Assembly: GCA_018241665.1 (NCBI GenBank)
Contig: JAFEDK010000013.1
Coordinates: 1 to 64,000 of the forward strand
Direction: 5' to 3'
Length of the DNA: 64,000 nt
From: Pseudomonadota bacterium
GTDB taxonomy: Bacteria; Pseudomonadota; Gammaproteobacteria; Burkholderiales; Rhodocyclaceae
Shown here: piece by piece, positions 1 through 64,000 of the stretch
Layout: every line of letters begins with the position of its first letter
How positions within the stretch are numbered: the first letter of the stretch is position 1
Position numbers and translations under genes: made by a program
Notes under the pieces: model-generated
Seen by the model: the letters and a program-made list of their open reading frames with translations, nothing else
Database searches by the model: none
Told to the model about the DNA's origin: nothing

Positions 1-1
1 C

Positions 2-283
2 GCGGCGCTGGTGGAAGAGGCGGCAGCGGCGGCGGAGAGCCTGGAGGACCAGGCCCGCAGCCTCGTCCGGGCGGTGGCGATGTTCCGCCTGCAGGCCAGC
101 CAGCAGGTGCCGCCGCCGGTGATTGCCGAGGCTCGCTCGATGGCAGATAACGTGTCGCGTCTGCCCGAGCGTGCGTCGCGGCCTGCGCCTGCTGCGGTGC
201 GCCCCTCTGCGCCCTTGCCCAAGGTACGGCGCACCGGTGGCGTGGTCGGTAGCGATCTCGATGATGAATGGGAAGAGTTCTAA
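2..283 (+). CDS. Methyl-accepting chemotaxis protein, C-terminal part
   Basis: Only the last 93 residues are in the window; the start lies upstream. The first visible residues (AALVEEAAAAAESLEDQA) are the conserved end of the receptor signalling domain, the helical bundle that is methylated by CheR and demethylated by CheB. A flexible Pro/Ala/Arg-rich tail of about 50 residues follows, and the protein ends in DDEWEEF. The last five residues, EWEEF, resemble the NWETF-type pentapeptide that tethers CheR to high-abundance receptors. cheR begins 11 bases after this stop, which fits a receptor that docks CheR. The ligand-binding part is not visible, so the stimulus is unknown. Confidence 0.88.
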   Translation, partial: AALVEEAAAAAESLEDQARSLVRAVAMFRLQASQQVPPPVIAEARSMADNVSRLPERASRPAPAAVRPSAPLPKVRRTGGVVGSDLDDEWEEF

Positions 284-294
284 AGAGCGGCCTC

Positions 295-1236
295 ATGTCG
301 GACAAACCTTTTTCCCGTAGTACAGTGCCGCCGCGGGACGCGACTGCATCGCGTCTCGGACCGACGGCGCGACCCCTGACACCCGCCGTGCGGCCTCCCG
401 CAGCGACGTCCCCGGATCGCGAATTCCAGTTCTCGTCAGCGGATTTCGAGCGTGTCCGGGACCTGATCTACCGCCATGCCGGCATCTCCCTGTCCCCGAT
501 CAAGCAGGACATGGTGTACAGCCGCCTGGCCCGCCGCCTGCGAGCGCGGGGCGATCGCACCTTCGGCGAGTATCTTGACCGGGCTCAGCGCGAGCCGCAG
601 GAGTGGGAAACCTTCGTCAATAGTCTGACCACCAATCTGACCTCCTTTTTTCGGGAGGCTCATCATTTCGAGATCCTGGCCGAGCGCCTCAGGAAGCATG
701 TGGCGCGCTCGCCGTTCCGGATCTGGTGCAGTGCCGCCTCGACAGGTGAGGAGCCGTACAGCCTGGCCATCACCGCTTGCGAGGCGTTCAACAGCCTGAG
801 CCCGCCGGTGCAGATCATTGCCACCGACATTGATACCAATGTGCTGGCAACGGCAGAGAAGGGAGTCTATGGTCTGGACCGGGTCGAGCGCCTGTCGCGG
901 GAACGCATGCAGCGCTTCTTCCTGAAGGGGACCGGGACTCAGGCTGGCCAGGCTCGTGTGCGCCCCGAGTTGCAGCGCCTTATCGAGTTCCGGCGGATCA
1001 ACCTGCTGGACAAGAGTTGGGCCGTGCAGGGGCCCTTCGACGCGCTGTTCTGTCGCAACGTGATGATCTACTTCGACAAGCCGACACAGCATGGCATCCT
1101 CCAGCGCTTCGTGCCGCTGCTGAAGCCGGATGGCTTGCTGTTCGCCGGGCATTCGGAGAGCTTCCTGCATTCGGCAGATCTTTTCCGGTCACTCGGCCGG
1201 ACCGTTTACGAAAGGGCCGATGCCCGTGCACGCTGA
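295..1236 (+). CDS. cheR: CheR chemotaxis methyltransferase
   Basis: S-adenosylmethionine-dependent methyltransferase that adds methyl groups to glutamates of chemoreceptors in the cytoplasm (adaptation). The 313-residue protein has a non-conserved Pro/Ala-rich start of about 40 residues. It is followed by the helical CheR N-domain (roughly 45-110), the NSLTTNLTSFFRE segment, and the SAM-binding Rossmann domain with WCSAASTGEEPYSLAI (roughly 143-158) and FDALFCRNVMIYF further on. An in-frame ATG exists at 268, but it overlaps the receptor gene's stop; 295 is preferred because it follows that stop. The gene is followed by cheD with a 17-base overlap, so the two are probably translationally coupled. 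Confidence 0.95.
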   Translation: MSDKPFSRSTVPPRDATASRLGPTARPLTPAVRPPAATSPDREFQFSSADFERVRDLIYRHAGISLSPIKQDMVYSRLARRLRARGDRTFGEYLDRAQREPQEWETFVNSLTTNLTSFFREAHHFEILAERLRKHVARSPFRIWCSAASTGEEPYSLAITACEAFNSLSPPVQIIATDIDTNVLATAEKGVYGLDRVERLSRERMQRFFLKGTGTQAGQARVRPELQRLIEFRRINLLDKSWAVQGPFDALFCRNVMIYFDKPTQHGILQRFVPLLKPDGLLFAGHSESFLHSADLFRSLGRTVYERADARAR

Positions 1237-1837
1237 TCCCGGTTATGCGGAACACCTGGCGGGCAACCGCTACTTCGATCGGACTTTCGATTGCGATGCG
1301 GTGAAGGTGCTGCCCGGCGAGTATTTCGTGACCACCTCCGACATCGTTCTGGTTACGGTACTGGGGTCATGCGTGACGGCCTGCGTGCGGGACCGGGACA
1401 AGGGTCTGGGCGGGATGAACCATTTCATGCTGCCGGAGAATGGCGGTGAAGGTGTCCTGTCCTCGTCGGCCCGCTATGGCGCGTATGCGATGGAAGTCCT
1501 GCTCAACCATCTGCTCAAGCTGGGGGCCCGGCGCAGCAGCCTCGAAGCCAAGGTCTTTGGTGGGGGCAAGGTGCTGGCGAGTCTGAGCCAGGCCCAGGTG
1601 GGCGAGAAGAACGCCGAGTTCGTGCTCAACTATCTGAAGACCGAACGCATACCCATTGTTGCGCAGGATCTACTCGACATTTATCCGCGGAAGGTTTATT
1701 TCTTCCCCGCCAGCGGACGCGTGATGATGAAGAAGCTGGTGCGAGTGAAGAATGACACGCTCATCGCTCGCGAGCGTGAATATGAAGCCCGTCTGCGGCG
1801 CGACAATGTACAGGGGGATATCGAGCTCTTTGGCTGA
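1220..1837 (+). CDS. cheD: CheD receptor glutamine deamidase
   Basis: CheD deamidates selected glutamines of chemoreceptors to glutamates, creating methylation sites; in some species it also interacts with CheC. The 205-residue protein shows the family's catalytic region: VLGSCVTACVRD contains the nucleophilic Cys, GGMNHFMLP contains the His, and LEAKVFGGG is the third conserved block. The ATG at 1220 lies inside the end of cheR, and upstream in-frame starts fall in cheR coding sequence. No CheC or CheX is visible in the window. The position between cheR and cheB places it in the adaptation module. Confidence 0.95.
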   Translation: MPVHADPGYAEHLAGNRYFDRTFDCDAVKVLPGEYFVTTSDIVLVTVLGSCVTACVRDRDKGLGGMNHFMLPENGGEGVLSSSARYGAYAMEVLLNHLLKLGARRSSLEAKVFGGGKVLASLSQAQVGEKNAEFVLNYLKTERIPIVAQDLLDIYPRKVYFFPASGRVMMKKLVRVKNDTLIAREREYEARLRRDNVQGDIELFG

Positions 1838-1874
1838 TCGCGTGCCGGGCTCTGTCCTGATCTGAAAGTAAAGC

Positions 1875-2969
1875 ATGACAATCAAGGTTCTCGTCGTCGA
1901 CGATTCGGCGCTGATGCGCAGTCTATTGTCGGAGGTGATCAATTCGGCGCCTGATCTGGAGGTCGTGGGCGTGGCGCCAGACCCCATCGCAGCCAGGGAG
2001 ATGATCAAGACCCTCAATCCGGACGTCCTGACCCTCGATATCGAGATGCCACGCATGGATGGACTCGATTTTCTGGAGCGTCTGATGAGATTGCGCCCCA
2101 TGCCGGTGGTAATGATTTCGAGTTTGACCAAACACGGTTCCGAGGCGACCCTGCAGGCCCTGGAACTGGGCGCGGTCGATTTCCTGCCCAAGCCGAGGTT
2201 TGACCTGCCGTCGGGTATCGAGGCATACCGCATCGAAATCTGCGACAAGATCCGGGCCGCCTGCGGCGCCCGCCTGCAGACACGGCCATCTGCCGCGTCA
2301 TCCCTGTCCGGAGCTGGTGCCGTGTCGCGCGAGAGTCCCGCTGCTGGCGGGGCTGCGGGTTTGCCGGAAAAGGTCCTTCAGGAGCGCCTGGTCCTGATCG
2401 GCGCGTCCACGGGCGGAACGGAGGCGATCAAGGAAGTGCTCTGCTCGCTGCCGGCGCAGATGCCGGGCATCCTGCTCGTCCAGCACATGCCCGAGATGTT
2501 CACCGCGTCCTTTGCCAAGCGCCTCGACGGGCTGTGCCGTCTGAGGGTCAAGGAGGCCGAGCACGGCGAGCGGGTGATGCCGGGAACGGCCTATCTGGCT
2601 CCCGGCCATTCCCATTTGTCGGTGCGTCGCTCTGGAGGAGGCTACGTGTGCGAGCTGGCCCACTCGGAGCCGGTCAACCGCCATCGGCCCGCGGTGGATG
2701 TGCTGTTTCATTCGGCGGCCAGTCAGGTCGGCGCCAACGGCATCGGCGTGATCCTCACCGGTATGGGCAAGGACGGCGCGCAGGGCTTGCTGGCGATGCA
2801 CAAGGCCGGCGCCTGGACGATCGGGCAGGACCAGGACTCTTGCGTCGTTTATGGAATGCCCAGGGAAGCGGCCAGTGTAGGGGCGCTCGATGAGGTCGTA
2901 CCCCTCAAGGATGTCGGTCAGCGTGTGCTGGCTCGTCTACGGGGCGGTGAGCGGCGCGGAAAAGTGTGA
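1875..2969 (+). CDS. cheB: CheB chemotaxis response regulator / methylesterase
   Basis: Protein-glutamate methylesterase that removes receptor methyl groups when phosphorylated by CheA. The 364 residues comprise a receiver domain (1-120; acidic pair DD at 9-10, phospho-acceptor Asp55 in TLDIEMP), an Ala/Ser/Gly-rich linker (about 135-165), and the CheB catalytic domain. That domain has the serine in [11 protein letters not shown] near residue 178, the histidine in [10 protein letters not shown] and the aspartate in [12 protein letters not shown]. It follows cheD by 37 bases and completes the receptor-modification set cheR-cheD-cheB. Confidence 0.96.
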
Positions 2970-3043
2970 AAATGCGAGGGTGACGCTGGCGACTGCCAGT
3001 TGGTCGAAAAAGCGAGTCATTGCAAAGCAGAGGCATTACATAT

Positions 3044-3349
3044 ATGGATACAACAGTCAGTACCCAGCAGAATCAGGCCCGCATCCAGCTTTCGGGCCGG
3101 TTCGATTTCAACTCCCACCGGGAATTCCGCGATGCCGTCGACCGGGCCCTGAGCAGCCCCGACACCTCCGAAGTGGCCGTGGACCTGGCGAACGTGGCCT
3201 ATCTCGATAGCTCCGCGCTCGGCATGCTGCTGATGTTGCGGGACAAGGCCAAGGGCGCCGGCAAGACGGTCCGCCTGGCGAACGCCAAGGGGAGTGTCCA
3301 CCAAGTGCTCGAAATCGCCAATTTCGGCAAGCTGTTCCCCATCGACTGA
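3044..3349 (+). CDS. STAS-domain protein (anti-sigma factor antagonist type)
   Basis: Small single-domain protein of about 101 residues with the STAS fold signature: beta-strands near the start (ARIQLSGRFDF) and the loop AYLDSSALGMLLML. In SpoIIAA-type proteins the serine of this loop is phosphorylated by a partner kinase. The ATG at 3044 has an AGAGG-type ribosome site about 10 bases upstream and is preferred over the in-frame ATG at 3020. No anti-sigma kinase or PP2C phosphatase gene is nearby, so its partner is unknown. Its place between cheB and a chemoreceptor gene suggests a link to signalling or motility control, but this is inference. Confidence 0.85.
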   Translation: MDTTVSTQQNQARIQLSGRFDFNSHREFRDAVDRALSSPDTSEVAVDLANVAYLDSSALGMLLMLRDKAKGAGKTVRLANAKGSVHQVLEIANFGKLFPID

Positions 3350-3429
3350 TGATTCCGCGCTTCCGTCTGTAGCCGCATCCCCGGATGTCCGGGTGTGACG
3401 GATTTGCGCTCCGAGCCGCGGGCGATCTT

Positions 3430-3456
3430 TAAAGTTCTGTGTCGGCCGGCCGATAA
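3430..3456 (+). promoter_or_regulatory. Sigma-28 (FliA) promoter of the second chemoreceptor gene
   Basis: TAAA at 3430-3433 and GCCGATAA at 3449-3456, separated by exactly 15 bases, match the FliA consensus TAAA-N15-GCCGATAA in every defined position. It lies about 137 bases upstream of the receptor ATG at 3593. FliA itself is encoded at 17165. Confidence 0.88.
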
Positions 3457-3592
3457 GTGGGCGACGTTCATGTTACCTGTCGATGACGGGTAACGGAGCG
3501 GAGGCTCCGGCGCGCGGGGGGCGTGCCGGTTCCCGGGGGAGGCGCTAACGCCTGCCCATACCCATTTCAATACACGGGGTTGGCCGGACATC

Positions 3593-5272
3593 ATGCAAAT
3601 TCAGCTTTTTTCCCTTATTGCCGGTCTGATCGTCGCGGGAGGCAGCGTCGCGATCGGGCTGGCTTTTGGCGTGCCCTTCGGGGCGAGTCTTGCCTTGGCG
3701 GGCGCGGCGCTTGGCGGTGTGGTTGGTGTCGCCGTCCTGGCTGCGACCCGATTCATCTTCGTGCACCCCCTCGCGGAACTGCGCGACACCATCAAGGCCA
3801 TGCACAAGGACGGGGATCTTTCCCGTCGGGCTCCTGTTTCCAGCGGTAAGGTGGGTGAGGTCGAGGCCGTTTTCAACGAACTGATCGGCAGTTTCCAGGG
3901 GATCGTCGGCAAGGTGATCTTTGACGCCCAGCGGGTGTCCGAGGCAGCGGATCTGCTGTCCGGCCATGCGGGAAGTGTGGCGCAGGGCTCGGGCAGCCAG
4001 AAGGCGGCGGCGGAAAGCATGGCTGTGGCCATCGAGCAGATGACCGCGGGCGTCAATGCCGTTGCCGACCATGCCAGCCAGACCGCGACCAATGCCCAGG
4101 TGGCGCGCGAGCTGTCCATCAAGGGGGCGGAGATCGTCACCAGTGCGTCGCGGGAGATCGAGCAGATCGCTCGCTCCGTCGAGGATTCCGCCCAGGTCAT
4201 CTCCGCACTCGGCGAGCGTTCCGAGGCCATCAGCGGGATCGTCAAGGTCATCCGCGAGATCGCCGACCAGACCAATCTGTTGGCCCTCAATGCCGCCATC
4301 GAGGCGGCCCGCGCGGGTGAGCAGGGGCGTGGCTTCGCGGTGGTGGCGGACGAGGTGCGCAAGCTGGCCGAGCGGACTTCGTCGGCGACGACCGAGATCA
4401 GCACGATGATCTCCGCGATCCAGGCCGAGACGAAGACGGCCATCGCTTCCATCGATGCTGGCAGCGCCCAGGCCCATGCCGGCGCAGCGCTGGCCCAGAA
4501 AGCCGCCGACTCCCTCCAGCAGATCAACGAGGGGGCCCAGCAGACGATGGAGAAGGTGGATGCCATCGCCGATGCGATCAATGCTCATAGCCGCGAGGCC
4601 GACCAGATCGTCGGGCATGTGCGGGAGATCATGGATATGGTCGGCCGCAATTCGGCCGGCGCCCAGGAGACCCTCGACGAGGCATCCAGCCTCAGCGGAC
4701 TGGCGGTGAACCTCAAGGAAATCAGTCGCGTCTTCAAGCTCGGCCCGCAGGGCGAGCAGGCGATGGGCGTCCACAAGAAGATGCCCAGCGTCGCGAGGGA
4801 AGCGTCCCGGCAGATCGGCCAGCTGCTCGAGCAAGCCATCGCTGGCGGGCAGCTGAGTGAGGCCGATGCTTTCGACGACAGCTACAAGCCGATTCCAAAT
4901 ACTCGCCCACAGAAGTACAGTACGCGCTTCGATGCATTGACCGACCGGCTCTTCCCGGCCATCCAGGAGCGTCTGCTGGATGGCAATGCGGAAATGGTCT
5001 ACGCCATCAGTACCGACCGCAATGCCTACGTGCCCACCCACAACAAGCGCTTCAGTCAGGCGTTGACGGGGGATTACGACAAGGACTTCGTCGGTAACCG
5101 GGGCAAGCGGATCTTTGATGATCCGGTTGGAAAACAGTGCGGAAAGCACGAAATGCCGTTCCTGATCCAGACCTATCGACGCGATACGGGCGAGATCATG
5201 CACGACATTTCGGCACCGATTTACGTGAATGGTCGCCACTGGGGAGGCTTCCGGATCGGCTACCGGGCCTGA
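3593..5272 (+). CDS. Chemoreceptor with C-terminal Cache-like sensor domain
   Basis: 559-residue methyl-accepting chemotaxis protein. Two hydrophobic segments lie near the N terminus (about 5-30 and 35-58) with almost no loop between them, so there is no periplasmic ligand domain. A HAMP-like segment (about 58-110) and the signalling domain follow, with the conserved hairpin tip [20 protein letters not shown] at about 221-240. After the coiled coil comes an extra domain (about 445-559) with conserved-looking blocks such as [33 protein letters not shown] and [12 protein letters not shown] read this as a cytoplasmic Cache-like sensor. The protein has its own sigma-28 promoter and a terminator after its stop. 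The ligand is unknown. Confidence 0.9.
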
Positions 5273-5295
5273 TCCGAAGTGCTCCCGAGAAAGTC

Positions 5296-5321
5296 CGGCC
5301 CGCCTGGTTGCGGGCCGTTTT
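5296..5321 (+). terminator. Rho-independent terminator after the chemoreceptor gene
   Basis: An 8-bp stem (CGGCCCGC / GCGGGCCG) with a 6-base loop is followed directly by TTTT, 24 bases after the receptor's stop codon. It separates the receptor transcript from the cheV operon, which has its own promoter. Confidence 0.85.
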
Positions 5322-5359
5322 GTCATTATGCAGAGGCGGGAAATGGTGTTTGACAATCC

Positions 5360-5386
5360 TCAAGATTGTTTGCCCCCCGCCGATAT
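5360..5386 (+). promoter_or_regulatory. Probable sigma-28 promoter of cheV
   Basis: TCAA at 5360-5363 and GCCGATAT at 5379-5386 are separated by 15 bases, close to the FliA consensus TAAA-N15-GCCGATAA (10 of 12 defined positions). It lies about 61 bases upstream of the first cheV ATG and just after a terminator, as expected for the promoter of the cheV-cheV-cheY-cheZ-cheA transcript. Confidence 0.72.
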
Positions 5387-5446
5387 TGCTTCCAAGTCGA
5401 GGCCTGCCCCATCGGGATGGCAGGTGGTCTGCGACGGAGAGTGAGC

Positions 5447-6415
5447 ATGTCCGAACTTCTCAAGAACATCGATGCGCGTACCCGTCTGGCGGGTACGAAC
5501 AAGCTCGAGATCCTGCTGTTTACCCTCGGGGTCGATCCCCGCACCGGCCGGCGTGAGACCTTCGGCATCAACGTCTTCAAGGTCCGTGAGGTCATGCGCA
5601 CACCTCCCATCACCGCCGCGCCGGAAATGCCGTCGTCGGTGGAGGGGATGGTCAGCCTGCGCGGCGTGCTGGTACCGGTGGTCGATCTGGCCAAGTATGC
5701 CGGCATGGGCAGCGAAGGCCCGCGCGACATCATGATCGTCACCGAGTACAACGGGCACACCCAGGGCTTCCTCGTCGAGGCGGTCGATACCATCCTGCGC
5801 CTGGACTGGTCGCAGATGCGGGTGCCGCCGGACATGCTCACGGCCAACCTGGGTGGCCTGGTCACTGCGGTGACCGAACTGCCTGGCCCCAAGCTGGTGA
5901 TGCTGCTCGACGTTGAGAAGGTGCTGTCCGAGACCACCCGTTACGACGACGAATTCCTGTTCAAGGGGATCGAGCCGATCGCGGTCGATGAGCCGCTGAC
6001 CGTCTATTTTGCCGATGACTCCTCTGTCGCCCGCAAGCAGATCGAGCGCACCCTCGACGCGCTGGCCGTGCGCTATGTCGGGGCGGTGAACGGGCGCCAG
6101 GCCTGGGACGAGCTCGAGAAGCTGGCCAGCTTCGCGGCGTCCAGTGGTCGCAAAGTCAAGGACATGGTGGCGCTGATCCTCACCGACGTGGAAATGCCGG
6201 AGATGGACGGCTACATCCTGACCAAGCGGATCAAGACCGACCCTCGGTTCGAAGGGATCCCCGTGATCATGCATTCGTCGCTGTCCGGCATGTCCAACCA
6301 GCAACTTGGCCGTTCGGTGGGCGTTGATGAATACGTTGCGAAGTTCGAGCCGCAGCGGCTGGCCGAAGTGCTGCGCCGCCTGATCACCCAGCGCACCGCA
6401 GCGAAGGCGGACTGA
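5447..6415 (+). CDS. cheV: CheV coupling protein (CheW-receiver), copy 1
   Basis: CheV joins a CheW-like coupling domain (roughly residues 15-165) to a receiver domain (roughly 185-320). It links chemoreceptors to CheA and can itself be phosphorylated. Visible CheW-type blocks include GINVFKVREVMRTPPI and GMVSLRGVLVPVVDL. Receiver landmarks are YFADDSS, the phospho-acceptor Asp in LILTDVEMPEMDG, and the conserved Lys in YVAKFEP. The ATG at 5447 follows a GGAGAGTG ribosome site; the reading frame is open further upstream but crosses the promoter. Compared with copy 2, it carries a short insertion (DPRTGRR) early in the CheW domain. It is 322 residues from this start. Confidence 0.94.
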   Translation: MSELLKNIDARTRLAGTNKLEILLFTLGVDPRTGRRETFGINVFKVREVMRTPPITAAPEMPSSVEGMVSLRGVLVPVVDLAKYAGMGSEGPRDIMIVTEYNGHTQGFLVEAVDTILRLDWSQMRVPPDMLTANLGGLVTAVTELPGPKLVMLLDVEKVLSETTRYDDEFLFKGIEPIAVDEPLTVYFADDSSVARKQIERTLDALAVRYVGAVNGRQAWDELEKLASFAASSGRKVKDMVALILTDVEMPEMDGYILTKRIKTDPRFEGIPVIMHSSLSGMSNQQLGRSVGVDEYVAKFEPQRLAEVLRRLITQRTAAKAD

Positions 6416-6430
6416 AGGAAGTAGAGGAGC

Positions 6431-7387
6431 ATGATGAGCATGGATCATGTCGATCGTGGGCTGCTTGAGGCCGTCGATGCCCGCACGAAGCTGGCGGGCT
6501 CCAACCGCATGGAAATCCTGTTGTTCTCCCTGGGTACCCAGGAGATCTTCGGGATCAACGTGTTCAAGGTACGGGAGGTGTCCCGTACCCCCTTCATCAC
6601 CAAGGCGCCCAACATGCCAGTGGGGGTGGAAGGGCTGATCTCCCTGCGCGGCAACGTGATCCCGGTGCTTGCCCTGGCCAAGATCATGGGCATCGCGGCA
6701 CCCGGCGATCCGCTCGGCGGATCGATGATGGTGACTGAATACAGCAAGCGCACCCTCGGGTTCCTGGTGCACGAGGTGGACCGCATCATCCGTGTCGAAT
6801 GGGACAAGGTGCGGGCGCCGGATAACGTTACCTCGTCCGGCCACCATTTCATCACCGCGATCACCGAACTGCAGGACGGCAAGCTGGTCTCCATCCTCGA
6901 TGTGGAAACCATCCTGGCGAGCACCTTCGGCGAGGCCATCGTCGGCCAGATCCACCCGCTGGAAGGCGGTCAGGATGCGACGGTGTTCTTTGTCGATGAC
7001 TCGGCGGTGGCCCGCAAGAAGATCGTGGAAACCCTGGACAAGCTCGGTGTGCGTCACAAGCATGCGCTCAACGGACTGGAAGCCTGGACCCGTCTGGAGG
7101 GGATGGCGACCCACGCGCAGCAGCGTGGCATCAGTCTCTCCGATGAACTCAACCTCATTCTGGTCGATGCGGAAATGCCCGAGATGGATGGCTACGTATT
7201 GACCCGCAATATCAAGGCGGACGCCCGTTTCGAGGGTATTCCGGTTGTCATGCACTCGTCCCTGTCTTCGGAGGCCAACCGGGCGATGGGCAAGAGTGTC
7301 GGCGTCGATTCCTACGTGGCCAAATTCGATGCCGAAGTCCTGGCTGATACCCTGCGCCCCCTGCTGATGCGCGCCTACCGGGATTGA
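6431..7387 (+). CDS. cheV: CheV coupling protein (CheW-receiver), copy 2
   Basis: 318-residue paralogue of the preceding gene with the same architecture: CheW-like domain (GINVFKVREVSRTPFI, GLISLRGNVIPVLAL) then a receiver domain (VFFVDDSAVARKK; Asp in LILVDAEMPEMDG; Lys in YVAKFDA). It starts 15 bases after copy 1 with a GAGGAG-type ribosome site. The two copies look like a tandem duplication that has diverged in sequence. No stand-alone CheW gene is visible in the window, so these proteins may supply the coupling function for the CheA encoded downstream; a CheW elsewhere in the genome cannot be excluded. Confidence 0.94.
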   Translation: MMSMDHVDRGLLEAVDARTKLAGSNRMEILLFSLGTQEIFGINVFKVREVSRTPFITKAPNMPVGVEGLISLRGNVIPVLALAKIMGIAAPGDPLGGSMMVTEYSKRTLGFLVHEVDRIIRVEWDKVRAPDNVTSSGHHFITAITELQDGKLVSILDVETILASTFGEAIVGQIHPLEGGQDATVFFVDDSAVARKKIVETLDKLGVRHKHALNGLEAWTRLEGMATHAQQRGISLSDELNLILVDAEMPEMDGYVLTRNIKADARFEGIPVVMHSSLSSEANRAMGKSVGVDSYVAKFDAEVLADTLRPLLMRAYRD

Positions 7388-7402
7388 ACGGAGATCAACA
7401 AC

Positions 7403-7801
7403 ATGTCGGACCCCAAGATGAAATTTCTCGTTGTCGACGACTTCTCGACCATGCGTCGGATTGTCCGCAACCTCCTCAAGGAACTTGGTTTCACCAACGT
7501 GGATGAGGCCGAGGACGGGCAGATCGCGCTGCAGAAGCTCAATTCCTTGCCGTTCGACTTCGTGGTGACGGACTGGAACATGCCCAACATGGATGGCCTC
7601 ACCTTGTTGCAGAACATCCGTGCGACGCCGTCCCTCAAGCACCTGCCGGTCCTGATGATCACCGCCGAGGCGAAGAAGGAAAACATCATCGCGGCGGCCC
7701 AGGCCGGCGCCAGCGGCTACATCGTCAAGCCTTTCACGGCGGCAACCCTTTCCGAAAAGCTCGAGAAGATTTTCGAAAAGATGGGCAAGAAGGCTGCCTG
7801 A
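7403..7801 (+). CDS. cheY: CheY chemotaxis response regulator
   Basis: 132-residue single receiver domain that, when phosphorylated by CheA, binds the flagellar switch and changes motor rotation. All landmark residues are visible: acidic pair at 12-13 ([10 protein letters not shown]), phospho-acceptor Asp57 in [12 protein letters not shown], the Thr/Ala segment in [11 protein letters not shown], and the conserved Lys in [11 protein letters not shown]. The length and closeness to enterobacterial CheY suggest a canonical motor-binding CheY. It is followed by cheZ after 27 bases. Confidence 0.97.
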
Positions 7802-7828
7802 CGGCAGCTGACGAGACGGAAATCCATC

Positions 7829-8665
7829 ATGGCAAAACGGCTTAAATTCGATGAATCCGGCGACAACGACGATCTGCAAGCCCTTTTTGACAGCATTGCC
7901 GACGGAGCCCCGCCAGCTCCTGCTGCACCGCCCCCCCGCCTCGAGGTCGTGTCTCCGGCCAGCAGCGCCGGAGGGGATGACGATGAGCTCCAGGCCCTGT
8001 TCGATTCCGTGGCCAGCGAATACTCGTCGGAAGACACGAATGTCGAGGCGGAAGAGCGGCCGCACAGTTGCGATGCAGTCTTCAACCGGATCGGCGTGAT
8101 GACCCGGCAGCTTCATGACACCCTGCGCGAGCTCGGTTACGACCGCAGCCTGCAGGAGGCGGCCCATGCGATTCCGGATGCCCGCCAGCGCCTCACCTAT
8201 ATCGCCGAGATGACCGAGCAGGCGGCCAGCAAGGTGCTCAACGCCACCGATATCGCCAAGCCGATCCAGGACCGGGTCGAGGTCGATGCCGGAGCGCTGC
8301 GCGCCCGCTGGGACCGGCTCTACGCCAACCAGCTGAGCCCGGACGAGTTCCGGCAACTGGCCGGCGAGACCCGCGACTTCCTCGGTACCGTCGTGAACAG
8401 CAGCCGCGACACCAGCGCGCAGCTGATGGAAATCATGATGGCCCAGGATTTCCAGGATCTGACCGGGCAGGTCATCAAGAAGGTCGTGGATCTCGCACAG
8501 AATCTCGAAAAGCAGCTGTTGCAGGTGCTGATCGAGGCGATTCCGGCGGAGCGGAAGGTGGAGGAAGGTCTCCTGAATGGTCCGGTGATCAACGCCGTGG
8601 GGCGTGATGATGTGGTGTCGAACCAGGAGCAGGTGGATGACCTGCTGGAGAGCCTGGGTTTCTGA
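7829..8665 (+). CDS. cheZ: CheZ, phosphatase of CheY-P
   Basis: 278-residue CheZ, longer than the roughly 214-residue enterobacterial protein because of an extended N-terminus. The catalytic region MAQDFQDLTGQVIKKVV carries the conserved Gln that acts on CheY-P, and the C-terminus EQVDDLLESLGF is almost identical to the known CheY-binding peptide of E. coli CheZ. The extra N-terminal part contains two near-copies of an acidic amphipathic motif, DDLQALFDSIA (residues 14-24) and DELQALFDSVA (52-62), joined by a Pro/Ala-rich spacer. These resemble the C-terminal CheY-binding peptide in character, and a related motif occurs in the CheA linker. Whether they bind CheY is untested. Confidence 0.95.
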   Translation: MAKRLKFDESGDNDDLQALFDSIADGAPPAPAAPPPRLEVVSPASSAGGDDDELQALFDSVASEYSSEDTNVEAEERPHSCDAVFNRIGVMTRQLHDTLRELGYDRSLQEAAHAIPDARQRLTYIAEMTEQAASKVLNATDIAKPIQDRVEVDAGALRARWDRLYANQLSPDEFRQLAGETRDFLGTVVNSSRDTSAQLMEIMMAQDFQDLTGQVIKKVVDLAQNLEKQLLQVLIEAIPAERKVEEGLLNGPVINAVGRDDVVSNQEQVDDLLESLGF

Positions 8666-8703
8666 CCGGAAGGTAGCGGGCGAGTCCGCAAGGAGCAGAG
8701 CAA

Positions 8704-10674
8704 ATGAGTGATTTTGGCGGGATGGAAGACCTGCTGCAGGATTTTCTGGTCGAGGCCGGAGATCTCCTGTCGGGCGTGGACAACAAGCTGGTGGACCTCG
8801 AGCGGGCGCCCAATGACAAGGGGCTGCTCAACGACATTTTCCGGGGGTTCCACACCATCAAGGGCGGGGCGGGCTTCCTGAACGCCACCGAACTGGTCAC
8901 CCTTTGTCATCTCACCGAAAACCTTTTCGACAAGCTGCGCAATGGCGAGCTGGAGGTGACGCCGGAGGTGATGGACGTGATCCTGTCTTCCACCGGTGCC
9001 GTCCGCGACATGTTCGGCTATCTGGAGCAGGGCGTGCAGCCCCCGGCAGCAGCCGGCAGCCTGATCGAGAGCCTGCGTCTGGCGATCGCCGGTGGGCTTT
9101 CCGTTGAGCCGGCGGCGGCTCCGGTGCGCGTAGCACAGCCCGCGCCGGCGCCCGCTGCGGTGACTGCGCCCGCGGCACCGATGGCCGCGGCGCCTTCCGC
9201 TGACGGCCTGGACTGGAATGCGCTCTTCGAGACCGTGACCGGAAGCAAGCCCGCAACGCCAACCGTTACGGCGCCCGTGCCGGTGACGATTGAAGCGCCC
9301 CCTCCGGTGGTCATGCATCAGTCGGACGAGGCGCTGGCCCACAAGACGCCCGATCAGATCATCAAGGCCGCCGTTGGCCGGCGTGTGACCGACAAGCCGG
9401 GGGCCTCCGGGCCCATTGGCCGTCGTGACAGCGAGAAGACCCGCGACAACTCGATCCGTGTCGATACCTCGCGTCTCGACCAGGTGCTCAACCTGTCCGG
9501 CGAAATCGGCCTGACCAAGAACCGCCTGAACGCGCTGCGCAGCGACATCCTGAACGGTCGCAACGACACCGAGACCCTGCATGCCCTCGATCTGGCGGTG
9601 AGCCAGCTCGACCTGCTGGTCTCCGACCTGCAGAACGCGGTGATGAAGACCCGCATGCAGCCGATCGGCCGCCTGTTCCAGAAGTACCCGCGGATCGCCC
9701 GCGACCTGGCCCGCAACCTGGGCAAGGATGTGGAGCTGGTGCTGGCCGGCGAGGAAACCGAGATCGACAAGACGATGATCGAGGATTTGTCCGACCCGAT
9801 CATCCACCTGATCCGCAACGCGGTGGACCACGGTGTCGAGGATATCCAGGAACGCCTCGCCAACGGCAAGCCCGAGAAGTCCGTCGTGCGCCTCGAGGCC
9901 CGCCAGGAAGGCGATCACATCGTGATCCTGGTGGCCGACGACGGCCGCGGCATGAACGCCGAGCGTCTGCGCGCAAAGGCTGTGGAGAAGGGCCTCATCA
10001 CCGATGAGGAAGCCAACACGATGGACGAGCGCCAGAGCTTCAACCTGGTGTTCCTGCCCGGCTTCTCGATGGCTAGCCAGATTTCCGACGTCTCCGGCCG
10101 CGGCGTCGGTATGGACGTGGTACGTACCAACATCCAGAAGCTCAACGGCTCCATCGACATCCGCTCCAGCCTCGGCAAGGGCACTACTTTCGTCATCAGC
10201 CTGCCGCTGACCCTGGCGATCCTGCCGGTGCTGCTGGTGCGCCTTGGCGAGCAGCCTTTCGCTGTGCCGCTGTCGATGGTCCGCGAGATCCTGCCGATCG
10301 AGCCGGCCGAGGTCCAGGAAGTCGGCGGCCGGGCGACGATGGTCGTGCGTGGCGAAGTCCTGCCGATCATGCCGCTGACCACCCTGCTGGGCTGGGAGCC
10401 GGTGCAGACGCCCGAGTACGGCGTGCTGATGCAGAGCGCCGAGCAGAGCTTCATCCTGGCCATCGACAGCTTTGCCGGTCGTGAGGATGCGGTGATCAAG
10501 TCCCTCGACGATTTCCGTCCGAAGGGCGTGGCCGGCGTGACCACCCTGTCCAACGGTCAGATCGTGCTGATTCTCGACATGAAGGAACTGCTCGGCGCCC
10601 TCGGCGACACCCGTGGTGGCGTCTCGCGTCGGGAGCTGCTGGCCAAGCTGGAGGTGCCCGCGCTGGCAGCCTGA
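8704..10674 (+). CDS. cheA: CheA chemotaxis histidine kinase
   Basis: 656-residue kinase that receives receptor signals and phosphorylates CheY, CheB and CheV. The N-terminal HPt domain has His50 in FHTIKGGAGFLNATEL. A Pro/Ala-rich linker (about 112-240) follows, with no recognisable folded P2 (CheY-binding) domain but one embedded motif, LDWNALFETVTG (169-180). Then come the dimerisation domain (about 250-310, LSGEIGLTKNRLNAL), the ATPase domain (IIHLIRNAVDHGVED; VADDGRGMNAERL; SGRGVGMDVV), and the CheW-like regulatory domain to the end. It is the last chemotaxis gene of the cheV operon. Confidence 0.96.
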   Translation: MSDFGGMEDLLQDFLVEAGDLLSGVDNKLVDLERAPNDKGLLNDIFRGFHTIKGGAGFLNATELVTLCHLTENLFDKLRNGELEVTPEVMDVILSSTGAVRDMFGYLEQGVQPPAAAGSLIESLRLAIAGGLSVEPAAAPVRVAQPAPAPAAVTAPAAPMAAAPSADGLDWNALFETVTGSKPATPTVTAPVPVTIEAPPPVVMHQSDEALAHKTPDQIIKAAVGRRVTDKPGASGPIGRRDSEKTRDNSIRVDTSRLDQVLNLSGEIGLTKNRLNALRSDILNGRNDTETLHALDLAVSQLDLLVSDLQNAVMKTRMQPIGRLFQKYPRIARDLARNLGKDVELVLAGEETEIDKTMIEDLSDPIIHLIRNAVDHGVEDIQERLANGKPEKSVVRLEARQEGDHIVILVADDGRGMNAERLRAKAVEKGLITDEEANTMDERQSFNLVFLPGFSMASQISDVSGRGVGMDVVRTNIQKLNGSIDIRSSLGKGTTFVISLPLTLAILPVLLVRLGEQPFAVPLSMVREILPIEPAEVQEVGGRATMVVRGEVLPIMPLTTLLGWEPVQTPEYGVLMQSAEQSFILAIDSFAGREDAVIKSLDDFRPKGVAGVTTLSNGQIVLILDMKELLGALGDTRGGVSRRELLAKLEVPALAA

Positions 10675-10792
10675 TGGGCTTGTGACATTCGGCGCTCGTA
10701 AGTTGGGCGGCGGTCGGTTAGGATAGTTCCTGACTGCCGCCGCCCTTCGCCTTTCAGGCGTCGCGCGCCTTTGTCCGGCAGGGGGAGGGTGT

Positions 10793-11098
10793 GTGGGTGG
10801 CTTCGATTTCGACTACTGGAAACACCTCGCAGAGCATGATCCCGCTGCTTTTTTCCAGGCCCGGGATAGGGCCCTGCGCCAGTGCATTGCGATGCACCCG
10901 GGCCAGGAAGGCCCGCTCTCCGCGTTGCAGTCCCGGATCGACATGACCCGTGTGCTGGCGGGCAGTCCGGTGCAGGCCTGCAGGGACATCCTCGACATGA
11001 TGGAAGAGCACCTTATCCTGCTCAGCCTGAGGCTGTCCGAACTCCAGCGCGAGACGGACAGCCTGCGGGGGCTGTTGCAGGGCGGCTCCGCGCCCTGA
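10793..11098 (+). CDS. Small DUF3135-like protein
   Basis: 101-residue protein starting with GTG after a GGGGGAGG ribosome site. The N-terminal block FDFDYWKHLAEHDPAAFFQARD, followed by a basic helix, looks like DUF3135 proteins of Proteobacteria (assignment from memory of the family pattern). The rest is predicted helical, ending in a Leu-rich amphipathic stretch. The function is unknown. It stands between cheA and flhB in the same direction, separated from each by about 100 bases, so co-expression with motility genes is possible but not shown. Confidence 0.65.
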   Translation: MGGFDFDYWKHLAEHDPAAFFQARDRALRQCIAMHPGQEGPLSALQSRIDMTRVLAGSPVQACRDILDMMEEHLILLSLRLSELQRETDSLRGLLQGGSAP

Positions 11099-11200
11099 TG
11101 CCAGTGCCGGGACAGCGGGCGGGAAAGCCTGTTGTTTTGTGCTGCGCGCGGTGCTGCCGGCGCGTATCCTGATCACCCCTGAACACTTTCCGGATCGTCC

Positions 11201-12352
11201 GTGGCTGAAGACAGCGACGCCGAAAAAACAGAAGAGGCCTCAGGCCGAAGGCTAGAACAGGCGCGCGAAGAAGGGCAGGTGCCCCATTCGCGCGAGCTGT
11301 CCACGTTCATCCTGCTGATCGTCGGCGTGGTGGGCCTGTACGTGCTCGGGCGCTGGGGCGGGCAGCGCATGATGGGGCTGCTGAAGTCGGCCCTGTCCTT
11401 CGAGCGCAAGGCCGCGTTCGAGCCGGGGGGCATGGGGCAGGTGCTGTCGGCCCTGTCCCTGGACGGTCTGATCACCATCGCACCGCTGTTGATGGCCCTG
11501 GTCCTGGCGACCCTGGTCACGCCTTTCGTGATGGGCGGCTGGGTGTTCTCGACCAAGGTGTTTACGCCCGATCTGAACCGCTTGAATCCGCTGCCCGGCC
11601 TCGGGCGCATGTTCTCGACCCATGGTTTGGCCGAGCTGGTGAAAGCCAGCCTGAAGGCCGTGCTGGTGGCCAGTGTCGGTGTGTGGGTGGTGTGGCGGGA
11701 GCGGGATCACCTGTTCGGCCTGATGATGCAGCCGATCGAGTCCAGCGTCGACGATTTTGCCAGCCTGGTGTTGTTCTCGACCCTGCTGATCGTTGCCAGC
11801 CTGGCGCTGATTGCCGCCCTCGACGTGCCTTACCAGTTGTGGGAATACCACCGCAAGCTGCGCATGACCAAGGAAGAGCTGCGCCAGGAAATGAAGGAGC
11901 AGGAGGGCGATCCGCAGATCAAGGCGCGCATCCGGGCGGCGCAGCGGGAAATGTCCCGCCGTCGCATGATGGCCAATGTGCCGACTGCCAACGTGGTGGT
12001 GACCAACCCGACCCATTACGCGGTGGCGCTGCGATATGACCCGGAAGCCGCCGGCGCGCCGGTGGTCATTGCGAAGGGGATGAACCTGATCGCCCAGAAC
12101 ATTCGCGAACTGGCTCAGCAGAACGGCATTCCTGTTCTCGAGGCGCCGCCGCTGGCGCGCGCGCTGTACGCGCATTGCGAGCTCGAGCAGCAGATTCCGG
12201 CCGCTCTCTACACGGTGGTTGCCGAGGTGATGGCCTACGTGTACCAGCTCAACTACTGGATTACCGAAGGTGGCTTGCCGCCGGAGGTGCCGACCGGCCT
12301 GGCGGTGCCGGCCGGTATGGATCCGGCCGAGGGGCGCCCCGAACTGCAGTGA
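11201..12352 (+). CDS. flhB: FlhB flagellar export switch protein
   Basis: 383-residue inner-membrane component of the flagellar type III export gate that switches substrate class from rod/hook to filament. Four hydrophobic segments fall in the first ~215 residues, followed by the cytoplasmic domain. The self-cleavage motif NPTH is at 269-272, the same position as in E. coli FlhB. The start is GTG at 11201. It is followed by flhA, the usual partner, after about 80 bases. The protein ends in a Pro-rich tail. Confidence 0.96.
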   Translation: MAEDSDAEKTEEASGRRLEQAREEGQVPHSRELSTFILLIVGVVGLYVLGRWGGQRMMGLLKSALSFERKAAFEPGGMGQVLSALSLDGLITIAPLLMALVLATLVTPFVMGGWVFSTKVFTPDLNRLNPLPGLGRMFSTHGLAELVKASLKAVLVASVGVWVVWRERDHLFGLMMQPIESSVDDFASLVLFSTLLIVASLALIAALDVPYQLWEYHRKLRMTKEELRQEMKEQEGDPQIKARIRAAQREMSRRRMMANVPTANVVVTNPTHYAVALRYDPEAAGAPVVIAKGMNLIAQNIRELAQQNGIPVLEAPPLARALYAHCELEQQIPAALYTVVAEVMAYVYQLNYWITEGGLPPEVPTGLAVPAGMDPAEGRPELQ

Positions 12353-12433
12353 GCCCGCCGTCGCCACTCGCCCCGAATTGGATGGTAAATCCCTGTGTTC
12401 TCCTGCCTTTCATCGGGCTGGAGAAGGAGGATC

Positions 12434-14533
12434 ATGGCCCCCATGAATGGTAGCCTGAACCTGCGAACGCTCTTCGCGCCCAGTAACATCCGCGCCCTGG
12501 CCGGGCCGCTGCTCATCATCCTGATCCTGGCGATGATGGTGCTGCCGCTGCCGGCCTTCGTGCTGGACCTGATGTTCACCTTCAACATCGCGGTGTCGGT
12601 GATCGTCATGCTGGTCGCCATGTACACCCTCAAGCCGCTGGATTTCTCCGTCTTCCCGACGGTGCTGCTGGTGACCACCTTGTTGCGACTGTCCCTCAAC
12701 GTGGCGTCCACGCGGGTGGTGCTGCTGGACGGGCACAAGGGGCCGGACGCTGCGGGCAAGGTCATCGAGGCCTTCGGGCACTTCCTCGTCGGTGGCAATA
12801 CGGCGGTCGGTCTGGTAGTGTTCATCATCCTCACGGTGATCAACTTCGTGGTGATCACCAAGGGCGCCGGACGGATTGCCGAAGTGGGCGCGCGCTTCAC
12901 CCTCGATGCGATGCCCGGCAAGCAGATGGCCATCGACGCTGACCTCAATGCGGGTCTCATCGATGAGAAGGAGGCCAAGCGCCGCCGTGCCGAAACCTCC
13001 CAGGAAGCGGATTTCTATGGCGCGATGGACGGTGCCTCGAAGTTCGTGCGCGGCGACGCGGTGGCCGGCATCCTGATCATGGTGATCAACGTGGTCGGCG
13101 GCCTGATCGTCGGGGTGCTCCAGCACAATATGGAGCTGGGTCAGGCCGCCAACAACTATACCCTGCTGACCATCGGCGACGGCCTGGTGGCGCAGTTGCC
13201 GGCACTGATCATCTCCGTCGCAGCGGGCCTGGTGGTGTCCCGGGTCGGCGACGAGGGGGACATGGGTTCGCAGCTGATCGGCCAGGTGTTCACCAACCCG
13301 CAGGTGCTGATCCTGACCGCAGCGATCCTCGGCATCCTCGGCCTGATCCCCGGCATGCCGAACCTGGTGTTCCTGCTGCTGGCCGGTGGCCTGGGTTTTC
13401 TGGCCTGGAAGGGCGGGGCGCGTCAGGCCGAGATCGTCGAGGAGGCCGAGGTGCCTGCAGAGGCGCCGGCTGCGCCGGTCGAGAGTCAGGAGGCCAGCTG
13501 GGCCGACGTGACGCCAGTGGACGTGCTGGGCCTGGAGGTCGGTTACCGGCTGATCCCGATGGTGGACAAGGGCCAGGATGGCGAGCTGCTGAAGCGCATC
13601 CGTGGGCTCCGCAAGAAGTTCGCCCGTGACATCGGTTTCCTGGCGGCGCCGGTGCACATTCGCGACAACCTGGAACTCAAGCCCAACGAGTATCGCATCG
13701 TCCTGAAGGGGGTCGAGGTCGGCACCGGGGCGGCCTTCCCCGGGCAGTTCATGGCCATCAACCCCGGGCGGGTGGCCGGCCCGCTCAATGGCCGGGAGAC
13801 GACCGATCCGGCCTTCGGTCTGCCGGCCGTGTGGATCGACGCCAGCCAGCGGGAGCAGGCCCATGCGCTCGGCTATACGGTGGTCGACGCCAGTACCGTG
13901 GTGGCGACCCACCTGAATCACGTGATCCTCAGCCATGCCTCCGAGCTGCTCGGCCGTCTCGAGACCCAGGCGCTGCTCGATCACATCGCCAAGGAAACGC
14001 CGAAGCTGGTGGAAGACCTTGTCCCCAAGATGCTGTCGCTGGCGACGGTGCAGCGGGTCCTGCAGAACCTTCTCGACGAGGGCGTCAATATCCGCGACAT
14101 GCGCACCATCATCGAAGTGCTGGCGGAATTCGCGCCGCGGATCCAGGATCCGCTGGAGCTCACGACGCGGGTACGTCAGTCCCTGGGGCGGGCCATTGTG
14201 CAGGGGCTTTTCCCCGGCAACGGGGAGGTCCAGGTCATGGCCCTCGATCCGGGGCTCGAGCGGGTGCTGATGCAGGCCATGGCCGGCGGCGGGCCGGAAG
14301 GCGGGGCGATCGAGCCAGGCCTGGCCGATACGCTGCTGCGCGAAACTGCGGCGGCGGCCCAGCGCATGGAGGACATCGGCCTGCCGCCGGTGCTGCTGGT
14401 GCCCGCGCCGCTGCGCTGGCTGCTGTCGCGCTTCCTGCGCAGGGCCGTGCCGAGCCTCAAGGTGGTGGCCAATTCCGAAGTTCCCGAGACTCGTCTGATC
14501 CGGGTTTCCGCGATGATCGCCGTGACATCCTGA
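12434..14533 (+). CDS. flhA: FlhA flagellar export gate protein
   Basis: About 699 residues. The N-terminal half has some eight transmembrane segments with the conserved cytoplasmic loop containing DAMPGKQMAIDADLNAG; the C-terminal half is the cytoplasmic export-chaperone docking domain. AAGGAGG at 12424-12430 is the ribosome site. The ATG at 12434 is only 3 bases from it, and the ATG at 12443 is 12 bases away, so either could be used; the upstream GTG at 12395 has no such site. FlhA forms the export channel with FlhB and the FliPQR proteins, which are not in this window. Confidence 0.95.
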   Translation: MAPMNGSLNLRTLFAPSNIRALAGPLLIILILAMMVLPLPAFVLDLMFTFNIAVSVIVMLVAMYTLKPLDFSVFPTVLLVTTLLRLSLNVASTRVVLLDGHKGPDAAGKVIEAFGHFLVGGNTAVGLVVFIILTVINFVVITKGAGRIAEVGARFTLDAMPGKQMAIDADLNAGLIDEKEAKRRRAETSQEADFYGAMDGASKFVRGDAVAGILIMVINVVGGLIVGVLQHNMELGQAANNYTLLTIGDGLVAQLPALIISVAAGLVVSRVGDEGDMGSQLIGQVFTNPQVLILTAAILGILGLIPGMPNLVFLLLAGGLGFLAWKGGARQAEIVEEAEVPAEAPAAPVESQEASWADVTPVDVLGLEVGYRLIPMVDKGQDGELLKRIRGLRKKFARDIGFLAAPVHIRDNLELKPNEYRIVLKGVEVGTGAAFPGQFMAINPGRVAGPLNGRETTDPAFGLPAVWIDASQREQAHALGYTVVDASTVVATHLNHVILSHASELLGRLETQALLDHIAKETPKLVEDLVPKMLSLATVQRVLQNLLDEGVNIRDMRTIIEVLAEFAPRIQDPLELTTRVRQSLGRAIVQGLFPGNGEVQVMALDPGLERVLMQAMAGGGPEGGAIEPGLADTLLRETAAAAQRMEDIGLPPVLLVPAPLRWLLSRFLRRAVPSLKVVANSEVPETRLIRVSAMIAVTS

Positions 14534-14690
14534 AGAACGCCCTGATCCTGGCGCGGGAATAGCGCCTTAAAACCTGTCTTTTCCGCGCCTTCGATGGGCG
14601 CCGGAGCGGCGACAATGGAAGCTACCGAAGTGCCAGCTGGCGTCTGCACGTGTCCAGACCCCTAAGGCCTTCGTTCCCGGAGACAGGAGC

Positions 14691-16256
14691 ATGAACGTCA
14701 AGCGCTACTTTGCCAAAACCGCTCGCGAGGCCCTTCGCATGCTGAAGGATGATCTTGGGCCGGATGCGGTGGTGCTGTCCAATCGGGCTGTCAATGGCGG
14801 CGTCGAGATCCTGGCACTGCCGGCTGGCGACGTGGCCAGCATGCAGTCGGCCCAGCGTACGCGCAGCCAGGCACAGGCGATGCCCGCTGCCGCCCCGGCG
14901 CCCGCGCCGGCGGCTGCTCCCAAGCCTCCCGAGGATTTCTTCGATGACGATTTCCGGGTCAGCCTGTCACGGGCGGCTGGCAATCGTCAGCAGGTTGCGG
15001 CTCCGTCCGTGCCGCCGACCCCGTCGGTGCCGCGCCCCGCTGCGCCGCAGCGTCCGGCTCCGACGGTGCAGAACTTCACGCCTCCGCGTGTCGAGTTGAA
15101 CCGCGATGTCTTCAACGCCGCCTCGGCCCAGGTCCGCCGTCCGCCGGCAGAGCATGCGGTGGCATCGGCGCCGGCGCCTCGCTCGCCGCTGCGCAGCGAG
15201 ACGGTTCCGCCGCGGGATGCGGCGCCGGCTCGCGACAATGCGGCCCGCCAGCGCCCTGCCGGCATTGAGGAAGAGGCGCGTATCCGCGCCCTCGAGAACG
15301 CCAACTCCCAGATGGCCAACGAGCTGGCCGCCATCCGCGGCATGCTGGAGCGCCAGCTTGCCGGCTTTGCGTGGGGTGAGATGGCCCGCTCGACACCGGG
15401 GCGCACACGATTGATCGGTGATCTGCTGGAGGCCGGCTTCTCCGCAATGCTGGCTCGCGAACTGGCCGAGGAAGTACCGGAGGACGAGGCGCCCGAGGAG
15501 GCGCATCGCCTGTTGCAGGTGGCCCTCGACCAGCGTTTCCGGTCGATGGCCAGCGACGTGGACATCATCGACCGCGGTGGTGTGTATGCGTTGGTCGGGC
15601 CCACCGGCGTCGGCAAGACCACCACCACGGCCAAGCTGGCGGCCCGCTGCGTGGTACGCCACGGTGCCGACAAGCTGGCCCTGATCACCACCGACGGTTA
15701 CCGGATCGGCGCCCACGAACAACTGCGCATCTACGGCCGCATCCTCGGCGTGCCGGTCTTCGTGGTGCGCGACGCCACCGACCTGCGCGAGACTCTCGCT
15801 GGCCTGCGCGACAAGCACATGGTACTGATCGACACGATGGGCATGAGCCAGCGCGACAAGATGGTCGCCGAGCAGGCCGCCATGCTGACCGGCGCCGGCA
15901 AGGTGTCGCGCCTGTTGCTGCTCAACGCCACCAGTCGGGGCGATACCCTCGACGACGTGGTCAATGCCTATGCCGGAGACGATCTCGCCGGCGTGATCCT
16001 CACCAAGATGGACGAGGCCATGTCCCTGGCGCCAGTGCTCGACGTGGCGATCCGTCGCCAGGTGGAGGTGTTTTACGTGGCGAACGGCCAGCGGGTGCCG
16101 GAAGACCTGCACCTGCCCAACCGGGACAAGCTCCTCGGCCAGGCGCTCCGTGAGCTGCCGGCAAATTCGCCGTTCCGCCTCGACCCCCTGGAAGCGGGTC
16201 TGATGCTGGCGTCGGGAGGAAAGAGCAGTGGCACCGGCCTGAGGGGAGGCCTCTAA
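14691..16256 (+). CDS. flhF: FlhF, SRP-type GTPase for flagellar placement
   Basis: 521-residue protein of the signal-recognition-particle GTPase family that marks the site and number of polar flagella. The N-terminal basic region (MNVKRYFAKTAREALRMLK) is followed by a long low-complexity Pro/Ala linker (about 55-175). The NG GTPase domain has G1 in GPTGVGKTTTTAKLA, ITTDGYRIGAHEQL, LIDTMGMSQRDK and LTKMDEA. FlhF dimers are normally stimulated by the N-terminal motif of FlhG; the next gene, one base after this stop, is an FlhG homologue with an unusual active-site region. Polar flagellation is therefore likely. Confidence 0.96.
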   Translation: MNVKRYFAKTAREALRMLKDDLGPDAVVLSNRAVNGGVEILALPAGDVASMQSAQRTRSQAQAMPAAAPAPAPAAAPKPPEDFFDDDFRVSLSRAAGNRQQVAAPSVPPTPSVPRPAAPQRPAPTVQNFTPPRVELNRDVFNAASAQVRRPPAEHAVASAPAPRSPLRSETVPPRDAAPARDNAARQRPAGIEEEARIRALENANSQMANELAAIRGMLERQLAGFAWGEMARSTPGRTRLIGDLLEAGFSAMLARELAEEVPEDEAPEEAHRLLQVALDQRFRSMASDVDIIDRGGVYALVGPTGVGKTTTTAKLAARCVVRHGADKLALITTDGYRIGAHEQLRIYGRILGVPVFVVRDATDLRETLAGLRDKHMVLIDTMGMSQRDKMVAEQAAMLTGAGKVSRLLLLNATSRGDTLDDVVNAYAGDDLAGVILTKMDEAMSLAPVLDVAIRRQVEVFYVANGQRVPEDLHLPNRDKLLGQALRELPANSPFRLDPLEAGLMLASGGKSSGTGLRGGL

Positions 16257-16257
16257 G

Positions 16258-17049
16258 ATGCTGCACGCATCCGATCAGGCTGCCGGCCTGCGTCGTCTGT
16301 TCCGCCGTACGCCGTCCCCCGTGGTGGCGTTGTTCGCCTCCGGCCGCTCGCCCCGCGATCTGGCGGTACAGGTCCTGCTGGCGCTGACCGATGGCGCCCG
16401 GCGGGTGGTTGCGATCGACGAACATGCGCCCGAGCGGGGTTCCCTGCTCGCTGCTTTCGGCTTTCCTGAAGGGGGCGATCTGCTCGGCGCCCTGCAGGGC
16501 CAGCACGAGGTTACAGAAACGATGCGCGAGGTGGCCGACGGCTTGTGGGTCGTGCCGGCGGCGGCCACGGTGCAGGCGGTTCCGCTCCTCGGGGCGGGGC
16601 ATCACGAGCGGCTGGAAGCCGGGATTACCGAACTCCAGCGCCGCGCCGATCTGCTGGCCATCCATACGGTTGGTGACGCTCGCCGCCTGACGCCCTTTGC
16701 GCGTGCCGCCGGGCGTCGCCTGCTGGTGGTGGAGGCCAGTGGTGTGGGCGCGCGCGGGGCCTGTCAATGGATCAAGGGATTGGCCGCCGCCGGAGCCGGC
16801 TCGCTGGAGATCGCCGTCAGTGGCGCCCGCGACCGGGCCGACGCGACGGCGCTGTTCGCCAGCCTGCAGGATTTCAGTTCCCGCCATGTCGGCCTGCCGC
16901 TGGTATGGCGCGGCGAAGTCGGACGCGACCCGCTGGCCGAGGCGATGACGACGCCCCTCGGCGCGCGCCATCCCGCCGACGGGGCTAGTGCCTTCATCCG
17001 CCGTCTGCGCGCCTGGTCGGCCCAGGCCGGTGCCGGCATGGCCGGCTAA
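16258..17049 (+). CDS. flhG: Degenerate FlhG/FleN-like protein lacking a P-loop
   Basis: 263-residue protein placed exactly where flhG (fleN) sits in flhF-flhG-fliA operons, one base after flhF. Its start, DQAAGLRRLF (6-15), matches the DQAxxLR motif that FlhG uses to stimulate FlhF GTP hydrolysis. The segment that should hold the MinD-type Walker A (GKGGVGKT) instead reads ASGRSPRDLAVQ, without the lysines or glycines needed for nucleotide binding. The second deviant motif (normally DxDxGxxN) reads AIDEHAPERG. The rest still resembles a MinD-like fold in length and strand pattern. I infer an FlhG that has lost ATPase activity but kept FlhF binding. Confidence 0.78.
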   Translation: MLHASDQAAGLRRLFRRTPSPVVALFASGRSPRDLAVQVLLALTDGARRVVAIDEHAPERGSLLAAFGFPEGGDLLGALQGQHEVTETMREVADGLWVVPAAATVQAVPLLGAGHHERLEAGITELQRRADLLAIHTVGDARRLTPFARAAGRRLLVVEASGVGARGACQWIKGLAAAGAGSLEIAVSGARDRADATALFASLQDFSSRHVGLPLVWRGEVGRDPLAEAMTTPLGARHPADGASAFIRRLRAWSAQAGAGMAG

Positions 17050-17164
17050 AAGGGGCGTGGGTGTGGATTGTGTCGCACGGGGTAGTGAGAAGCGTAGCCT
17101 TGCCGGTGGGGGTCTCGTAACATGCGGACGGCCCCGGAAACTCAGATCAGAAAGCCGATGAAAG

Positions 17165-17938
17165 ATGTACACCGCCTCCGGCACCCTCGATAAAGAGCAA
17201 CTCGTTGTCCAGTACGCGCCACTGGTCAAGCGTATTGCCTATCACCTGATGGCCAAGTTGCCGGCCAGCGTTCAGGTGGAGGACATCATCCAGAACGGCA
17301 TGCTCGGCCTGCTCGATGCGATCAACCGCTACGAGGAAGGCCTGGGGGCGCAATTCGAGACCTACGCGGTGCAGCGCATCCGGGGCGCCATGCTTGACGG
17401 GCTGCGTGAGAACGACTGGCTGCCGCGCAGTCTGCGGCGCGACATGCGGCGCATCGAGGCGGCCGTCCACCAGCTTGAGCAGCAGAACGGGCGTCCGCCG
17501 ACGGAAAAGGAGCTGGCCGACTCCCTGGGCCTGCCCCTTTCCGACTACCAGCACATGCTGCAGGAGGCCCGCGGTTACCAGTTGGTGTATTTCGAGGATT
17601 TCACCGGAGAGGGTGAGGACGACTATCTCGAGCGCCACATCACGCTGGAAGGCAACGATCCGCTGACCCTGCTGCTCGAGGGCAACATGCGTGACGTGCT
17701 GGTGAGGGCCATCGACGACCTGCCGGAGCGGGAGCAGACGGTGATGGGCCTGTATTATGAGCAGGACATGAACTTGCGCGAGATCGGCGAAGTCCTTGGC
17801 GTGTCCGAATCGCGGGTGTGCCAGTTGCACAGCCAGGCGATCGCGCGCCTGCGTGCCCGCATTTCGGGAGCAGCACAGGGCATGGCGAAGGCCAAGGGTG
17901 AAGGTCGTGGCCGCGGCCGGCGCCCGGCGGCACCCTGA
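17165..17938 (+). CDS. fliA: FliA, flagellar sigma factor 28
   Basis: 257-residue sigma factor that directs RNA polymerase to late flagellar and chemotaxis promoters. Region 2 is visible in LVKRIAYHLMAKLPASVQVE and AQFETYAVQRIRGAMLDGLR, region 3 in RPPTEKELADSLGL, and region 4 with its helix-turn-helix in LREIGEVLGVSESRVCQLH. Matching promoter sites are visible at 3430, 5360, 20443 and 29248. Its antagonist FlgM is encoded at 20096. An Arg/Gly-rich tail ends the protein. It lies 115 bases after the flhG-like gene. Confidence 0.97.
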   Translation: MYTASGTLDKEQLVVQYAPLVKRIAYHLMAKLPASVQVEDIIQNGMLGLLDAINRYEEGLGAQFETYAVQRIRGAMLDGLRENDWLPRSLRRDMRRIEAAVHQLEQQNGRPPTEKELADSLGLPLSDYQHMLQEARGYQLVYFEDFTGEGEDDYLERHITLEGNDPLTLLLEGNMRDVLVRAIDDLPEREQTVMGLYYEQDMNLREIGEVLGVSESRVCQLHSQAIARLRARISGAAQGMAKAKGEGRGRGRRPAAP

Positions 17939-17958
17939 ACAACGGCCAGAGGGCGCGC

Positions 17959-18699
17959 ATGGATAGCATCAGTCTTATCGGGATCACCCTTGCCCTGGCG
18001 GCAATTCTCATTGGCCAGGTGCTGGAGGGCGGGCATGTGGGTTCGCTGATCCAGCCCACGGCCTTCATGATCGTCATCGGCGGCACTCTCGGTGCCGTCA
18101 TGTTGCAGAGTTCCCTGCAGGTCTTCCGGACCGGGGTGCGGATGATCCGCTGGGTCTTCGTGCCGCCGGCGCTCAACCATGCCGAGCTGATCGCCCAGAT
18201 CGTCGAGTGGAGTCACGTGGCCCGCAAGGAAGGATTGTTGTCCCTGGAGGCGCAGATCCCCGCATTGGACGATCCCTTCATCCAGAAGGGCCTGCAGCTG
18301 CTGGTCGATGGGGTCGAGCCCGAGCGCCTGCGCGAGGTGCTCGAGGTGGATATCGATACCTGGGAGGCCCAGATGAAGCAGGGGGCCAAGGTCTGGGAGG
18401 CGGCCGGCGGCTACGCGCCGACGATCGGCATCCTGGGGGCGGTGATGGGCCTGATCCACGTGATGGAGAACCTGTCAGATCCGTCCCGCCTCGGTTCGGG
18501 GATCGCGGTCGCCTTTGTGGCGACGATCTACGGGGTCGGCTCGGCCAACCTGATCTTCCTGCCGGTCTCGAAGAAGCTGATGGCCGTCATCGGTACGCTG
18601 GTCTCCATGCGCGAGATGCTGCTCGACGGACTGGTCGGGATCGCCAACGGCGACAACCCGCGCATCATCGAACGTCGTCTGAGCGGGTACGTGGGCTAA
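17959..18699 (+). CDS. motC: MotC-type flagellar stator protein (MotA family)
   Basis: 246-residue inner-membrane protein of the MotA/PomA family, with four hydrophobic segments: two near the N terminus (ISLIGITLALAAILIG; PTAFMIVIGGTLGAVML) and two in the C-terminal half (GGYAPTIGILGAVMGLIHVM; GIAVAFVATIYGVGSANLIF). Together with MotD it forms an ion channel that drives rotor torque. Its position directly after fliA and its pairing with a MotD-like gene match the motCD genes of Pseudomonas, so I use that name rather than motA. Ion specificity cannot be told from what I see. Confidence 0.9.
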   Translation: MDSISLIGITLALAAILIGQVLEGGHVGSLIQPTAFMIVIGGTLGAVMLQSSLQVFRTGVRMIRWVFVPPALNHAELIAQIVEWSHVARKEGLLSLEAQIPALDDPFIQKGLQLLVDGVEPERLREVLEVDIDTWEAQMKQGAKVWEAAGGYAPTIGILGAVMGLIHVMENLSDPSRLGSGIAVAFVATIYGVGSANLIFLPVSKKLMAVIGTLVSMREMLLDGLVGIANGDNPRIIERRLSGYVG

Positions 18700-18703
18700 G
18701 GGC

Positions 18704-19588
18704 ATGGCGCGGCGGCGTGGGAAGAGGGAAGACGAGCACGAGAGCCACGAGCGCTGGCTGGTTTCCTACGCCGACTTCATCACCCTGCTGTTCGCCTTTT
18801 TCGTGGTGATGTATTCCCTGTCGTCGCTCAACGAGGGCAAGTATCGGATCATGTCCGATTCGGTGGTGAACGCCTTCCGCAATATCGCCAACAGCGAGAA
18901 TCCGCGCATCGTCTCGAACCCGATCCAGTCGATCCGCCCGAGCACCACGCCACCGCCCAACGCCGCGGGCGAGACCGACGAGGCGCGCCGTTCGAAGGCC
19001 GAGCGGGTACGCAACATGGCGGAGGAGATCCGCAAGGTGCTGGCGCCGCTGGTGGCAGATGGCCAGGTCCGGGTCACCGAAGGTGCCTTCGGCATCACCG
19101 TCGAGATCAACGCCAGCGTCCTCTTTGCGCCGGGCTATGCTCAGCTTGGGCCCGAGGCAGTGCGGGCGCTGCGCGCGGTGGCCCAGGTGCTGGCCGCCGC
19201 GGAGTTTCCGATCACCGTGGAAGGGCATACCGATGTGACGCCGATCGCGACGGCGATGTTTCCGTCCAACTGGGAGTTGTCCGCCGTGCGGGCCTCCAGC
19301 GTGGTCCGGCTGTTCGTCGAAAGCGGTGTGCTGCCGGCCCGCCTGACGGCGGCCGGGTATGGCGATCAACGTCCGGTGGCGGACAACGCGACGCCTGATG
19401 GGCGCGCCCGCAATCGCCGGGTGACCATCCTGATCGAGTCGCGGGTGGCCGAGCCGGAGCCGAACAGGCCGGTCAGGGCCTCGGGGGTGGCGGACTCCAT
19501 CCTGCCGTCGAACGCGGCCCCGCCGCAGGCTGCGGGAGTGCCAGGCGTTGCGGCACCAGGGGCTGTTGCAGGCGAGGGCCGGCGCTGA
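18704..19588 (+). CDS. motD: MotD-type flagellar stator protein (MotB family)
   Basis: 294-residue MotB-family protein starting 4 bases after motC. A single N-terminal membrane segment contains the conserved channel aspartate (WLVSYADFITLLFAFFVVMY). The periplasmic part has an OmpA-like peptidoglycan-binding domain (about 135-250) with VEGHTDVTPI and the NWELSAVRASSVVRLF block, and ends in a Pro/Ala-rich tail. It anchors the stator to the cell wall. Its stop is only 21 bases from the stop of the convergent flgN gene, and the short gap and flanks form an imperfect CGGATCGG/CCGATCCG hairpin. Confidence 0.92.
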   Translation: MARRRGKREDEHESHERWLVSYADFITLLFAFFVVMYSLSSLNEGKYRIMSDSVVNAFRNIANSENPRIVSNPIQSIRPSTTPPPNAAGETDEARRSKAERVRNMAEEIRKVLAPLVADGQVRVTEGAFGITVEINASVLFAPGYAQLGPEAVRALRAVAQVLAAAEFPITVEGHTDVTPIATAMFPSNWELSAVRASSVVRLFVESGVLPARLTAAGYGDQRPVADNATPDGRARNRRVTILIESRVAEPEPNRPVRASGVADSILPSNAAPPQAAGVPGVAAPGAVAGEGRR

Positions 19589-19609
19589 GCGGATCGGGCG
19601 GAGCGGCGA

Positions 19610-20089
19610 TCAGGCCGATCCGAGATGGCGGCCGCCGCCGGTGGGGCGTGACTGGCCGTCCTGGCCGTATATCTGGGGGTGCTCGGCAGCGGAGAGGAGC
19701 GTGGTGAGGGCCTGCTGGTTGTTCTGCAGGCGGTCGCGGATCAACTGGCCATTGACGCGATTGCGCTCCTTCGCCTCGGTGGCCAGGGCGATCACGTCAT
19801 CCCAGCTGGCCAGCGCGTCCGGCAGGCTGCCGAGGGCGAGCCGGATGTTCTCGTTGCTGACCCGGGCGCCAACCCGCGAAAACATCACCGTCCGGTCGTC
19901 GGACAGGCGCTGAAGAGTGCGATAAAGCACAGTTTTTTCTTCGGCCAGGGTGGTCAGGGTGTCGATCTTGCCGGCGATCAGCAAGGCTTCTTCCTGCCGC
20001 AACAGCGCGATGAATTTTTGCAGGCCGTCACGTTCCTCGCCGATCAGCACGGCGAGGCGATGAATGAAGGTCTGATCAACGGTGGCCAT
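19610..20089 (-). CDS. flgN: FlgN, chaperone for hook-associated proteins
   Basis: 159-residue, almost wholly helical protein of the FlgN family, which holds FlgK and FlgL before export. The heptad-like first half (LLRQEEALLIAGKIDTLT, EEKTVLYRTLQRL) and the C-terminal YGQDGQ segment are typical of betaproteobacterial FlgN. Its ATG follows the flgM stop by 6 bases, giving a flgM-flgN pair as in other flagellated Proteobacteria. Its clients FlgK and FlgL are encoded at 29300-32454. Confidence 0.88.
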   Translation of the reverse strand: MATVDQTFIHRLAVLIGEERDGLQKFIALLRQEEALLIAGKIDTLTTLAEEKTVLYRTLQRLSDDRTVMFSRVGARVSNENIRLALGSLPDALASWDDVIALATEAKERNRVNGQLIRDRLQNNQQALTTLLSAAEHPQIYGQDGQSRPTGGGRHLGSA

Positions 20090-20095
20090 GCTCTA

Positions 20096-20410
20096 TCAGG
20101 CTCGCCCGGTCTGGGAGGCCAGCATCTGGCGCACGCTTTCGATCAGCCCGTCGGCAACCTTGCCGGTATCCACCTTGAAGCGCCCTTCGCTCATTGCCTG
20201 CTTGATTTCGTCGACCTTGGCGCTGTCCACGACGGGCGTGCCGGCAATGGTCTCCTCCATCTGCTGCAGTCGCGAAGACAGGGAGGAAATCTCGACCTTG
20301 TCGGTGTCGCTGTTGTTCGCCTGGGTTCGGGTGGTGTCTTTGGTCGCGCGGGTTCGCCCGTCGGTGGACGGCAGGCCACCGGTCGCTTTGACTGAGTTTT
20401 CAATCTTCAC
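20096..20410 (-). CDS. flgM: FlgM, anti-sigma-28 factor
   Basis: 104-residue FlgM, which binds FliA until the hook is finished and FlgM is exported. The N-terminal half is Thr/Arg-rich and probably disordered. The C-terminal half carries the FliA-binding helices, visible as DKVEISSLSSRLQQME and VDEIKQAMSEGRFKVDTGKV. The start is GTG with an AAAGGAC ribosome site. A sigma-28-type site 33 bases upstream would make FlgM expression depend on the sigma factor it inhibits. It follows flgA on the same strand. Confidence 0.93.
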   Translation of the reverse strand: MKIENSVKATGGLPSTDGRTRATKDTTRTQANNSDTDKVEISSLSSRLQQMEETIAGTPVVDSAKVDEIKQAMSEGRFKVDTGKVADGLIESVRQMLASQTGRA

Positions 20411-20442
20411 GGTCTTGTCCTTTCTTCCACAAGTCGTCTCGG

Positions 20443-20469
20443 TCTACGACTCGCCAGGGCAAAACTTTA
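20443..20469 (-). promoter_or_regulatory. Probable sigma-28 promoter of flgM-flgN
   Basis: On the minus strand, TAAA (complement of 20466-20469), followed by GTTT, is separated by 15 bases from GTCGTAGA (complement of 20443-20450). The -35 part matches FliA sites perfectly; the -10 part matches GCCGATAA at four of eight positions. The location between flgA and flgM fits the known sigma-28 control of flgM in other bacteria. Confidence 0.6.
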
Positions 20470-20497
20470 ACCCGCACGAAGGGCATGAGTGCGAATG

Positions 20498-21202
20498 TCA
20501 TGGCGTGATGATCTCGACGAATCCGCCATTGCGGGCAACGCCGCGCACGACCTGCCCGGTGCTCAGCCGGACTTGCGCGCCCTGGCCATCGGAGGCCGTG
20601 CTGAGGGCCGTGCCATCGTTGGCGACCTGGAAGCCGGGGCCGCGCGAAATGACCTTCACCGGCTGTCCCTGGACGACGGCCGGCGGCAGGCGCAGGTTAC
20701 TGGCGGCCAGCGGCTTGCCGGCGGCCAGCGAGATACGGGCGGCATGGCCCACGGCCTGGGATGGGTCGGTCAGCACGTCCGTCGCCTGGGTGCTCAGTTC
20801 GCCGATTTCGCGGCGGAGGTCGTCGGGCCCGACGATCTGGCCAGCTGTCAATGGGGTGGCCGTCACCAGATAGACGCCCCGTACCCGGACTTCGGCAGGA
20901 ACGTAGGCGGACCAGGCGCTCGGTGCGAGGCAGCGCACGCCGACCGTCAGGCGGCCCCACTGGCGGCTGCCTGGGGGCAGAAAGGCTTCCAGTTGGACGC
21001 AGGGGGGCAGCACGTTGTCGGTGGCGAAGTCGCCCACCTGAATGCTGACCTCGCCCGGCAGGCTGCGGCTCTGGATGTTGAGGAAGCGTGCGACTTCGGC
21101 GCGTACCGGGGCCGGATCCTGGCGGGCGCTGGCCGTGGGCGTCGCCATGAGTAGAACCGGCAGGGCCAGCGCGGGGATGAAACGGAGAAGGGCGGACTTC
21201 AT
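20498..21202 (-). CDS. flgA: FlgA, P-ring assembly chaperone
   Basis: 234-residue periplasmic protein needed for assembly of the flagellar P-ring from FlgI. A signal peptide is visible (MKSALLRFIPALALPVLL then ATPTASA). The C-terminal SAF-type domain includes RISLAAGKPLAASNLRLP and GQPVKVISRGPGFQV. The ATG at 21202 was chosen because it gives the signal peptide directly; the frame is open for 40 more codons without any signal. It is transcribed away from flgB and heads flgA-flgM-flgN. Confidence 0.92.
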   Translation of the reverse strand: MKSALLRFIPALALPVLLMATPTASARQDPAPVRAEVARFLNIQSRSLPGEVSIQVGDFATDNVLPPCVQLEAFLPPGSRQWGRLTVGVRCLAPSAWSAYVPAEVRVRGVYLVTATPLTAGQIVGPDDLRREIGELSTQATDVLTDPSQAVGHAARISLAAGKPLAASNLRLPPAVVQGQPVKVISRGPGFQVANDGTALSTASDGQGAQVRLSTGQVVRGVARNGGFVEIITP

Positions 21203-21522
21203 TGGCGGAGGGATTGGACGGATGTCCCCATTCGACCACTTCCGCCGGAAGAGTGCGAGAAATCCGCAGATCTTTTCTGTTGCCGTGGGGCGGCAGGCGT
21301 TAGTTGCCGGTTCTTGCGGCAAAGTTTGCCGTTTCGGCCAGGGGGTGGTGCGTGCCGTTCAAATTGAAGAAGGATTCGCCGCTTGTTTGAGCCATCAAAG
21401 GGGCGTGGTACGGCGTAGAGTGCTTGGCACGGAAGCTGCATTGAAATGCACGAAAACCGCGGTGCCCTGAGTGACAGGCAGTTTATCGGCACCGACGGAA
21501 ACGAACTTTAGGGGTGAATCGA
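21203..21522. other. flgA-flgB divergent intergenic region
   Basis: 320 bases without a gene between the divergent flgA and flgB starts. It holds a sigma-54-type promoter for flgB (21425-21440) and a 15-base near-perfect dyad with 7-bp arms, CGGCAAA/TTTGCCG (21317-21331), that could be an operator. I could not find a convincing promoter for flgA on the minus strand. Confidence 0.7.
21425..21440 (+). promoter_or_regulatory. Sigma-54 promoter of flgB
   Basis: TGGCACGGAAGCTGCA: the GG (-24) and GC (-12) dinucleotides are 10 bases apart, and the site matches the consensus TGGCACG-N4-TTGCA except for one base. The predicted start lies near 21451, about 70 bases before the flgB ATG. It probably drives the flgBCDEF part of the operon under an enhancer-binding activator that is not in the window. 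Confidence 0.85.
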
Positions 21523-21927
21523 ATGGCTGATCGACTGGACAACGCATTGCGCTTTCATCAGACGGCGCTGAACGTGCGGGCTTATCGCCAGCAGGTGATC
21601 GCATCCAATATCGCCAACGCTGATACCCCCAACTACAAGGCCCGCGACATCGATTTCCGGGAGGCGCTGAACGGCGCGCTGGGTGGCAAGCCCACTGGGT
21701 TGCCGCTGGCCACGACCTCCGTCCGTCACCTGGCGGGCAACGGGGAGCAGGGGCTCGATGGCAACCTCAAGTACCGGACGGAAGAGCAGGGCGCCATCGA
21801 TGGCAACACGGTGAGCATGGATGTGGAGCGCAGCGCCTTTGCCGAAAACTCCGTCCAGTACCAGGCCAGCGTGACTTTCATCAATGGCCTGCTGCGCTCG
21901 ATGCAGCAAGCTATCCAGGGTCAGTAA
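21523..21927 (+). CDS. flgB: FlgB, proximal rod protein
   Basis: 134-residue rod subunit. The N-terminal block NALRFHQTALNVRAYRQQVI followed by ASNIANADTPNYKARD is the conserved axial-protein motif, and the C-terminal helix (YQASVTFINGLLRSMQQAI) completes the coiled-coil domain D0. The ATG at 21523 lies 8 bases after AGGGG; an in-frame GTG at 21514 overlaps that ribosome site. It is the first gene of the hook-basal body run flgB to flgL. Confidence 0.95.
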   Translation: MADRLDNALRFHQTALNVRAYRQQVIASNIANADTPNYKARDIDFREALNGALGGKPTGLPLATTSVRHLAGNGEQGLDGNLKYRTEEQGAIDGNTVSMDVERSAFAENSVQYQASVTFINGLLRSMQQAIQGQ

Positions 21928-21938
21928 GGAGAACGCTC

Positions 21939-22343
21939 GTGAGCATGCTCAATGTCTTCCACGTGGCTGGCAGTGCGCTCACCGCACAGTCCCTGCGTCT
22001 CAATACGACGGCCAGCAACCTGGCCAACGCCGACAGCATCACCTCCAGCAACGGCCAGCCGTACAAGGCCAAGCAGGTCGTGTTCGCGGCGACGCCGATG
22101 GCGGGCCCGGGCGCCCAGGGCGTGCGCGTGACCCAGGTCGTGGAGAGCGCCGCGCCGATGCGCATGACCTACGATCCGAAAAGCCCGGCGGCCAATGCGG
22201 AAGGCTATGTGGCGCTCCCCAACGTGAATGTCGTCGAGGAAATGACCAACATGATCTCCGCTTCCCGGGCCTACCAGACCAATGCGGAAGTGATGGGGAC
22301 CGCCAAGTCCCTGATGGAAAAAACATTGACCATCGGTCAGTAA
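21939..22343 (+). CDS. flgC: FlgC, proximal rod protein
   Basis: 134-residue rod subunit with the axial-protein N-terminus (FHVAGSALTAQSLRLNTTAS, then NLANADS) and C-terminus (VNVVEEMTNMISASRAYQTN). The start at 21939 is GTG after TAAGGAG; an ATG two codons later is an alternative. It follows flgB by 11 bases. Confidence 0.95.
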   Translation: MSMLNVFHVAGSALTAQSLRLNTTASNLANADSITSSNGQPYKAKQVVFAATPMAGPGAQGVRVTQVVESAAPMRMTYDPKSPAANAEGYVALPNVNVVEEMTNMISASRAYQTNAEVMGTAKSLMEKTLTIGQ

Positions 22344-22358
22344 GCGTAACGGAGCACG

Positions 22359-23045
22359 ATGATGAGTACCGTCAATTCCACGACCTCGACCACCGCTGCG
22401 GATGTGCTGGCCGGGCTGCAGAAGTCCTCGACGAGCAGCACCAGCAAGACCGACGATGCGCAGACCCGTTTCCTGAAGCTGCTCACCGAACAGCTCAAGA
22501 ACCAGGATCCGCTCAATCCGACCGACAACGCGCAGATGACGTCGCAACTGGCGCAGATCAGCACCGTGAATGGCATCGACAAGCTCAACGCGACGCTGAC
22601 CTCCCTGCTCGATCAGTCCCAGTCGAGCGATGCCCTGCAGGCCGCGGCGCTGGTGGGCAAGGGCGTGATGGTCTCCGGCAACACCCTGTCCCTGTCCAGC
22701 AGCAAGGCCTATGGCGGTTTCGAGGTCTCCAGTGCGGCCGACAAGGTGACGGTCACGATCAAGGATGCCAGCGGGATCGAGGTGCGCAAGATGGAACTCG
22801 GCGCAGTCGACGAGGCGGGCGTCTATAACTTTGCGTGGGATGGCAAGACCAACAGTGGTGCGGTCGCGGCCGACGGGAAGTACACGGTCAGCGTGAGCGC
22901 GACCCGCGGCAATACCGATGTGAAGCCGACTGCGCTGATGCTGACCACGGTGAACAGCGTGCTGCGCTCCAGCGCGGGTAGCGTGTCGCTGGATGTAGGC
23001 TCGGGCGGGACCGTGGGTCTGTCCGACATCAAGCAGATTCTGTAA
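22359..23045 (+). CDS. flgD: FlgD, hook capping protein
   Basis: 228-residue scaffolding protein that caps the growing hook and is lost from the finished flagellum. The conserved N-terminal export and cap region (TRFLKLLTEQLKNQDPLNPT, then DNAQMTSQLAQIS) is followed by the FlgD beta domains, with the hallmark YNFAWDGKTNSG stretch in the C-terminal half. Two adjacent ATG codons (22359 and 22362) could both serve. It is 15 bases after flgC. Confidence 0.95.
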   Translation: MMSTVNSTTSTTAADVLAGLQKSSTSSTSKTDDAQTRFLKLLTEQLKNQDPLNPTDNAQMTSQLAQISTVNGIDKLNATLTSLLDQSQSSDALQAAALVGKGVMVSGNTLSLSSSKAYGGFEVSSAADKVTVTIKDASGIEVRKMELGAVDEAGVYNFAWDGKTNSGAVAADGKYTVSVSATRGNTDVKPTALMLTTVNSVLRSSAGSVSLDVGSGGTVGLSDIKQIL

Positions 23046-23057
23046 GCGGAGACGAAA

Positions 23058-24734
23058 ATGGGATTCCAACAAGGTTTGAGTGGCCTTTCGATTGCGTCCA
23101 AGGCCCTCGATGCGATCAGCAACAACGTGTCCAACTCCGGGACCGTCGGCTACAAGCAGGCCGTTGCCCAGTTCTCCGACGTGTTCGCGGCCTCCCTGGC
23201 CAGTGGCGCGACCCAGGTTGGTATCGGCGCTCAGGTCGCCAAGGTGGCCCAGCAGTTCGGGCAAGGCAATATCACGACCAGTACCAATGGCCTCGATCTG
23301 GCGATCAACGGCCAGGGCTTCTTCCGGATGAGCAACGACGGTGCGATCACCTATAGCCGGAATGGTCAGTTCCAGACCGACAAGAACGGTTACATCGTGA
23401 ATTCCCAGGGCTTGCGCCTGACCGGCAAGGTGGCGGACGCGAACGGCGTGCTGACCGGCGCGACCGGCGACCTCAAGCTCAATCTCAGCGACGCCAAGCC
23501 TCAGGCGACCAGCAGCGCTGGCTACAACGTGAACCTCGACTCCCGTTCAGCTACGCCGACCTCCCTCACGGCGGCATCGGGGAAGAGCGCGGCCATCGCC
23601 TCGTTGGCCGGTGCGGCGCCTACCTTCACGCTGGCTGCAACCGATAAGCTGACTTTCCAGCTCGACGGCGAAACCGGCTCGACGGTGGTGACCATGCCGG
23701 CCGGGACCTATACCGACGTTGGCTCTCTCGCTGCGGCGATCCAGACGGCCATCGACCAGAGTGCGCTCAAGGGGCGCATCAAGGTAGCGGGCGATAGTAC
23801 CCCGGCCCTCACTTTCACGTCGGCCCGCACCGGTCGCCTGTCCGGCATCACCGTCACCGGCACGCCGGCCACGCTGCTGCCCACGACGACCACGCAGGGC
23901 AGCAATGCCAACTTCAGCATCAACGACCCGTCGAGCTACACCAGCTCCACGTCCCAGACTGTTTACGACTCCCTTGGCAATCCGCACACCCAGTCCCTGT
24001 ACTTCGTGAAGACCGCCCAGGCCAATACCTGGGACGTGTACAGCAGCCTGGACGGCCTGCCGCCGCAGATCAACGCGGATGCCAAGGCACTGGATCCGAC
24101 CACGACCGAAAACCGTTGGATGTCGGTGACCTTCGATAGCAACGGCGTCTTCCAGAGCACGAGCCTGTACAAGCCGGCAACGCTGGCCGAACTGCCGCCC
24201 AACCCGGGGGCGACCTGGCAGACCGGTTACGTGCAGAGTCCGAGTTCCAAGATCCAGGTCGCCTACGACATCACTACCGGTGCCACGACCCAGCTGTCCT
24301 TCGACGTCGATCTGAACGGCACGACCCAGTTCGGCAACAGCTACGGCATCAACCAGCTGACCCAGGACGGTTTCACCACCGGCAAGCTGTCCGGTCTGAG
24401 CGTCAGCGCCGACGGTACCGTGCTGGGCAACTTCAGCAACGGCCAGTCGCGGGTCATGGGGCAGGTGTTCCTGGTCAGCTTCCAGAACCCCAACGGCCTC
24501 AAGTCCGTCGGCGGCAACCAGTGGGTGTCCACCAACGACTCCGGCCCGGAGCAGCCCAATGCCCCGGGTACCGGCGTGCTGGGCGTGATCCAGTCCGGCG
24601 CCCTGGAAGACTCCAACGTGGACCTCACCGCCGAACTGGTCAACATGATCACTCAGCAGCGTGCCTATCAGGCCAACGCCCAGTCCATCAAGACCCAGGA
24701 CCAGGTCTTGCAGACCCTGGTCAACCTGCGTTGA
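23058..24734 (+). CDS. flgE: FlgE, hook protein
   Basis: 558-residue hook subunit, longer than the enterobacterial protein (about 400 residues) because of a larger middle domain (about 150-310) rich in Thr, Ser and Ala. The N-terminal axial motif (FQQGLSGLSIASKALDAISN) and the C-terminal block (VDLTAELVNMITQQRAYQAN) are intact. Hook length control and capping partners are FlgD (upstream) and FliK (not in the window). Confidence 0.95.
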   Translation: MGFQQGLSGLSIASKALDAISNNVSNSGTVGYKQAVAQFSDVFAASLASGATQVGIGAQVAKVAQQFGQGNITTSTNGLDLAINGQGFFRMSNDGAITYSRNGQFQTDKNGYIVNSQGLRLTGKVADANGVLTGATGDLKLNLSDAKPQATSSAGYNVNLDSRSATPTSLTAASGKSAAIASLAGAAPTFTLAATDKLTFQLDGETGSTVVTMPAGTYTDVGSLAAAIQTAIDQSALKGRIKVAGDSTPALTFTSARTGRLSGITVTGTPATLLPTTTTQGSNANFSINDPSSYTSSTSQTVYDSLGNPHTQSLYFVKTAQANTWDVYSSLDGLPPQINADAKALDPTTTENRWMSVTFDSNGVFQSTSLYKPATLAELPPNPGATWQTGYVQSPSSKIQVAYDITTGATTQLSFDVDLNGTTQFGNSYGINQLTQDGFTTGKLSGLSVSADGTVLGNFSNGQSRVMGQVFLVSFQNPNGLKSVGGNQWVSTNDSGPEQPNAPGTGVLGVIQSGALEDSNVDLTAELVNMITQQRAYQANAQSIKTQDQVLQTLVNLR

Positions 24735-24754
24735 TGAGCTGACCGGGACACGCC

Positions 24755-25495
24755 ATGGACCGTCTGATCTACACCGCCATGACCGGCGCCTCCTCCACGA
24801 TGGGGCAGGAGGCGTCCGTTTCCCACAATCTGGCCAACGCCACCAGCACCGGTTTCAAGGCAGAGTTGCACCGCCTGCGCGCGGTACCGGTGCAGAACGC
24901 GCAACTGCCAACCCGGGCCTTCGTGGTGGACGCCAGCGTATCGGACGACCTTTCCGCAGGAACCCTGCAGAGCACCGGGCGCGGGCTGGACATGGCGGTC
25001 CAGGGCAAGGGCTGGTTTGCCGTGCAGTTGCCGGACGGCAGCGAAGCCTATACCCGCAACGGCAGCTTCGAAGTCAGCCCCAACGGCATACTGCAGACCC
25101 GCAACGGATTGCCGGTCCTTGGCAATGGGGGACCGATCACCATTCCGCCGGACGTGGAGGTGCAGCTGGGCGCGGACGGCACGCTGTCCACCGTGCAGCG
25201 CTCGGGTTCGCGCAACAACACCAGCGCGGTGGACCAGCTGAAGCTCGTCAATCCGCCCGAGCAGGATCTGCAGCGCGGCGCCGACGGCCTGTTCCGCCTG
25301 GCAAATGGTGCCCAGGCACCGGCAGATCCTGCCGTCAAGGTTGCCGCCGGCTACCTGGAAGGCAGTAACGTGAATGTCGTCGAGCAGATGGTCTCGATGA
25401 TTTCCCTGTCCCGCCAGTACGAAATGCAGACCAAGATGCTGAGTACCGCCCAGGAAATGGACCGCTCCGCCACCCAGCTCCTGGCGAAGAGCTGA
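24755..25495 (+). CDS. flgF: FlgF, proximal rod protein
   Basis: 246-residue rod protein with N-terminal MDRLIYTAMTGASSTMGQEA, an internal FlgE/F/G-type beta domain (AVQGKGWFAVQLPDGSEAYT) and the C-terminal helix VNVVEQMVSMISLSRQYEMQ. It starts 20 bases after flgE. A 138-base gap separates it from flgG; that gap carries a promoter-like site and a hairpin. Confidence 0.94.
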   Translation: MDRLIYTAMTGASSTMGQEASVSHNLANATSTGFKAELHRLRAVPVQNAQLPTRAFVVDASVSDDLSAGTLQSTGRGLDMAVQGKGWFAVQLPDGSEAYTRNGSFEVSPNGILQTRNGLPVLGNGGPITIPPDVEVQLGADGTLSTVQRSGSRNNTSAVDQLKLVNPPEQDLQRGADGLFRLANGAQAPADPAVKVAAGYLEGSNVNVVEQMVSMISLSRQYEMQTKMLSTAQEMDRSATQLLAKS

Positions 25496-25547
25496 GCGGT
25501 ACCGCGCGGGGCGGAATAGGCGGGGCTTTCCCTGTCTGCTCCGGAGC

Positions 25548-25563
25548 TGGAACACCTCTTGCT
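25548..25563 (+). promoter_or_regulatory. Probable sigma-54 promoter of flgG
   Basis: TGGAACACCTCTTGCT has GG and GC exactly 10 bases apart and the TTGC half-site intact; only the base after TGG departs from TGGCAC. The predicted transcript would start near 25574, 60 bases before the flgG ATG, and would support separate expression of flgG to flgJ. Confidence 0.65.
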
Positions 25564-25581
25564 CAGTCTAGTATCGAATCC

Positions 25582-25610
25582 ACTGCGGCGGTCGATCCTG
25601 CCGCCGCAGT
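25582..25610 (+). other. Stem-loop in the flgG leader
   Basis: A perfect 10-bp stem (ACTGCGGCGG / CCGCCGCAGT) encloses a 9-base loop, with no T-run after it, so it is unlikely to be a terminator. It lies between the sigma-54-type site and the flgG ribosome site (CCAGGAG). It would form close to the 5' end of the predicted mRNA. Confidence 0.7.
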
Positions 25611-25633
25611 AACCAGATACCCAGGAGCCCGCC

Positions 25634-26419
25634 ATGCTCATCCGTTCCCTCTCGACGGCCGCCACCGGCCTCGAGGCCCAGCAGACCCAGCTGGACGTCA
25701 TCGCCAACAACCTCGCCAACGTCTCGACCAACGGCTTCAAGCGTTCGCGGGCGGTCTTCGAGGATCTGCTGTACCAGAACCTGCGTCAGCCGGGAGCCCA
25801 GTCCACCCAGCAGACGACGATTCCGTCGGGCTTGCAGCTTGGCGTCGGGGTACGGCCGATCGCCACCGAGCGCAACCACACCCAGGGAACGCTGACCCTG
25901 ACCGGCAACGCGCTGGACGTGGCGATCAACGGCGAGGGCTTCTTCCAGATCCTGCTGCCTGACGGCACCACGGCTTACACCCGGGATGGTGCCTTCCAGA
26001 AGGACGCCAACGGGCAGGTCGTAACCTCCAGCGGCTACCCGCTGCAGCCCGCCATCACGATCCCCTCGAATGCCCTGTCCCTGACCATCGGCAAGGATGG
26101 CGTGGTGTCGGTGACGTTGCCCAACCAGACGGCGCCGTCCCAGATCGGCAACATCCAGGTCGCCAGCTTCGTCAATCCCGGCGGCCTGCAGAGCGTCGGC
26201 GAAAACCTGTTCCTGGAAACCGCCGCCAGCGGCACGCCCAATCCGAACACGCCGGGCACCAACGGCGTCGGCGTGCTCAACCAGACCTACGTGGAATCTT
26301 CCAACGTGAACGTCGCCGAGGAACTGGTGCTGATGATCCAGACCCAGCGCGCCTACGAGCTCAATTCGAAGGCAATCTCCACGTCCGACGCGATGCTCGG
26401 CAAGCTGACCTCCCTGTAA
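25634..26419 (+). CDS. flgG: FlgG, distal rod protein
   Basis: 261-residue distal rod subunit. The N-terminus ([20 protein letters not shown], then [18 protein letters not shown]) and the C-terminus ([20 protein letters not shown]) are the standard axial motifs, and the length equals that of enterobacterial FlgG. The ATG follows CCAGGAG. The gene begins the second half of the flg operon and is followed by the ring genes flgH and flgI. Confidence 0.96.
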
Positions 26420-26442
26420 GTCCTGAGCCGCGGAGATTGATC

Positions 26443-27120
26443 GTGTCCTTGTCTCGTCCCCTTTCCGTGCTGCTGCTGGCCGGGCTGAGCGGTTGCGCCG
26501 CCCTGCAGAGCACCCCGCCGACGGCCGTCCATCAGCCGATGACCATCCGTCCGGAAGCGCGTCCGGCCCAGGCCTCTCAGGGCGGCTCCATCTTCCAGCC
26601 GAGCTTTTCGCGCCCGCTGTTCGAGGACCGGCGGGCCCGCTTCGTCGGCGACGTGATCACCATCAACCTGGTCGAGCAGACCGCCGCGAGCAAGAAGTCG
26701 TCGGCCAATGCGGAGCGCAACGCCAGCCTCAGCGCCTCCTTGTCGGGCCTGGCCAAGGTGCCGTTGGCCGGTGCCCTCAACGGGCTCGGCGCGACCGCTT
26801 CGGATGCCAGCAAGTTCGGAGGCAAGGGCGATGCGGCGGCCAACAATGCCTTCACCGGCACGATCACCACGACGGTCATCGAGGTGCTGTCCAATGGCAA
26901 CCTGCTGGTGTCCGGCGAGAAGCAGATTGCCATCAACCAGGGCAATGAATTCATCCGTTTCTCCGGCATCGTCAATCCGGTGAGCGTGACCGGCGCCAAT
27001 ACCGTGCAATCCACCCAGGTGGCCGATGCGCGCATCGAGTACCGGGCCAACGGCTATATCGACGAAACCGAGAACATGGGCTGGTTGCAACGTTTCTTCG
27101 TGAACGTGATGCCTTTCTGA
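26443..27120 (+). CDS. flgH: FlgH, L-ring lipoprotein
   Basis: 225-residue outer-membrane lipoprotein that forms the flagellar L-ring. The signal peptide ends in a lipobox, LLLAGLSGC, with the Cys as lipid-modified residue. The conserved body includes [19 protein letters not shown] and [20 protein letters not shown]. The GTG at 26443 lies 7 bases after a CGGAG ribosome site and is preferred over the TTG at 26437. It is followed by flgI after 12 bases. Confidence 0.95.
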
Positions 27121-27132
27121 GGGGCTTGAACG

Positions 27133-28242
27133 ATGTCTTCCTTCTCCCGTCTGTGCCTGGCCCTTGCCGCGGTGGCGAGCCTGGCCGTGGGTGCTCCGGC
27201 CCAGGCTGAGCGCCTGAAGGACCTGGCTTCGATCGGCGGGGTACGGCAGAACCAGCTGGTCGGTTACGGCCTGGTGGTCGGTCTCGATGGCTCCGGCGAC
27301 CAGACCACCCAGACGCCCTTCACGGTGCAGAGCATCATCAACATGCTCGGCAACCTGGGCGTCACGTTGCCGCCCGGGCAGTCCCTGCAGCTCAAGAACG
27401 TGGCGGCGGTGATGGTCACCGCCAGCCTGCCCCCCTTCGCGCGGCCGGGGCAGCAGATCGACGTGACGGTCTCGTCGATGGGCAATGCGCGCTCGCTGAA
27501 GGGCGGAACCCTCGTGATGACGCCGCTGAAGGGGGCCGACGGGCAGATCTACGCGATGGCCCAGGGCAGCCTGGCGGTGAGCGGAGCCAGCGGATCGGCG
27601 GGCGGCGCGAAAGTGACCGTCAATCACCTGTCGGCCGGGCGCATCCCGGGCGGGGCGACGGTCGAGCGGGCCGTGGCCAGTCCGGTGGGGCAGGGGGATT
27701 CAGTCTTCGTCGAGCTCAACGATGCGGATTTCGGCACCGCCCAGAATGTGGTCGATGCGATCAACCGCTTTGCCCCCGGTGCCGCCCAGGCCATCGACGG
27801 CCGCCAGATCCAGGTGCTTGCGCCGGAGGATCCCAACCGGCGGGTGGCCTTCCTTGGCCGCCTCGAGAACCTCGACGTGACGCCGGCGGTGCAGGCCGCC
27901 AAGGTGATCGTCAATTCGCGTACCGGTTCGGTGGTCATGAACCAGAAGGTGGCCCTGCAGAATTGCGCGGTGGCCCACGGCAGCCTGACCGTCACGGTCA
28001 ATAACGAGCAGCAGGTGAGCCAGCCGAACCCGTTGGCTGGCGGCCAGACCGCGGTCACCAACAAGGGCTCGGTGGATATCAAGCAGGAAGGCGGCACCCT
28101 CTTCAACATCAAGGCTGGCACCAACCTGGCCGATGTGGTCAAGGCGCTCAACGCGGTGGGCGCCAACCCCCTCGAACTGATCGCCATTCTGCAGGCTATG
28201 AAGGCCAGCGGGGCCCTGCGCGCCGAGCTCGAGGTGATCTGA
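27133..28242 (+). CDS. flgI: FlgI, P-ring protein
   Basis: 369-residue periplasmic P-ring subunit with a signal peptide (LCLALAAVASLAVGAPAQA). Family blocks are visible: RLKDLASIGGVRQNQLVGYG, VVGLDGSGDQTTQTPFT and LNAVGANPLELIAILQAMKA. Assembly needs FlgA (encoded at 20498). Its TGA stop shares its last base with the flgJ ATG, so the two are translationally coupled. Confidence 0.96.
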   Translation: MSSFSRLCLALAAVASLAVGAPAQAERLKDLASIGGVRQNQLVGYGLVVGLDGSGDQTTQTPFTVQSIINMLGNLGVTLPPGQSLQLKNVAAVMVTASLPPFARPGQQIDVTVSSMGNARSLKGGTLVMTPLKGADGQIYAMAQGSLAVSGASGSAGGAKVTVNHLSAGRIPGGATVERAVASPVGQGDSVFVELNDADFGTAQNVVDAINRFAPGAAQAIDGRQIQVLAPEDPNRRVAFLGRLENLDVTPAVQAAKVIVNSRTGSVVMNQKVALQNCAVAHGSLTVTVNNEQQVSQPNPLAGGQTAVTNKGSVDIKQEGGTLFNIKAGTNLADVVKALNAVGANPLELIAILQAMKASGALRAELEVI

Positions 28243-29219
28243 TGGCCGACTTCAGCCAGATCAACGCCCTCGACCCGAATGCGCTGTCCGGCCTGAAGCG
28301 CCTCTCGAAGGACAACTCGCCGGAGGCCATCAAGGAGGCCTCCCGCCAGTTCGAGGCCTTGTTCGTGCAGCAGGTCATGAAGTCCATGCGCGATGCAACG
28401 CCCAAGGGCGGCATGTTCGACAGCGAAGAGACGCGCATGTACCAGTCGCTGCTCGACCAGCAGATGTCCATGCAGCTGTCCGCCCGCGGGCGTGGTTTCG
28501 GCCTCGCCAAAGTCATTGAGCGGCAGATGAGCCAGGGGCGGGAGCCGGTGAGCCTGCCCGATGGTCCGGTACCGCTGGAGCCGTCGATCCGGCGCAGTTT
28601 CGATACGGCGCTGCCGCCTCCGGCAAAGGAGGGGGGCAGCGGCAATGCTGCGGCAAATTCTGCCGCGACCTTGCCGGCCGCTGGCGTGGTCGGCAGCACA
28701 GCCCCGCAGCTCTCGGACATGGCGAGTAGCAGCCGGGCCCGGGCCTTCGTCGACAAGGTCTGGCCGCAGGCCGTCGAGGCGAGCAAGGCCACCGGCATCC
28801 CGGCGCGTTTCCTGGTCGCCCAGGCGGCGCTAGAGACCGGCTGGGGCAAGCACGAACTGAAGAATGCGGATGGCACGCCCAGCTACAACCTCTTCAACAT
28901 CAAGGCTGGGCGGAGCTGGGCGGGGGGCACCGTGAATACCTCCACCACCGAACACCGTAATGGCCAGCCGACCGCGGAGAGCGCCCGTTTCCGGGCCTAC
29001 GCTTCCTATGAGGAGTCCTTCCGCGATTACGCGCGCCTCATCGCGGGCAATCCCCGCTACGCCGCCGTCGTCGGCCAGACCGACGCCACCCGTTTTGCCC
29101 GTGGCCTGCAGGAGGCCGGTTATGCGACCGATCCGCAATATGCGAACAAGCTGGCCCGCATCATCAATGGCAATACCCTGAGGGTCGCCCTCGGCGCGGG
29201 GGCAGTGCCCAGCGCCTGA
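28242..29219 (+). CDS. flgJ: FlgJ, rod-capping muramidase
   Basis: 325-residue bifunctional protein. The N-terminal rod-binding domain (about 1-100) contains EASRQFEALFVQQVMKSMRD. After a Pro/Ser/Ala-rich linker, the C-terminal part (about 165-310) is a glucosaminidase domain of the GH73 type with AQAALETGWGKHEL, whose Glu is the likely catalytic acid, and NLFNIKAGRSW. It cuts peptidoglycan so that the rod can pass. Its start overlaps the flgI stop by one base. Confidence 0.95.
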   Translation: MADFSQINALDPNALSGLKRLSKDNSPEAIKEASRQFEALFVQQVMKSMRDATPKGGMFDSEETRMYQSLLDQQMSMQLSARGRGFGLAKVIERQMSQGREPVSLPDGPVPLEPSIRRSFDTALPPPAKEGGSGNAAANSAATLPAAGVVGSTAPQLSDMASSSRARAFVDKVWPQAVEASKATGIPARFLVAQAALETGWGKHELKNADGTPSYNLFNIKAGRSWAGGTVNTSTTEHRNGQPTAESARFRAYASYEESFRDYARLIAGNPRYAAVVGQTDATRFARGLQEAGYATDPQYANKLARIINGNTLRVALGAGAVPSA

Positions 29220-29244
29220 GCGGCGCCATTTGCCGGTTCAATGC

Positions 29245-29260
29245 TGGCAAAGTTCTTGCG
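29245..29260 (+). promoter_or_regulatory. Sigma-54-type site upstream of flgK
   Basis: TGGCAAAGTTCTTGCG has GG and GC 10 bases apart and keeps TGGCA and TTGC, matching the sigma-54 consensus well. It overlaps the sigma-28-type site at 29248-29274. The predicted start lies near 29271, about 29 bases before the flgK ATG. Confidence 0.68.
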
Positions 29261-29274
29261 TAGTCTGCCGTAGA
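29248..29274 (+). promoter_or_regulatory. Sigma-28 promoter of flgK-flgL
   Basis: CAAA at 29248-29251 and GCCGTAGA at 29267-29274 are separated by 15 bases, matching FliA sites at 9 of 12 defined positions. Hook-filament junction genes are classical sigma-28 or mixed-class genes, so control of flgKL here is expected. It shares bases with a sigma-54-type site. Confidence 0.72.
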
Positions 29275-29299
29275 TACCTCCGAATCAGGGACGCGGATC

Positions 29300-31252
29300 A
29301 TGGGCAGCAGCATCTTCAACATTGGCCTCACCGGACTCAACGCCGCCCAGGCGGGGCTCATCACGACCAGCCACAACATCTCGAACGCGGGAACGGCCGG
29401 TTACAGTCGCCAGTCGACGGTCCAGAGCACCAACCCGGCGATGTTCAGCGGCGCCGGCTTCTTCGGCGAAGGGACCAAGGTCGATACGATCAAGCGGGCC
29501 TACGACAGCTTCCTGACCAACCAGGTGCTGTCCGCCGATACCAAGTACAACGAGTACAACGCCTACAGCGTCGAGATCAGCCAGATCGACAACATGCTGG
29601 CGGACGCCACGGTCGGCCTCGAGCCGGCGGTGGACTCCTTCTTCCAGGGCGTGCAGGAAGTGGCCGCCAACCCGTCGAGTATCCCGGCCCGTCAGTCGAT
29701 GATCTCCAGCGCCCAGAGCCTGGTGGATCGCTTCCAGAATCTGGCGACCCGTCTCAACGACATCCGCTCCGGCGTCGAAGGGCAGATCAAGGACACCGTC
29801 ACGTCGATCAGCACCTACGCCCAGGAGATCGCGGACGTCAATCGCCAGATCTCCATCGCTCAGCAGGCGGGGTCGTCCCAGCCGGCCAATGACCTGCTCG
29901 ACACGCGCGACCAGCTGGTGAAGGAGCTGAACCAGCTGGTGCGGGTGTCCACCACCACCGCCAGCGACGGCTCGATGTCCGTCTTCATCGGTACCGGCCA
30001 GCCGCTGGTGGTCGGCATCAACGCCACCAAGCTCGAAGCACGGCCGTCCACCACCGATCCGTCGCGCCTCAACGTCAATATCATCACCCAGAGCGGCGCC
30101 CCGCTGACCGTGCCCGAGAGTCTGCTCGGCGGTGGCAAGCTGGGTGGCCTGCTGGCGATGCGTTCCGAGTCCCTCGATGCCACGCAGAACCAGCTCGGCC
30201 TGATCGCCGTCGGCCTGAGCTCTGCGTTCAACGCCCAGCACGCGTTGGGCCAGGATCTCAACGGCAACCTCGGGACGTCCTTCTTCACGACGCCCGCCGT
30301 CACCGTGCTGAGCGATTCCAGCGCGACCACGACGCCGCCGACGGTGCAGCTGGGTAACGTGTCCAAGCTGACCGGCGATGATTACAAGCTGGTCTTCACC
30401 GATGCCGTCGGCAACTATTCGCTGACCCGGCTTTCGGACGGCATGTCGGTGAGCCCCGGGACGGTCGGTTTGACGATCACGCCGCCGGCGACCTCCAAGC
30501 CCGGCGACAGCTTCGTGATCCAGCCCACCCGCAATGCCGCGGCCAACATCAACGTCGCCGTTTCCGATACCCGCATGATCGCTGCCGCGGCACCGGTCAC
30601 CTCATCGGCCACCAGCGGCAACCTGGGCTCGGCCAGCATCACGGCACCGGTGGTATCGAGCATGGCCAATCTGGCCAGTTTCGGCACGCCGGCGGCGCCG
30701 CTGAAGCTTACCTACTCGGGCGGTACCCTGAGCGGTTTCCCGGCCGGCCTGCCGGTCACCTACACGCCGGCGGGTGGCACCGCGGTGACGGTGGCGGCGC
30801 CGGTCGCCTCGATCCCCTACACGAGCGGGATGACGGTAAGTTTCGGCGGCGTCTCCTTCGCGATGAACGGTGCCCCGCAAACCAACGATACATTCACGCT
30901 GGCGCCCAACGCCGGCGGTGTGTCGGACAGCCGCAACGCAGTGTTGCTGGGCAATCTGCAGACCAGCAAGCTGCTCCTCGCCGCCAGTGGTCAGCCGTCC
31001 GCCACCTTCCAGTCGGTGTATGCCCAGCTCGTCAGTGCGGTCGGCAACAAGGCCCGCGAGGTCAGCGTCAACAGCGATGCGCAAAAAAGCCTGGTGGATC
31101 AGGCCGTTCAGGCCCAGCAATCGGTGGCCGGCGTAAATCTTGATGAAGAAGCGGCCAATCTGATCCGTTATCAACAGGCATACCAGGCGGCAGGCAAGGT
31201 CATGACCATTGCCTCCAAACTTTTCGATCAAGTGCTGGCCCTCGGCCAGTAA
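29300..31252 (+). CDS. flgK: FlgK, hook-filament junction protein 1
   Basis: 650-residue hook-associated protein, about 100 residues longer than the enterobacterial form, the extra length falling in the variable middle (about 330-560, rich in Thr, Ser, Ala and Pro). The conserved N-terminus (FNIGLTGLNAAQAGLITTSH, NISNAGTAGYSRQ) and C-terminus (VNLDEEAANLIRYQQAYQAA) are intact. It is exported with FlgN (19610) as chaperone. The gene has its own promoter region. Confidence 0.95.
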   Translation: MGSSIFNIGLTGLNAAQAGLITTSHNISNAGTAGYSRQSTVQSTNPAMFSGAGFFGEGTKVDTIKRAYDSFLTNQVLSADTKYNEYNAYSVEISQIDNMLADATVGLEPAVDSFFQGVQEVAANPSSIPARQSMISSAQSLVDRFQNLATRLNDIRSGVEGQIKDTVTSISTYAQEIADVNRQISIAQQAGSSQPANDLLDTRDQLVKELNQLVRVSTTTASDGSMSVFIGTGQPLVVGINATKLEARPSTTDPSRLNVNIITQSGAPLTVPESLLGGGKLGGLLAMRSESLDATQNQLGLIAVGLSSAFNAQHALGQDLNGNLGTSFFTTPAVTVLSDSSATTTPPTVQLGNVSKLTGDDYKLVFTDAVGNYSLTRLSDGMSVSPGTVGLTITPPATSKPGDSFVIQPTRNAAANINVAVSDTRMIAAAAPVTSSATSGNLGSASITAPVVSSMANLASFGTPAAPLKLTYSGGTLSGFPAGLPVTYTPAGGTAVTVAAPVASIPYTSGMTVSFGGVSFAMNGAPQTNDTFTLAPNAGGVSDSRNAVLLGNLQTSKLLLAASGQPSATFQSVYAQLVSAVGNKAREVSVNSDAQKSLVDQAVQAQQSVAGVNLDEEAANLIRYQQAYQAAGKVMTIASKLFDQVLALGQ

Positions 31253-31263
31253 GGAGCGCCATC

Positions 31264-32454
31264 ATGCGAGTCACCACCGGCATGATCTTTGACAGCGGCG
31301 TCGCGCAGATCCAGTCGCAGAACAGCCAGTTGCTCAAGAGCCAGAAGGAAGTCGCCACCGGGCGCAGGGTGCTGGCGCCGTCGGACGATCCGGTCGCATC
31401 GGCGCGGGCGCTGGAAGTGACCCAATCGAAGAGCGTCAATGCGCTGTACACCTCCAACCAGGGCTACGCGACCGACCAGCTCAAGCTGGTGGACAGCAAG
31501 CTGAGCGCCGCCACCGATCTCGTTACCTATGTCCGTACCCGCGCCGTCGAATCCGGCAATGGTGCCTATACCAACAGCGAGCAGCTGAGCATCGCCGCGG
31601 ACATCACCCAGCAGTTTTCCGCGCTGCAGGGGATCGCCAATAGCCAGGACTCCACCGGCGAATACATCTTCGGCGGCTACACCAGCAATACCCAGCCGTT
31701 CGTCGGCAGCCTGACCTCCGGCATGACCTACCAGGGCGACCAGGGGGCACGCACGCTGCAGATTTCCTCGTCGCGCAACCTGCCGATCACCAGTTCCGGC
31801 GACGAGATCTTCAACGTCCTGCGCGCGCAGGCAGGCTCGGCCTTTGCGCTCAGCGCTGCCGGTAACACCGGCACGGCCCTGGTTTCCGGCCTCGGTTTGA
31901 ACGCCTACAACGGCCATACCTACGACGTCAGCGTGGGGGCGGGCCCGACCTACCAGGTCTTCGATTCCACTGCTGATCCCACCCATGCCGCGCCGATCGC
32001 GCCTACGGTGACGGTCAACGGCTCCGACACCACCCTCACTTTTGGCGGTGTGAGCATGACCCTGAGCGGCGCCGCTGCAGCGGGCGACACCTATTCGGTC
32101 GGCACGGTGGCCAGTGCCTTCGACGTCATGGGCAATTTCGTGGCGGCGCTGCAGTCCGGCAACTCGGCGGTGACCCGTTTCGGCGGACGCCAGGCCATTG
32201 CCGGCATGGATGCGGCGCAGGACAGCATTTCGCGGGTACAGGCCGGTGTCGGCTCGCGCATGCTGGAGGTGGAAACGCAGCAGAACATCGGCAGCAGCCT
32301 GGACCTGCAGTACAGCGAAACCCTGTCGCGCCTGCAGGATGCAGACTACGCGTCCGCGGTGAGCAGCCTGTCCCAGCAGCAGATCTATCTGCAGGCCGCC
32401 CAGCAGAGCTTCATCAAGGTCAGCAACCTGTCCCTCTTCAACTACATCAACTAA
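31264..32454 (+). CDS. flgL: FlgL, hook-filament junction protein 3
   Basis: 396-residue flagellin-like junction protein. The N-terminus shows QSQNSQLLKSQKEVATGRRV followed by LAPSDDPVASARALEV, and the C-terminus ends in a flagellin-type helix (YSETLSRLQDADYASAVSSL). It is larger than the enterobacterial FlgL (about 317) through a central insertion (about 190-285). It starts 11 bases after flgK with AAGGAG as ribosome site. Confidence 0.94.
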   Translation: MRVTTGMIFDSGVAQIQSQNSQLLKSQKEVATGRRVLAPSDDPVASARALEVTQSKSVNALYTSNQGYATDQLKLVDSKLSAATDLVTYVRTRAVESGNGAYTNSEQLSIAADITQQFSALQGIANSQDSTGEYIFGGYTSNTQPFVGSLTSGMTYQGDQGARTLQISSSRNLPITSSGDEIFNVLRAQAGSAFALSAAGNTGTALVSGLGLNAYNGHTYDVSVGAGPTYQVFDSTADPTHAAPIAPTVTVNGSDTTLTFGGVSMTLSGAAAAGDTYSVGTVASAFDVMGNFVAALQSGNSAVTRFGGRQAIAGMDAAQDSISRVQAGVGSRMLEVETQQNIGSSLDLQYSETLSRLQDADYASAVSSLSQQQIYLQAAQQSFIKVSNLSLFNYIN

Positions 32455-32458
32455 GCGG

Positions 32459-32920
32459 ATGCGGGTCAATCGGCGTTCCTTGCTTGCCCTCGGCCTGGGC
32501 CTCGTGCTTGCCGGTTGCGCCAACCCGCCGGCCAAGGAGTGGGCGCTGCTGCCGGCAGCGGCGCTGGTGGCCTCCAACGCCGGCTATCTGAAGGCGCCGA
32601 TGGTGGCGGGTGCGGTAATCTTTTACGTCGTCAGCGATCCTTTCGCGCCTAACTGGAGCATCGAGGAGGCCCGTCAGGGGGAGGACCGCTACCTGCTGGC
32701 CCTGCGTCTGAAGGCGATTCATTCCGGTGGTGACGGTGAAGCACGTCAGGTCTTCATGCGCCGTGCGGCCCAGCTGGCCGGGCAGCCGGGCTTCAGTGCC
32801 TACCAGGTGATTTCCTGGCAGGAGGGCCTCGAAAGCACCCGGCCGTTTGCACAACGGGTCGCCTATGGCGAGCTGCGCCTGGTCCGCGAGGGGCCGGCGC
32901 CCGGCCTGCCGGTGAGATAA
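32459..32920 (+). CDS. Small lipoprotein of unknown function
   Basis: 153-residue protein with a clear lipoprotein signal: basic start (MRVNRRS), hydrophobic stretch and lipobox LVLAGC, Cys at about 20. The mature part begins with a hydrophobic stretch (LLPAAALVASNAGYLKAPMV) and continues as an alpha/beta domain that I do not recognise. It begins 4 bases after the flgL stop and is in the same direction, so it is likely co-transcribed with flgKL. A role at the flagellar base or outer membrane is only a guess from position. Confidence 0.75.
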   Translation: MRVNRRSLLALGLGLVLAGCANPPAKEWALLPAAALVASNAGYLKAPMVAGAVIFYVVSDPFAPNWSIEEARQGEDRYLLALRLKAIHSGGDGEARQVFMRRAAQLAGQPGFSAYQVISWQEGLESTRPFAQRVAYGELRLVREGPAPGLPVR

Positions 32921-33014
32921 GCGTCACGCCGGATTGCCTGCAAGCGTCTCGGAGCCTTGCAGGACGCGGCCGAGTTTCGTATGGTGCGCGCTTCGACCGC
33001 TGGAATTTGCTGAT

Positions 33015-33320
33015 ATGGACCGAATGACCGAAAGGCGGAAGGAGCGCCGCATTCCGCTGGGCTGCAAGGTGGGTATCAGGCCGTACGGCGGCGGGCCGAC
33101 CGTTGTCGGGACCTGTGTCGAACTGGGCGTCGGCGGCATGACCATCCATTCCAGCCATGTGCCGCGCATGGATGAGGTCTTCGAGGTCGCTGTGCTGCCG
33201 CCGGAAAGCGGCGGCACCTACATGCCCTTGCACGCGCGGGTGCGGGTGCGGCGTTGCCATGGCCTCGAGCAGGCCGGCCTCTACGAGATGGGCGTGGAGA
33301 TCATCGAGATCATCCGCTGA
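33015..33320 (+). CDS. PilZ-domain protein with altered second motif
   Basis: 101-residue single PilZ domain. The first c-di-GMP motif RxxxR is present (RRKERR near residue 8). The second motif, normally D/NxSxxG, reads ELGVGG, with Glu for Asp and Gly for Ser. The ATG at 33015 begins just before the motif; the frame is open 27 codons further upstream, but nothing there is conserved. It lies after flgKL and the lipoprotein gene and converges with a GGDEF-EAL gene, so a c-di-GMP role in motility is plausible. Ligand binding with the altered motif is uncertain. Confidence 0.8.
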   Translation: MDRMTERRKERRIPLGCKVGIRPYGGGPTVVGTCVELGVGGMTIHSSHVPRMDEVFEVAVLPPESGGTYMPLHARVRVRRCHGLEQAGLYEMGVEIIEIIR

Positions 33321-33347
33321 AACACGCCGTGGGCAGACGCCCCGGAC

Positions 33348-35918
33348 TCAACCGGGGGTGGCCAGCGCGAGGCCGCCCGCCGGCCTGCCGGCAAAGAACG
33401 GCAGCTTCTCGAACTCTTCTGCCGGGCAGGGCTTGCCCAGGTGGTAGCCCTGCAAGACATCCACGTCCAGCTGTTGCAGCGTCGAGGCGGTGGCCTCGTC
33501 TTCGACGCCCTCTGCGACCGTGCGCAGGCCCAGGGCGCGGGCCAGGTTGACGATGGCCTGCAGGATGCGCAGGCCATCCGGCGTGTGCACCCGCTGCACG
33601 AAGGAGATATCGATCTTCAGCTCGCCAACCGGCAGTTCGTGCAGCTGGGACAGGGACGCATAGCCGGTTCCGAAATCGTCGATGGACAGGGTGAAGCCGG
33701 CCTGCACCAGCTGGCGCAGGCGCTCCTCGGCGGACTCCACTTCCATCAGCGCCACCGATTCGGTCACCTCCAGGATCAGGGCGGCGGCCGGCAGCCCGTA
33801 GCGGGCCGTGTCGGCCTGCAGCAGATCGACGAAATCGGGGGCGAACAGCTGGCGCTTGGAAATGTTCAGGGAGAGCTGCATGTCGGGGCGCAGCCGGTAC
33901 CACTGGGCGAACTGCTCGAGCGCCTGGCGACGCACCAACTGGCCAAGGTCGTGGATCAGGCCGAGGGTTTCCGCCATCGGGATGAAGGTGCCGGGGGAGA
34001 TCCAGCCGAGGTCGGCGTCGCGCCAGCGGGCCAGCGCCTCGACGCCGGTCAGCTGCCGCGTGCCGTCGGCGCCGGGCGTGGCGGCGAACTGCGGCTGGAA
34101 CCAACTGGTGATGCCCCCATCGCGGATCGCCTGGGCGAGCCGTGACTGGATGTAGAGCTCCTTCTTGCCCAGCCCGCGGGCCGACATGTCGGAGAACATC
34201 TGGAAGTTGTTGCGGCCCTGGGACTTGGCGTAGAACATCGCCCGGTCGGCGTGGGCCAGCAGGGTGTCCACGCTGTCGCTGTCATCCGGGTAGAGGGAGA
34301 TGCCCATGCTGAAGGTGGCATTGATGGGCTGGCCTTCCAGTTCGTAGGTCTGCTGCATGACGGCGACCAGCTTGCGCGCCACGTTGCGGGCGTCTTCGGC
34401 GCTGGCGAGGCCGGGCAGCAGGGCCACGAACTCGTCGCCGCCCCAGCGGGCAATCGTGTCGCCGTCGCGCAGGCTCTTTTCGAGGGCCTTGGCCATGCCC
34501 AGCAGCAGCGCATCGCCGGTCTTGTGGCCGTAGGCATCGTTGATGTTCTTGAAGTGGTCGAGGTCGATGAAGCACACCGCCACCCGCGAGTTGGTGCGCC
34601 GTGCCAGCTGGACGGTCTTCTTGATGCGGTCTTCCAGCAGCACGCGGTTGGGGAGGCCGGTGAGCGCGTCGTGCAGGGCCATGTGGGCGATGTGGCGTTC
34701 CTGCAGATAGGTCTTGGTGATGTCCCGCAGCACGCCGCGGATGCCGATCAGCTGGCCCTGTTCATTGCGCTCGGCAACGAAGCGGCACTCCATCCATTGC
34801 TCGTAGGTGGCTTCGGCCATGATGCGGAAGCGGCCATGGAATTCGTCCTTGCGGCCGTTCTGCAGGTCGGCCAGGCATCGCAGGAAGGCGTTCCGGTCCT
34901 CCCGGTGAATCGCGTCGGCCAGCGGTCCGCTGCCCGGCGCATTGCCGGTCAGGTGCCACCAGCCGCTGTTGGCGCTGGCGATGCGTCCGTCCGGTACCAG
35001 CTCGAGCACCGCCTCGTCGAGCATGTCGAGGGTGCGTACGAAGGAATGCTGCTCCGCGGCCCACAGTTTTTCCTTGGCCAGCGCCCGGTTCAGGGCGGCG
35101 AAGGGCTGATGCACGCTGTCCACGAACACTGCCCGGTAGATGAAGCCGTAGGAGACGACCTTATAGACGTGGCCGACGAAGTTGAAGACGTCGCTGACGG
35201 ATGAATACAACGTGAAGCACAGTTCCGACAGTGCGGCGATCGCAGCCGCGGCGAACAGGTCGCTCGCATTATGGGCGGCACCACGGCGGGCTTGCCGGTA
35301 GAACTGCAGGGCGGCGAGTCCGTAGAGGACGATCAGACCATACTCGCTGACGATCTTGAGCCGGGTCAGGCCGCTGTCCTGGACGAAGAAGGTCGGCAGG
35401 CTGGCGGCATGGAACAGCTCCAGGCCGTACACCGCGCCGACATAGCCGAGCACGGTGGCGAGGAGGCCAAAGCGGTGCAGGCCACGCAGTGTCGGCTGCC
35501 AGGGACGGGTGGCGACGATCAGCAGGCCGGCGGCGACCAGCACGCGGGCGGCCAACCAGAAGACGATGGCTTTCTGTGGGCTCGACGGGGTAACGAAGTC
35601 CGGCATGCCGCGATAGCCGAACATGTGCCCGAAATCGAGCAGTGCGGTGCCGAGGAGGACCGTGCCGAGCAGGACCACATTGCCGGGCCGGGCATGGGAG
35701 TGGGCGTTCCAGGCGATGCCGAAGACCAGCATCGACACGATGATCGAGGCCGTTTCCATGGCCGCGTGCAACGGCAGGTAGTGCCCCAGCCCCAGGTCGA
35801 GGTCGCCCTGAAGCCAGAGCATGACGTACAGCAGCGTCAGTGCGCCCAGCCAGTAAAAGGCCCGGGTCAGATCCTGGGGGTGGGATGGGAGGGGAGGGAA
35901 CGAGTTTTCAACGCGCAT
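33348..35918 (-). CDS. MASE3-PAS-GGDEF-EAL cyclic-di-GMP enzyme
   Basis: 856-residue membrane protein. The N-terminal part (about 15-265) has several hydrophobic segments that look like a MASE3 sensor domain, with conserved-looking LDFGHMFGYRGMPDF. A PAS-like domain follows (about 295-400). The GGDEF domain (about 420-575) has an intact RWGGDEFV near residue 492 and an RDGD inhibitory site five residues before it. The EAL domain (about 595-845) keeps GVEALARW, NISKRQL, EVTESV, IDDFGTGYASL, KIDISFV, EGVEDEA and QGYHLGKP. Both cyclase and phosphodiesterase sites therefore look active, and the net activity cannot be told from sequence. Confidence 0.93.
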   Translation of the reverse strand: MRVENSFPPLPSHPQDLTRAFYWLGALTLLYVMLWLQGDLDLGLGHYLPLHAAMETASIIVSMLVFGIAWNAHSHARPGNVVLLGTVLLGTALLDFGHMFGYRGMPDFVTPSSPQKAIVFWLAARVLVAAGLLIVATRPWQPTLRGLHRFGLLATVLGYVGAVYGLELFHAASLPTFFVQDSGLTRLKIVSEYGLIVLYGLAALQFYRQARRGAAHNASDLFAAAAIAALSELCFTLYSSVSDVFNFVGHVYKVVSYGFIYRAVFVDSVHQPFAALNRALAKEKLWAAEQHSFVRTLDMLDEAVLELVPDGRIASANSGWWHLTGNAPGSGPLADAIHREDRNAFLRCLADLQNGRKDEFHGRFRIMAEATYEQWMECRFVAERNEQGQLIGIRGVLRDITKTYLQERHIAHMALHDALTGLPNRVLLEDRIKKTVQLARRTNSRVAVCFIDLDHFKNINDAYGHKTGDALLLGMAKALEKSLRDGDTIARWGGDEFVALLPGLASAEDARNVARKLVAVMQQTYELEGQPINATFSMGISLYPDDSDSVDTLLAHADRAMFYAKSQGRNNFQMFSDMSARGLGKKELYIQSRLAQAIRDGGITSWFQPQFAATPGADGTRQLTGVEALARWRDADLGWISPGTFIPMAETLGLIHDLGQLVRRQALEQFAQWYRLRPDMQLSLNISKRQLFAPDFVDLLQADTARYGLPAAALILEVTESVALMEVESAEERLRQLVQAGFTLSIDDFGTGYASLSQLHELPVGELKIDISFVQRVHTPDGLRILQAIVNLARALGLRTVAEGVEDEATASTLQQLDVDVLQGYHLGKPCPAEEFEKLPFFAGRPAGGLALATPG

Positions 35919-36081
35919 CGGACGCCAGGCACACGGACAAGAGCGAGGAACGGATATCAGGCCGACACTAATATCACAAAGCGTTTAAATGACAGCGATT
36001 TATGGCTTCCGGGTCGTGAAATATGGCGTCGTATGGTCTGAAGTATGGCATCGGCACGGTGTGTGATGCCGTTCGCGTCGT

Positions 36082-36843
36082 TCAGAGGCCGATTTCGCGG
36101 GCCGTCTGGGGGCCGATGAGGGTTTCCGCGAGGCTGTCAGGGATCCGGGCCTCTTCCGCACTGAGGGGAATGCGGCCGGCCATGATCTCGGCCGCCGTCT
36201 GCGGATAGCGCGGCTGTTGCCCGGGGGCGGCGTAGCCAGCCGGAAACAGCGGTGCGAGCTTGTGAAGATCGTACTTGTCCGTCGCGCCGAGGGTGTGCAG
36301 CAGCTCGTGGGCGATGATCACCGCGTTGCGTTGGCGCTCGCGGCGGCTGGCGAAGACCTTCACGACGCCGAGCTTGCCTTTCTCGAGGCCGACCGAATGG
36401 TCGAGTGACGGCGTCAAGGCCGGGTCGTGGTAGAGCAGGAACAGGCGCACATCCGGCCGTGGGCCGGGGGTAGCGTCATGGCGCCATGCCCAGAAACGCA
36501 GCTGCAGGCTCCAGCCTATCATCGCCACGGCGTTGCCGCCGGCCGGAAACGGGGGCGGCAGGCTGGCGAGCGGCGGGGCCAGGTTGATGGCTACCGGCCT
36601 CAGCAGGGGGCGCCCGAGGCGATGCAGCTCCGTTTCCAGCCAGTCGCCAATGGCTGCGAAGTCTTCGGGCTTCAGGTCGGCCACGAGGCGCCGGCTCGTA
36701 TCGGAAGGGTCGGCGGCGATCGGATAGACCGTCACGTGCAGGGTGCTGTCCCACGCGGTGCTGCGGGCGCTGGATTTCCAGCTGCCGATGGCGACGGTGG
36801 CGAGGATGAACAGCAGGACGGCGATGCGGAGCTTGCGGAACAT
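36082..36843 (-). CDS. Membrane-anchored zinc-metalloprotease-like protein
   Basis: 253-residue protein with one N-terminal hydrophobic segment (IAVLLFILATVAIGSW) that is a signal anchor or signal peptide. Near the C-terminal third it has HELLHTLGATDKYD, a HExxHxxG-type zinc site in which the third ligand may be a later residue. The rest (conserved-looking AMIGWSLQLRFWAWRHD, RLFLLYHDPALTPSLDHSVG) does not match a protease family I can name. The gene stands alone between the c-di-GMP enzyme and fumarase, all on the minus strand, with gaps of 125-163 bases. The substrate is unknown. Confidence 0.7.
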   Translation of the reverse strand: MFRKLRIAVLLFILATVAIGSWKSSARSTAWDSTLHVTVYPIAADPSDTSRRLVADLKPEDFAAIGDWLETELHRLGRPLLRPVAINLAPPLASLPPPFPAGGNAVAMIGWSLQLRFWAWRHDATPGPRPDVRLFLLYHDPALTPSLDHSVGLEKGKLGVVKVFASRRERQRNAVIIAHELLHTLGATDKYDLHKLAPLFPAGYAAPGQQPRYPQTAAEIMAGRIPLSAEEARIPDSLAETLIGPQTAREIGL

Positions 36844-36918
36844 GGGGAATCGCTGGGGTGCCGCGAGGGCGGCTTCCGGAAAGAGCCCGGATTATGCCAA
36901 AAGATTTTGTGCGGGCCG

Positions 36919-36945
36919 AAAAAAAGCCCGGCCAGAAGGCCGGGC
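36919..36945 (-). terminator. Rho-independent terminator after fumarase
   Basis: Read on the minus strand, an 8-bp stem GCCCGGCC/GGCCGGGC with a 4-base loop is followed by seven T. It lies 24 bases after the fumarase stop codon and isolates fumarase from the downstream metalloprotease-like gene. Confidence 0.9.
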
Positions 36946-36968
36946 TCGGGTGCTGCGCAAGGGCGTGA

Positions 36969-38504
36969 TCAGGCGACGGTGACCGGGATCTTGCCGATCT
37001 TGGCCTGCCATTCCTTCGGGCCGGTGTTGTGCACGCTGGTGCCGGAGGAGTCCACCGCGACGGTGACGGGCATGTCCTGCACGTCGAACTCGTAGATGGC
37101 TTCCATGCCCAGATCGGCGAAGCCGACGACCTTGGCCGACTTGATGGCCTTGGCCACCAGGTAGGCGGCGCCGCCGACGGCCATCAGGTAGGCGGAGTTG
37201 TTGTCCTTGATCGCCTCGATGGCGACGGGGCCGCGCTCGGACTTGCCGATCATGGAGATCAGGCCGGTCTTCTCGAGCATCATGCGGGTGAACTTGTCCA
37301 TGCGGGTGGCAGTGGTCGGGCCGGCGGGGCCGACGACTTCGTCACGCACGGGATCCACCGGGCCGACGTAGTAGATCACGCGGTTGGTGAAGTCCACCGG
37401 CAGGCTCTCGCCCTTGGCCAGCATGTCGGCGATGCGCTTGTGGGCGGCATCGCGGCCGGTCAGCATCTTGCCGTTGAGCAGCAGCTTCTGGCCCGGCTTC
37501 CAGGCGGCGACTTCTTCCTTGGTCAGGGTGTCCAGATTGACGCGGGTGGCCGACTTGAGGTCCGGCGTCCAGGTGACGGCGGGCCAGTCTTCCAGCTTCG
37601 GCGGCTCGATCTTGGCCGGGCCGGAGCCGTCCAGGTGGAAGTGGCAGTGGCGGGTGGCGGCGCAGTTGGGCACCAGGGCGACCGGCAGGTTGGCGGCGTG
37701 GCAGGGGTAGTCCAGCACCTTCACGTCGAGCACGGTGGTCAGGCCGCCGAGGCCCTGGGCGCCGACGCCCAGTGCATTGACCTTCTCGTACAGCTCGAGG
37801 CGCAGCTCTTCGGCGCGGGTGAGGGCGGCGCCGGAGGCGGCCTTTTCCTTCAGCTCATGGATGTTCACCGGCGCCATGATGGATTCCTTGGCGAGCAGCA
37901 TGGCCTTCTCGGGCGTGCCGCCGATGCCGATGCCGATGATGCCCGGCGGACACCAGCCAGCACCCATCTCGGGGATCTTGTGCAGGACCCAGTCCACCAG
38001 GTCGTCGGACGGGTTGAGCATGGCGAACTTGGATTTGGCTTCGGAGCCGCCGCCCTTGGCCGCACAGATCACTTCCACGTGGTGGCCTTCGACGATCTCG
38101 AAGTGCACCACGGCCGGGGTGTTGTCCTTGGTGTTCTTGCGGGCACCGACGGGGTCGGACAGCACGGAGGCGCGCAGGGGGTTCTCGGGGTTGCTGTAGG
38201 CGCGGCGCACGCCTTCGTTGATCATTTCCTGGATGCTCATCGTGGCATCCGGCCAGCTGACCTGCATGCCGACCTTGATGAATACCATGCCGATGCCGGT
38301 GTCCTGGCAGATCGGGCGGTGGCCTTCGGCGGCCATGCGGGAGTTGGTCAGGATCTGGGCGATGGCGTCCTTGGCGGCGGGGGATTCCTCGCGCTCGTAG
38401 GCTTCACCCAGGGCCTTGATGTAGTCCAGCGGGTGGTAGTAGCTGATGTACTGGAAGGCGTCCGCGACGGACTGGATCAGGTCTTCCTGTTTGATGGCGG
38501 TCAT
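36969..38504 (-). CDS. fumA: Fumarate hydratase, class I (iron-sulfur)
   Basis: 511-residue class I fumarase, which hydrates fumarate to malate in the TCA cycle using a [4Fe-4S] cluster. The alpha region has GHRPICQDTGIGMVFIK and YPCHAANLPVALVPNCAATR, whose cysteines are the likely cluster ligands. The beta region has TATRMDKFTRMMLEKTGLIS. The length fits the single-chain FumA/FumB type rather than the two-subunit form. A GAGGGAG-type ribosome site precedes the ATG. The gene follows the yqhA-like gene by 27 bases and may be co-transcribed with it. Confidence 0.95.
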   Translation of the reverse strand: MTAIKQEDLIQSVADAFQYISYYHPLDYIKALGEAYEREESPAAKDAIAQILTNSRMAAEGHRPICQDTGIGMVFIKVGMQVSWPDATMSIQEMINEGVRRAYSNPENPLRASVLSDPVGARKNTKDNTPAVVHFEIVEGHHVEVICAAKGGGSEAKSKFAMLNPSDDLVDWVLHKIPEMGAGWCPPGIIGIGIGGTPEKAMLLAKESIMAPVNIHELKEKAASGAALTRAEELRLELYEKVNALGVGAQGLGGLTTVLDVKVLDYPCHAANLPVALVPNCAATRHCHFHLDGSGPAKIEPPKLEDWPAVTWTPDLKSATRVNLDTLTKEEVAAWKPGQKLLLNGKMLTGRDAAHKRIADMLAKGESLPVDFTNRVIYYVGPVDPVRDEVVGPAGPTTATRMDKFTRMMLEKTGLISMIGKSERGPVAIEAIKDNNSAYLMAVGGAAYLVAKAIKSAKVVGFADLGMEAIYEFDVQDMPVTVAVDSSGTSVHNTGPKEWQAKIGKIPVTVA

Positions 38505-38531
38505 GGGTGAGGCTCCCTCTACGTGATGTCT

Positions 38532-39062
38532 TTAGTGTTTGGACAGCAGGACGGTCTGGTTCATGATCTTGTCGACCAGCGCCATGGCGAGGGCCGAGAA
38601 GAGGAATACGACGTGGATGATCACCTGCCACTGGATCGTGTGCTCGGGCAGGTTGCCGGCATTGATGAAGGTCTTCAGCAGATGGATCGACGAGATGCCG
38701 ATGATGGCGGTGGACAGCTTGATCTTGAGTACGCCGGCGTTCACGTGGGACAGCCACTCCGGCTGGTCCGGGTGGTTCTCCAGGTCGAGGCGCGACACGA
38801 AGGTCTCGTAGCCGCCGATGATGACCATGATCAGCAGGTTGGCGATCATCACCACGTCGATCAGGCCGAGCACCACCAGCATGGTTTCCGTTTCGCTGAT
38901 ATGGCCGCCGGATTCGAAGACCGAACTCACCAGGTGGAAGAGTTCGGCCATGAACAGGTAAACGTAGATTCCCTGGGCGACGACCAGGCCGAGATAGAGC
39001 GGGGCCTGGAGCCAGCGGCTCCAGAAGATGAAGCGTTCCATTTGTTGAGGACCGTTGCTCAT
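38532..39062 (-). CDS. YqhA/UPF0114-family membrane protein
   Basis: 176-residue inner-membrane protein with about four hydrophobic segments, matching the UPF0114 (YqhA) family by its start ([20 protein letters not shown]) and the later segments ([39 protein letters not shown]). The function is unknown. The start could be at 39062 (MSNGPQQ) or at 39041 (MERF, the usual family start); neither has a clear ribosome site. It diverges from purB. Confidence 0.82.
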
Positions 39063-39127
39063 GATGATGGGCTGCAGATTGGGGACCCCGGATTTTATCA
39101 TCGGCGAACGGCTCTCCAAGACGCTAA

Positions 39128-40534
<1,407 letters not shown>

Positions 40535-40539
40535 GCCCT

Positions 40540-40606
40540 GTGGGGGCGAATTGATTCGCCCTCCGCCGATTGAATCAAGTTCGTGGGCGAATCAATTCGC
40601 CCCCAC
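40540..40606. repeat. Paired palindromic repeat, locus A
   Basis: A perfect 22-bp inverted repeat (40540-40561 and 40585-40606) with a 23-base loop. Each arm contains the self-complementary core GGGCGAATCAATTCGCCC (or its complement), so several hairpins are possible. It starts 6 bases after the purB stop and ends just before the ribosome site of the next gene. Related elements lie at 41037, 51618 and 54954. Confidence 0.9.
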
Positions 40607-40616
40607 GGAGGAACGA

Positions 40617-40934
40617 ATGGCTTTTGCCGACAAGCTCAAGACCCTGCCGGGCGTGTCCCACCTCGCCGCGATCCAGCTGATCGATGGCGCCGACGCGGTG
40701 GTCGCCACCATCGAGAACAAGCCCGGCCAGGCTGGCTCGCTGGCGGTGTACAACCACCTGGCGCAGATCCACGGCGCGATCACCCCCGAAGCGGCAACCC
40801 AGGGTATCGCGATCTACGAGGAGCACAGCGAGGATGCACGGGGGAACCCGGGCAAGCATCCCAACATCGACCGCCTGATCGGCCTCGTCGAGCGGGGCGA
40901 GACCCTGCGTGTGAAGCACGTCTTCGCGACCTGA
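40617..40934 (+). CDS. Small conserved protein, DUF2322-like
   Basis: 105-residue soluble protein starting at an ATG 7 bases after GGAGG. It shows a compact alpha/beta pattern (HLAAIQLIDGADAVVATIEN, GQAGSLAVYNHLAQIHGAIT, HPNIDRLIGLVERGETLRVK). I associate this pattern with the DUF2322 family, without being certain. No catalytic motif is seen. It lies between purB and a terminator and is flanked on both sides by copies of the palindromic repeat. The frame is open further upstream, but that part lies inside the repeat. Confidence 0.65.
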   Translation: MAFADKLKTLPGVSHLAAIQLIDGADAVVATIENKPGQAGSLAVYNHLAQIHGAITPEAATQGIAIYEEHSEDARGNPGKHPNIDRLIGLVERGETLRVKHVFAT

Positions 40935-40990
40935 GCGGCGCTGGATGGGATGATTGGAGGCTCTGCAGTGCAGGGACCTCCGGAAAAGCA

Positions 40991-41020
40991 AAAATCCCCG
41001 GGTAACCGGGGATTTTCGCT
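40991..41020. terminator. Bidirectional terminator between the small gene and cysN
   Basis: An 11-bp stem (AAAATCCCCGG / CCGGGGATTTT) with a GTAA loop is flanked by A and T runs on both sides, so it can end transcription from the small gene (+) and from cysN (-). Confidence 0.88.
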
Positions 41021-41036
41021 TTTGGCACAACTATAA

Positions 41037-41107
41037 CTGTGGGGGTGAATTCATTCGCCTGCAGTCGGTTGAACAAGCTCCGAGGGCGAATGAATTCGCC
41101 CCCACAG
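41037..41107. repeat. Paired palindromic repeat, locus B
   Basis: Arms 41037-41060 and 41084-41107 are inverted copies with two mismatches and a 23-base loop, the same loop length as in locus A. The core reads GAATTCATTC here rather than GAATTGATTC, with the change matched in both arms. It lies between the convergent small gene and cysN. Confidence 0.9.
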
Positions 41108-41170
41108 GGCTCCCCCACAGGTTGCCGCCACGGATGGCCAGGGTCCGGCCATCCCGTTCGAGCCTAACGT

Positions 41171-42445
41171 TCAGCCGACGATCATGCCGGCGCCCACCGT
41201 GTTGTTGGTGGATTCGTCGATCAGGATGAAGGCGCCGGTGGCGCGGGAGTCGGTGTAGTTGTCGGCGAAGACCGGCTGGGCCAGCTTGAGGTGCAGGCGG
41301 GCGATGTCGTTCATGGCCAGCGTGGTCGTCGCTTCCTTGTCCAGCGTGTTGATGTCCAGGCGGTGGGTGATGCTCGCCACCTTGGCCTTCACTTCGCGGG
41401 TGGTGTGGCGCAGCCAGTAGGTGCGCGCCGGCGACAGCGGGGTTTCCGACAGCCAGCAGACGATGGCTTCGACCTGCTTGGTCTGGGCCGGCACTTCCGC
41501 GCTGCTGACGATCATGTCGCCGCGGGAAATGTCGATCTCGTCTTCCAGCAGCAGGGTTACGGACTGCTCGTGGATCGCCTTGGGCAGGGACTCGCCGTAC
41601 AGCTGGATGTCCTTGACCTTGGTGGTCAGGCCGTTGGGCAGCACGGTGACGCTGTCGCCGACCTTGATCTCGCCGGACTCGACGCGGCCCATGAAGCCGC
41701 GGTAGTCGTGCAGCTCGGGGTTGTCGGAGGCCTGCGGGCGGCACACGTACTGGACCGGGAAGCGGAAACTCTCGGCCTGTTCGGTGTGGGCGGCGGGGGC
41801 GGCTTCGAGGATGTCGATCATCGTCGGGCCGTCGTACCAGTCCAGGCGCTCGCCGCGGTCCACGATCATGTCGCCGTTGAGGGCCGACAGCGGGATGAAG
41901 CGCACGTCGGTCAGGCCGATCTGCTCGGCGAAGGCCTTGTACTCGGCGACGATCTTGTCGTAGGTGGCCTGGTCGTAATCGACGAGGTCCATCTTGTTGA
42001 CGGCCACGACCACGTGGGGGATGCCCACCAGTTTGGTCAGGTAGCTGTGGCGGCGGGTCTGGGTCAGCACGCCCTTGCGCGCGTCGATCAGGATGATCGC
42101 CAGGTTCGCGGTGGAGGCGGCGGTCACCATGTTGCGGGTGTACTGCTCGTGGCCCGGCGCGTCGGCGATGATGTACTTGCGGGTGCCGGTCGAGAAGTAG
42201 CGGTAGGCCACGTCGATGGTGATGCCCTGTTCGCGCTCGGCCTGCAGGCCGTCGGTGAGAAGGGACAGGTCGACGGCGGTCATGCCGCGCTTGCTGGAGG
42301 TGCGTTCGATGGCGGTGAGGGTGTCGGCCAGGATGGCCTTGGTGTCGAACAGCAGACGACCGATCAGGGTGCTCTTGCCGTCATCGACCGAGCCACAGGT
42401 CAGGAAGCGCAGCAGGCCGCGGTCTTCAACGTGTTGGGCGCTCAT
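41171..42445 (-). CDS. cysN: CysN, sulfate adenylyltransferase GTPase subunit
   Basis: 424-residue GTPase subunit of ATP sulfurylase, which with CysD makes adenosine phosphosulfate (APS) from sulfate and ATP. The GTP-binding motifs are clear: GSVDDGKSTLIGRLL, DAPGHEQYTRNM, and VAVNKMDLVDYD. There is no fused APS kinase (CysC) domain, which agrees with the APS-type reductase encoded by cysH. Its ATG follows the cysD stop with no spacer, so translation is coupled. It is the last gene of the sulfate-reduction operon. Confidence 0.96.
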   Translation of the reverse strand: MSAQHVEDRGLLRFLTCGSVDDGKSTLIGRLLFDTKAILADTLTAIERTSSKRGMTAVDLSLLTDGLQAEREQGITIDVAYRYFSTGTRKYIIADAPGHEQYTRNMVTAASTANLAIILIDARKGVLTQTRRHSYLTKLVGIPHVVVAVNKMDLVDYDQATYDKIVAEYKAFAEQIGLTDVRFIPLSALNGDMIVDRGERLDWYDGPTMIDILEAAPAAHTEQAESFRFPVQYVCRPQASDNPELHDYRGFMGRVESGEIKVGDSVTVLPNGLTTKVKDIQLYGESLPKAIHEQSVTLLLEDEIDISRGDMIVSSAEVPAQTKQVEAIVCWLSETPLSPARTYWLRHTTREVKAKVASITHRLDINTLDKEATTTLAMNDIARLHLKLAQPVFADNYTDSRATGAFILIDESTNNTVGAGMIVG

Positions 42446-43381
42446 TTAGAAGTAACCCTCTTTCTTGCGTTGTTCCATGGAGGCTTCGCTGGTCTGGTCG
42501 TCCAGACGGGTCGCGCCGCGCTCGGTGATCGTGGTGGTGGCGGTTTCGAGCACGATCTTCTCGACGTTATCGGCGTCGGACTCCACCGGGGCGGTACACG
42601 AGATGTCGCCGACGGTGCGGAAACGCACCTGCAGGTCGATGATCTCTTCGCCGGCCTTCGGCAGGTTGGTCAGTTCGCCGTTCATCAGCGGCACGTTGAC
42701 CGGCACGATGGCACCGGAACGCATCACTACCGGACGGGTGTGGGCGAAGTAGATGCTGGGCAGCTCGAGCTTCTCGCGCTCGATGTACTGCCACACGTCC
42801 ATCTCGGTCCAGTTGGAGATCGGGAAGGCGCGGATGTTCTCGCCCTTGTGGCTGCGCGCGTTGTAGAGGTTCCACAGCTCGGGGCGCTGGTTCTTCGGGT
42901 CCCATTGGCCGAACTCGTCGCGGAAGCTCATGATGCGTTCCTTGGCGCGGGCCTTTTCCTCGTCACGGCGGGCGCCGCCGATACAGGCGTCGAAGCCGAA
43001 CTCCTCGATGGCTTCCAGCAGCGTCACGGACTGGTGCTTGTTGCGCGATTCGTTCTCGTGCTTGAGCACCACGGTGCCGCGCTTCATGGAGTCTTCCACG
43101 GAGCGCACGATCAGGCGCTCGCCCAGCTCGGCGGCGCGCTTGTCGCGGAACGCGACCACTTCCTTGTAGTTGTGGCCGGTGTCGATGTGCATCAGCGGGA
43201 AGGGGAACTTGCCGGGGCGGAAGGCTTTTTCAGCCAGGCGCAGCATGCAGATGGAGTCCTTGCCGCCGGAGAACAGCAGCACGGGGTTACTGCACTGGCC
43301 GGCCACTTCACGCATGATGTGGATGGCTTCGGATTCGAGCCAGTCCAGGTGGCTCAGGGTCTGTTTGGTGAGCGTCGACAT
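42446..43381 (-). CDS. cysD: CysD, sulfate adenylyltransferase catalytic subunit
   Basis: 311-residue catalytic subunit of ATP sulfurylase. The PP-loop is visible in LLFSGGKDSICMLRLA, and further conserved blocks are HIDTGHNYKEVVAFRD and ARAKERIMSFRDEFGQWDPK. It lies between cysH and cysN; the cysH stop is 33 bases upstream. The final residues run directly into the cysN start. Confidence 0.96.
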   Translation of the reverse strand: MSTLTKQTLSHLDWLESEAIHIMREVAGQCSNPVLLFSGGKDSICMLRLAEKAFRPGKFPFPLMHIDTGHNYKEVVAFRDKRAAELGERLIVRSVEDSMKRGTVVLKHENESRNKHQSVTLLEAIEEFGFDACIGGARRDEEKARAKERIMSFRDEFGQWDPKNQRPELWNLYNARSHKGENIRAFPISNWTEMDVWQYIEREKLELPSIYFAHTRPVVMRSGAIVPVNVPLMNGELTNLPKAGEEIIDLQVRFRTVGDISCTAPVESDADNVEKIVLETATTTITERGATRLDDQTSEASMEQRKKEGYF

Positions 43382-43414
43382 TGCTTTACTCGTTTTATGG
43401 TTCCTGGGTGCCCG

Positions 43415-44140
43415 TCACTTCTTGACGTGCAGGCCGCATTCCTTGGTTTCCGGATTTTCCCACCACCAGCGGCCGGCGCGGACATCCTCGCCGATCGACA
43501 CCGGGCGGGTGCACGGGGCGCAGCCGATGCTCGGGTAGAACTTGTCGTGCAGCGCGTTGTACGGAACCTTGTTGAGGCGGATGTAGGCCCACACTTCCTT
43601 CTCGGTCCAGTCGGAGAGCGGGTTGAACTTGACCAGGCCGTTGCCCTCGTCGAGCTGGCGCTTGGGCAGGTCGGTGCGGGTGGTGCTCTGCTGGGCGCGC
43701 AGGCCGGTGATCCAGGCCTGCTTGCCGGCCAGCGCACGACCCAGCGGCTCGACCTTGCGGGCGTGGCAACAGGCCTTGCGCAGTTCGACGCTGTCGTAGA
43801 AGGCGTTGATGCCGTTTTCCCGCGTGAAGGTCTCGATGGCCTCGTGGTTCGGGTAGAAGAACTTCAGCTTGAGGCCGTAGCGCTTCTGCACCTCGGCCAT
43901 CAGGTCATAGGTTTCGAGCGGCAGGCGACCGGTGTCCAGCGAGAAGATCTCGATGGGCAGCTGGCTGGTGGCGATCACGTCGGTGAGCACCATGTCCTCG
44001 GCGCCGAGGCTGTTGGCCATCGTGATGGCCGGCAGCTCGGCAGCCCAGGCGGCCAGGTCGGCCTTGAGCTGGGCGACCTTGGCTTCCAGGCTGGCGAGCA
44101 GCGCCGGGTCGTCGAGCTTGGGGTTCTGGTTCGGATGCAT
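43415..44140 (-). CDS. cysH: CysH, adenylyl-sulfate (APS) reductase
   Basis: 241-residue thioredoxin-dependent reductase that converts activated sulfate to sulfite. It carries both pairs of cysteines expected of the iron-sulfur APS-reducing type: KACCHARK near residue 123 and GCAPCTR near 207. The catalytic cysteine is in KECGLHVKK at the C terminus. PAPS reductases of the enterobacterial type lack the two pairs, so APS is the likely substrate, consistent with the absence of cysC here. It is preceded by the DUF934 gene with a 16-base gap. Confidence 0.95.
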   Translation of the reverse strand: MHPNQNPKLDDPALLASLEAKVAQLKADLAAWAAELPAITMANSLGAEDMVLTDVIATSQLPIEIFSLDTGRLPLETYDLMAEVQKRYGLKLKFFYPNHEAIETFTRENGINAFYDSVELRKACCHARKVEPLGRALAGKQAWITGLRAQQSTTRTDLPKRQLDEGNGLVKFNPLSDWTEKEVWAYIRLNKVPYNALHDKFYPSIGCAPCTRPVSIGEDVRAGRWWWENPETKECGLHVKK

Positions 44141-44156
44141 GGAGGTCTCTCCTCGC

Positions 44157-44681
44157 TCAGGCGGCGCGCTGGGCGCGGCGGAACAGGGGTTCGGGCTGGT
44201 CGATGGCGGCCTGGTAGGGCGTCGAGAAGTCCTTCAGGCTGGCCAGTGCTTCTTCCAGCTGGGCGTCGCTGTACTTGCCGGCCTTCGGCTGGATGGCGTC
44301 GAAGCCGCAGCGCTGCATGAAGAAGAACTGGTCGCGCAGCACATCGCCGATGGCGCGGATCTCGCCCGTGTAGGCGTAGCGGCTGCGCAGCAGCGCGGCG
44401 CTGGAGTAGGCGCGGCCGTCGGTGAACTTGGGGAAGTTCAGCGCGATGGCGCCGATGCTGTCCAGGTCGCCTTCCAGGTCGTCCACGCTCTCGCTGCTGT
44501 CCAGCCACACGCCGAGGCCGGCACGGCCGGATAGGGCGCCCTTGTGGGCCTGCCATACGGCGAGGGGCACGAACACCGGGCCGTCGGGGAGGTTCAGCGC
44601 CTCGGGGCCCTGGACTTCGTCGAGGACCAGGATTTCCGCGGCGTCGTCGATCACGCGGCCGTTCTTGATGAGCTTAGGCAT
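44157..44681 (-). CDS. DUF934 protein of the sulfite-reduction operon
   Basis: 174-residue protein of the DUF934 family, which is regularly found next to sulfite reductase genes in Proteobacteria; its biochemical role is not established to my knowledge. Recognisable blocks are KLIKNGRVIDDAAEILVLDE, GVWLDSSESVDDLEGDL, and TDGRAYSSAALLRSRYAYTG followed by EIRAIGDVLRDQ. The ATG at 44681 overlaps the end of cysI by 8 bases, so coupled translation is expected. Confidence 0.88.
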   Translation of the reverse strand: MPKLIKNGRVIDDAAEILVLDEVQGPEALNLPDGPVFVPLAVWQAHKGALSGRAGLGVWLDSSESVDDLEGDLDSIGAIALNFPKFTDGRAYSSAALLRSRYAYTGEIRAIGDVLRDQFFFMQRCGFDAIQPKAGKYSDAQLEEALASLKDFSTPYQAAIDQPEPLFRRAQRAA

Positions 44682-46356
44682 GTTGCTTCCTTTCGATGAT
44701 CGCGGCTTCGCCATACACGCCGAGCTTGAAGGGGTCGAGGCCGGTGCGGCGGACGGTGTCGATGAAGCGCTCGCCGTCCTGGCGCTGGGCCCGGTAGACG
44801 TCGATGATCTTGCTGATCACATCGGGCATTTCGGCGGCGGCAAACGAGCGGCCGATCACCTTGCCGATGCTGGTGTGGTTGCCCTGGGCGCCGCCGAGGC
44901 TGACCTGGTACCACTCCTCACCGTTCTTGTCGACGCCGAGGATGCCGATGTGGCCGACGTGATGGTGACCGCAGGAGTTCATGCAGCCGGAGATGTTGAG
45001 CTCGATGTCGCCGATGTCGTAGAGGTAGTCCAGGTCGTCGAAGCGGGCCTGGATCGCATTGGCGATGGGGATCGACTTGGCGTTGGCGAGGGCGCAGAAG
45101 TCGCCGCCCGGGCAGCAGATGATGTCGGTCAGCAGGCCGAAGGTCGGCGTGGCGAGGCCGGTGGCGCGGGCCTTTTCCCACAGCGCGAAGAGGTCGGCCT
45201 GCTTGACGTCGGCCAGCACCAGGTTCTGCTCGTGGGTGGCGCGCACTTCGCCGAAGCTGTAGGCGTCGGCCCATTCGGCAACCAGGTCGAGCTGCTCGGC
45301 GGTGATGTCGCCGGGGGCGGTGGCCGGGTTCTTCAGGGACAGCACGACGATCGCGTAGCCGGGCACCTTGTGGGCCAGCACGTTGCGGCGGGTCCATGCG
45401 GCGAAGGCGGTGTTGGCGGCCCGCTGGCTGGCGTAGCCGGCGTCCTCGCCCGGCAGGGCCTCGTAGGCGGGCGTCGTGAAGTGGGCGGCGACGCGGGCCA
45501 CTTCGGCTTCGGTCAGCGTGTTGGCGCCGTCCTTGCCGAAGGCCCATTCCTCCTCGACCTGGCGCTTGAACTCGGCGACGCCGAGGGCCTTGACGAGGAT
45601 CTTGATGCGCGCCTTGTAGAGGTTGTCGCGGCGGCCGTAGCGGTTGTATACCCGCAGGATCGCCTCGTTGTAGGTGATGATGTGCTGCCAGGGCACGAAG
45701 TCGTTGATTTCTTCACCGATGATCGGGGTGCGGCCCATGCCGCCGCCGACCAGCACGCGGAAGCCGATCTCGCCGGCCGCATTGCGCTTCAGCTCGAGGC
45801 CGATGTCGTGGCACTGGATGACCGCGCGGTCCTGGTCGGCACCATTCACGGCGATCTTGAACTTGCGCGGCAGGAAGGCGAATTCCGGGTGGAAGGTGCT
45901 CCACTGGCGCAGCACCTCGCACCACGGGCGCGGGTCGATGTACTCGTCGCCGGCCACGCCCGCGAAGGGGTCGGAGGTGATGTTGCGGATGCACGCGCCG
46001 GAGGTCTGGATGGCGTGCATCTGGACCTGTGCCAGCTCGGCCAGGATCTCGGGCACCACCTTCAGCTCGGGCCAGTTGAACTGCACGTTCTGGCGGGTGG
46101 TGATGTGGGCGTAGCCCTTGTCGTGGGTGCGGGCGATGTGGGCGAGCTTGCGAACCTGGGTGGACGACAGCAGGCCATAGGGAACGGCGACCCGCAGCAT
46201 CGGGGCGTGGCGCTGGATGTACAGGCCGTTCTGCAGGCGCAGCGGGCGGAACTCGTCATCGGTCAGCTCGCCGGCCAGGTAACGCCGGGTCTGGTCGCGG
46301 AACTGGGCGACGCGCTCGTCGACGATCTTCTGGTCGTAGGGGTCGTAACGGTACAT
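44674..46356 (-). CDS. cysI: Sulfite reductase, siroheme/iron-sulfur subunit
   Basis: 560-residue enzyme of the nitrite/sulfite reductase family that reduces sulfite to sulfide with six electrons. The coupled [4Fe-4S]-siroheme ligands are visible as CCPGGDFC (near 413) and SGCMNSCGHH (near 455). The N-terminal repeat has AHITTRQNVQFNWPEL. No flavoprotein partner (CysJ) is encoded in this operon, so the electron donor may be ferredoxin or a reductase encoded elsewhere. Context with cysH, cysD, cysN and cysB makes sulfite, not nitrite, the likely substrate. Confidence 0.92.
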   Translation of the reverse strand: MYRYDPYDQKIVDERVAQFRDQTRRYLAGELTDDEFRPLRLQNGLYIQRHAPMLRVAVPYGLLSSTQVRKLAHIARTHDKGYAHITTRQNVQFNWPELKVVPEILAELAQVQMHAIQTSGACIRNITSDPFAGVAGDEYIDPRPWCEVLRQWSTFHPEFAFLPRKFKIAVNGADQDRAVIQCHDIGLELKRNAAGEIGFRVLVGGGMGRTPIIGEEINDFVPWQHIITYNEAILRVYNRYGRRDNLYKARIKILVKALGVAEFKRQVEEEWAFGKDGANTLTEAEVARVAAHFTTPAYEALPGEDAGYASQRAANTAFAAWTRRNVLAHKVPGYAIVVLSLKNPATAPGDITAEQLDLVAEWADAYSFGEVRATHEQNLVLADVKQADLFALWEKARATGLATPTFGLLTDIICCPGGDFCALANAKSIPIANAIQARFDDLDYLYDIGDIELNISGCMNSCGHHHVGHIGILGVDKNGEEWYQVSLGGAQGNHTSIGKVIGRSFAAAEMPDVISKIIDVYRAQRQDGERFIDTVRRTGLDPFKLGVYGEAAIIERKQHA

Positions 46357-46386
46357 TTCGTTTTCCTGGTTTATTCGTAAGCCCGG

Positions 46387-47166
46387 TCAGGCCGCAATCA
46401 GCTTGCTGCCCACCAAGACCAGCATGGTTGCCAGAATCGGACGCAGCACCCGGTCGGGGACCCGGGTGGAAATATGGCTTCCCAGCCAGATGCCCGGCAG
46501 TGAGCCGATCAGCAGGCTGCCCAGCAGAGCCCAGTCGACGCTGCCGAGGAACCAGTGGCCGATGCCGGCCACCAGCGTCAGGGGCACCGCGTGGGCGATG
46601 TCGCTGCCGACGATACGCAAGGTCGCCAGCCGCGGGTACAAAAAGAACAGGGCGCTAACGCCCAGGGCGCCGGCACCCACCGACGAGATCGACACCAGAA
46701 TGCCCAGCACGGCGCCGGTCAGGATGGTCAGCAGCTTGGTGCGCTGCGGATTTTCCTGGCCGCCGGAGTGCTTCAGGGCGTAGGCCTGGATCTGCTTGCG
46801 AAACACGATCGCCACCGCCGTGAGGAGCAGGGCCACGCCCAGCGAAACCTTGATCAGGCTGGCCGCGCCGCCGATGCCGCCGGGCGCGAAGTAGCCGACC
46901 AGCACCAGCGTGATTGCCGCGGCCGGGATGCTGCCGGTGGCCAAGCGCTTGGTGACCGTCCAGTCCACCGTGCCCTTCATGCCGTGGGCGACGGTTCCGC
47001 CGGCCTTGGTGATGGCCGCGTAGAGCAGGTCGGTGCCGACGGCCACCGATGGGTTGATGCCGAACAGCAGGACCAGTAGCGGGGTCATCAGGGACCCGCC
47101 ACCTACGCCGGTCAGGCCGACGATGGCGCCTACGGCAAAGCCGGCAATCGTGTAAGCAATACTCAT
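46387..47166 (-). CDS. TauE/SafE-family permease
   Basis: 259-residue inner-membrane protein with about eight hydrophobic segments and the duplicated TauE/SafE motif (FAVGAIVGLTGVGGGSLMTP in the first half). Family members transport sulfite, sulfoacetate or related anions. Here it is the first gene of the cysI-DUF934-cysH-cysDN run, starting opposite cysB. A role in sulfate uptake or sulfite export is inferred from position only; no cysTWA or sulP gene is visible. Confidence 0.85.
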   Translation of the reverse strand: MSIAYTIAGFAVGAIVGLTGVGGGSLMTPLLVLLFGINPSVAVGTDLLYAAITKAGGTVAHGMKGTVDWTVTKRLATGSIPAAAITLVLVGYFAPGGIGGAASLIKVSLGVALLLTAVAIVFRKQIQAYALKHSGGQENPQRTKLLTILTGAVLGILVSISSVGAGALGVSALFFLYPRLATLRIVGSDIAHAVPLTLVAGIGHWFLGSVDWALLGSLLIGSLPGIWLGSHISTRVPDRVLRPILATMLVLVGSKLIAA

Positions 47167-47230
47167 GATAAGCCCAAATTCCGTGTGCGGGGCATCGTAG
47201 AACGTGTTTTTAGAGCAAAGAAGGTATTTT

Positions 47231-47258
47231 AGGTTAAACCTTTAGAACTTATAGTTCT
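47231..47258. promoter_or_regulatory. Two dyads in the cys operon / cysB intergenic region
   Basis: AGGTTAAACCT (47231-47241) and AGAACTTATAGTTCT (47244-47258) are two adjacent inverted repeats, with 5-bp and 6-bp arms, in the 131-base gap between the divergent permease gene and cysB. Their place suggests operator sites, most simply for CysB acting on both sides. CysB sites are poorly conserved, so this is inference. Confidence 0.5.
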
Positions 47259-47297
47259 ATCCTTCCATTTCGCGGTTCTTCCCCGGGGTTCGCGTCG

Positions 47298-48239
47298 ATG
47301 AACATCCAGCAGTTGCGCTATGTATTCGAAGTGGCCCGCCACGGCCTCAACGTCTCCGAGGCCGCCGAGGCCTTGTTCACCTCCCAGCCCGGTGTGTCGA
47401 AACAGATCCGTGTGCTCGAAGAGGAGCTGGGCGTCGAGATCTTCGTCCGCCACGGCAAGCGCCTGGTGGATGTTTCCGAGCCTGGCAAGCAGGTGCTGAC
47501 CATCGTCGCCCGGATCCTGCAGGAGGTGGACAACCTGCGCGAGGTGGGGGCCGAGTTCAGCAATGAGGCCACCGGCAGCCTGTCGATTGCCTTTACACAT
47601 ACCCAGGCCCGCTATGCGCTGCCCAAGGTTGTGCAGGCCTTCATGGCGCTTTATCCCAACGTGCGTCTGTCCTTCCATCAGGGCAACCCGCGTCAGGTGT
47701 GCGAATACGTGCTGTCCGGCGTGGCCGACATCGCCATCGCTACCGAGGCGATCGCCGAGCACGAGGACATCGTGATGCTGCCCTGCTATCAGTGGAACCG
47801 CTGCGTGATCGCGCCCTTGCGTCATCCCATCCTGGCGGCGCAGCCGCTGACGCTGGAGGAGATCGCCCGCTATCCGCTGGTGACCTACGACTTCGCGTTT
47901 ACCGGCCGCAACCGCATCAACGAGGCTTTCACCGGGCGGGGTTTGAAACCGAACGTGGTGCTCACCGCCATCGACTCGGACGTGATCAAGACCTACGTGG
48001 CCATGGGCCTCGGTGTCGGCATCATCGCCAAGATGGCCTACGACCCGGTGGCGGACAAGGATCTTGGCATGCTGGACGCCGCCCATCTGTTCGCCTCCAG
48101 TACCACCCGCATCGGCCTGCGCAGGAACGCCTGGCTGCGTGGCTATATCTACGCCTTCATCGAGTGTTTCGCGCCGCACCTGAGCCGGCGGGTGGTGGAT
48201 GCGGCCCTGGCGGGCGGGGGGCAGGATCCGGGCCTGTAG
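47298..48239 (+). CDS. cysB: CysB-type LysR transcription regulator
   Basis: 313-residue LysR-family regulator with the CysB/Cbl N-terminal pattern (MNIQQLRYVFEVARHGLNVS, then EAAEALFTSQPGVSKQIRVL as helix-turn-helix). The effector domain includes FTHTQARYALPKVVQAFM and FHQGNPRQVCEYVLSGVADI, as in CysB proteins that sense N-acetylserine. It is divergent from the sulfate-reduction operon, which it probably activates. It might be Cbl rather than CysB, but its single copy here and its position favour CysB. Confidence 0.92.
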   Translation: MNIQQLRYVFEVARHGLNVSEAAEALFTSQPGVSKQIRVLEEELGVEIFVRHGKRLVDVSEPGKQVLTIVARILQEVDNLREVGAEFSNEATGSLSIAFTHTQARYALPKVVQAFMALYPNVRLSFHQGNPRQVCEYVLSGVADIAIATEAIAEHEDIVMLPCYQWNRCVIAPLRHPILAAQPLTLEEIARYPLVTYDFAFTGRNRINEAFTGRGLKPNVVLTAIDSDVIKTYVAMGLGVGIIAKMAYDPVADKDLGMLDAAHLFASSTTRIGLRRNAWLRGYIYAFIECFAPHLSRRVVDAALAGGGQDPGL

Positions 48240-48254
48240 CGCAGGCGTCTGAAA

Positions 48255-48282
48255 TGAAAAAAGCCGGGGCATGCCCCGGCTT
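48255..48282 (-). terminator. Terminator of the PEP-CTERM gene
   Basis: A perfect palindrome, AAGCCGGGGC/GCCCCGGCTT around a central AT, occupies 48261-48282 and has an A-run on its left. It acts as a T-run terminator for the minus-strand gene ending at 48304. Confidence 0.85.
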
Positions 48283-48303
48283 GAATGGCTTGCAACGGCC
48301 CGG

Positions 48304-49500
48304 TCAGCTTTGCCGTGCGCGGCGTACGCGGCTGATGCCGAGCAGCCCCAGGCCGGCCAGAACGATGGAAGACGGTTCCGGCACATCCTGGCGGGCGATC
48401 GCGCCGATGAAGCCGAACTCTTCACCACCGTTGGTGTTGCAGCCAAGCGTGGTCTTCGGGGCATCCGGGGTCTGGTTCGGATAGGCGCCGACGAGCCAGG
48501 TCTTGTCCTGGTTCTGGATACAACCCAGGTTGGCGGTGATCACGATGAGGTCGGTCGACAGGAACTTGTTCAGGTCCATGTCCGGCGAGTAGGCCAGGAA
48601 GTCCGGCTTGCCGGAGCCCTTGTTGTGGTCGAGCTTCAGGTATTCGTCGCCGTTGTCGGTGATACCTGCGCAGCCGCCCTGGCTGGTCGGCGAATAGGCG
48701 CCAGCGGCCAAGCAGTCGGCCAGGTTGCCGTACGCGCTAGCCAGGCCGTAGTTGAAGGTCGGGCTGGTGACGTCGAGCTGGCTGTTCTTGACCTGGTCGA
48801 GGTCCCATTCGGCCTTCAGGGTGTTCTGGGTGCTGTCCCAGATCTGGACCTTGGCGCTGAACCACAGGGAGTCGCTGCTGCCGGCCTGGTTGTAATCCGC
48901 GTAAATGACCGGGATGCTGGCCTTCGGATCCATGGAATGCAGGTAGGTCAGCATGTTGCCGACCGTGGACGTGCCATTCACATTGGACGACTGGGTCGTG
49001 TAGGACACGCCGCCGACGGGATAGTTGGTGCAGGACTGGGTCAGCCCGCCCCAGGTACAGGTCCAGCCCATCACGGTGCTGTTGCTGGTCAGGTCGGCCG
49101 GATCCTGGAAATTAACCCCGGAACCGTTCGGGTTCAGGTTGGTGGCGCCGCCGGCATTGGAGGTCAGGTTGACCGCGATGGTGCCGGTGCCGACCGAGAA
49201 GTCGTAGGTGCCGTAGGTTGCAGTCGGGAGGAGGGCAGGCGACTTGGTCTGGATCGCGTCCAGCAGTTTTGCCGAATACGACCAGAAATCGTCATATTTG
49301 AAAGCGATGGCGACGCCGTTGTAAACGATGGCCTCGCGCATGTTGCCCATGCCGTCCGGCCGCAGCTGATAGCTGGCGCCCGGCGTGTTCTCCGGCGTCG
49401 GCAGCAGGCTGAAGGGCGACGGCGCAGCCGCTGCAGCGCCCGACAAGCTCATTGCGGCCAGCACGGCGGCGAGCTGCAGTTTTTGCTTGATGTATTTCAT
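48304..49500 (-). CDS. PEP-CTERM-anchored secreted protein
   Basis: 398-residue exported protein with a signal peptide (LAAVLAAMSLSGAAAAA). At the C-terminus a PEP-CTERM sorting signal is visible: VPEPSS, a hydrophobic helix (IVLAGLGLLGIS), then RVRRARQS. Such proteins are processed and exported by an exosortase, which is not in this window. The mature part is rich in Asn, Gly, Ser and Thr with four Cys in two pairs and has no domain I recognise. The ATG follows GGAGACGG. A sigma-54-type site lies upstream, and a terminator follows the stop. Confidence 0.88.
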   Translation of the reverse strand: MKYIKQKLQLAAVLAAMSLSGAAAAAPSPFSLLPTPENTPGASYQLRPDGMGNMREAIVYNGVAIAFKYDDFWSYSAKLLDAIQTKSPALLPTATYGTYDFSVGTGTIAVNLTSNAGGATNLNPNGSGVNFQDPADLTSNSTVMGWTCTWGGLTQSCTNYPVGGVSYTTQSSNVNGTSTVGNMLTYLHSMDPKASIPVIYADYNQAGSSDSLWFSAKVQIWDSTQNTLKAEWDLDQVKNSQLDVTSPTFNYGLASAYGNLADCLAAGAYSPTSQGGCAGITDNGDEYLKLDHNKGSGKPDFLAYSPDMDLNKFLSTDLIVITANLGCIQNQDKTWLVGAYPNQTPDAPKTTLGCNTNGGEEFGFIGAIARQDVPEPSSIVLAGLGLLGISRVRRARQS

Positions 49501-49822
49501 TTCCGTCTCCTCGCAGGCAAGACAAGTAGTGGATTTTTAATATTTGCTGGTTACAGCCATCCCCTTGCACAGGTTGTGCCAGCTGTGACGTATTTATCGA
49601 AAACCCCCATTTCATGCGGCTTTCCAAGGGGGGAGGGGAGGGCGGACGGTGGCCCGTTTCTGATGGCTGTAAAGAATCCCGACAGTTTTCTGCAAGCTTT
49701 GAGAGTTTTGGCGCTTCTCCGGCGGCGCCGCGGCGCCGTTGTTTGTTTCCATTTTCTTCCGCTGGCATTCCGGCCCCGTCTTTGTGAGAGACTTGAGATT
49801 CCGTAGTCGTGTCCCGTCTCTC
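49501..49822. other. PEP-CTERM gene / antiporter intergenic region
   Basis: 322 bases without a gene between divergent starts. On the minus strand it contains a sigma-54-type promoter (49566-49581). On the plus side there is a GC-rich imperfect palindrome (GGCGGCGCCGCGGCGCCG, 49720-49737). No clear -35/-10 pair for the antiporter gene was found. Confidence 0.7.
49566..49581 (-). promoter_or_regulatory. Sigma-54 promoter of the PEP-CTERM gene
   Basis: On the minus strand, TGGCACAACCTGTGCA has GG and GC exactly 10 bases apart and an intact TGGCAC half. The predicted start lies near 49555, giving a leader of about 55 bases. In other bacteria PEP-CTERM genes are controlled by the PrsK-PrsR sigma-54 activator system, which fits. 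Confidence 0.75.
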
Positions 49823-51607
49823 ATGCAATCGCTGACCACCCTTGCTGCGCTGCTGCTTGCCTCCGTGCTTTTGGTGCCCCTTTTCAAGCGGGCGGGGCTG
49901 GGCACGGTGCTGGGCTATCTGGCGGTGGGGGTGATCATCGGCCCTTTTGGCGCGAAGCTCGTGCGCGACCCGGACAACCTGCTCCATACCGCCGAGCTGG
50001 GTGTCGTGCTGCTGCTTTTCGTCATCGGCCTGGAACTTAAGCCGTCGCGGCTGTGGGCGTTGCGGCGCTCGGTGTTCGGGCTTGGTGCGCTGCAGCTCTT
50101 CGGGGTGGCCGCGGCGCTGGCCGGCGCGGGCCGCTATCTGGGGCTGTCGTGGCCGGCGGCAACGGTGGTGGGGATCATCCTGGCCCTGTCATCGACGGCC
50201 TTCGTGCTGCCTACGCTGGCTGAACGGCGCGAATTGTCCACTCGTCATGGTCGCGAGGCTTTTGCGATTTTGCTGTTTCAGGATCTATCTGTCATTCCGC
50301 TGCTGGCCCTGATCCCGCTGTTCGGCACCGGCCGTCCGACGGCGCTGACCCACCCGGCGGTCGGTCTCGGCTTGCTGGCGGTGGTGGCGGTGATCGGCCG
50401 GCCGACGCTGGACATGCTGTTTCGCCACGTGGCCCGGGTTAACAGCCGCGAGATGTTCACCGCTGCTGCGCTGGCTACGGTACTAGGGCTCGCCCTGCTG
50501 ATGCAGGCGGGCGGCCTGTCCATGTCGCTGGGCGCTTTCGTGGCCGGTGTGCTGCTGGCCGATTCCGAGTTCCGTCATGAGCTGGAGGCCGCCATCGCGC
50601 CCTTCCAGGGGTTGTTGCTCGGCCTGTTCTTCATGGCCGTAGGGATGTCCACCAACCTGGACCTGCTGATCAAGTTTCCGGGGCAGATCGTCCAGCTCAC
50701 CGCCGGTCTGATCGTCGTCAAGGGCATTGTGCTGTTCGTGCTGCGTCGGCTGCTCGGGGGCTCCACTGGGGATGCGCGCCTGCTCGCCCTGGCCCTGGCC
50801 CAGGGCGGGGAGTTCGCCTTCGTGCTGTTCGACGCCGCCCAGTCCTTCCGCGTGCTCGGCGAGGTGCAGGCCGACAAGCTGACCCTGGTGGTGGCGATGT
50901 CGATGGCGGTGTCGCCGCTGCTCTTGATGTTTGGCGACTGGCTGGCCAGGTCCGCCAAGAAGAATGAACCGCCGCGGGCTTTCGACGAGATGCCGGAGGA
51001 CGGCAGTGAAGTGCTGATCGCCGGCTTCGGACGGGTCGGGCAGATCGTCGGCCGCCTGTTGCTGGCGCGGGGCATCAGCTTCACCGCGCTGGATTCCGAT
51101 GCGGGCCAGGTGGATACGGTGCGCCGTTTCGGCCTCAAGGTCTTCTACGGCGATGCGGCCCACCTGGATCTGCTGCATGCGGCGCAGATCGGCCAGGCCA
51201 AGGTCTTCGTGCTGGCCATCGACGATGTGGAGGCTTCCCTGCGTACCGCCGAGCTGGTGCGCAAGCACTTTCCGCACGTGCAGATCGTCGCCCGCGCGCG
51301 CAATCGCTTCCACGCCAGCCGGCTGATGGACCTGGGCATCGAGCGGCAGATCCGCGAGGCCCTGCCGTCCAGCCTGGAAATGGCCAAATGGACGCTGGAA
51401 CTGCTCAACGAGCCGCCGGCACTGGCCGAGCAGATGGTGAACCGCTTCGCCCGCCACGATGCCGAGGTGCTGGCCCGCCAGCAGGCCATCGGCCACGACG
51501 AGCACAAGCTGATCCAGTCCTCTCTCGAGGCCCGGGAAGAACTGGCCCAGGTGCTGGAGGAGGCGCGGGTGGCGTTCACCCGCAAGGGGCGTGGCGCGGC
51601 GTCGTGA
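49823..51607 (+). CDS. Kef-type cation:proton antiporter with RCK domain
   Basis: 594-residue CPA2-family protein. The first ~385 residues hold about twelve hydrophobic segments with LGYLAVGVIIGPFGAKLV and LGAFVAGVLLADSEFRHELE. The C-terminal part (about 395-510) is a TrkA-N/RCK nucleotide-binding domain with VLIAGFGRVGQIVGRLLLAR and FYGDAAHLDLLHAAQIG. It probably exports K+ in exchange for protons, as KefB/KefC do; no ancillary KefF/KefG gene is adjacent. The ATG at 49823 begins just before the first membrane segment. The frame is open upstream to 49739, but that part is not hydrophobic or conserved. Confidence 0.9.
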   Translation: MQSLTTLAALLLASVLLVPLFKRAGLGTVLGYLAVGVIIGPFGAKLVRDPDNLLHTAELGVVLLLFVIGLELKPSRLWALRRSVFGLGALQLFGVAAALAGAGRYLGLSWPAATVVGIILALSSTAFVLPTLAERRELSTRHGREAFAILLFQDLSVIPLLALIPLFGTGRPTALTHPAVGLGLLAVVAVIGRPTLDMLFRHVARVNSREMFTAAALATVLGLALLMQAGGLSMSLGAFVAGVLLADSEFRHELEAAIAPFQGLLLGLFFMAVGMSTNLDLLIKFPGQIVQLTAGLIVVKGIVLFVLRRLLGGSTGDARLLALALAQGGEFAFVLFDAAQSFRVLGEVQADKLTLVVAMSMAVSPLLLMFGDWLARSAKKNEPPRAFDEMPEDGSEVLIAGFGRVGQIVGRLLLARGISFTALDSDAGQVDTVRRFGLKVFYGDAAHLDLLHAAQIGQAKVFVLAIDDVEASLRTAELVRKHFPHVQIVARARNRFHASRLMDLGIERQIREALPSSLEMAKWTLELLNEPPALAEQMVNRFARHDAEVLARQQAIGHDEHKLIQSSLEAREELAQVLEEARVAFTRKGRGAAS

Positions 51608-51617
51608 GGAGGGGGAT

Positions 51618-51743
51618 GGGCGAATGAATTCACCGCCGCGGGGAGTTCATGGAGTTTGTCGGCATGGCGTCGCCATCCCGGGGGCGAATGAATTTACCTC
51701 AGGGAAGCAGGCCACCATACCGTAGGGGCGAATTCATTCGCCC
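51618..51743. repeat. Composite palindromic repeat, locus C
   Basis: Three arm copies of the same repeat family in 126 bases: two degenerate copies in one orientation (51618-51634 and 51680-51698) and one full-length copy in the other (51720-51743), identical to the left arm of locus D. A separate short dyad ATGGCG/CGCCAT (51664-51676) lies between them. It fills the gap between the convergent antiporter and asparaginase genes. Confidence 0.8.
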
Positions 51744-51752
51744 GCTGCCAGT

Positions 51753-52706
51753 TCAGCCGTCTACTGCCTCTCCACGGTCTCCACGGAGGAAGCTCCGTGC
51801 CTCGCTGCCGGCAGCGAGGGCCAGCATCAGCGCGATGCGGGCCTTGGCGGGTGGCAGGTCGCCGGCGGTGAGCCAGCCTTCCCGGTCGTCGTCGGCGTTG
51901 GCGTTATGGTCCACCGGGCCGGCGCAGCGGCTGGCGCGCAGGATTGCCACGCCGTGTTCGCGGGCCCGGGCGAGGGCTGGCTGCCAGGCGGCGGGCACGC
52001 TGCCGTGGCCGGTGAGGGCCAGCACCAGGCCGCGGGCGCCGGCGGCGATGCAGGCATCGACCAGCTCAGCCGGCGCACCGGCGTAGCCCATCAGCACATC
52101 CACCCGCGGCAGCGTGGCCGGGCTCAGGTCGGCGCAGCGCCCGTCGGGGCGGCCGTCGGTCCATGGCCTCGCTGACTCGAAGGCGTCCAGCCCGGTCGTG
52201 CGGGCCTTGCCGAGCCAGCGCGCCGGGTAGGCGGTCCGGTTCATCACCGCCAGCACCCCCTTGCCCCGGGCGCTGGGGCTGGCCGCCAGACACACGGCGG
52301 CACGCAAGTTGGCCGGGCCGTCGGCCTGCGGGTGGTCGGCCGGGCGCATCGCGCCGGTCAGCACCACCGGCTTGTAGCCGGGCAGCGTGAGGTGCAGGAA
52401 GTAGGCGGTCTCTTCCAGCGTGTCGGTGCCGTGCAGGATCACGATGCCGTCTATCGCCGGGTCGGCCAGCGCGCGGCGCGCGGCAGCCAGGATCACCAGC
52501 CAGTCGGCCGGCGCCATGTCCTTGCTGTCGAGGGACAGGATCTGCTCGGCGCTCAGCTCGGCGGTGGCGTCCAGGCCGGGGACGGCCGCGAGGAGTTGTT
52601 CCACCGGACGTACGCCGGCCCGGTAACGGGGGCTGTCGGCGGCGGGATCGGCTTCGCCGGCGATGGTGCCGCCGGTGGCCAGCAGGTGGATGCGGGGAAG
52701 GGTCAT
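51753..52706 (-). CDS. L-asparaginase
   Basis: 317-residue enzyme that hydrolyses asparagine to aspartate and ammonia. Both signature sites of the asparaginase family are visible: LLATGGTIAGEAD near the N terminus (first catalytic Thr) and LHGTDTLEETAYFLHL (second catalytic Thr), plus SKDMAPADW upstream of it. There is no signal peptide, so it is probably cytoplasmic. It starts 11 bases after the glutamate/aspartate ATPase gene and is the last gene of that operon, which suggests a joint role in acidic amino acid and amide use. The frame runs open upstream into gltL but without meaning. Confidence 0.93.
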   Translation of the reverse strand: MTLPRIHLLATGGTIAGEADPAADSPRYRAGVRPVEQLLAAVPGLDATAELSAEQILSLDSKDMAPADWLVILAAARRALADPAIDGIVILHGTDTLEETAYFLHLTLPGYKPVVLTGAMRPADHPQADGPANLRAAVCLAASPSARGKGVLAVMNRTAYPARWLGKARTTGLDAFESARPWTDGRPDGRCADLSPATLPRVDVLMGYAGAPAELVDACIAAGARGLVLALTGHGSVPAAWQPALARAREHGVAILRASRCAGPVDHNANADDDREGWLTAGDLPPAKARIALMLALAAGSEARSFLRGDRGEAVDG

Positions 52707-52717
52707 GGCGCCGGCGT

Positions 52718-53446
<729 letters not shown>

Positions 53447-53461
53447 CTCGGGCTCCGGAAA

Positions 53462-54151
53462 TCAGTGCGCCACGTGGGCGTTGAGCTTTTTCTGGTAACG
53501 GCGGACCGCCTGGGAGGCCGCGAAGCAGATCACGAAATACACCGCGCCGGCGAACAGCAGCAACTCGACCAGTCGCCCGTCCCGGTCACCGACCTTGTAG
53601 GCGGCGCCGAAGAAGTCGGCCAGCGCCGACACATAGACCAGGGACGTATCCTGGAACAGCACGATGGCCTGGGTCAGCAACAGCGGCACCATGTTGCGGA
53701 AGGCCTGGGGCAGCACGACCAGGCGCATGGCCTGGGCGTAGCTCATGCCCAGCGCCGAGGCGGCGGAGATCTGCCCCTTCGGCACCGACTGGATGCCGGC
53801 GCGGATGATCTCGGAGTAGTAGGCCGCCTCGAACAGCGCGAAGCCGACCAGCGCCGAGGCCAGACGCACGTCGGTGCCGGCGTCCAGCTTGAATACGCCG
53901 CGCAGCACCTGAGGCACGATCAGGAAGAACCACAGCAGCACCATCACCAGCGGGATGGCGCGGAACAGATTGACGTAGCTGGCCGCCAGCCAGGCCAGCG
54001 GCTTGATGGAGGACAGGCGCGCCATCGCCAGCAGTGTGCCCCAGGCGATGCCGAACAGCACCGCGCAGGCGGTAATCTCGAGGGAGACCTTCATGCCTTC
54101 CCACAGGAAGGGCAGCGCGCCGGGAATCGAGGACCAGTCGAATTCGTACAT
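53462..54151 (-). CDS. gltK: GltK, glutamate/aspartate ABC transporter permease
   Basis: 229-residue inner-membrane permease of the polar amino acid (HisMQ) type with four to five hydrophobic segments and the EAA loop region around [20 protein letters not shown]. Its start is one base from the gltJ stop, so the pair is coupled. It precedes gltL by 15 bases. Confidence 0.92.
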
Positions 54152-54152
54152 G

Positions 54153-54893
54153 TCACTTGCCTCCCAGGTAGCCCGGTACCCGCGTACGCGCCTCGACGAT
54201 GCGCATCAGCGCCATCACGATGACGTTGATGAGGAGGTAGAACAGGGTCACGGCGATGAAGGACTCGTAGGGCTGGGCGGTGTAGTCCACCAGCTGGCGG
54301 CCCTGGGCGGCCAGTTCGAGCAGGCCGATGGTCGAGCACACCGCCGAGTTCTTGAAGATGTTGAGGAATTCCGAGGTGAGCGGCGGCACGATCAGGCGGA
54401 AGGCCATTGGCAGCAGCACGTGGCGGTAGGTTTGTGGCAGCGTGAAGCCGAGGGCCAGGCCGGCGGCCTTCTGGCCGCGGGGCAGGGCTCCGATGCCGGC
54501 GCGGACCTGCTCGGCGACGCGGGCGCTGGTGAAGAAGGCCAGGCACAGCATGGCGGCCAGGAACTGCTGGGTCAGCGGCGCGAGCTGCTGCTTGAAGGCG
54601 TCGCCAAGGCCGAAGGGCAGGATCTCCGGCAGCACGAAGTACCAGCTGAACAGCTGCACCAGCAGCGGGGTATTGCGGAAGATCTCCACGTAGGCGGCGG
54701 CCAGGCCGGACAGGGCCTTGTTCGGCACGGTGCGCAGCACGCCGACCAGGCTGCCCAGTGCGAGGGCCAGCAGCCAGGCCGCCAGGGACAGTTCCACCGT
54801 CACCTGCAGGCCCGACAGCAGCCAGGCCAGATAGGTGGTTTCACCGGTCGGGACGGTACTGCCGAAAATGCTCCAGTTCCATTGGTAGCCCAT
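54153..54893 (-). CDS. gltJ: GltJ, glutamate/aspartate ABC transporter permease
   Basis: 246-residue inner-membrane permease of the same family as GltK, with the loop motif [20 protein letters not shown]. The first residues [10 protein letters not shown] match the usual GltJ start, and the ATG at 54893 follows an AAGGAAA ribosome site. A frame extension upstream lies in the repeat-containing spacer. The spacer between gltI and gltJ (152 bases) contains a perfect palindromic repeat pair. Confidence 0.92.
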
Positions 54894-54953
54894 CGGATTT
54901 CCTTTCGGGACGCGTTGCCGGGCAGGCGCTGGCGCTCCCTCCCCGCTCTCCAG

Positions 54954-55025
54954 CCGTAGGGGCGAATTCATTCGCCCTCCGTCGCTTGCATGGATGTCCG
55001 CGGGCGAATGAATTCGCCCCTACGG
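54954..55025. repeat. Paired palindromic repeat, locus D, inside the glt operon
   Basis: Perfect 24-bp inverted repeat (54954-54977 and 55002-55025) with a 24-base loop and the core GGGCGAATGAATTCGCCC. It lies in the spacer between gltI and gltJ, as REP elements do between malE and malF of E. coli. It could raise the level of the binding-protein mRNA over the permease mRNA. Confidence 0.92.
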
Positions 55026-55045
55026 TCAGTCCGCCCGTCGTGTCC

Positions 55046-55948
55046 TCAGTCGAAGGGCTTGTCGTTGGGGGCCTTGTAGAGCTTGATCATGGCGTCGGAG
55101 AGCGGGAAGTTGAGGTTCAGTCCCTTGGGGGGGATGGGCTGGGTGAACCACTTCTTGTAGATGGCTTCGGCTTCGCCGGAGGTCATGGCCTTGGCGAGGG
55201 CGGCATCGACGAGTTTCTTGAAGCCGGGGTCGTCCTTCCTGAGCATGCAGCCGTAGGCCTCGAAGCTCTGGGGCGTGCCGGTGACGACCCAGTCGGCGGG
55301 GCGCTTGGCCTTGGCCATTTCGCCGTAGAGGAGGGCGTCGTCCATCATGAAGGCGACGGCGCGGCCGGTCTCGAGGGTGAGGAAGGCCTCGCCGTGGTCC
55401 TTGGCGGAAATGATGTTCATGCCGAGCTTCTTGTCCTCGTTCATCTTGCGGATGAGTCGCTCGGAGGTGGTGCCGGCGGTGGTGACGACGTTCTTGCCGG
55501 CGAGCTCGGGGAAGTCCTTGATGCCGGAGTCCTTCTTGGTGAGCAGGCGGGTGCCGATGATGAAGAGGGTGTCGGAGAAGGCGACCTGGCGGGCGCGCTC
55601 GGCGTTATGGGTGGTGGAGCCGCACTCGATGTCGATGGTGCCGTTCTGGATCAGCGGGATGCGGTTCTGGGAGGTGACGGGTGTGAGCTTGACCTGCAGG
55701 GCGGGCAGCTTGAGGTTGGCTTTCACCGCGTCGACAACCTTGAGCATGAGCTCCTGGCTGTAGCCGACGACCTGCTGCTTGTCGTCGTAGTAGGAGAAGG
55801 GGATGGAGGATTCCCGGTGGCCCAGGGAGATGGTGCCGCTCTCCTTGATCTTCTTGAGGGTCGGCGATTCCTGGGCTGCGGCGGGCAGGGCGGTGAGGCC
55901 GGCGGTCAGGGCCAGGGCGACGAGGGCGAACTTGGGGGTACAGGACAT
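55046..55948 (-). CDS. gltI: GltI, glutamate/aspartate-binding protein
   Basis: 300-residue periplasmic solute-binding protein with a signal peptide (LVALALTAGLTALPAAAQ). The mature start matches GltI closely: SGTISLGHRESSIPFSYYDD and VVGYSQELMLKVVDAV. Lobe 2 contains GKNVVTTAGTTSERLIRKMN. It delivers acidic amino acids to the GltJK permease. It is the first gene of gltI-gltJ-gltK-gltL-asparaginase. Confidence 0.95.
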   Translation of the reverse strand: MSCTPKFALVALALTAGLTALPAAAQESPTLKKIKESGTISLGHRESSIPFSYYDDKQQVVGYSQELMLKVVDAVKANLKLPALQVKLTPVTSQNRIPLIQNGTIDIECGSTTHNAERARQVAFSDTLFIIGTRLLTKKDSGIKDFPELAGKNVVTTAGTTSERLIRKMNEDKKLGMNIISAKDHGEAFLTLETGRAVAFMMDDALLYGEMAKAKRPADWVVTGTPQSFEAYGCMLRKDDPGFKKLVDAALAKAMTSGEAEAIYKKWFTQPIPPKGLNLNFPLSDAMIKLYKAPNDKPFD

Positions 55949-56098
55949 GAGCGGCTTCCTCCACGGAATGTCGAACGATCACAGATCGGGTCTCCCGCCC
56001 GTCGCCCGGCGGCGCAGCAAGGCGGGGCGCGCCTCGGCGCGCATTCCGGGCATTGTAGCCCTCCCTGTTGCACCGCGGTGCTCGGCGGTTGTGCCGGA

Positions 56099-57916
56099 TC
56101 AGGCCGCGTCGATACGTGCGTGGATGGCCTTCAGGTCGGCTTCGTCGAGGGTTTCGCGGGTCAGCAGGTCGCGGGCCGTCTCCTCGAGGATCGTCCGGCG
56201 CGCGGCGAGGATCGCCAGGCTGCGCTCGAAGGCGGCGGCGACGATGCGGCGCACTGCGCAGTCGATCTCGCGGGCGGTCTCCTCGGAGTAGGCGCGCTCC
56301 TGCGGCGGCGCGGCGTTCTGGCCGAGGAAGTTGGCCTTGTCGGTGTCGTAGGCCACGTTGCCGAGCTCGGCGTCCATGCCGAAGCGCATGACGATGGAGC
56401 GGGCGATCGAGGTGACCTTCTGCAGGTCGTCGGCGGCGCCGGTGGACACTTCGCCGAAGATGATCTGCTCGGCGGCGCGGCCGCCCAGCAGCACCGCCAT
56501 CTTGTTCTCCAGCTCGGCGCGGGTCATCAGGAAGCGGTCTTCGGTGGGGCGCTGGATGGTGTAGCCGAGGGCGCCGACGCCGCGGGGGATGATGCTGATC
56601 TTGTGTACCGGGTCGGTGCCGGGAAGGCCCATCGCGACCAGCGCGTGGCCCATCTCGTGGTAGGCGACGACGGTGCGCTCGTGCTCGTTGAGGACGCGGT
56701 TCTTCTTCTCGAGGCCGGCGACGATGCGCTCGACGGCGACCGTGAAGTCCTCGACGGTGACTGCTTCGGCGTTGCGGCGGGTGGCGACCAGCGCCGCCTC
56801 GTTGCACAGGTTGGCCAGGTCGGCGCCGGAGAAGCCCGGCGTCAGCGCGGCGACCTTCTCGGCGTCGGTGTCCGGGGCGAGGGTGATCTTCTTCATGTGC
56901 ACCGCCAGGATCGCGATGCGGCCTTTCTTGTCGGGGCGGTCGACGAGTACCTGGCGGTCGAAGCGGCCGGCGCGCAGCAGGGCCGGGTCGAGCACCTCGG
57001 GGCGGTTGGTGGCGGCCAGCAGCACCAGGCCGGACGAGGAGTCGAAACCGTCCAGCTCCACCAGCAGCTGGTTCAGGGTCTGCTCCTTCTCGTCATGGCC
57101 GCCCATCGCGAAGGCGCCGCGGGCGCGGCCCATGGCGTCCAGCTCGTCGATGAAGATGATCGCCGGGGCCTTGGCGCGGGCCTGCTCGAAGAGGTCGCGC
57201 ACACGGGCGGCGCCGACGCCGACGAACATCTCGACGAACTCGGAGCCGGAGATCGAGAAGAAGGGCACGCCGGCCTCGCCGGCGACCGCCTTGGCGATCA
57301 GCGTCTTGCCGGTGCCTGGCGGGCCGACCAGCAGCACGCCCTTCGGCACGCGGCCGCCGAGGCGGCCGTAGCGCTGCGGGTCCTTCAGGAAGCCGACGAC
57401 TTCCTTCAGCTCGTCCTTGGCCTCGTCCACGCCGGCCACGTCCTCGAAGCTGACGCCGGTGTTGGCCGCCACATAGACCTTGGCCTTGCTCTTGCCGAGG
57501 TTCATGAAGCCGCCGCCGAGGCCCTGCTTGCCGGCGAACTTGCGCATCGCGAACATCCAGATGGCAACGAAGATGACGGCCGGCAGCACCCAGCCGAGGA
57601 TGTCGCGGAACAGGGTGTTTTCGACGACGCCGGTGAATTTGACGTCGTACTGGCCGAGGTCCTTGGCCAGCGCCGGATCGACGCGGGTGGTGACGAACTT
57701 CTGGCGGCCGTCCTGCAGAGGCTGCTTGAGGGTGCCCTGGATGGTGTTGTCGGCGATGGCGATCTCGGCCACCTCGCCGGCCTTCACCATGCGCTGGAAC
57801 TCGCTGTAGGGCACCGGCTCGACGGTGCGCATCTGCACCCACAGGTCATGCAGGGTGAAGATCGCGAACAGCGCGAAGACGAAGTACCAGAGGCTGAACT
57901 GGGTTTTCTTTTCCAT
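56099..57916 (-). CDS. FtsH-type AAA+ zinc protease (paralogue)
   Basis: 605-residue membrane-bound ATP-dependent protease. Two hydrophobic segments (about 7-25 and 100-125) flank a short periplasmic domain. The AAA module has [16 protein letters not shown] near 196, [15 protein letters not shown] and the second region of homology [10 protein letters not shown]. The protease zinc site is [11 protein letters not shown] near 419. The gene is not next to rlmE/folP, where the essential ftsH usually sits, and it differs in its start, so it is probably a second FtsH. The ATG at 57916 places the first segment at the normal position. It diverges from the TPR gene. Confidence 0.9.
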
Positions 57917-58122
57917 GGGGCTGGGCTGGGCGGCAATGCCTTCCATATGGAGCCGCAGTGGGCCATTTTCAAGCGGACCGCGCGGTCTGGAAGGATTTGT
58001 CCGGCTGCGTGACAACTTTCCTGGAGACTCCGCGACCGATTGCGAGTTCCGTCACGGGTGAGGGCGGGCGCCGCCGAGACAATGGCGGTCGTGGAAAAAT
58101 TCGCCCGGCCTGCCTGAACTTC

Positions 58123-60963
58123 ATGTCGTCCCTGACCCTGCGTTCCGCCCTGACTGCCCTCCGTGCCCCGGCCCTTGTCCTGCTGATGTGTTGTGGCCCG
58201 GCCAGCTCCGCGGCCTTTGCCGCCGTGCAGGGGGCGAATGGCCAGGCCGCCCGTTATTACCAGGATGCGAGCGGACGCTTTGCCCGCAAGGACTTTGCCG
58301 GCGCCATCATCCAGGCCCGCAATGCGATCCAGCAGGAGCCGCGCTTGCTGGCGGCCCACCTGCTGCTCGGCAAGGCCTTGCTGAAGGACGGCCAGGCCGC
58401 CGCCGCGGAGGCCGAGTTCGAGCGTGCCCTGGAGTTCGGTGCGGGCATGGCCGAGATCGCCCAGCCATATGGCACGGCGCTGATGATGTTCGGCAAGAGC
58501 GAGAAGCTGCTCCAGCGCATCCGGCCCGACGGGCTGTCCGCCGGCCCGCGGGCCGAAGTCCTGGCCATGCGGGCCACCGCCCATGCCGACCTCGGGAACA
58601 TGCCTGAAGCCTTCCGTGCGATCGAAGCGGCACGCCAGGCCGACCCGAAATCCCTGGCCCCGTTGCGCGCCGAAATCGACCTGGCCCTGCGCGACCGCAA
58701 CGGGGCGCGGGCCCGCAAGGCCCTCGATACCGCGCTGGGGATGGCCCCGGCCGATCCCCAGCTGCTCCATCTGAAGGGCACTCTCCTGCAGTCCGGAGGC
58801 GATGTGCGGGGGGCGCTGGATTACTTCGGCAAGGCCCTCGCGGCTGATCCCCGGCAGCTCGATGCGCTGATCGCCCGTGCATCCCTGCTGCTGGATCTGC
58901 AGCGGCCGGACGAGGCCATGCGCGACCTGGATCTGGCAGGCGGCCTGGTTCAGCGCGAGCCCCGCGTGGCCTACCTCCGCAGCCTGGTCTATGCCGCGCG
59001 TGGCGACAGCAAGGCATCGCGCGCCCAGCTCGAGGAGGTGACAGCGCTGGTGGATATCCTGCCGGACGACTTCGTCACGCGGCAACCGCCGCTCCTGATG
59101 CTGGGCGGGCTGGCGTCCTACGCGACGGCGCGCGGTGAGCGGGCCCGGATGCTGCTCGAACGCTACGTGCAGCGCATGCCGAACGATCCGGCCGGCCGCA
59201 AGCTGCTCGCCAACATCTACCTGGAGGCGGGCGACAGCGCCCGCGTCGCTGATCTGCTCGAGCCGATGCTGCGCTCCGGCGATGTGGATCCCCAGGCCCT
59301 GACTACCCTGGCGGCGCTGCGCATGCAGCAGCGGCGCTACCGGGAGGCGGCGGAGGCACTGGAGGCCGCCGCCCGCGTCTCCGGCGATCATCCGGGCATC
59401 ATGGCCCAGCGGGGCTTTGCGCTGCTCGGCAGCCAGCAGTCGGATCTGGGGCTGCAGGCCCTGCGCCGTGCCTTCGACAAGGAGCCGCGCCAGATCAACG
59501 TGGCCTCGGCCCTGAGTACCCTCTATCTGCGCCGCGGGGATCACCGCGCCGCGCTACAGGTTGCCGAGACTTTGGTGAAGGGGCTGCCCGGAGAGGGGCT
59601 GGCCTACAACCTGCTGGGGGCCGTGCAGGCTGCCAGCGGCCGGCCGGTCGAGGCACGCAACGCCTATCTCAAGGCGGTGGCCCTGGCGCCCGGGCTGGTC
59701 CCGGCGCAGCTCAACCTCGCCCGCATGGACGTGGCCGAGGAGCGGTTGGACGCTGCCCGCCAGCGCCTGACCGCGCTGCTCGCCCGGCAGCCCCAGCACG
59801 TCCAGGCCATGACCGAGTTGGCACGGGTGGAACAGCGGGCAGGTCGTATCGGGGCTGCCCAGACTTTGCTGGAGCAGGCCTGGGCGAAGGCGCCCGGAGA
59901 CGTCCAGGTCGGGCTCGAATTGCTGGCGGTGTATCGGCCCCTGAACAAGCCCGCCGCCGCGCTGGTGATCGCCCGTCAATTGACTGCCGCCCGTCCTGAC
60001 GATCCGGTGGTGACCGGGGCGCTGGGGCGGGCCGCGCTGGCCACCGGCGACCTGGCGACTGCCAGGGCCGCGTTCTCGACGCTGGCCCGTCTGGTGGGCA
60101 AGGACGCCGAGCGCCTGGTCGAGGTCGGGCGCCTGCAACTCCAGGCCGGTGCGCCGATCGAGGCGGCGGCGAGCGCCGAAAAGGCCCTGGCTGCCCGAGC
60201 GGGCTTCGAACCGGCCCTGGTCCTGCAGGCCGAGGCGGAGCTGGCGGCAGGCCACGTACCGCGCGCCGAAGGCTTGCAGCAGGCACTCGCCCGCCGTACT
60301 GCCAACGGCGCCGAAGCCTTGCGCCTGGCGGGCGACATTGCGCTGGCCCGGCGCCAGCCGGCGGAGGCCCGGCGCCTGTATCTGGCCGCGCTCGGCAAGA
60401 GTCCGTCGGCGCCGCTGGTGCTGCAGGCCGTCAACGCGTCCTTCCGGGCCGGGGAGGGCGACAAGGGCGTCACCCTGCTCGAAGACTGGCTGCGTGCCCA
60501 TCCGGACGATGTGCCGGTGCATGCCGCTGCGGCCGAGGCCTATTTGCGCCTGAACCGACTGGGCGAAGCCCGCAAGGCCTACGAATGGCTGATTGCCAGG
60601 GATCCGCAGAACGCGGAGGTGGCCAACAACCTGGCCCAGGTACTGCTGCGCCAGAACGACCGCGGCGCCGTGGCGATGGCCGAACGGGCTGCCCGCGCCG
60701 CGCCGGGCGATGCCAATGTGCTGGATACCCTCGGGTGGGTGCGGGTGCGCAACGGGGTGATGGACGGTGGTTTGCAAAACCTGCGGGATGCGAGCCAGCG
60801 GGCGCCCGAATCCCGTGACATCCGCTATCACCTGGCCTGGGCCTTGGACCGTATCGGCCGCAAGGATGAAGCCCGGGCCGAACTGGCTGCCGCGCTGCGT
60901 GCCGGGGGAGAGTTCGACAGTGCCCAGGAGGCGCAACAGTTGCGCAGGAGCTTGGGTTTGTGA
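58123..60963 (+). CDS. prsT: PrsT-like TPR protein of the PEP-CTERM system
   Basis: 946-residue exported protein made almost wholly of tetratricopeptide repeats (for example ALDYFGKALAADPRQLDALI, VANNLAQVLLRQNDRGAVAM). It has an N-terminal signal peptide (LRAPALVLLMCCGPASSAAFA) whose Cys pair might act as a lipobox, though the context is not canonical. Length, repeat pattern and start match the PEP-CTERM/exosortase-associated TPR lipoprotein PrsT. It lacks the exopolysaccharide and exosortase genes that usually surround it. The ATG at 58123 was chosen for the signal peptide. Confidence 0.75.
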   Translation: MSSLTLRSALTALRAPALVLLMCCGPASSAAFAAVQGANGQAARYYQDASGRFARKDFAGAIIQARNAIQQEPRLLAAHLLLGKALLKDGQAAAAEAEFERALEFGAGMAEIAQPYGTALMMFGKSEKLLQRIRPDGLSAGPRAEVLAMRATAHADLGNMPEAFRAIEAARQADPKSLAPLRAEIDLALRDRNGARARKALDTALGMAPADPQLLHLKGTLLQSGGDVRGALDYFGKALAADPRQLDALIARASLLLDLQRPDEAMRDLDLAGGLVQREPRVAYLRSLVYAARGDSKASRAQLEEVTALVDILPDDFVTRQPPLLMLGGLASYATARGERARMLLERYVQRMPNDPAGRKLLANIYLEAGDSARVADLLEPMLRSGDVDPQALTTLAALRMQQRRYREAAEALEAAARVSGDHPGIMAQRGFALLGSQQSDLGLQALRRAFDKEPRQINVASALSTLYLRRGDHRAALQVAETLVKGLPGEGLAYNLLGAVQAASGRPVEARNAYLKAVALAPGLVPAQLNLARMDVAEERLDAARQRLTALLARQPQHVQAMTELARVEQRAGRIGAAQTLLEQAWAKAPGDVQVGLELLAVYRPLNKPAAALVIARQLTAARPDDPVVTGALGRAALATGDLATARAAFSTLARLVGKDAERLVEVGRLQLQAGAPIEAAASAEKALAARAGFEPALVLQAEAELAAGHVPRAEGLQQALARRTANGAEALRLAGDIALARRQPAEARRLYLAALGKSPSAPLVLQAVNASFRAGEGDKGVTLLEDWLRAHPDDVPVHAAAAEAYLRLNRLGEARKAYEWLIARDPQNAEVANNLAQVLLRQNDRGAVAMAERAARAAPGDANVLDTLGWVRVRNGVMDGGLQNLRDASQRAPESRDIRYHLAWALDRIGRKDEARAELAAALRAGGEFDSAQEAQQLRRSLGL

Positions 60964-61109
60964 GCAGCCTGATGCAGCCGGACTTCCGCGCCGATACCTG
61001 ATCTTTCAGATTTTTGAGATTTTTGTCAGCTTTGTGAAATCCATCCTGGGGTATCACCATTCACTCCGTTTATCGTGAGCGGCAAACAGATGATTAGATA
61101 AGGTTTGTG

Positions 61110-61976
61110 ATGTCCAAGAGCGTAATCAGGTCTCTCGTCGTGTTCGGACTTGCCATGTCCGGTGCTCTCCAGGCGCATGCCGCGACCAGCTGGAGCTTCA
61201 CTACCGGTGGAACGGAGTCCGGTGGCGGCAATTTTGGCAACACGCGTAGCTATACGTCCGGGGTGGGCAGCAAGGTGGCTGTGTCGGCGTGGTCGGACAC
61301 GAAGAATGCGTCGACAGGTGGCGTCAAGAATGCCTACATCGAGAGCGCCTATCTTGGATCGTGGGCGGGCGGTCTTGGCGTCACTAACCGCGATGGCGCC
61401 AACGGTGCCGGAGACAAGAACGAGGGGACGATTGCGCTCACTCAGGCGCCCGGCCATACGATGGATAACGACAGCCGCTACGACTCGATGCTTTTCGACT
61501 TCGGCGGGAAGGCCGCCAAGCTCAACAGCGTGACGGTCGGCTGGTGGACCGGCGACTCCGACATCACGGTGCTGGCCTACACGGGGAAAGGGACGCCCAC
61601 CTTCATGTCCGCCGATCAGGGGTATGCCGCGTTGCTGAGCAGCGGGTGGAGCGTGGTGAAGAGCTCGGCGGGTAAGACCGGCACGGCGCACTATTCCAAT
61701 GCCGCCGGTGGCGCTCCCACGGAGTCCACCAACGCGGCCAAGTATGTCCCGCTGGCGGTGAATGATCTGAACATCAGCGCTCGCTACTGGCTGGTCGGTG
61801 CGCTCAATACACTCGTGCAGTCGCTGCCGACCGGTACCTCGGTCAACAAGGGCGATGATTACGTCAAGATTGCCGGCGTGAGTGCCACCTTCGATACGCC
61901 CGAGCCCTCCAGCATGGTGCTCGCGAGTGGCGCCCTGGCAGGGGTTGTCCTGATGCGCCGGCGCCGGAAGGGCTGA
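61110..61976 (+). CDS. Second PEP-CTERM-anchored secreted protein
   Basis: 288-residue exported protein with a signal peptide (VVFGLAMSGALQAHAA) and a C-terminal PEP-CTERM signal: TPEPSSMVLASGALAGVVLM followed by RRRRKG. The mature part is Gly/Ser/Thr/Asn-rich with WSDTKN and GWWTGDSDITVLAYTG stretches; it resembles the family of exosortase-target exosystem proteins in composition, but I recognise no domain. The ATG at 61110 lies 6 bases after AAGG, with a GTG just before it. It follows prsT and ends at a terminator. Confidence 0.85.
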   Translation: MSKSVIRSLVVFGLAMSGALQAHAATSWSFTTGGTESGGGNFGNTRSYTSGVGSKVAVSAWSDTKNASTGGVKNAYIESAYLGSWAGGLGVTNRDGANGAGDKNEGTIALTQAPGHTMDNDSRYDSMLFDFGGKAAKLNSVTVGWWTGDSDITVLAYTGKGTPTFMSADQGYAALLSSGWSVVKSSAGKTGTAHYSNAAGGAPTESTNAAKYVPLAVNDLNISARYWLVGALNTLVQSLPTGTSVNKGDDYVKIAGVSATFDTPEPSSMVLASGALAGVVLMRRRRKG

Positions 61977-62000
61977 CGGGCCCTGGCGATGCCCGGATGA

Positions 62001-62036
62001 AAAAAAGAACGGCACCTTCGAGGTGCCGTTCTTGTT
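62001..62036. terminator. Bidirectional terminator between PEP-CTERM and helicase genes
   Basis: A 13-bp stem AAGAACGGCACCT/AGGTGCCGTTCTT with a 3-base loop has A-rich and T-rich flanks. It can end transcription of the plus-strand PEP-CTERM gene and the minus-strand helicase gene. Confidence 0.88.
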
Positions 62037-62081
62037 TGGGCGCCTGATCAGCCCCGCGGGGGCGGGGCTGTGTGGCGTGAC

Positions 62082-63944
<1,863 letters not shown>

Positions 63945-64000
63945 GGGATGTCGGGCTCCTGCGACGGCCTGACCGCTCATGGAAAGCGGCACCAATCGGG

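Follow-up and report, generated by a model that had tools for sequence, protein, structure and literature searches.

The CheA kinase encoded in the window (the whole 64,000-nucleotide stretch of DNA analysed here) bears a short conserved peptide in a predicted disordered linker, at the place where a P2 domain would be expected, and this peptide resembles the one with which FliM docks CheY. A related peptide is repeated in the N-terminal arm of the CheZ encoded just upstream. Since the CheA and CheZ peptides resemble the grip of FliM on CheY, such a peptide is suggested as a stand-in for the missing P2. The best overall explanation, to which we give an even chance on the basis of sequences and predicted structures, is that FliM-type peptides dock CheY in lieu of P2, the CheZ arm having a part in this as well. 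Docking of CheY would be the most economical reading for the CheA peptide, and for the CheZ copies, CheY docking and array tethering appear close to even, because their motif vanishes with CheA and not with CheY. The initial annotation of this DNA had proposed a short motif that recruits CheY in place of P2; a conserved linear motif and the lack of a recognisable P2 both hold, but the CheA peptide is better explained as FliM-like.

Operon organization

The genes are arranged in the order MCP, two cheV, cheY, cheZ, cheA and a DUF3135 gene (Table 1), and the window is the start of its contig. Downstream of the DUF3135 gene, flagellar genes were read by eye as flhB, flhA and flhF. The host genome is Zoogloea-like, judged from the nearest named relatives of its CheZ, and the operon was assigned to chemotaxis class F6 by gene order and domain make-up, without a class model. 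The first cheV may start at 5444. The DUF3135 gene is located at 10793-11098, between cheA and the flhB-like gene. CheZ contains both the Pfam CheZ core and the AQDFQDLTGQ segment of the phosphatase, and NCBIfam PRK11166 matches its residues 73-278. CheY shares 97 of 128 residues with the CheY chain 2fka_A of the PDB. Within residues 87-125, a stretch that we take to span the known docking face, in agreement with the description of FliM and CheY cited further below, 36 of 39 are identical. With this face kept, the groove for a FliM-type peptide is present. When 73 CheYs next to a CheA of the window type were compared with 23 others, the two groups differed most at positions 63, 65-67, 69-70 and 96 and to a smaller degree at 40, 43 and 85, but the CheY of the window often carries the letters of the other group, so that coevolution was not pursued as evidence for a partner.

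Table 1. Chemotaxis genes and candidate docking peptides in the window.
Feature	Position	Strand	Remarks
cheV (two genes; CheW and receiver domains)	5366..7387	+	array components, alternative partners
cheY	7403..7801	+	presumed partner of the peptides
cheZ, CheY-P phosphatase with long N-terminal arm	7829..8665	+	Pfam CheZ, E 6e-78, residues 83-278
CheZ N motif, copy 1, DDLQALFDSIA, residues 14-24	7868..7900	+	predicted helix 14-24
CheZ N motif, copy 2, DELQALFDSVA, residues 52-62	7982..8014	+	within predicted helix 50-69
CheZ C-terminal peptide EQVDDLLESLGF, residues 267-278	8627..8662	+	predicted helix 266-275
cheA, kinase	8704..10674	+	Hpt, dimerisation, ATPase and CheW domains; no P2 match
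CheA linker motif LDWNALFETVTG, residues 169-180, FliM-like	9208..9243	+	W171 invariance; isolated helix

A conserved peptide in the CheA linker

Pfam searches of the CheA of the window gave no P2 or CheY-binding match, either at E <= 0.01 or at E <= 1, and AlphaFold predicted no folded alpha/beta domain in its linker, in line with the initial annotation, which had recognised no P2 there. Among CheAs of the window type, the Pfam P2 families matched none of 47 at E <= 1, while a CheY-binding domain was matched in 10 of the 18 other-type CheAs (18 linkers extracted out of 25 loci tried), which shows the search to be of limited sensitivity; as only 10 of these match, the remaining eight were assigned to the other type by similarity alone. 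Neither the W motif described below nor the repeat of class relatives outside the order occurs in these 18 linkers, and their FliM scores are like those of shuffles. Four of them (L065, L327, L329, and L334) hold four [YF]GFF repeats each, with fewer in the others, another possible linear motif.

The peptide LDWNALFETVTG was found where the initial annotation had placed it. The LxALF[DE] motif regarded there as shared by both proteins is present in both CheZ copies, but CheA reads WxALFE, with W for the first L. ALF[DE] occurs in 8 of 106 distinct CheA linkers, all in the genus of the window; the identity of the CheZ and CheA motifs holds within the genus, and family-wide the two differ. The linkers compared (112 cut from 117 CheAs, 106 of them distinct, near-copies included and the window's own linker outside the 106) share the consensus DWxxL[HYF]xAVTG. 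The W is present in all 106, once in 105 and twice in one, and the position matching the F of CheZ is H in 44, Y in 31, F in 22 and another residue in 9. The pattern [DEN]Wxx[LMVI] was found in 102/106 linkers and DWxAYYxA[VI]TG in the other four, against 2.4/106 in shuffled linkers. When 47 CheAs were aligned, no column between residues 104 and 251 was invariant except W171; D170 and L174 belong to the nearly invariant ones. AlphaFold predicts an isolated helix at 171-179 of the window CheA (pLDDT about 79 for the block 171-180), while the other ten-residue blocks of 141-250 have a pLDDT of 36-57 and further helices appear only at 208-212 and 216-223. The CheA motif has the form of an acidic-hydrophobic-x-A-L-hydrophobic helix in a disordered segment, helix and disorder both being predicted. 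The initial annotation had asked whether the motif persists in otherwise variable linkers, and in CheA a linear motif is indeed kept in such a stretch. Neither of the two objections to its proposal that sequences can address was borne out, as the motifs are conserved and a folded P2 was not found.

The N-terminal CheY-docking peptide of FliM reads EVDALLKGVTG (the FliM of the host genome begins MAQDFLSQEEVDALLKGVTGE) and aligns to the CheA consensus D-W-N-A-L-H-A-A-V-T-G. The GVTG ending is present in 25 of the 31 FliM loci read in the order, and at the VTG positions CheA has V in 75, T in 72 and G in 83 of the 106 linkers. With the FliM matrix, the W motif was the best window in register in 55/106 linkers, compared with 0.5% of shuffles; scoring W as neutral raised this to 72/106, a figure without shuffle control. 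By score, only 6/106 linkers come out above the 99th percentile of shuffles. The same matrix, applied to the 19296 11-mers of the window, ranked CheZ copy 2 2nd, the CheZ C-terminal peptide 8th, CheZ copy 1 20th and the CheA peptide 86th. The CheA matrix ranked CheZ copies 1 and 2 5th and 9th and scored 49 of the 19296 11-mers at least as high as the FliM peptide, and the CheZ N matrix ranked the CheA peptide 14th. Taken as a single peptide, the CheA sequence bears a modest likeness to FliM. A FliM-like peptide is nevertheless the best explanation for it, and its close match to the CheZ motif is confined to the genus.

Relatives of the class outside the order (the gamma set, 40 of 54 CheA matches outside the host genome) carry ITDDEFEALLDxLHG in 38/40 CheA linkers, with 86 copies, and this repeat is close to the gamma FliM peptide, which is LSQDEIDALLHGV-like in 27 peptides and has VTG in one. 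Scoring of 28 of the 40 linkers, cut differently from those in the 38/40 count, placed the best FliM window in register on the repeat in 27/28, and 25/28 lie above the 99th percentile of shuffles. Judged from the best 25 of 49 matching families, each P2 family could match at most 1/40 gamma CheAs. The gamma linker repeats (L152-L191) also match Pfam SHOCT in 35/40 at E <= 1 (best 3.1e-9), and SHOCT may be another, unexpected reading of them.

Repeats in the CheZ arm

The two arm copies, which the initial annotation had called near-identical, read as it gave them in 7829-8665, and the protein does end in QVDDLLESLGF. The C-terminal peptide of CheZ is a known type of CheY-docking peptide, and its V269, D270, L272, L273, S275, G277 and F278 do not vary in either of two alignments, with 29 and 41 CheZ. 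The recurrence of the motif goes beyond chance: the loose pattern [LIVMFW]x[ADE]L[FLYH][DENQ]x[IVLM] gave five matches in selected genes of the 64 kb window, three in CheZ, one in CheA and one elsewhere. A search of the host genome with a model built on the CheZ repeat recovered both copies and no further match better than E = 1.25; a DNA pattern for the motif, with 43 matches genome-wide versus 17 for the reversed pattern, was uninformative.

An alignment of relatives, as suggested in the initial annotation, showed the arm repeats to be conserved across related CheZ. The motif recurs in beta-type CheZ with 1-3 copies per arm; among 80 named loci, picked by CheZ similarity, 26 have a single copy, 51 have two and 3 have three. 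Its consensus is DSDDL[QE]ALFDS[IV], with the core form DLxALFDS[IV], and L and F are found in 138/138 selected copies, chosen by a regular expression that permits L/I/V and F/L there, L282 (LL) not being included. Three-copy arms were seen at L028, L085, L105, L144, L230, L258, and L268, the third copy of L258 being weaker.

An even draw of the order comprised 150 genomes, with CheZ in 96 of them and 103 CheZ scored. The motif is present in 74/74 scored CheZ that adjoin a CheA of the window type and missing in 27/29 without such a neighbour (Fisher p = 8e-23, ignoring kinship). A CheA neighbour was counted above 100 bits versus the window CheA; the lowest ones counted, of 158 and 160 bits, are both cut by contig ends, and L296 (45 bits) was excluded. 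The W motif and the absence of P2 in the 74 neighbours rest on other, overlapping CheA sets. The CheZ of G283 (L309), short CheZ-like matches in G220, G264, and G305, fragments in G211 and G202 and matches below the cut-off were left out of the count. The two CheZ with the motif and no CheA neighbour are L232, for which the matching CheA of the genome sits on another contig, and L304. The latter (CheZ of G234) has a degenerate copy, DIDSLFDAVA, and L300 (CheZ of G245), scored as motif-less, has the look-alike DMDALFEAAA; no matching CheA adjoins either, and both may be remnants. Eight genomes have two CheZ, and in six of them the motif is found only in the copy adjoining the window-type CheA; of the remaining two, G293 has it in both and G298 is the case with CheA on another contig. 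On a tree of the CheZ core, in which bootstrap support is not settled, the motif requires 7 changes and the CheA neighbour 6; just two independent pairs lie on well-supported (starred) branches, too few for significance, and the tree test is consequently without power.

The CheZ core and the C-terminal peptide are kept in CheZ with and without the N motif. In most genomes with a motif-less CheZ the CheA belongs to the other type, and those of these CheAs that were tested match a CheY-binding domain; G211 yielded no CheA at the cut-off used. The accessible part of a previous study describes how F7 systems took over the CheY and CheZ of F6 systems while the F6 CheA disappeared (PMC7184735), and the motif-less CheZ and the CheAs of their genomes fit this history.

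Candidate partners and mechanism

In a CheA without a recognisable P2, the predicted disordered linker between P1 and P3 would present the peptide DWxxL[HYF]xAVTG in its place. We infer that this peptide binds CheY: it would fold to a helix on binding, mimicking the N-terminal peptide of FliM, and would hold CheY via the alpha4-beta5-alpha5 groove, close to the phosphorylated P1. Phosphotransfer would thereby be speeded, and CheY-P would then be released to FliM and CheZ. CheZ would combine its C-terminal CheY peptide with one to three arm peptides, most likely capturing CheY-P or else tethering CheZ to the array.

Tethering is a substantial if lesser possibility, by which the N motif would fasten CheZ to the F6 array through an array-only component (a CheA domain, CheV or CheW) and not to CheY. 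The motif goes with the window-type CheA while CheY stays, both across the order and between the two CheZ of one genome in six genomes, and this points to a partner in the array. In addition, both types of CheZ retain the core and the C-terminal peptide, and although the CheZ C-terminal matrix found its best window in register in 70/103 arms, only 1/103 exceeds the 99th percentile of shuffles. However, the arm motif is partly FliM-like, as seen from its ranks among the 11-mers and from a FliM 12-mer matrix that falls in register on it in 83/103 arms, 32 of them above the 99th percentile (without register control); the FliM 10-mer matrix brought 0/103 arms above that percentile. Moreover, no pocket for the N motif was found, and the number of CheV is two in 46/50 full loci regardless of motif copy number, a count on which CheV was also rejected as partner by copy number. 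The N motif is found in 0/33 gamma CheZ read, which counts against the tether, and it counts against docking of CheY by the CheZ motif too, as the gamma CheAs do carry FliM-like repeats. The N-terminal helices could also act within CheZ, folding back to regulate the dimer or the active site, and helices are indeed predicted in the arm; this seems quite unlikely, given that their prediction has low to moderate confidence, that unstructured stretches separate them and that the core is conserved in arm-less proteins.

For the CheA peptide, an improbable alternative is a localisation element unrelated to CheY, like the LID of Vibrio CheA that binds ParP. According to the available portions of two reports, LID lies between P2 and P3 of CheA, binds the AIF domain of ParP and is found only together with ParC/ParP (PMC5706961; PMC7534058). 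The gamma repeats do occupy the linker corresponding to the LID position, but ParP, to whose systems those portions limit LID, was not seen in the host genome: no ParP-like fusion is present in six CheW loci read out of 11 CheW-domain matches, a search that a divergent ParP could escape. Among the loci read, L312 has an open frame of 462 aa and was taken to be a CheW that starts at an internal Met; the remaining CheW matches were judged by frame size. Lastly, the eye readily picks out short motifs and the CheZ arms are rich in Pro and Ala, so that the likeness might be due to chance or low complexity; family-wide conservation and the shuffle controls make this very hard to believe.

Docking of CheY by FliM-type peptides would bear on a wider problem. 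A survey of 2023, as far as its accessible text goes, finds nearly 52% of CheA sequences without P2 (PMC10782961), so that the way in which these CheAs capture CheY calls for an explanation. A FliM-like linker peptide would be a direct answer for one class. Titles and abstract openings in the open-licence literature yielded no report of such a motif in either the CheA linker or the CheZ arm. If CheY is docked in this way, writer, eraser and reader would compete for one groove of CheY via the same kind of peptide, with consequences for the speed of signalling and for cross-talk among the chemotaxis systems of a single cell.

Comparison with known systems

The P2 or CheY-binding domain (PF07194, PF09078) and the CheA peptide share their place in CheA and their proposed role; P2, however, is a folded domain, whereas 47 CheAs of the window type gave no match and no fold is predicted in the linker of the window CheA. 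LID and the peptide of the window are both linker elements of F6-type CheA, LID being compared by description, but LID is reported, in the portions cited above, to bind ParP, which the limited search did not reveal in the host genome. The N motif of CheZ and its C-terminal VDDLLESLGF are both amphipathic and their registers partly agree, although the former is internal and without a terminal GF. The EIDALL peptide of FliM/FliY binds a groove of alpha4 and alpha5 of CheY, according to the consulted part of PMC9126983, and it shares with the CheA motif the form of a short acidic-hydrophobic helix, [DE]-hydrophobic-x-A-L-hydrophobic. Both peptides mostly end in VTG within the order, while the CheA motif differs in lying in a linker and not at a protein end, and in having W at the V/I position. 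We tentatively suggest, as a possibility short of a favoured conclusion, that F6 chemotaxis uses one FliM-type peptide code in CheA, CheZ and FliM for the same groove of CheY, and that a change to an F7-type CheA swaps the peptide for a folded P2 and loses the CheZ N copies. Such a code would track FliM by lineage, with VTG in the order and, elsewhere in the class, ITDDEFEALL alongside LSQDEIDALL.
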